Source: Ectocarpus siliculosus
Taxonomy: Eukaryota; Sar; Phaeophyceae; Ectocarpales; Ectocarpaceae
NCBI GenBank assembly: GCA_000310025.1
Contig: FN649740.1
Span: 3,559,645-3,584,291, forward strand
DNA length: 24,647 bases
Reading direction: 5' to 3'
Shown piece after piece: positions 1 through 24,647 of this stretch. Each line of letters opens with the position of its first letter. Position 1 is the stretch's first letter. The notes beneath the pieces were generated by a model. It was not told the origin of the DNA, made no database searches, and worked only from the letters and a program-made list of their open reading frames with translations. A program made the translations under genes and the position numbers.

Positions 1-4
1 AATT

Positions 5-236
5 CTCCCATTATGTCGCAGTACTCGTACCGCTGCCCCCACGCTGAGTGCGGCCGGTGGATAACCAAGATTAATCCGCGCGACATTGCAACGGCGAAGT
101 GTTTTGTTTGTGACGTCAACTTTCAAAGTGATGCCATAGTCGCAAAGTGTATTGCGACTGAATCGAAAGACAATAAACGGGCCGTGGTTAGGTACGCCCA
201 TTTGGACCCGGACGTATGCTGTGACTCTTACGTACC
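5..236 (+). repeat. Left arm of a ~230-bp inverted repeat
   Basis: This stretch matches the reverse complement of 1326-1555 almost base for base; I see only scattered substitutions, a 4-bp insertion and a 1-bp deletion in the other arm. The arms are separated by about 1.09 kb. The repeat is a duplicated coding exon, not a transposon end, since it carries the zinc-finger-like reading frame. Confidence 0.85.
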
Positions 237-314
237 ATCCAAATTCACGCAGTGCAAGTCCTGCGAAGGTAGATCTAAATTAGAACACTTCGACACCTTA
301 AGCGGGTCTCGCGA

Positions 315-360
315 CCCCGACAGACAGGTCTGTCGCCCTTGGACAGACAGGTCTGTCGCC
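315..360. repeat. 23-bp tandem duplication with internal hairpin
   Basis: Two identical consecutive copies of a unit that begins GACAGACAGGTCTGTC and ends GCCCTTG. Each unit contains a 7-bp inverted repeat (GACAGAC/GTCTGTC) around an AG spacer. The duplication changes the reading frame of the Cys-rich gene fragment that contains it. Confidence 0.9.
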
Positions 361-536
361 CTTGCTTTGTCAAGCGGCGGACTGTCTTCATGGAATCCGT
401 TCGGGCCCAGATGCACGACAAGTCTTCGTCTTCTTCAACATGTGCTTCCCCGGTCAAACGATACAACCCCAACTCCGGCGGCGGGAGTTCCTCTTCCGCC
501 TCTAACGAACGTCCTCCCAAGAAATCACGTCACTAA

Positions 537-1325
537 ACGGTAAGCTAACCATTGTTGATTTTGTGCATAGGGAAGGGGGGGGTGGGCGGTTCCATATCAT
601 CAGACCATCTGCCACTTATCTATGCTGCTCTTCATTTCAATCAATTCATCAAGCATTCCCGTTATTAGTGCAGCAATCCGCCGTGAACGCCTCGTCTACT
701 ATGTACTTCTAAGGCTTCTCGACCTTCTCAAAAGCAGACGATCAGGCTACGGGTGGGTGTGCCATAAAGAACGCAGAGGGTAGGATGAGTCACGTCCCTA
801 ACATTGTTACCACCGCCATCCATCAGTCACATTCACCTTGCTTGCTTGGTCACCCTTCCTTTTACTCCTCCTTTACTCCTCCTTCCTCCACCTCCACCAC
901 CTCCTCCTCCACGCTTCTTGCCATCAGGTGCATCTCGACTCCACACGACGTCGTGACTTCACATTTTTCTTCGTCGACATGCTATTGTCACGCCAGCTTC
1001 GTCCAAGACATCATCGTTCTACACTTCATGTTTTTTCTTTTTTTCTTTAGGAATATACTTCGTTTGAGGGTAGTTGCGTTTTTTTTTTTGTATATATATT
1101 GCGTCCCCAAAACTGGACTATAGTAAGTAAATATATACTGCCTCTGACCGGGAAAGACCGGGAATGAATGAATATAGGCAACGTTCGGATGATGACGGGT
1201 CGTATTCCGCTCGATGATTTTTTTCATCGTCAGTATGTACGTGTCTATGAATGTATGTACGTACGTACGTAGTGTGTCATCACGTCGGTTGCCAACACAT
1301 AGGACAGCATATCCATGCCCCTGGC
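537..1325. other. Non-coding spacer between the inverted arms; pyrimidine tract and ACGT microsatellite
   Basis: I see no supported gene. About 858-915 on the plus strand is almost pure pyrimidine (CTC/TCC repeats), followed by T-rich runs at 1030-1050 and 1078-1090 and an AT-rich TATATATAT segment. A short ACGT microsatellite (GTACGTACGTACG) lies at about 1255-1272. The open frames here are low-complexity translations of these tracts. Confidence 0.6.
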
Positions 1326-1621
1326 GTAAGAGTCACAGCATATGTCCGGGTCCAAATGGGCGTACCTAACCACGGCCCGTTTATTGTCTTTCGATTCAGT
1401 CACAATATACTTTGCGACTATGGCATCACTTTGAAAGTTGACGTCACAAACAAAACACTTCGCCGTTGCATGTCGCGCGGATTAATCTTGGTTATCCACC
1501 GGCCGCACTCACTCAGCGTGGGGGCAGCGGTACGAGTACTGCGACATAATGGGAGAGCCGTCTCCCTCCCGGTCCATGGTCGTGAGACACGACAGGCATT
1601 TGAAGGCTTGAGCCATATCTT
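1326..1621 (-). pseudogene. Cys-rich (zinc-finger-like) gene, right inverted copy, broken
   Basis: This is the minus-strand copy of the gene fragment at the left edge. A likely splice acceptor (CATTTTGCAG) ends at 1622 and an ATG follows at 1616. The frame reads MAQAFKCLSC, then the CPHAE block seen in the left copy. Two lesions break it. A repeated GAGT (4 bp extra near 1510, reading GCTGAGTGAGTGCGG) creates a TGA, and GACATTGC of the left copy is GACATGC here, a 1-bp deletion. Similarity to the left copy ends after the GACTCTTACG segment. It shows the upstream Cys pair that the left copy lost at the window edge. Probably a non-functional duplicate. Confidence 0.6.
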
Positions 1622-3335
1622 CTGCAAAATGAAATGATGCAAAGCAGGCAGTCGGGGGAAATATGAAGGGTTTACTTGGTATGTATGCGTTCATTGTGCG
1701 TTGTCAACGGGAAAACGGAAAAAAATGTGGGCATTCAGAGAACCCGGTGTGGAGTGTATGCATACATACGTTGTACGTGTTCTATCGGGTTTAGCGAAAT
1801 CTATTCTATACTGCACGCACTTAGTATGTGGTCAACGAACGTATTGAAAGAAGTAGAATAAGATTGTACTAGGGTTAAGGTGTGGCCGCCCGCCCCACTT
1901 GTCCCATACAACAACCAAAACGTGCGTCACTAGACCAATCATCATATGATGCAGTACATGCTGCTGTTGGAAGAAGAAACAAAGTGACCCTAAAGTAGTA
2001 CAGTACCTAGAGCGATTGCCATATACTGTACATACGTCGAGTACACATATCACCGACGCCGTAGCCCCCATGGTATTAAGCGTAGTATTTTTTTGTGTGC
2101 ACGAAGTATGCACAACAACCTACCTACCTCGGCTTGAGGAGTTGGTGCACTCAATAGCAGAATCGACGCGAAGAGTTCTCCTGCATGATACAACTACGGC
2201 ACGAACTCACCACTCACTGCTTTGGGTTTGATATTTGTTGCAACAGGAAACAATAGTGCACCGCGTTCGTCGCAAGAAATCGACGTCCTCGTGAATATTG
2301 ACCACCTTGCAGCTGGTGATGCTTTCTTGCAACTCTGTTCGGCAAGATGGTGCTTCAGCGACACGGAGTTTTTTCGTTGAAATTCGAAGTACACAACTTG
2401 ATGATTGATCAACAACATGTACAATTACTACCCGAGTAGTGAAGACTGTGGGAACAAAAAATGAACAACGTGTAATAAAGAGCTCTGGACTAAAGCTATG
2501 GACATGGGCCTGCCTGCGAAAAAATGCAGTAGGGGAAAAAGAGTAACCAGCCCGGCCTCGAACTCAGGGCGTGCCATCGCCGAAAAGCCCCGTTCCGGCT
2601 CCTACTTCACAGTTAGCAGTCTATTGTGTTGAAGTGGGAAACAATTATGTATGTAAAGGGATAAAACTCATGAAGACTGTAAGGAAGGGCTGGTGCGCAG
2701 AAATTTCGACACGTGATTTGCAACGTTCTCGCCAAGACGCCACCGGAAAACCCCAACTGTAAGCATTTTGGCATCGGTGGTTACACGCACACCAAGTTTG
2801 AGCGTAATCGCAGCCCAAAGCCTGAAAATAAAAATGGAACCCAACACAAAAAAGTACTCCCAATTGAGACGCGGCTTATACAGAACCATGTTCACGGAAT
2901 TCCAAGCGGAAGATATGTGAGTGAGCGCCATGTCCTGGCCATCAGTGGGATATGATCAGTTGCCGTCATTCGTTGCCGTTCAAGAGATGTGATCATCTGT
3001 AAATATATATGGGGTTTATGGCCGGATCAGCTTGTAGGTAGACACAGAAGTCAGGTGAGAGATATCTACTGTACATACATACGTACCTGTGTACACCTGG
3101 TTGTCGGCGTCGTTGGGGGGAGGCTGCTGGTCTTCAGCAGCGAACATGTCACGGAGTTGATCTTGGGCTGACATTGGTGGTAGAGATCGGCAGAGGAAGT
3201 TGGAGGGAGGAGGAGAGATATGACAAGGAGGGGTAGACGAAAGAGCGTGTGGGAAGAGTAAAAGATGAGGGGGACCAAGGACAGGTAAGCTGACCGTCGA
3301 ACCGGTGGTTGTTGCACCGAAGAAAATTAGGTCGG
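1622..3335. other. Gene-poor region
   Basis: No open frame here looks like a known protein, and I see no RNA gene that I can support. There are CATA/GTAC-rich microsatellite-like bits (about 1755-1775, 2030-2045, 3070-3090). It may hold 5' exons or regulatory DNA of neighbours, but nothing in the sequence shows it. Confidence 0.5.
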
Positions 3336-3336
3336 A

Positions 3337-3668
3337 AAGCAGCCCAAGGTGATGTCGACACTTGGAAATAAATCTGTGATTGGAGGAATATAGGTAGGAA
3401 AGCGGTCGTTGGACGAATAACGCGATGGCGATGGATGACGACAAAGGGTTGGATATCTGGCCGTTTCAAGATATGCATGAAGCAGCCCAACCAAGTTGAT
3501 GTCGACACTTGAAAATAAATCTCTGATTGGAGGAATATAGGTAGGAAAGCGGTAGGTAGTTGGACGAATAACGCGATGGATGGCGATGGATGACGACAGG
3601 GTTGGATATTTGCACGTTCAGATATATATGCATGAAGCAGGCCGAGGTCATGTCGACACTCGAAAAAT
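3337..3668. repeat. Tandem repeat, two full units of ~143 and ~155 bp plus a partial third
   Basis: Units start with AAGCAG at 3337, 3480 and 3635. Each carries the landmark GTCGACACT (3354, 3501, 3652), followed in the first two by AATAAATCT and GATTGGAGGAATATAG. The length difference comes from small internal insertions (for example an extra GTAG near 3555 and an extra GATG near 3578). The minus-strand open frames across this region translate the same repeat and are not evidence of a gene. Confidence 0.9.
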
Positions 3669-4056
3669 GTAAGATTGTCACCACGCAGCATAACATGTAA
3701 ACACGGTGGAAGCGGTTTTAACTGCAGGCGGCATAGAGAGCAAGAGCGGGAAAGCATCATGGTAAAATCCATACGTGAATATGTGAGGTGTGAGGTCGGT
3801 TACGAGGGTCATTGCACGTTTGGGTTGGGACACAAGACGTTTCAAGGGGAGTTGTGCTATAGCGCGGTATTGGCCGTACAATTATTTTGCAGAAGTCGGC
3901 AGGTGGGCATGCATGCAAAGTGAGCAACAATCGAAACAAAACCCCGCGGAAATTTCAACAATGGACGTATTCGCTCGTGTTGCTGTCGTGACGTAAATAC
4001 TGGACAGTTCGAGCTGGAATCATCATCGAGCGCTTTGATTGATATTTTCCACCGGA
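3669..4056. other. Upstream region of the RING array
   Basis: No gene is supported. It should contain the promoter of the first RING module. A TGACGTAA motif (CRE/bZIP-like) lies at about 3989-3996, some 60 bp before the ATG at 4057. I see no clear TATA box. The promoter role is inferred from position only. Confidence 0.3.
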
Positions 4057-4713
4057 ATGGAGGACAATTTATTGTCGGACGGGCAGGGAATCCCGCATAC
4101 TTGTGGGCTCTGCTTCCAGGACTTGCCTGGCGAAGGCGCAACGACCCTGCCTTGTGGACGTACGCCGCACGCGTTTCATACCACATGTGTGGAACGCGAG
4201 ATCAGGTACGCCCGACGTGGCGAAGGGTCTACCGTCACATTGGAATGCCCTTGTTGTGCAGGTACGGTAATCATCGGTGAGGTACCGGGGTTCCAGGAGG
4301 TCAGGATAGCTCCCGCACCGCGGGAGGGACTACGAGAGTACCTGCAGAGGCGTCGGCGACATCGGCTGCCTCTATTCAGCGTATTGGACGAGCTCGGAGC
4401 GGATGTTCTAGGCCTGTCGTATCCTCCCTACTTTCCTCCAGGAAACTGGAGCGCTGTTGTAGAGTATATAAGGGCGTTGGATGGGTGCACCGCACGGGAC
4501 GACGTATCTATTACCGTGCTTGATCGAGACGCTGTATTCCGGATGGAGCTGGAAGGTTGGGCTGAAGAGGTGCACCGGAACGGTAGGGATACACACGTGC
4601 CAGCGCTTCCGCTACCCGCGAGTCAGGGTGTAACACTTGAGGCGATACCGCGCTCACCGATCCCAACATCGTTGCGCCAGGTACGCGTTGGGGCTGTGTG
4701 CGTGAGACGATGA
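4057..4713 (+). CDS. RING module A: RING-H2 finger plus one copy of the unknown domain
   Basis: The ATG at 4057 sits in a good eukaryotic context (ACCGGAATGG). Ligands are visible at C16, C19, C33, H38, H41, C44, C64 and C67, a C3H2C3 pattern; the third and fourth ligands are unusually far apart (CGRTPHAFH instead of CxH). After the RING comes a linker shared with module B (VIIGEV..GF and PAPR), then the unknown domain from about residue 92 to 190, with LREYL, a PPYFPP core, W and WAEEVHR. The frame is open to a TGA at 4711-4713. A splice donor CAG|GTACGC at 4680/4681, at a codon boundary, suggests that the last 11 codons are intronic and that translation continues in another exon. Likely role: ubiquitin E3 ligase of unknown substrate. 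Confidence 0.75.
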   Translation: MEDNLLSDGQGIPHTCGLCFQDLPGEGATTLPCGRTPHAFHTTCVEREIRYARRGEGSTVTLECPCCAGTVIIGEVPGFQEVRIAPAPREGLREYLQRRRRHRLPLFSVLDELGADVLGLSYPPYFPPGNWSAVVEYIRALDGCTARDDVSITVLDRDAVFRMELEGWAEEVHRNGRDTHVPALPLPASQGVTLEAIPRSPIPTSLRQVRVGAVCVRR

Positions 4714-4857
4714 CGGCGGTATGATGAACTAATTTGAAGTGATGGACTATACGAATATCGACTTCTCAGCTGCAGGGACACAGTCTTGTGTGCACGAAAC
4801 ACATTCAGAATTATTTCATGAGGCTGTAACATGTGTGCCGACTGCGTGTTCGTGCAG

Positions 4858-4987
4858 GCTGAGGACGATCAAAACGAAGAAGACGAGTGTGAAGGCTACG
4901 GCGTGTCGTCTCCGTGCGTTTTGCACGACATTGAGGTTCGGCGGGAGGTCATCAGATGCGTATATGCAGGACGACGACAATATGCAG
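4858..4987 (+). CDS. Possible small linker exon between modules A and B
   Basis: It is preceded by an acceptor (GTTCGTGCAG) and followed by a donor-like CAG|GTGTAA. Read in phase 0 from module A it is open and acidic (AEDDQNEEDECEG). Its end, EVRREVIRC...GRRQ, resembles the end of the 43-codon linker exon at 6495-6623 (EVQRAAGRA...GNRQ). Its length is 130 bases, one too many for phase 0, so either a 1-base insertion has occurred, the donor differs, or it is a terminal exon that runs to the TGA near 5028. Confidence 0.35.
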
Positions 4988-5207
4988 GTGTAAAATATAA
5001 AATTTTTTGTCGCATATGTCGGGCGTGATCGGTGTGGTTGTAGTGTATATGGACTTAGTATTTGCGGTGAAAACATTCGCTTCAGAGTAGCAGCGCGATA
5101 TGTGTTCATGGTCTGCACAATCTTGCAGTAGGAATAAAATCTTAGCGCGCTTGCATTTTTTCCGCTCTTGGCACGTATTTTGTTCAACGAATGACGACCT
5201 TGTACAG

Positions 5208-6269
5208 GCGGGCGTCGTCAGAGAAAACGGGCAGACCTTCGATGACGTTGATCGCGTGAACGACGCCGGGAGGGACGATTTGTGCGTAATATGTCTGGAT
5301 CCTTTGGCGACGCGAAGGCGGTCGTCATTGCGGTGCAGGCGTGTTTTTCACAAGGACTGCATTGAAAGGTTGTGCAGGCAAAACCGAAGACGCAAGGATG
5401 ATCCGCCAGGGGCATGGATATGCTGTCCTATGTGTCGGCAACCGACGATCATCGGAGAAATTAGAGGGTTCGAAAGTGTGATCGTGTGGCCAGTGCCGAG
5501 GCGTATAGTTTCGGGGCAGAGCTACGCTTCGATTGACCTCTACGCTTTTTTGGAGAGAAGGAATGATCGGAGGACGAGGGCTACGCACGTGTTGGTGACA
5601 TTGGCTGAAGACATCCTCGGATTCCTGATGCCGCCGTTCAGCGTGCCTCCCGGGTGGTCAGAGTACGTAGAGCACGTGCGACGTCTTCCTCGTCGTGAGG
5701 TCGATGACACCGTCTGGCTGCCGATTCTCTGTAGGGAGGAAGGAGCCCGAGATGTTCTGGTTGCATGGGGTAGGGAGGTGCATCGTCCTGAAAGGGGGGG
5801 ACGGTATCCGCCATTTCCATGGCCGCTCCAGCCGACCTCAAGACCACGCCCGCGTAGAATGTTGAGGCAGACCGAGACGATGGAGGAGTACGTAAACAGG
5901 CGGGCACGGGAAGGACACAACCACTATGATGTATTAGTTGATCTTCGTGCAGACGTCTTGCGCGAGCGAAGGCCTCCGTACGTTCCTCCGCAGGGATGGA
6001 GCGGATGCGTCAACGCGCATAGGGTTGTTTCCGAAAACGTACGAAGCAGCCTGTACGAGGAGGTCCAATTCACGGTTTTGCGTGTATGCGGTAGGTATGA
6101 AGGTATCAGAGAATGGGCATCAGCGGTGAGATTCTGGGCCCGAAGGGTGGAGCAGGGAGAAGAAGTCGGTGGTTTTCCTGTATTCCCGTCCGCCGACAAC
6201 GGGAACGTGTCACCACATGTATCGGAGGTACAGCGATCCGCTGTATGTGCTAATATCGGGCAACCGCTG
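5208..6269 (+). CDS. RING module B: RING-like finger plus two tandem copies of the unknown domain
   Basis: The frame is open from an ATG at 5100, but a strong acceptor (CTTGTACAG) at 5207 in front of a codon boundary suggests that this is an internal exon. The RING reads CVIC...CRRVFHKDC...CPMC. The fourth metal-ligand position, normally His or Cys, is Arg, so zinc binding may be impaired; one C-to-T or G-to-A change would restore a ligand. The conserved linker IIGEI-RGF follows, then two copies of the unknown domain: the first with PPFSVPPGW, WGREVHR and PPFPWPLQ, the second from MEEYVNRR with PPYVPPQGW and WARRVEQG. The donor CTG|GTAAGT at 6269/6270 is an excellent match and falls in phase 0. 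Without splicing the frame would stop at 6293. Confidence 0.75.
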
Positions 6270-6494
6270 GTAAGTTTTATGAAGATGTACTAGTTGAACA
6301 GCGTAATGATAATTTCGGAAGGGCAATGCGAATGTCATCGTGTTGAAAGGCCGCGCTGTACGTGATAGGGCAAGTAGACACAAATAATAAATTTCATAAC
6401 ATTTCAGCCAGCGATGTGATGTCATGAAATTTCTAACGATTTGCTCATGTAATTGCGATCGCCTATCGTGTGCATTGTGAAAAACAACTATCAG

Positions 6495-6623
6495 GAACGA
6501 AGATACGAGGAGGAGCGAGACGTAGTCGTCGCTGTTGTAGGCGAGGTTGCAACAGCTGGGGCTTCGGCCGAGGTCCAGAGAGCCGCCGGTCGTGCGTTGG
6601 AAAGAGGCAATCGGCAATTGCAA
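6495..6623 (+). CDS. Small linker exon, 43 codons
   Basis: An acceptor (CAACTATCAG) ends at 6494 and a donor CAA|GTAAGT begins at 6624. The exon is exactly 129 bases, in phase 0 at both ends, so it fits between modules B and C without changing frame. The peptide is Glu/Arg/Ala/Val-rich and probably helical, with no known domain. Its donor and following bases (GTAAGTTTT) look like those of module B, as if the exons were duplicated together. Splicing is inferred from sequence only. Confidence 0.5.
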
Positions 6624-6886
6624 GTAAGTTTTGCAATGTTTGGAAAGCGCACTCGGTATGATAGATGGGTAGTTTTGAGCAGCGCAACTTATAATCGATA
6701 TGGCGGCGTCGGAGAGGCAAGCACAGTTTTGGCCGCGCTGCATGTGGCATGGCAAGAACACCCGATCTGCATTTTCTTATCATCTTACATTCTTACGCGA
6801 TTCCGGCAATTGTTCTCACTATCCGGTTATCGCAGCTTTTCATCTAACATTCCTATGCCCGCCCAAAAAATTGAAAACTAAAATAG

Positions 6887-7375
6887 GATTCGACCGTTGG
6901 CCGCCGGGGTAACGGTGCTGCCTTCGAGGATAGCGCAAGGGAATGTTTGGAGGACTATGTGCGGCGGGTAACGCGGGCGGGGTCTGCCCCTAACACCATC
7001 CAGCACCTCGTGGATGACATCATCCATAATGCGTCGCCTCCGTTCATCGCTGGTGCGTTCTGGGACGATTTCGTCGCTACCCGGCGGAGGCATGTAAACG
7101 CACGACGGCAGTACCAGCGGTTCCCGTTTGGCGATGAACCAGAAGATGCTGCGCTCGGCGATTTCCGCGACCGGATCGAGCATTGGGCGGAGGTGCACGA
7201 ACGTCGATCCCGCCGTGATTGCAGGTCAATGCTTCTTCCGACGTTCCCATGGTCGTTGTCCGTCGAAAGCCCTGGTATCTGGGACTGCACGAGACATGTT
7301 GAACGCACGAACGCCGTCAGCGTTGCAGACTTTGCTCGCCCGAACGACGACGGCCCCTTTCCGCCTCCCTGCACG
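6887..7375 (+). CDS. Module C: exon with one copy of the unknown domain, no RING
   Basis: The frame opens directly after a TAG that also supplies the AG of an acceptor (CTAAAATAG) and runs 163 codons in phase 0 to a donor ACG|GTGAGT at 7375/7376. It has no RING. The unknown domain shows LEDYVRR, SPPF...W (NASPPFIAGAFWDDFV), EHWAEVHERR and PTFPWSL. A less conserved tail follows. Because it lacks a RING and an obvious start codon, it makes sense as the second or third domain of a longer spliced protein starting in module B. Confidence 0.6.
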
Positions 7376-7473
7376 GTGAGTGTTCTTACGGTGTTTTATA
7401 GTGTACAAACAAGCGGGTTGTATGTTGCCGAACATCTGTGTTTATATAATTACTCGCTCTGTCCTAGTTGTGT

Positions 7474-7533
7474 ACAGGAGCGTTTGCATTCATGGTATTT
7501 CGCGTTTTTCGCAGTGTTACCTGGAAGTGCACG
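7474..7533 (-). repeat. 60-bp copy of a Helitron USP exon, in the RING array
   Basis: This segment is 59/60 identical to 11655-11714 and in the same orientation. In the Helitron that segment is the start of the last exon, read on the minus strand, including its splice acceptor. Here it lies between modules C and D, probably in an intron, and is read antisense to the array. It is debris of the same transposon family. Confidence 0.85.
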
Positions 7534-7575
7534 CACGCCCCCACACGGTGGGCCGCCGTCGAAGCCACGTCTCGG

Positions 7576-8482
7576 GCTGATTGTATCTTGTGCCATCCGA
7601 AAGAATTATCGGGCAACGTAACTGTGCCAACTGGGGACGACGCGTTTCTCTTCTTGCACCGTCTCGCAGGACCGGGACGCGCGTTTACAACAGGTGTTGT
7701 ACCTGTTAGACCATCAGTCGCACCTGACGTTCCCGCCGAGTATCTCTTGCCAATACTTTATCTGCAGTCGCCTGCACAGGAGCAGACCCGCTACATTGGT
7801 TTGCGGCCATGCGTTTCACGCGCATTGTTTAGAAGACCTGATAAGGAACTCCCGCCATGCAGCATACGCCAGGAGTTTTCATGTCGTTGCGGCAGTGATG
7901 TGCCCATACTGCGGTGAACGGTGTGCAATTCGAGACACATCGTTCGGTAGGGTTGAATGCCGACCTCTTCCTCGTTGCTCCGGCAATCGGGACGCCGTCG
8001 CCGGCGTCAGACCGTTGGAGTCGCTTGAGGAGTTCGCAGGCCGCGTTGAGAACGGCGGGTCCGCTGTTCTTGCAGCACTTCAAGCTGACGTTGGTGAAAT
8101 CGCATTCCCACCGTTTGTGCCCGGGCCTCGGTGGGCGACACTCGTGTCCAGCAACCGGGGTCGCTCCGCCATGTTATATCGAGCGCGGCGCGAGTCGCGC
8201 GACGAGGACATGCCGGCGGCGAGACGCGGCGACGTAAGCACGGACGTGACTGAGTGGGCGCGAAGAGTTGACGGTGCAGGACCAGGAGGTATTTCGATCC
8301 CGTTTCCCTGGGGTGCTTCTTCCGTGGGGAACGACATTAATGACATCGGAACGACATCTTGTGGTGTGACCGGAACGACATCTTCTGGTGAGATCGGAAC
8401 GACATCTTCTGGAAGTCGTGATGCGCACGCGAGACGAGGCAGTGACGAGCACACGGTGATAATTTACGTCGAATCACTGTAG
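7576..8482 (+). CDS. RING module D: RING-H2 plus one copy of the unknown domain and a Thr/Ser-rich tail
   Basis: The clear frame runs from an acceptor at 7693 (TTTACAACAG|GTG, phase 0) to a TAG at 8480-8482. The RING core reads CGHAFHAHC ... CPYC, a good RING-H2. The first Cys pair is uncertain: CQYFIC in this frame has four residues between Cys, while a well-formed pair (DCILC) sits at 7579-7593 in another frame with a donor-like GTAACT at 7618, so the 5' part may be spliced. The unknown domain follows with LEEFAGRV, PPFVPG..W, EWARRVDG and IPFPWGA. The tail holds three 8-residue repeats (GTTSSGEI type). Probably an E3-like protein of the same family as A and B. Confidence 0.6.
8345..8416 (+). 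repeat. 24-bp coding tandem repeat, three units
   Basis: Three 24-bp units share the core CGGAACGACATCTT and code for Thr/Ser/Gly-rich octapeptides at the end of module D. They start near 8345, 8369 and 8393. The length is a multiple of three, so the frame is kept. One unit contains a donor-like CTG|GTGAGA. Confidence 0.8.
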
Positions 8483-8673
8483 AGGTTCAGTTCCACGTTG
8501 GGCACGCCCCGATCGAGAACCAGCGCGACCGCCCAGTCGACGTCATCGTCGGCCGGCCTAACGTTTCTTATGTTATCAGTAGTTATAACGAGGGTGGTTG
8601 GGTGTTTAATATACGGAGCTCATCGACACCAACCCGTTGTAACCGTCCACGTTTGTTCACATTCTCGCCCCAG
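8483..8673. other. Spacer between modules D and E
   Basis: This stretch of 191 bases follows the stop of module D. It ends in an acceptor (CTCGCCCCAG) at 8673 in phase with the RING of module E. It holds either an intron or the 3' end of one gene plus the start of another; no clear start codon for E is visible. Confidence 0.35.
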
Positions 8674-9381
8674 GAGATCGAAGCTGCCACGCAACGCGAT
8701 ATGTTCCTGGCAGAGGTTCGTCCGCCCGAGCTTTCGCGCGTCTACAGCAACCGTTGTAGACAGGTCATGGATGACCATCACACTTGCGGCATCTGCCTCC
8801 GCAGGCGTGGTGCGTATGAACACGCCCGCACGACCATGCCAGCATGCGGTTGCGTGTTCCACTCTTCCTGCGTTCGGTCTCTTGCGAGGAGATGCAGGTA
8901 TCGAGTCGCGCCATCATCCGTCGCTATTTTATGCTTGTGCGGCACGCACAACGTAATGGTGGGACATTCCCGCCGCGGCGACGAGGGTTGCAGAGCCACT
9001 CCCTAAGTGTTTGTCGTACCAGCCTGAGGCCGGGTTCGACTCAGACAGGATCGGCCCTCTCGAGGGGCTTGAGGCGTATGTGCAACGTCAAACGCCGGTG
9101 CACGGTATCCTCCATTCGTGCCGGGGATCTCGTGGGACGCGTGGGTGCAGTACTTCCGGCTGCGGCCAGAATCTGAAAGGAACACGCGCGGAGACGATGC
9201 GCGTCCTCTGCGCGATTGGTCAATGTTGGCTAACGAGGCGAGTCTTTCCGCAAGGTCACTATTTCCCGCCTTGCCCTCACCCCCTGTCTGCGTGGAGGAA
9301 AGCAACGGCGCTCATGGTTTGGACTCGTACAGCCTGGTCGGCCTGGTCCGTCGCCGCGACTCGTATTTTGTTCCGTCGTGA
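8674..9381 (+). pseudogene. RING module E, first part: RING-like finger and a broken copy of the unknown domain
   Basis: From the acceptor at 8673 the frame codes for a RING-like finger: CGIC ... CGCVFHSSC ... CLCG. The last pair is CxC instead of CxxC, which suggests loss of a residue. The frame meets a TAA at 9004-9006. The conserved domain start (LEGLEAYVQRQ) then appears in the +1 frame at about 9060-9095, and the core (YPPFVPGISWDAWV) is back in the original frame from about 9105, followed by a TGA at 9379-9381. This is the pattern of a decayed module with two compensating indels and a stop, or of introns that I cannot place. Confidence 0.5.
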
Positions 9382-10239
9382 TATGAGTTCGTCGAGTGGA
9401 ACGTGCTGGAACAGGGCGGACATGACTTCGAGTGGCTATGGAGCGCATTGTTCCTAGAAGTAAAGGAGAGTCCGTACTTACCGTACTTCGTCCGGCCCCG
9501 TACGTGGGACGCGTGGGTTTCAACTTATAGGTCTGCATTAGGGGCCGAGGCGCGTCGTATCCTCGTCGACGTTCAGTGCGACGTTGGATATGTCGCGATC
9601 GAGATCCAGCGCGACTTAAGCGCCCGTCGGCCCGTCTCCGGGGATATTCTCGCCGCATGGGCGCGCGACGCGGCAGAAGCTGTGGTGAATGAACTATTCC
9701 CGCCCGAATTACCCGCCCCGGTTGACACCGCCGTGAACGACGCAGCAGTCGAGGCTAGAGGTCGGCATGGACAAGATACGGACGTTCCGCGTACTCCGAC
9801 CGGAAACGTATCGGAAACACGCGCGGCACCGGCCGAGGTTCGCGGCGGTGGAGTAACATGGGCGCCTTACATCGATAGAAACGCACCACGGACGCGTACG
9901 TACTCGTGGCTGTTCAGCCCGATATTGATGGACGCCATCGGGTACGACCCTCCTCCGGCGTTTGAGAGGCCGGACGGTTGGTGGCGTGTAGTCCATGCTA
10001 TCCAAGCTCGCATCGTTGGGCAAAACGTAACGGTGGAAAATGGATACGTGCCGGCTGAAGAACAAGTGAGGGTATTGGACATGTTGCCCGTAACAGCAGC
10101 AAGACTTCAACAGTACGCGGAGCGGGAATCGCGGCGATACCTTAGCCGCGACATCAATCGGCCGTTGCCGCTACCTTTCCCGACGCCGGGCACCTTCGTT
10201 GAAGATGCCCAGTTTTCTTCGGATCTGGGGAACGACTAA
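9382..10239 (+). CDS. Module E, second part: two more copies of the unknown domain
   Basis: The frame is open from the codon after the TGA at 9379-9381 to a TAA at 10237-10239. Copy one has EFVEWNVL, LPYFVRPRTWDAWV and AAWARDAAE. After a low-complexity linker, copy two has WLFSPILMDAIG, PPPAFERPDGWWRVV, RLQQYAERES and PLPLPFPTPG. It is in the same frame as the core of the preceding copy, so the single TGA at 9379 separates what was probably one coding exon. It has no RING of its own. No start codon is evident in the first 100 bases, so it is either an exon of a longer transcript or a pseudogene remnant with a long open frame. Confidence 0.55.
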   Translation, partial: YEFVEWNVLEQGGHDFEWLWSALFLEVKESPYLPYFVRPRTWDAWVSTYRSALGAEARRILVDVQCDVGYVAIEIQRDLSARRPVSGDILAAWARDAAEAVVNELFPPELPAPVDTAVNDAAVEARGRHGQDTDVPRTPTGNVSETRAAPAEVRGGGVTWAPYIDRNAPRTRTYSWLFSPILMDAIGYDPPPAFERPDGWWRVVHAIQARIVGQNVTVENGYVPAEEQVRVLDMLPVTAARLQQYAERESRRYLSRDINRPLPLPFPTPGTFVEDAQFSSDLGND

Positions 10240-10804
10240 CGACCTATCGTTCAAGCTTTACTTGAGTGTGTTCTAGTGTGTACGTCTGTGTAGTGATAGA
10301 TGACGCTGGTTGTGGCGGATTGATTTGACGTCGAGAGATCTGGCATAGAAAATTGTCGACTAGACGGTTGAAGGCAGTGTTATCGTACTTTCTTGCGGAT
10401 CGTAAACGCCTCGTTCGAACTGGGCAACAACGGCGTACCAAAGTCAGCCTATCGCACACGGCACGCCGCGCGCAACGTTACGTACTGTAACAGCGACTCG
10501 TCGCAGAGCCTTTGCACGGTTGAACTGGGCAGCAAACATGACTGCACCGCAATGACGACCGCCTTGAACGTAATAATGCACACTTCGTCTTCCCCGGCGT
10601 TGTCCACACAATTAACGTCATCGAGGGTGCATTTCAACACGGCTGGCTGCTGTGTGCGTGTTACGTGGCAGCTTGCGTGGGTCTGTTCCACTCTGAAAAA
10701 ACGTGCAGAGATCCAGCACAAAACGACCATTGACAATACTCTCCTACAGATATACGCATCGCTAGCTAGCGCACGAGTGCAAGTTATTGACTTGCCCTGA
10801 ATAG
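10240..10804. other. Spacer between the RING array and the Helitron
   Basis: I see no supported gene. At 10434-10464 it holds a 31-bp near-identical copy (one mismatch) of 18532-18562, the CAVCDRL-coding start of the Helitron's second exon. Minus-strand open frames of 71 and 132 codons overlap here but resemble nothing I know. Confidence 0.5.
10434..10464 (-). repeat. 31-bp copy of the second Helitron exon
   Basis: The sequence matches 18532-18562 with one mismatch (CGTACCA, then A/T, then AGTCAGCCTATCGCACACGG). Similarity does not extend on either side. In the Helitron this is coding (minus strand, CAVCDRLTMVR). It lies about 8 kb from the source. Confidence 0.8.
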
Positions 10805-10961
10805 TCCATTTTATACAAAAAACATGTCCGACCCCATGCAATGTCAAATGAATGCCGACCTAAGCTGATTAAGTCCATTTTATTTCAATTTTATACAAAA
10901 AACATGTCCGACCCCATGCAATGTCAAATGAAGAACGAATTGCCGATCTAAGCTGATGAAG
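10805..10961. repeat. Tandem duplication around the Helitron stop codon and 3' UTR
   Basis: Two units (10805-10873 and 10874-10961) share TTTTATACAAAAAACATG, then CCGACCCCATGCAATGTC and a final TAAGCTGAT. The second unit carries the real last codons and the stop (TAG at 10950-10948, minus strand) and has an extra segment with AATAAA on the minus strand. Confidence 0.9.
10879..10884 (-). terminator. Possible polyadenylation signal (AATAAA) of the Helitron gene
   Basis: AATAAA on the minus strand lies about 64 bases after the stop codon at 10948, a normal distance. It sits in the extra segment of the tandem duplication. Whether this organism uses the canonical signal is unknown. Confidence 0.3.
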
Positions 10962-11701
10962 ACAAAGGGCATTCTGCAAAGGCATAGACAAATGCTTGGC
11001 CATTGAAAGCGTCAGGATGAAAACAGTTCTCGGGCTTCGCCCGGCCTCGATGATGCACACAGTCATGCGACCAATAACGGCCGCCCAATCGAAATTGAGA
11101 CACGAAAGGGTTCTGGCGTGAATAGATTACTCCCACCAAATCATACGTTACACCAAATCGTATAGACTTTGCAAATGTGGGCGCAACCACATTATCTTCA
11201 TGCCTTGGCTCTATGCTAAACAGCAGTCTGTCCGGTGCATTCGCGTGGTTCGTGGGTGTAATGTGCCTCCACTGAACGTGGTAGCCATCAAAATGTCCAT
11301 CCACCACGCAAAGTTGGCAAGGCCCATTTAAATACGCAGTCGCAATACTGACATCAATGGCCTGATGTAGAGAATCGACGACGTCACGCCTCGGCAAGGC
11401 CCAAACATTCTGTGAATGAACCACAGCAATGGTAGACAAGATGATTGATGTCCACCCAGGGTGGACAGGGCATGATGACTGAATGGGATAGTCGGCACCG
11501 AAAAGAGTCAAAGATTTCATCACAGCTGATATACGGAGGACTTCGGTCGAAGCCCAAGAGCCTGCCCAACCACCGGAACCTTCTGGCGCCCCAACCATGT
11601 TGAACGATATCCACAGGGTCGCCCATCACAGGCGAGCCGAAGTTTTCGAAGTGGACAGGAGCGTTTGCATTCATGGTATTTCGCGTTTCTCGCAGTGTTA
11701 C
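10948..11701 (-). CDS. Helitron C-terminal USP-like peptidase part
   Basis: An acceptor TGCACTTCCAG ends at 11702 and the exon reads in phase 0 from the Cys-box exon. The frame then changes by +1 near the G4 run at 11590-11593, and a 200-codon frame follows to TAG at 10948-10950. Its end has YDLVGVIYSRQ, then YWSHDCVHHRGRA and FVYAFAEC, which resembles the His-box region of USP-type peptidases ('YdLvgvi...HF.......W..yD'). At the place of the usual His the sequence is NPFVSQF, so the catalytic His may be lost or differ. USP assignment rests on motif order in both exons; sequence identity to any known USP is low. Confidence 0.55.
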
Positions 11702-11781
11702 CTGGAAGTGCACGAGCAAAGGAAACGTTGCCAAACTAGTGCCGGTTAATGTCGCAAAATATCATGTATTCGTCGACTTAT

Positions 11782-11815
11782 CGATACATGATGCGGCAGA
11801 GGAACTTCCCACATG
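11782..11815 (-). repeat. 34-bp copy of an exon end inside the downstream intron
   Basis: It matches 11992-12025 at 31 of 34 positions. One border of the source coincides exactly with the splice donor at 11992, so the copied part is exon sequence up to the splice site. The copy lies about 210 bp downstream in the gene. Confidence 0.75.
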
Positions 11816-11991
11816 CACGAGGGAGCGGATCATTGCGAACCTATGTAACTATGTCAATACGCACAGACTGGCCCGTTTTTCGGAGTTCAGTCTATATGAT
11901 CGATTGCTTGTGTTCGCCTAGACTATGCCTTTTACAAATGGTTAGCGCACGTACGTGTGTAAAAATAATATATTTGTATTCCTAGACATAC

Positions 11992-12657
11992 CGATACATC
12001 ATGCGGCAGAGGACCCTCCCACATGACGGACTTGACCGTCTGCAGAGCGCTCACAAAACAGTCTGCTCCAGGTGTAAGCCCTTGCAAGGCTGACTCCTCC
12101 ACATCTTCGGTCATCGCCAATGATATCGCAAGGAGACTGTTAAAAAAACAGTTGTTGCCGGAGTTCGTGGCGAGCCAAAGACCACTAGCTGAACCCGAGA
12201 CGTTTACAGAAGCAGTTGTAGATCCTGACGATACTGTAGCAGAAGAACCATTTGATCGTGATAATGTAGAACCTGCTGAGCCAGATGGTGCGGTAGAACT
12301 AATGACGCAATTCCCAACTGCGCCAGCATCAGCTGTAGATGCCGATAAGCCTGCAGGTGAATTTTCCGTACTACCACCAATCGACAAACCGAGGAACGAC
12401 GCCCTGTGTTTTTGCGACTGTTCCTCAATCCACGCCATGAGTGTAGCTGGGTCGTTTGCAGGCTTGGTCTGAAGTTGATGCAGAGCAACGTCGAAGAGCA
12501 ATCGAATAGCTTCGAGACTGGTCGCCCTGGAGATAGCGACGTAAATGAGGGCACTGTCGTCGACCCCTCTCCCTCCTTCTTTACGATGAGGTTGACGCAA
12601 ATCAAGAAGACAGTCGTCAAGGCTTTCACCTTGCGCACGATGCACAGAAGAAATATT
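11992..12657 (-). CDS. Helitron helicase motif VI and USP Cys box
   Basis: The frame starts with SSVHRAQGESLDDCLLDL, equal to motif V/VI of PIF1-like helicases ('iTvhkaQG.tld'), and goes on with ALIYVAISRATSLEAIRLL, the 'yVAlSR' motif. A Ser/Gly/Thr-rich linker leads to WLATNSGNNCFFNSLLAI, which matches the Cys box of ubiquitin-specific peptidases ('GN.C..Ns.lq'); the nucleophile candidate is the Cys codon at 12148-12150. The exon ends at donor TATCG|GTATGT (11992/11991), in phase 0. The last 34 bases are copied at 11782-11815 in the following intron. Function: helicase end plus a ubiquitin-type peptidase fused to the transposase. Confidence 0.75.
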
Positions 12658-12662
12658 CCCCC

Positions 12663-15583
12663 GAGCTGAAAGGTAACTGCCGTCTCTTTATGTAGTAATC
12701 CTTTTTCGATGAACTATAGCGAGACGGAACAGTTACCCTGAAAGTTCGCGTATGCGACTTGATGGCGACAACGCCTGGGTCCAGACCTGGCAGATGCAAT
12801 CCCTTCTTGTAAGCGTCTTCGATATAGACCGAAACAAACAGAGGCAGCCGCCTCAAGTAAATGTTTGTGGCATCTTCAGGAATGTCAGGTTCTTTAGAAT
12901 CAAGAACAATTATCTTGGTGATTACAGAGGAATTGTTACAAACGCCAGCGCCTACGTATTGAGTCTGCAGCCGAAGAACGACATGCATCCCAATCGCAAC
13001 CGAAGTTTCGCGAGGTAGGTCCATAGTCTTGTTGTCTTCAAGTTGGTTGACGTAACCTCTTAAACCTGCCGGCCATTCTTTTCCAGTGTAAAGTCTCGAA
13101 TCACAAATTCGCAACTTGTCGAGAGCCCTTGACACATAGTGACAAACGTCGTTCCGTGCACAAGCCGAACGCGCGAGAGGAACAGCCAAGGCGCACCTGA
13201 TCTCGTTTCTGAGGACGATCATTGTCGACAAATGGCAGTCGTTTCCGCTGATATTGCCAGCGCCGACCGTAGCTGAATTCAATATGACCCTGTCTTCGCT
13301 TGTGCATGAACCCACTCGAAGTCTCTCCACAATACCTCGCAGTGGTTCCGTAAAACGCTTGCTTTGAACAAGCATGACCCACGCGGTCATGCTTAAAAAA
13401 AGCTGTTGTCCGCCGAAAGCTGATGAAGAAGACGATGCTAAAACTGCAGCACCGATTTATTTGCTGAAACCTGAAGCCAAGCCTCTGCTTGCTACCGGCT
13501 GTAGTTGACTGAAATCGCCAAGAGCAACGACATCGAGGCCACCGAAAGGCACGCTGGCATCTGCGCCGAGAGATGCAACGGTCGCGCCATGTAATGCCGC
13601 AAGCATTTTGGCTGAGACCATTGATATCTCTTCTATGATGAGAACCGTCACATCTCTCCATAGTGCCTTTTTCTTGGCAGATAATCTCCGTGCTGGCGTT
13701 CGGCTTTTCTCATCTGGAACACTGGCGATGCTGTGGATCGTCGTCCCGCTTAGAGTCGTAGCTTGTTTTCCTTGGAATGTGCAAACCAGCGCTCTCTCAC
13801 GGCCACCACAACGGAGAACACATGGACAAGCAATTAAAGTAATTGCACGTGCCACATGAGACTTCCCGGTACCTGCCCCTCCACCGATGTACAACCTGCA
13901 TGGTGTTGCCATCTCTCCGCGCTGCCATTTCATGAAGGAGTCCGCGAACGTATAATATGCCAGCCGCTGCTCCTCGTTGAGCATGTAATGCTCCGCTATT
14001 TGCGTCACAACAGGTGGATACCTTGAAGCAAGTAGACCAACATCGGATTGGCGAACACGGTTGTTTATTTCTTCGCTCTCTACAACCGCGTTGTCTCCTG
14101 GAGCAGCATTGACAGCTTGAAGCGACTGAATATATGCATTTGAGGTCATAGCTGACGAAAGATCTCCATTACAAATGCTCTCACCGATGGTGTTGTCTTC
14201 ACCGTCATTATCATCGCAGAGTCCGGGAGACAGAACGGATGTGCTGAATTTGCTGAGCAAGGGCATCGAATTATTTACCAACGTCTTCGCTGCCAGGCTA
14301 TTCTCGGAACGAACAGCACCTGGCGTGGCACTTGATCGGAGCGTTGATGTTCGACGAACAGCACCTGGCGTGGCGCTTGATCGGACCTTTGATGATCGAC
14401 GACCAGCGTGGGTTGCACCATCTTCTCCTTCGCCATCAACTATGCTGAACTGCATGCACTTTCGCAAGGCTTCATCGGCGTGGTCGTTCGCATGCTGCTC
14501 TGACTTACTTAACAAAGTAGAGATTGTCATCATAATATCCATCATCATTGTCGTCACTGTCTCCGAAGTCACTTCCAGACCATCTTCGCCAGGAGTGAAT
14601 ATTCCAGCGTGTAGAGAATCCCGAGTATTATCAGCAGCTCTCGCTCTCCTTGCGGCATTCGCAGCTCTCTTTTCTACTTGCAATGTATTGATGTTTTCCC
14701 TTAGAGGTTGGGAACGGGAATCCCATGCATCAGCAGGTACATTTCTGTAAGCCTCATGCCATGATTTACACCCTTGCGGATATAGACCACTCGCTTCGAA
14801 GAATGGCTTAAACAACACCAGAAGTAGGCGCCCGAAGTTCTCTGGATTCGCTTCTTCCAAAGGCGGCTCGCACATGATGTCCACCACCTTAGGTTGTCTT
14901 CGCAAATAGTGCGAATACCCAGCTCTGTAATCTCCGAAGAAGTCATATCTAGTTTGGGCTGTTTCACGCCCAATCGTGGGGGCAAAGTCGTTTGCTGTAG
15001 GCACGTTTTCGGTAGCACTGATGTCCTCATGTGGTCGCTTGATGCCGTTTGTTTTAGAGATCGCAACAAGGCGCGTGTACATGAAATAGCACATGCTGTA
15101 GAAACGATGACCGGCGTCTTCGGGTGCACATCGATGGATATAGTCTTGCGGAGCGCGAGGAGTACAACACAGACGACCTTCAACCGCCGTCAGCAACACA
15201 CCGCCCTCCTCGTCGTCGCTGTCGTCAGAATGTGCAGAGCCTCCTTCTTCCAATTCAGATGGAAGCGAGTCCTTGATCCAGCCATACACAGGTGTCAGCC
15301 TGCACAGTACAGGTTTGTGGGACAAGATTGTATCCGACCACCCCATTAATTTGCACACGGCGGCTGCACCGCCTAATTCTGTGCCAGATAGCAGACGGCA
15401 GAGAGAAGCCCTCACGATTCTTCGCACGCGTTCGTCTTTGGGCTCAGAACGGTCTTCTTTGTCAATACGAGTAACCACTTCGGCAGGCAAAGGAACAATC
15501 GAATTCACCGTTCGATTGGATTTCGTCGTGTACATGAGGATGTAAAAAACGAGGCCTCGAGCGTCACCTTTTCCTTGGATAAC
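12663..15583 (-). CDS. Helitron Rep two-Tyr motif and PIF1-type helicase (one in-frame stop)
   Basis: After acceptor TTTTCGCAG the frame starts with GDARGLVFYILMYTTKSNR. FYILMYTTK at about 15527-15547 holds the two Tyr (YxxxY) that attack DNA in Helitron transposases, so both catalytic Tyr are kept. A long variable stretch includes a duplicated 15-residue unit (RSSATPGAVR). Helicase motif I is YIGGGAGTGKSHVA (near 13880), motif II is VLIIEEISMVS with Glu in place of the usual first Asp of DExx, and motif III is GDFSQLQPV. TAA at 13457-13459 interrupts the frame, which continues in the same register with AWVMLVQSKRF..PLRGIVERLRVG, a normal next block. A +1 shift in the G5 run at 12658-12662 precedes motif VI. 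Confidence 0.9.
14311..14400 (-). repeat. 45-bp coding tandem duplication in the Helitron
   Basis: Two units, each containing GAACAGCACCTGGCGTGGC (plus strand, starting 14311 and 14356), code on the minus strand for a repeated 15-residue unit around RSSATPGAVR. The frame is preserved. It lies in the variable region between the Rep Tyr motif and the helicase. Confidence 0.85.
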
Positions 15584-15711
15584 CTGCGAAAACACGTGTC
15601 AATAACACAGACAACGGTATTCAACATGATGACGAAAAATAGGTAAATTATAACAACACGCATGCCATTCACAAATAGATGAAAAAACTGTAATGTCAAT
15701 CGTCTCCGCAC

Positions 15712-16452
15712 CTTGATGTCCATGTTTGATCGTATGGCCTGCTGAACAACCCAATTATAACTGTTGATGTGCGTGGATCCGCGGCGCACCCGTATGATGA
15801 AATCGTCGTCGTCGTATTCAAAAGGAGCATTGTCTTCAACTGCCTTGGCGCGGGCGGCGGAAGCTCTTTGAATTTCTTCTTGCAAACGTAAAGCAGCCGT
15901 TTGATCGTTAGGCCCGTCTACCTCTACCGTCACGCCGTCTATCTCCAGTGTACCGTCGGCATAAACGACCGCCTTGCCGTTCTTCACACTTCCTCTTTCG
16001 AGAATAGGCTTTCCGTCACGGCCGAACCCACATCGACACTCGGCCCCAGGGAGCGGTAGTCCATCCAATCATTTTTTGGCATACTTCGTGCACGTGTGTG
16101 TACATCCATGCAACCCGCCACCCATGCTATTGAAGAGGCGTCTTCAGCAATGCAAGAAAGGCACGCAGGGTTTTCTCCGAATAAACGCTGGATGGTAATT
16201 GCAGGAATAGGAGGGCAGATTGAAACCTTGCGCTTGTCTTTCCTAGCCTCTCTTGTGTGAAGTGGTTCCGGCCATTCTTCTGCCGAAACGTGGTCGTCGT
16301 CGCAGCTCTAGTTCTGATGAGCGGCACTCTCGTCAAACGGTGACGCGTTGGGTACCACAACTTTGTTGTACACTGGCTCATATGCGTTGAGCAGGCCGAA
16401 CTCTACCTCTTCGAGAGACATGACCTGGTTGTATATTATTCTTCCGATGTAG
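15712..16452 (-). CDS. Helitron Rep domain, middle part (two in-frame stops)
   Basis: After acceptor GTTTAACAG one base completes an Asn codon and the frame reads YIGRIIYNQVMSLEEVEF, a Rep block. It meets TAG at 16308-16310. A different frame then carries GLHGCTHTCTKY, the 'HtCtk.C' zinc-like block, meets TGA at 16069-16071 next to an A6 run and continues as LDGLPLPGAECRCGFGRDG. The exon then has an Ala/Glu-rich part and HINSYNWVVQQAIRSNMDIK, matching 'yNp.l....r.N.Dik' of Helitrons. It ends at donor AAG|GTGCGG (15712/15711). Between 16308 and about 16120 the right frame is not certain, and an intron is possible. Confidence 0.7.
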
Positions 16453-16528
16453 CTGTTAAACAGAAACGTGTAGTAACGTCAAACATATTGACATATGTAA
16501 ATAGACCAACAAAACAAGCCATAGACAT

Positions 16529-16583
16529 AAAACAAAAAACAACGATCAATCCTCAATGCATTGTCTCTCCGATTGAGCAAAAT
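16529..16583 (-). repeat. 55-bp copy of a Helitron exon segment inside the next intron
   Basis: It is identical at 54/55 positions to 17287-17341, which codes for the LLNRRDNAWRIDRC block. The copy lies in the intron 16453-16653, about 760 bp further along the gene, in the same orientation. It is an exon fragment re-copied into an intron. Confidence 0.9.
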
Positions 16584-16653
16584 ATAAAACTTTGTGTTGA
16601 ACAACGATTCCGGACGGTACGAAAAATGGATATAAGATACGTACTGTACTCAC

Positions 16654-17840
16654 TTCGCTAGTTCGGCATGTTTCTTCAGGTTGTGCCCAATGTCGTTCCG
16701 CAGCTGTTCCCGACTCGTGAAGCCGTGCACCCATACCATCAGATGACCGTGAAGCATAAGACGATGCTGCTCTTCGGTCATTCCGATGTGTGCTTTGATG
16801 TTGCCTAGTGCTCCACCATCGCCATCGTTTGCTCCAAACCTCAGAATGTACTTTAACACCGCCTCCATTGTTTCGTGGGAAAATGTGGCCGAAGCCACGG
16901 GGTCGTTAACGATTATGTCCAATCGTTTTCTGTACTCTGGCATTTGTTGATGGCATGTCGACGATAGGTCGTTGTCATGACCTCCGTAGTGCATGGCGAA
17001 AGGGCTGTTAACATCTGAAGGATTCACCGTCATCCAGAAAAAAGGCAATCCGAACTGTCGCGTCCCCTGAAACGGCCTGCATCTTCCGAAGGAGAGCTTT
17101 GATCTCGGGTCTGTTGTTTAAAACCGCGCTGGTTTTTTTCCCAGACTTGGAGTTCATCTGCCATGCCATGTAGATCCTCTTTAGTGATAGAAGCTATTGC
17201 GTTCGCATCTGCAGAATTAGGTCGCACCGACAGCTTGAATCGCACATTCGCAATCGCTTCATCTCTGAAACGAACTGCGGCTGCGCAAAACAAAAAACAA
17301 CGATCAATCCTCCATGCATTGTCTCTCCGATTGAGCAAAATCTGGATCCATCTGTTGAATGATACCGGTCTTCTTCGCGTAGGACACAAAGGCCCGCCAC
17401 AGCCTTCCGGGAACGCGTGCATGAAGCCTTCTACCCAGGCCGAATTATTATTATAATCGTCTAGGATTTCACCGTGTGGCACAACGAGGGCGTTGCTGGT
17501 ACCACCAGGCGGAGGTTGACCTCTACGCAACGCCGCCTCCGCATCAAGCTCGCTGCCTAACGTTTTCATCGCATCCGGAAGTCTTTCAGCCGAGGTTGCG
17601 GTGTCCTCACCAGGATCAACCACCGCGTAGTTTTGCAAAACACACGCCTTGGCGTCTTCCACGTCACGTCTAACCTGCTCATCGTCACCCTCGTCGCTGC
17701 TGGAACTTGTTGAAGAAGTGTCGTCGCTCAGTTTGACTTTCTCAGCGCCGATTTCGTTGCTACCTCGAATGTAGGAAGAAGACACGCTTGCGCTCACATT
17801 CAATGGATCATTCGATGTTAGAATCGAATCCAACAACACT
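16654..17840 (-). CDS. Helitron Rep domain, first part with the HUH motif (two homopolymer frameshifts)
   Basis: A Ser/Asp-rich stretch leads to the block typical of this family: DDYNNNSAWVEGFMHAFPEG, then GGPL, then a helical part (NRWIQILLNRRDNAWRIDRC). The frame shifts by +1 in an A7 run (17133-17139) and again in a T6 run (17038-17043). After that comes FFWMTVNPSDVNSPFA, equal to the 'lfFTlNPaDi.sP' block of Helitron_like_N, and LMLHGHLMVWVHG at about 16735-16770, the HUH motif (HGH) that binds the catalytic metal in rolling-circle nucleases. The exon ends at donor GCGAA|GTGAGT (16654/16653). It codes for the ssDNA nicking and joining part. It cannot be translated in one frame as given. 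Confidence 0.85.
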
Positions 17841-18570
17841 TTTTGGGATAGATCCATCCTCGCTGTACGAATCGAGGTTCTCTTCACTGAGAGGAAGAGA
17901 TTTCGCCACGGGAAAACCGACGACAAGTTTATCTTCCTTATCGAGCATGTAATCGATTATGGCCCTAATCATTGATTTGCGGGCACCCAATAGGCGGCCA
18001 AGATCGGAGGGTTTGGGTTTTTTCTTCCCCGCTAGCACCACCGTGATCATATCCAGCAGACCAGTCGCCGCCAAAGGTAGCTCGTTCGTGACAGAGCTGG
18101 AGTTGTTTGCGTAAAACACAGATGTTCCTCGCATAGATCTCTTAGCCGTTCCAGGAATGTTGTTCACACGCCTTGATTCCAATGCTACAACGTGACCCTT
18201 TGTTCGAATTGGGTACGCTGCGGCGCGCTCGACGAACGTTGCCTTTTGCAGCTCATCGGGTAGGGTACCGACCCAAAACCCGTTCGCCAATGCTGCATCA
18301 GGTAATTTGTTCTCCGCCAACGACCGGTAGCACTCGTCGCATACATGTATCTTGCATGGTTCCTCTGACTCGATACCGTACTTACTTAGAACGAGGTTGT
18401 CTAGGTCCCGCGCCGTGTCGCCTGCATAGCCGCGAAAAGTTGCCATTACCCTGTCCTGCTTGCGAAGGGCTTCGTCCGCCCTTAAAAGTTCTTTGCTGGG
18501 AATCTCACTTGCTGATAATACGTGATGACGTCGTACCATAGTCAGCCTATCGCACACGGCACAGGGAGAC
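17841..18570 (-). CDS. Helitron exon 2: DUF6570-like zinc region
   Basis: The exon starts with CAVC, then has CDECYRSL..NKLPDAALANG and a segment FWVGTLPDELQKATFVERA. This is the typical layout of the DUF6570 region found upstream of Helitron Rep domains: Cys pairs, then 'P..al.Ng...g..P.eL..l...E'. Metal binding, perhaps to hold the transposon end, is inferred. The frame continues through an acidic, Ser-rich segment and shifts by +1 in the A5 run at 17840-17844. With four A the next frame would join smoothly, so I read this as a 1-base insertion, not a true end. The 31-bp segment at 18532-18562 also occurs at 10434-10464. Confidence 0.75.
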
Positions 18571-18727
18571 CTGTTGATAACAAATTTATGTAATTTTTTG
18601 TATGCGCCCGATCTCAACGAGTGTATGTGTTAATAAATTAGAAATGGCACGTTCTAGCCGCCCGCCCTATTTGAGGCCGGCCAGTTTCTTTCTACATAGC
18701 TAGTTCAGTCGAACTGCTGACACTCAC

Positions 18728-19005
18728 CGCCTGCTACCCGCAAACATATGGTCACGGAAGTCATGCAGTCCTTGCAGAAGAGTTTCCGCGTGAAGAGGAG
18801 TCACCAAATTTACGCTATCTCTGCACGTTTCTTGACCTTCTGTTGTCTCAATCGCCGCTGTCGGGATCTCCCTGTTGAAAATAATCCTGTCCGCTTCATC
18901 ACTGCCAGAACTACCGTCCAGGTCATCATCATCGACAACCATATGGTCGCATCTTCTGCGCCGTCTTTCGTACCTGAACAATCGACGTGCATTCATTGTT
19001 TCCAT
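18728..19005 (-). CDS. Helitron exon 1: basic/acidic N-terminus
   Basis: An ATG at 19005 (a second in-frame at 18996) opens a frame with a basic block (RYERRRRR), an acidic block (DDDDLDG) and no known domain. It ends at a donor CAGGCG|GTGAGT in phase 2. The next exon starts after an acceptor TTATCAACAG with one base that completes an Arg codon (CG+G), and the frame runs on into the Cys-rich region. This exact fit supports the intron (18571-18727, 157 bp) and the start. Confidence 0.65.
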
Positions 19006-21019
19006 TGCTGAATGACTGTTGTTGTGTACGATGTACAATCTACAGACAATAATATGCAGTTCCCCGGTCGTCTGATGGTAACAACAACAGCCAGCGCCGG
19101 CTAACTAAGTCAATCGTCGCCTTCGTCCTTGTAATAATACTCCTTCCTGTGTATAGTTTGTTATTGTGTCGAAATATGCTCCATACCATGGCTACCGCAC
19201 GTATACTCTATCGACCTATGTCGCGCTTCCCACTACTGTAGATCATCTGCTTGCTGTTTGTATGCATGTGGATTCAATGATGTATGTATGCCGATGTTAC
19301 ACGACAATGCCGTCAACGGGTGAGTCTACATCTTACAGTAGTGCTTCTACTCTACCGCTGTATGTATGCCCTTGCTTGTGACAATCATCGGTGTTCTATG
19401 CATACGGCCTACAGTAGTCTATGCGTCTCACGACTTACCTCTGTCTTTCCCGAGCCCTCCTCCTGTCCTCCAAAGTTACACGACTCTGTCGTCGTCTGGT
19501 GGGTCGTCTGCGCAACATCGTACACTCTCTCAATTTGTTCTACTGTATCCATCCGGTCAGTGCTTTCTCTATGACACATGTCGACCAGTGCGCCGACTCA
19601 ATGCTGTAGTCTATGTCGTCTTCTTGCCGTGGGTGTGCGTTGACGATGCTGTTGCATGCGTGGCTTGCAGGCAGCAGCAGCAGTCAATCCGTTGACCGTT
19701 CATGGTTGATGTGGTTGAAGGAATTTGTTATTTTTGGTTCCACTGCTCCCGATGTTGCGTTTCGTGTGTGCATACGAACTCGTCGTGCTCCTCCTCTGTG
19801 TCCTGTGTGCGATGAATGATGCATGATGGTCACGGAGTGCAGACTTCCTCATACGCTAGGCGGCAGAAAACGGCCTCATTCTTGGCGTGAGTGAGTGTCG
19901 AACAGCGCACGTTGTTCGCAGGTGCTCTGTATGACCCAGCAGCGATGTACGTTTGTTAAGCGGCCAACGGTACTGTCGTCGTTGAGTATGAAAGTCGTTT
20001 GTGTCCGGGTTTTCAACCGCGTCCTATCATAGTAGCATGTTTGTCTCCTTTGACTTGATTTCGAAAGGAAACGAAGGGAGTTGAGCCTGGACGAGGAGGC
20101 GTGACAAGGTCGGAGCCAAATTTTGACCTTGCAACGTGGGTCGGCCCACAGGACCCAGTTTTGATTGAGAATTGAGATTGACAGTTTTGATTTGATTGAG
20201 ATTGATTGATTGATTGAAACTGGGATGATCGATTGAAACTGGGAAAAGGTGCCGGTTGGCCGGGTGCCGGAGACCCAACGCGAAATCGTCAAGAAGACTG
20301 ATCGTTGCATAAGCCTACAGGTTGGTGGTGGCAGTCGCATGCTGCACACCACGTGAGAGCTCTGCTCACCGTGGTGTAAAAGAGAGCGGAGATGTTTCAT
20401 TTTCCTCTGCACACAAGCACATTTTTCACCATAATATGCTGTTCTTGGGTAGTGTCTCTCTACACGTGCGTACAGACCGCGCCACACCTGGGAGTTAAGA
20501 ATTCCAGGTTCAAAAGACGACAAATTTGAGAAAATGACCGTGAGAACAGGTGGCCGGTCAAGAAGCCTACACTACAAACCTGCTTCATGTATGTACGCAT
20601 CATCGAGATCTTGGATTGCCCTACAGAGAAAATGAGACGAGGGCCTCGGACAAAATGAGGCCCGCGCGTTCTGCACCTGCTTCTACAACAATGAACCACC
20701 CCTCACTACGTACACTACGTACGTACCAACCTATACCGAGACAACATATAGTGAAAACTGCATCCCCCTTTTGTAATTTAGGTTAAATATCATGTATGTT
20801 CAGTGTTGGGAATGCTCTTGGTTCAGCTTCCTCGGTTCTAATGCAAGAAAAGAAACGATCAATCAGCTGCCATTCTGCCATGTCAAACATCTTCTGTTGT
20901 CCTGTAGTAGCTCAGAGGAGTCCGAAGCACCCACAAATCTGTTGCGCACTTCCTCAGCCTACGAGGATTACATAGTTATTACACGCGCTCCACGTACTCC
21001 GCCATCTCGACCACTCTGG
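19006..21019. other. Gene-poor region upstream of the Helitron gene
   Basis: No gene is supported. It should hold the Helitron promoter and its 5' end (right side). There are CATA/TGTA-rich bits (about 19260-19375), a GATT microsatellite with two GATTGAAACTGGGA units (about 20160-20243), and an imperfect hairpin at 20346-20377 (ACACCACGTGAG...CTCACCGTGGTGT). A CTACGTACACTACGTACGTA stretch lies near 20705-20724. Confidence 0.45.
20160..20243. repeat. GATT microsatellite with tandem GATTGAAACTGGGA
   Basis: A run of (GATT)n-like units is followed by two copies of GATTGAAACTGGGA 19 bp apart. All minus-strand open frames across this region translate the repeat (QSIN-like peptides) and are not genes. 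Confidence 0.8.
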
Positions 21020-21847
21020 TTACCGCCTTGATCTCTGCTGCCGTAGCAAGTCCCCCTGTGTTCTTTCTGCCGGAGCCCATCCTCCTGCTCCTGCTCCTTT
21101 TCCGCCTGTTCTCTGACCTGCTGCTGCCATATCACCCCACGCATCTAACGAGGTTCTGTTATTAGGTGCCACCGCCGCTGCCGATGCCGATGCCGCTGTT
21201 GTCTCTTCTTCAACTATCGCTGCGGCTGACATCGCTGCCGCAGACTTCTCTACTGCACGCCCGCATGGCGCGCTTGCTCGACGTAAGCCGGTCTGACGGG
21301 CCCGCTGTGTTGTCGCCATCCTTTCGTACGCCCCTCTTCCCGACCCCCCCCTCCGCTCCATCCTACCCCCGGTCTCGAGAGGAGACAGTGGCGGGGCTTG
21401 CTGCCGCTGGCCTGTGGATTTTCTCCTGGTGTTGCTCCTGCTGTTCGTGGTGGTGTTACCAATTCGTGCCACTTGTTCGTCAGGGTCGAGGTTTGAGCGA
21501 CGGGTCGAGGTCCCCTCCTCCGTCCTGGGCGAACCCTTACCCCGGACGGCACCCCCCTCGCATGGGCGGAGCGAAGAGGCGAACGGGCGAGGGTCGCGCG
21601 AGGGGGGCGAACGGCCACAACCACCCCCTGTAGCTGAAGATCTGGATTTACCGCCTAGCTGCCGGGCCATCCCCCACTCTCGCGCTGCTTGCTTTTCGTT
21701 GTTGCTTCCCCTGGCGGCTCGCGTCCCTTCGGCCTGAGCCTCTGCTGCCGCTGCGCTACGCGCGTGCTCTGCCCAACGCTCTCCTTGATCCTCCGGTCGC
21801 GCCGGCAGAACTCCAGGTGCGCGCCTCGAACTTGTGCAACTTCCAGC
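21020..21847 (-). CDS. Open exon coding for an Arg/Ser/Ala/Gly-rich disordered segment, possibly the tail of the CDC14 gene
   Basis: After a TAG that also gives an acceptor (CAAACCTTAG) at 21848 the minus frame is open for about 275 codons to a stop at 21020. It starts with a charged, probably coiled-coil stretch (EDQGERWAEHARSAAAAEAQ), followed by Arg/Ser/Gly-rich sequence and an Ala-rich part. No domain is recognised. It lies about 0.9 kb downstream of the last sure CDC14 exon and on the same strand. CDC14 proteins often have long disordered, basic C-terminal tails, so this may be the last exon of that gene (inference). It could also be a separate gene or GC-rich chance; other frames are open too. 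Confidence 0.3.
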   Translation of the reverse strand, partial: AGSCTSSRRAPGVLPARPEDQGERWAEHARSAAAAEAQAEGTRAARGSNNEKQAAREWGMARQLGGKSRSSATGGGCGRSPPSRDPRPFASSLRPCEGGAVRGKGSPRTEEGTSTRRSNLDPDEQVARIGNTTTNSRSNTRRKSTGQRQQAPPLSPLETGGRMERRGGSGRGAYERMATTQRARQTGLRRASAPCGRAVEKSAAAMSAAAIVEEETTAASASAAAVAPNNRTSLDAWGDMAAAGQRTGGKGAGAGGWAPAERTQGDLLRQQRSRR

Positions 21848-22738
21848 CTAAGGTTTGTTGTCGCCACGGAGTAGCAAGAGCGTGTCCGGGCGTGCTTGTA
21901 CACATTGCGAGGAACCGGGTGATTCGGAGGACCATGGTTCACTGCTTGGGGTGGAGTGGTTTGGTTCAGGAGGCTTAGTCTCCTTCTTTTGCTGACGTTG
22001 GCACGCTTGGCCTCCGTTATGACGTTGTCGTGTTGCCATGCAACGTTCTCAGGAGGGTGTCTGTGTGGTGCGCATTTGTTGCCTCGCAAAGTTAAGGCAG
22101 GCATGAAAGTGTCCTTTGTTTTGCAGGTCCGAACAGCAGAACAATAGGTGCCCTCCGTTTTTCGAGCGTAAGGGTCGGTGAGTGTTTGCGGTGGGCATGG
22201 ATGTGGTGGTGGTCATTTGCGACGTTTACCACACGGGCTTTGAAGATAGCCATACAGGCGGTGAGTTATTGTTGTTATTGCTCTCCTTGCTTTGCAACCA
22301 TTGTCGTCCAAGCAATCGAGCCAAAAGTGTTGCGCTCTTGACACCAAAAGGTGACAACACAAACAACGCGAGGTAAGCCAACAACTGGACCTGATTCCCG
22401 ATGCACATGTACATCTACTCGTGTGCAAATCTACTTACTTGTATCGACGCTTCAGCAGAGAATACGCGCAGCCCTGTCTCTAACCGTGTAGAGGAAAGGT
22501 GAAACGCCGAGAACATTCGTGCGCCAACAGATGGAGATCGGTTGCAGCGTCCGGGCCTTCCGCCAACCACTACAAGGAACGACGATTTGTTGCAGGTGGT
22601 CCCACCTCACCTCCCACCCTCCCGTACGGAAGCCGACTATTACGTTTATTTTTTGTTTTGCGACATTGGAGGACATGATCCAATGCTGGCACCGCGGGAT
22701 AGTTGAGCTTGTACTATTGATCAGCAGATTGAACGTAC
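21848..22738. other. Region between the CDC14 core exons and the low-complexity exon
   Basis: Short minus-strand open stretches exist, for example a Pro/Ser-rich one (QKKETKPPEPNHSTPSSEPW) at about 21925-21990 that could be tail exons of CDC14. I cannot fix borders. Nothing else is visible. Confidence 0.3.
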
Positions 22739-22822
22739 CCGCTGTCGGAACGCGAACCCCTCTCGGTGCATCGTACCCTCCATCTGCTCAAGGTAGTGCT
22801 GTTGAGGCCCGATGACGCTTCC
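22739..22822 (-). CDS. CDC14: CDC14 phosphatase, exon after the catalytic exon
   Basis: The 28-codon exon reads GSVIGPQQHYLEQMEG, the block that in CDC14 directly follows 'CRP', and ends with FAFRQR. It has an acceptor (CTATATAG) at 22823 and a donor CGG|GTACGT at 22738, both in phase 0. The join to the preceding exon (ICRP|GSVIGPQQ) rebuilds the conserved family sequence with no gap. The family core ends about here; the C-terminal tail is usually disordered. Confidence 0.92.
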
Positions 22823-23227
22823 CTATATCATTGTGAGGGGACAATAGCGTTCAAGTGGAGACTAGATGCGATGTAGAATCGACAAGGTTGCCAACTGGCC
22901 AAAGAGAAGAAGTATTGCTTCGAAACACGCGAAAAACGGAGACTGACCGCGTGGTGAAAGCGATTCTCGGTCTCCCGATGCGATGACTCTATTTTTGCCG
23001 TTCTTCACATCCTTATTAGTTTCCTGTCTCGCCGGGTAGTCGCAATGTTTTTGTGAGTATTACCGAGAGATTGTTATGGCACCACCCACTTCTGTTTTCT
23101 TGGGAAACCTTTATGTACCTTATGGCTTTGGCTGGCCAGTTTTCCCCATAACGAAACACGCACTCATTTGTACTGAAGAACTTGACAGAACCTGTGCAGC
23201 ACGTCATCCGTTCGCTTGGGTTCTTAC

Positions 23228-23329
23228 CGGGCGGCATATGCGCATCCATCCGATCACCTCAGCTGCCGTAAAGCTATAGTGCTTCATTATGTAGCACCCG
23301 ATGCACGTCCCAGTTCGGCCAAGTCCGGC
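23228..23329 (-). CDS. CDC14: CDC14 phosphatase, exon with the second half of the P-loop
   Basis: This 34-codon exon starts [18 protein letters not shown] and ends GWMRICRP. With the end of the preceding exon it forms HCKAGLGR, the HCxxGxxR phosphatase signature: the Cys is the nucleophile, the Arg binds phosphate. The intron splits the P-loop right after HCK. Borders: acceptor TTTGTGCAAG, donor CCG|GTAAGA, phase 0 at both ends. CDC14 removes phosphate from Ser-Pro sites of CDK substrates and works in mitotic exit, cytokinesis or cilia depending on lineage (family knowledge). Confidence 0.95.
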
Positions 23330-23679
23330 CTTGCACAAACGATCGCGCGGTGGGGTAAGGGGGGCGGTTGAGAGGAGAGTTTCCCCGGAGTTATAGCACG
23401 CCGAAGGTAGAAGGGCATCTGGCTGCTTGCGACCACCGTTGCTGCCGAGCACGAACAGAAGTCTGCCACCAACTGACGAGCAGACACTTCCACGGCTTGT
23501 GTGAGGACAATCTTGGGTATTACCTACCTCGCACCCTTTGGCGCTCGACTCCCCTCAGCCATCTATTTCGCCACGGCCAGAGGACGAATGATACTTTGTG
23601 CACGTGACTCCTCGTGAATCGAGTGCCGCACGCGTTCGCACAGGGGTTCGCAAATAGAAACACACTGCGTATGTGTCAC

Positions 23680-23844
23680 CTTGCAGTGTACCGCCACCGC
23701 CCCCGGAGTAGCTTCGCAGGCGGCGATGAACTGACGAATTACGCTAGGCGGCGGCACGCTGCCGTCCAAGAAGTACGCCTCCAGGTGATCGATCCCGGCG
23801 TCCAAAAACAAGCCCTCGTCGTAGTACTTCTTGTTCAACCTCAC
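23680..23844 (-). CDS. CDC14: CDC14 phosphatase, exon with the WPD-loop-equivalent region and the catalytic Cys
   Basis: The 55-codon exon starts after acceptor CTATACTTAG with VRLNKKYYDEGLFLDAGIDH, followed by YFLDGSVPP, matching 'vVRLN...Y....f.daG..h..l.f.DGs.P' of CDC14. The Asp in DGS is the likely general acid. It ends GAVAVHCK before donor AAG|GTGACA; the Cys is the catalytic nucleophile. The preceding exon should end with the partner of 'NVTTVVRLN' but is not found in 23845-24647, so the N-terminal half of the protein must lie beyond the window or behind a long intron. The introns of 350 and 405 bp are normal for this locus. Confidence 0.95.
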
Positions 23845-24504
23845 CTAAGTATAGAAAGAGGAAATTTCCGACAGATCTCTAGAATAAATCCGCTTGGCCT
23901 GAGCCCACTTTTTCTTTTTTCGACGAAGGGTAGTAATCAGAGAGCGGGGTGCGTTGGAAGACGACAAGGTGGGGCGTTCTCGTTCAGCGCATGGACAAAT
24001 GTGCCCACCGGTAGTGTTTCCTGTGAAGATGACGGCTCATTTGTTCGAAAAAAATAGGAAGGTTTGTTCGTCGAAGCAGATAGAATAAACTGGTGTTTAT
24101 TTTGTAACAGTCGAATTAGAATTTGGCTTCATTTTCTACCGGAAACCCAGGGTCACGGTGTTTGGAATTATTAGTCTATAGTTGGGGGTGTCATTCCGTG
24201 ATCGAGTCCACGCAGGGGCTGTAGCAAAGTCGGGTAACGTGTGACAGCTACAGAGCGCGTGAAGCAACGGAAGGACAGCAGCAGCCGCCTAACGCAGTAG
24301 CGGCGGCAGTCTCCATATAAAGGTGTGTACTCGTGTCCAACATCCATCGTGTCGGCCGTGTTTCTATTCGCGTCCCGCTACTCTTGTGACCTCACCGCTG
24401 CGTGCATTTAGCACGAGGGGGGAGGGTGCAGTAAGATAAGCGGCGGCAAGCCACCGCAGTCTCGCTCGCCGCGCCGCTCAGATAGGTCCCTTCCCAAACA
24501 TGGG
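23845..24504. other. Non-coding region, probably a CDC14 intron
   Basis: Since the exon at 23844 needs an upstream partner and none is seen on the minus strand here, this stretch is most likely intron of CDC14. No other gene is supported. It has T-rich bits and a GCAGCAG/GGCGGC-rich segment near 24280-24310. Confidence 0.45.
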
Positions 24505-24595
24505 ATGCGGTTCATCCCAACCGAGACGTACTCTCGCTGAAGAAAAAAAAAATGCGGTTCGTCCCAACCGAGACGTACTCTCTCTGAAGAAAAAA
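24505..24595. repeat. 47-bp tandem duplication
   Basis: Two units, starting at 24505 and 24552, share ATGCGGTTC, TCCCAACCGAGACGTACTCT and CTGAAGAAAAAA with only two substitutions and a difference in A-run length. No gene covers it. Confidence 0.9.
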
Positions 24596-24647
24596 TTCAA
24601 CGGCAAAAAGAAAGAGCGGGGCCTGTTGTATGGTCGCACGCTGACTT

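What the first reader, a model, noticed from the sequence alone, without database searches (positions are those of the whole stretch)
4057..10239. Expanded RING-finger array with an unrecognised ~95-residue repeat domain
Four RING or RING-like fingers on one strand are followed by eight copies of one domain that I cannot assign. All copies share an LE.Y/F-V start, PP(F/Y)-x4-5-W-x3-V, an E/A-W-A/G-x2-V helix and a P-x-FPWPL-like end. A linker IIGE-x2-GF also recurs after the RINGs of modules A and B. Copies differ strongly, so the array is old or fast evolving. Such local expansions of RING E3 ligases with a variable partner domain are typical of lineage-specific recognition systems (inference). 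This is the best candidate in the window for an undescribed family.
Basis: partly seen in the sequence, partly recalled or inferred. Interest (0 to 1): 0.82.

Follow-up and report, generated by a model that had tools for sequence, protein, structure and literature searches.

The report
Brown-algal RING gene with unknown repeat
A probable brown alga carries what looks like one gene joining several RING fingers (typical of enzymes that tag proteins with ubiquitin) to repeats of a domain that the libraries searched here do not recognise, with decayed pieces of related copies elsewhere in its genome; it is probably a real but partly damaged gene.

Summary
Eight copies of one ~100-residue domain lie at 4321-10194; profiles built from the other seven recover each one. 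Four RING-type fingers precede them, only finger B passing Pfam's cut-off. The repeat matched nothing significant in Pfam, PHROGs, PDB sequences or Foldseek. An 8-row AlphaFold model is helical, pLDDT 74.

The host is probably a brown alga. The array reads best as one gene of about six exons with mostly phase-0 introns, not a row of separate ligases. Decayed pieces, mostly of exons C, D and E, lie on eight other contigs, and a RING A piece on a ninth. Some keep splice sites, so they are DNA-level copies. Differences between window and copies favour third codon positions in 7 of 9 copies tested; copy-to-copy differences do not in 12 of 12 pairs. So the gene was under purifying selection in the past. 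The window's last exon is damaged: two frame changes, one in-frame stop.

Best reading: a multi-RING ubiquitin ligase with an undescribed partner domain, the least damaged member found of a decaying family. A recognition role is untested.

The parts
4057..4680 (+). Exon A (from the first candidate ATG to donor CAG|GTACGC): RING A 4099-4257, repeat R1 4321-4629
5208..6269 (+). Exon B: RING B 5280-5438 (over the Pfam cut-off), repeats R2 5523-5837 and R3 5871-6203; donor CTG|GTAAGT. The acceptor at 5208 is phase 0 but only third by score
6495..6623 (+). Possible small exon Bx, 43 codons, phase 0 at both ends; no homology support, splice sites not scored
6887..7375 (+). Exon C: repeat R4 6935-7267, no RING; donor ACG|GTGAGT present in three of three copies aligned there; the acceptor before 6887 was picked by eye and not scored
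7670..8455 (+). Exon D: RING D 7760-7912, repeat R5 8012-8329; the AG of the acceptor is present in two of two copies aligned there; the end at 8455 is uncertain
8674..9003 (+). Start of exon E: RING E 8782-8889, open to a TAA at 9004-9006; acceptor CAG|GAG present in two of three copies aligned there
8957..9381 (+). Damaged part of exon E: frame change between RING E and the start of R6, a second frame change inside R6 (9097-9288) whose second helix is missing, TGA at 9379-9381
9382..10239 (+). Open 285-codon stretch with repeats R7 9382-9723 and R8 9895-10194; TAA at 10237-10239
8467..8530 (+). 64-nt fragment in the D/E intron, 81-86% identical to the R7 exons of the C6 and C18 copies (76% over 97 nt to a C11 copy): stray piece of the same family
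10314..10628 (-). Antisense family fragment: 10534-10628 resembles the first half of RING B (about 69% to 5235-5346); 10314-10387 is 84-88% identical to sequence lying directly beside the RING A pieces on contig C24

Best explanation
One multi-exon gene, probably of a brown alga, encodes a large protein built of modules: a RING-type finger followed by one or more copies of an undescribed, mostly helical domain of about 100 residues. Most likely it is, or recently was, an E3 ubiquitin ligase: the RINGs would recruit charged E2 enzymes, and the variable repeats would bind substrates or hold the complex together. Shown here: the modules, the repeat family, splice signals at module edges, past purifying selection over exons C, D and E up to R7, DNA-level copies elsewhere, and damage in the window's own last exon. 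Inferred: a single transcript, ligase activity and the role of the repeats. With the lesions in exon E, the likely present product ends soon after RING E: about 1,140 residues if exons A, B, Bx, C, D and E were joined as listed (sum of exon lengths); no such protein was built.
For: All eight repeats recovered by leave-one-out profiles. RING matches A, B, D, E. Longest + strand frame 400 codons against a maximum of 305 in 300 Markov surrogates of 3901-10300, and no stops inside the listed exons. Best-scoring donors after R1, R3 and R4 and best acceptors before RING D and RING E are all phase 0. Ten of 11 junctions picked by eye, not blind to frame, are phase 0. C donor and D and E acceptors occur in copies elsewhere. 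Third-position excess, all segments counted: 7 of 9 copies compared with the window at p 0.008 to 5e-8; 0 of 12 copy-to-copy pairs at p below 0.13. dN/dS, five copies, R8 left out: window pairs 0.25-0.44, copy pairs 0.50-0.87.
Against: No transcript or proteomic data. Exon E has two frame changes and a stop. Three of four RINGs score under the Pfam cut-off; B, D and E have irregular ligands (sequence). After R5 the best donor is phase 1 (8387), and before RING B two phase-2 acceptors outscore the phase-0 one. Constraint is uneven: R8 shows none (21/13/20 of 64 against L019, p 0.23; 12/12/13 of 48 against L020, p 0.96), L023 gives p 0.08, and C and D taken alone are mostly not significant (p 0.017-0.18 against L017, L018 and L024; D against L022 and L025 p 0.008 and 0.004). 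Constraint on exons A and B was not measured. The excess may reflect selection before the damage, not now. The RING+R2 model was poor, pLDDT 52.6.
Confidence: 0.48

Rival explanations
1. The whole locus is a pseudogene: the least decayed relic of a family that has died in this genome.
For: Damage in exon E; relatives in 9 of 11 loci fetched (a tenth, L026, doubtful), several with internal stops or frame breaks; decayed RING A pieces on C24; weak RINGs; no constraint seen on R8.
Against: Exons A, B, C and D are open with plausible splice sites; third-position excess toward the window copy.
Confidence: 0.29
2. Several separate small RING genes lie in tandem, each a RING with one or two repeats, and the introns proposed here are intergenic gaps.
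For: Module A has its own ATG (4057) and stop (frame ends 4713), and modules A, B and D are each open on their own; module-sized copies occur elsewhere.
Against: Strong donors at the ends of A, B and C and acceptors at D and E, agreeing in phase; exon C has no RING; no in-frame ATG lies between the start of the frame at 7622 and RING D.
Confidence: 0.15
3. A repeat-receptor system built by exon shuffling, comparable to the brown-algal LRR-ROCO and NB-TPR genes, in which phase-matched exon cassettes are duplicated, scattered and re-used to vary binding.
For: Phase-0 exons carrying repeat modules; dispersed exon copies and stray, partly inverted exon fragments; brown-algal ROCO LRR exons are reported as 72 bp, phase 2 and shuffled (PMC11378527, passages seen).
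Against: Copies elsewhere look decayed, not re-used; no diversifying selection shown (dN/dS below 1 in all 13 pairs); exons are long, hold whole modules, and are phase 0, not 2.
Confidence: 0.08

Closest known systems
RING-type (zf-RING_2, PF13639) E3 ubiquitin ligases
   Same: Cys/His fingers of the RING kind; B over the curated cut-off
   Different: Four fingers apparently in one gene, three below the cut-off with irregular ligands in B, D and E; the partner domain matches no family searched
Brown-algal LRR-ROCO and NB-TPR genes with shuffled repeat exons (PMC11378527, passages only)
   Same: Repeats carried on phase-matched exons, decayed relatives, brown algal host (host inferred here)
   Different: No Pfam family, so no LRR, TPR, ROC-COR or NB-ARC, matched the eight repeats; exons of 129-1062 nt and phase 0 instead of 72 bp and phase 2; a RING instead of a GTPase or NB core
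Plant RING proteins with repeats such as XB3/XBAT (ankyrin plus RING)
   Same: RING joined to a repeat that would bind partners; the XB3/XBAT RING model is a weak hit to B (16.5 bits, cut-off 50)
   Different: The repeat is not ankyrin by Pfam; here each RING precedes its repeat and the unit is reiterated. XB3 layout is recalled

Membership tests
RING-type E3 ligase | RING domain above the curated Pfam cut-off | tested here: met
   Finger B 29.4 bits against 27.3; A, D and E below it
RING-type E3 ligase | Full set of eight zinc ligands with regular spacing | tested here: inconclusive
   Read by eye translations with a recalled motif: A complete with a long C-x4-H gap, B lacks the fourth, D and E irregular
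RING-type E3 ligase | Ubiquitin transfer with an E2 | not testable with these tools
   Needs an in vitro assay
Exon-shuffled brown-algal receptor (ROCO / NB-TPR) | LRR or TPR repeats | tested here: not met
   No Pfam family at E up to 10 for 8 of 8 repeats (HMMER filters drop most hits above about 0.1)
Exon-shuffled brown-algal receptor (ROCO / NB-TPR) | Repeats on symmetric exons of the reported kind (72 bp, phase 2 in ROCO) | tested here: not met
   Proposed exons are 129-1062 nt and phase 0
Transposable-element cargo | Copies share element ends or a high-copy flank | tested here: inconclusive
   A ~500-bp unit beside the copies gives 7 matches on 4 contigs only, all at loci of this family (that search skips very common words); shared termini were not searched for

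The most novel reading that the evidence does not exclude
A third brown-algal repertoire made from phase-matched exon cassettes: a RING ligase core joined to an undescribed helical recognition domain, with cassettes duplicated, inverted and scattered through the genome and used to target variable partners for ubiquitination.
Probability: 0.08. Interest if true: 0.75.

Novelty: new variant of a known kind. Interest (0 to 1): 0.42.

Why it matters
If expressed, it gives brown algae a ubiquitin ligase type with four fingers and a repeat domain not in the libraries searched here, and it shows how an exon-module gene decays and scatters in this lineage. The repeat profile would be a new family to look for in other stramenopiles.

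Tried and rejected
Viral origin: three scans of IMG/VR (module alignment A2, the R7-R8 stretch, exon A) and one tblastn of exon B against phage records found no relative. The scans rely on short peptide patterns, so remote relatives would be missed. Known domain: Pfam and PHROGs per member, PDB by profile, Foldseek on PDB and BFVD, and VIA-align on 14 chains gave nothing significant; the weak PDB hits (best E 0.18) were taken as chance. No Rfam or tRNA match in the window.

False or doubtful relatives: L029-L032 (4 of 6 loci) match exon D only through stretches that are 92-98% alike among themselves and hold long frames on the other strand; taken as an unrelated repeat. L027 is a tandem repeat. 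L026 (C2) holds two short inverted R2-like pieces, genome E 0.004 and 0.05. Retrocopies: rejected because splice sites and intron gaps persist in copies. The C26 frame of 325 codons with one diverged repeat, searched on its own, gave eight further partial matches and no full-length relative. The first selection count left out R8 and five copies (L020, L022, L023, L025, L026); one search adds R8 and four of them, and R8 and L020 show no excess. Best-explanation odds were lowered by 0.02 for that.

Papers: four searches listed 15 of 1,562, 0 of 0, 12 of 104 and 7 of 7 papers; no listed title or abstract start describes a RING plus unknown-repeat family in brown algae. Only passages of PMC11378527 and PMC12477816 were read.
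Full report
What the window is. It is G000:C15:3559645-3584291 of an unnamed assembly of 189 Mb in 492 contigs. The EsV-1-7 cysteine repeat (PF19114) gives 150 matches out of 150 scored candidates, 880 having passed the first look, and none in 14 control genomes. That this repeat is typical of brown algae is recalled; together with genome size it points to an Ectocarpus-like brown alga, an inference.

The repeats are real. Eight stretches share motifs at low identity (19-33% to the first row). Each was left out in turn, a profile was built from the other seven and run against 744 window frames and 14,880 shuffled frames. Every left-out copy was found, the weakest domain at E 0.0023, while the best decoy in the eight searches had E 0.097. 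No library recognised the repeat: Pfam 0 of 8 members, PHROGs two single weak hits (best E 0.18), PDB by profile best E 0.18. An AlphaFold model of R2 with the eight copies as alignment has mean pLDDT 74, pTM 0.67 and four helices of ten or more residues. The best Foldseek E-values were 6.1 (PDB) and 3.8 (BFVD), and VIA-align gave no Z of 2 or more among 14 chains. With eight rows the model is modest, so a new fold is not claimed.

The fingers. RING A, B, D and E match zf-RING_2 at 21.8, 29.4, 24.6 and 18.6 bits; only B passes 27.3. Exon C has a repeat but no RING match.

Gene structure. Scoring donors and acceptors with recalled generic weights, the best donors after R1, R3 and R4 (4680, 6269, 7375) and the best acceptors before RING D and RING E (7670, 8674) are all phase 0. 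Less clear: the best donor after R5 is 8387 (phase 1; 8455, phase 0, is second); 5208 (phase 0) is third among acceptors before RING B, after two of phase 2; the acceptor before 6887 fell outside the range scored, and the sites of Bx were not scored. Of 11 junctions picked by eye, not blind to frame, 10 are phase 0; the eleventh, 8896, lies inside exon E and was dropped. The C donor is present in three of three copies aligned there, the AG of the D acceptor in two of two, and the E acceptor in two of three (L021 lacks it). This favours one gene with symmetric module exons. No RNA evidence was available.

Copies elsewhere. Searches with exon B, R7-R8, the 7000-10240 DNA, exon D, exon A and exon C found relatives on C6, C11, C18, C21, C25, C26, C88 and C489, those on C21 and C25 weak. 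Of the 11 loci fetched gave clear tblastn matches, L026 a doubtful one and L027 none. Of the six fetched, L028 and L033 carry decayed exon-D pieces and four were false. These copies cover parts of C, D and E. Exon A finds in addition an inverted pair of decayed RING A pieces on C24 (E 5e-8 and 2e-6), inside a 0.6-kb inverted duplication and directly beside sequence 84-88% identical to window 10314-10387. Window 10534-10628 reads, antisense, like the first half of RING B. Stops or frame breaks occur in many but not all pieces: the C6 R7 piece and a diverged C26 frame of 325 codons are open. Searches in this genome score only the best candidates, so copies may have been missed.

Selection. On codon columns set by the window frames, differences by codon position between window and L018 are 130, 116 and 195 of 524 (p 5e-8). 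With every segment counted, 7 of 9 copies give p of 0.008 or less against the window (L017, L018, L019, L021, L022, L024, L025); L023 gives 0.08 and L020 (R8 only) 0.96. None of 12 copy-to-copy pairs falls below 0.13. Taken by segment, the excess is clearest in exon E; in C and D against the closest copies it is mostly not significant, and in R8 it is absent. In one search (five copies, R8 left out) dN/dS is 0.25-0.44 for the window pairs and 0.50-0.87 for the eight copy pairs. Pairs share sequences and copy pairs have fewer differences, so power is lower there. The reading is that the lineage leading to the window gene was constrained and that the copies decayed largely freely after they split.

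Damage in the window. RING E is read in frame 0, with a stop at 9004; the start of R6 in frame 1; the rest of R6 in frame 0. R6 lacks a helix that the C11 copy L019 has, and a TGA stands at 9379 before R7. In L019 the end of RING E and the following stretch lie in one frame (3606-3752 and 3756 onward), which suggests that the window's first frame change is its own. Assembly error is possible.

How it probably works. RINGs usually bring an E2 to a substrate (established knowledge). Several RING-repeat modules in one chain would make a multivalent ligase whose repeats contact substrates or partners; this is inference. The immune or recognition idea rests on analogy with exon-shuffled ROCO and NB-TPR genes (PMC11378527, passages), from which this gene differs in repeat, phase and exon length.

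Noticed in passing
window 11932-18629, minus strand: A Helitron-type element by eye: replication-initiator-like and PIF1-helicase-like frames followed by an OTU-like stretch (labels recalled, not scanned).
   Followed up: no
window 4-232 and 1325-1556, with 1283-1326: An inverted duplication (97% over 233 nt) whose inner junction holds a 44-nt antisense copy of RING B (98%). The C3 relative (L034) matches window 4-1286 in one direction and 1325-1700 only inverted, and shows no match to the 44 nt. Looks like a templated insert at a rearrangement breakpoint.
   Followed up: partly
window 7470-7533/11651-11714, 16529-16601/17287-17359, 10430-10464/18528-18562: Other short dispersed near-identical fragments (35-73 nt, 89-97%) within the window; the 35-nt one matches six places in the genome, the window's two included.
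   Followed up: partly
L035:1857-2448 (G000:C24): A 0.6-kb inverted duplication (80%) holding two decayed RING A pieces, each beside sequence like window 10314-10387; with window 10314-10628 it suggests a once larger, rearranged RING module.
   Followed up: partly
window 23204-23844, minus strand: Exons that look like a CDC14-type phosphatase by eye (not scanned).
   Followed up: no
window 24053-24647: 98.8% identical to L018:1018-1670 on C18, about 0.7 kb upstream of where the alignment to exon C begins there; probably a recent repeat insertion.
   Followed up: no
L027 (G000:C2:8841500-8846500): A dense, diverged tandem repeat array of several kilobases.
   Followed up: no
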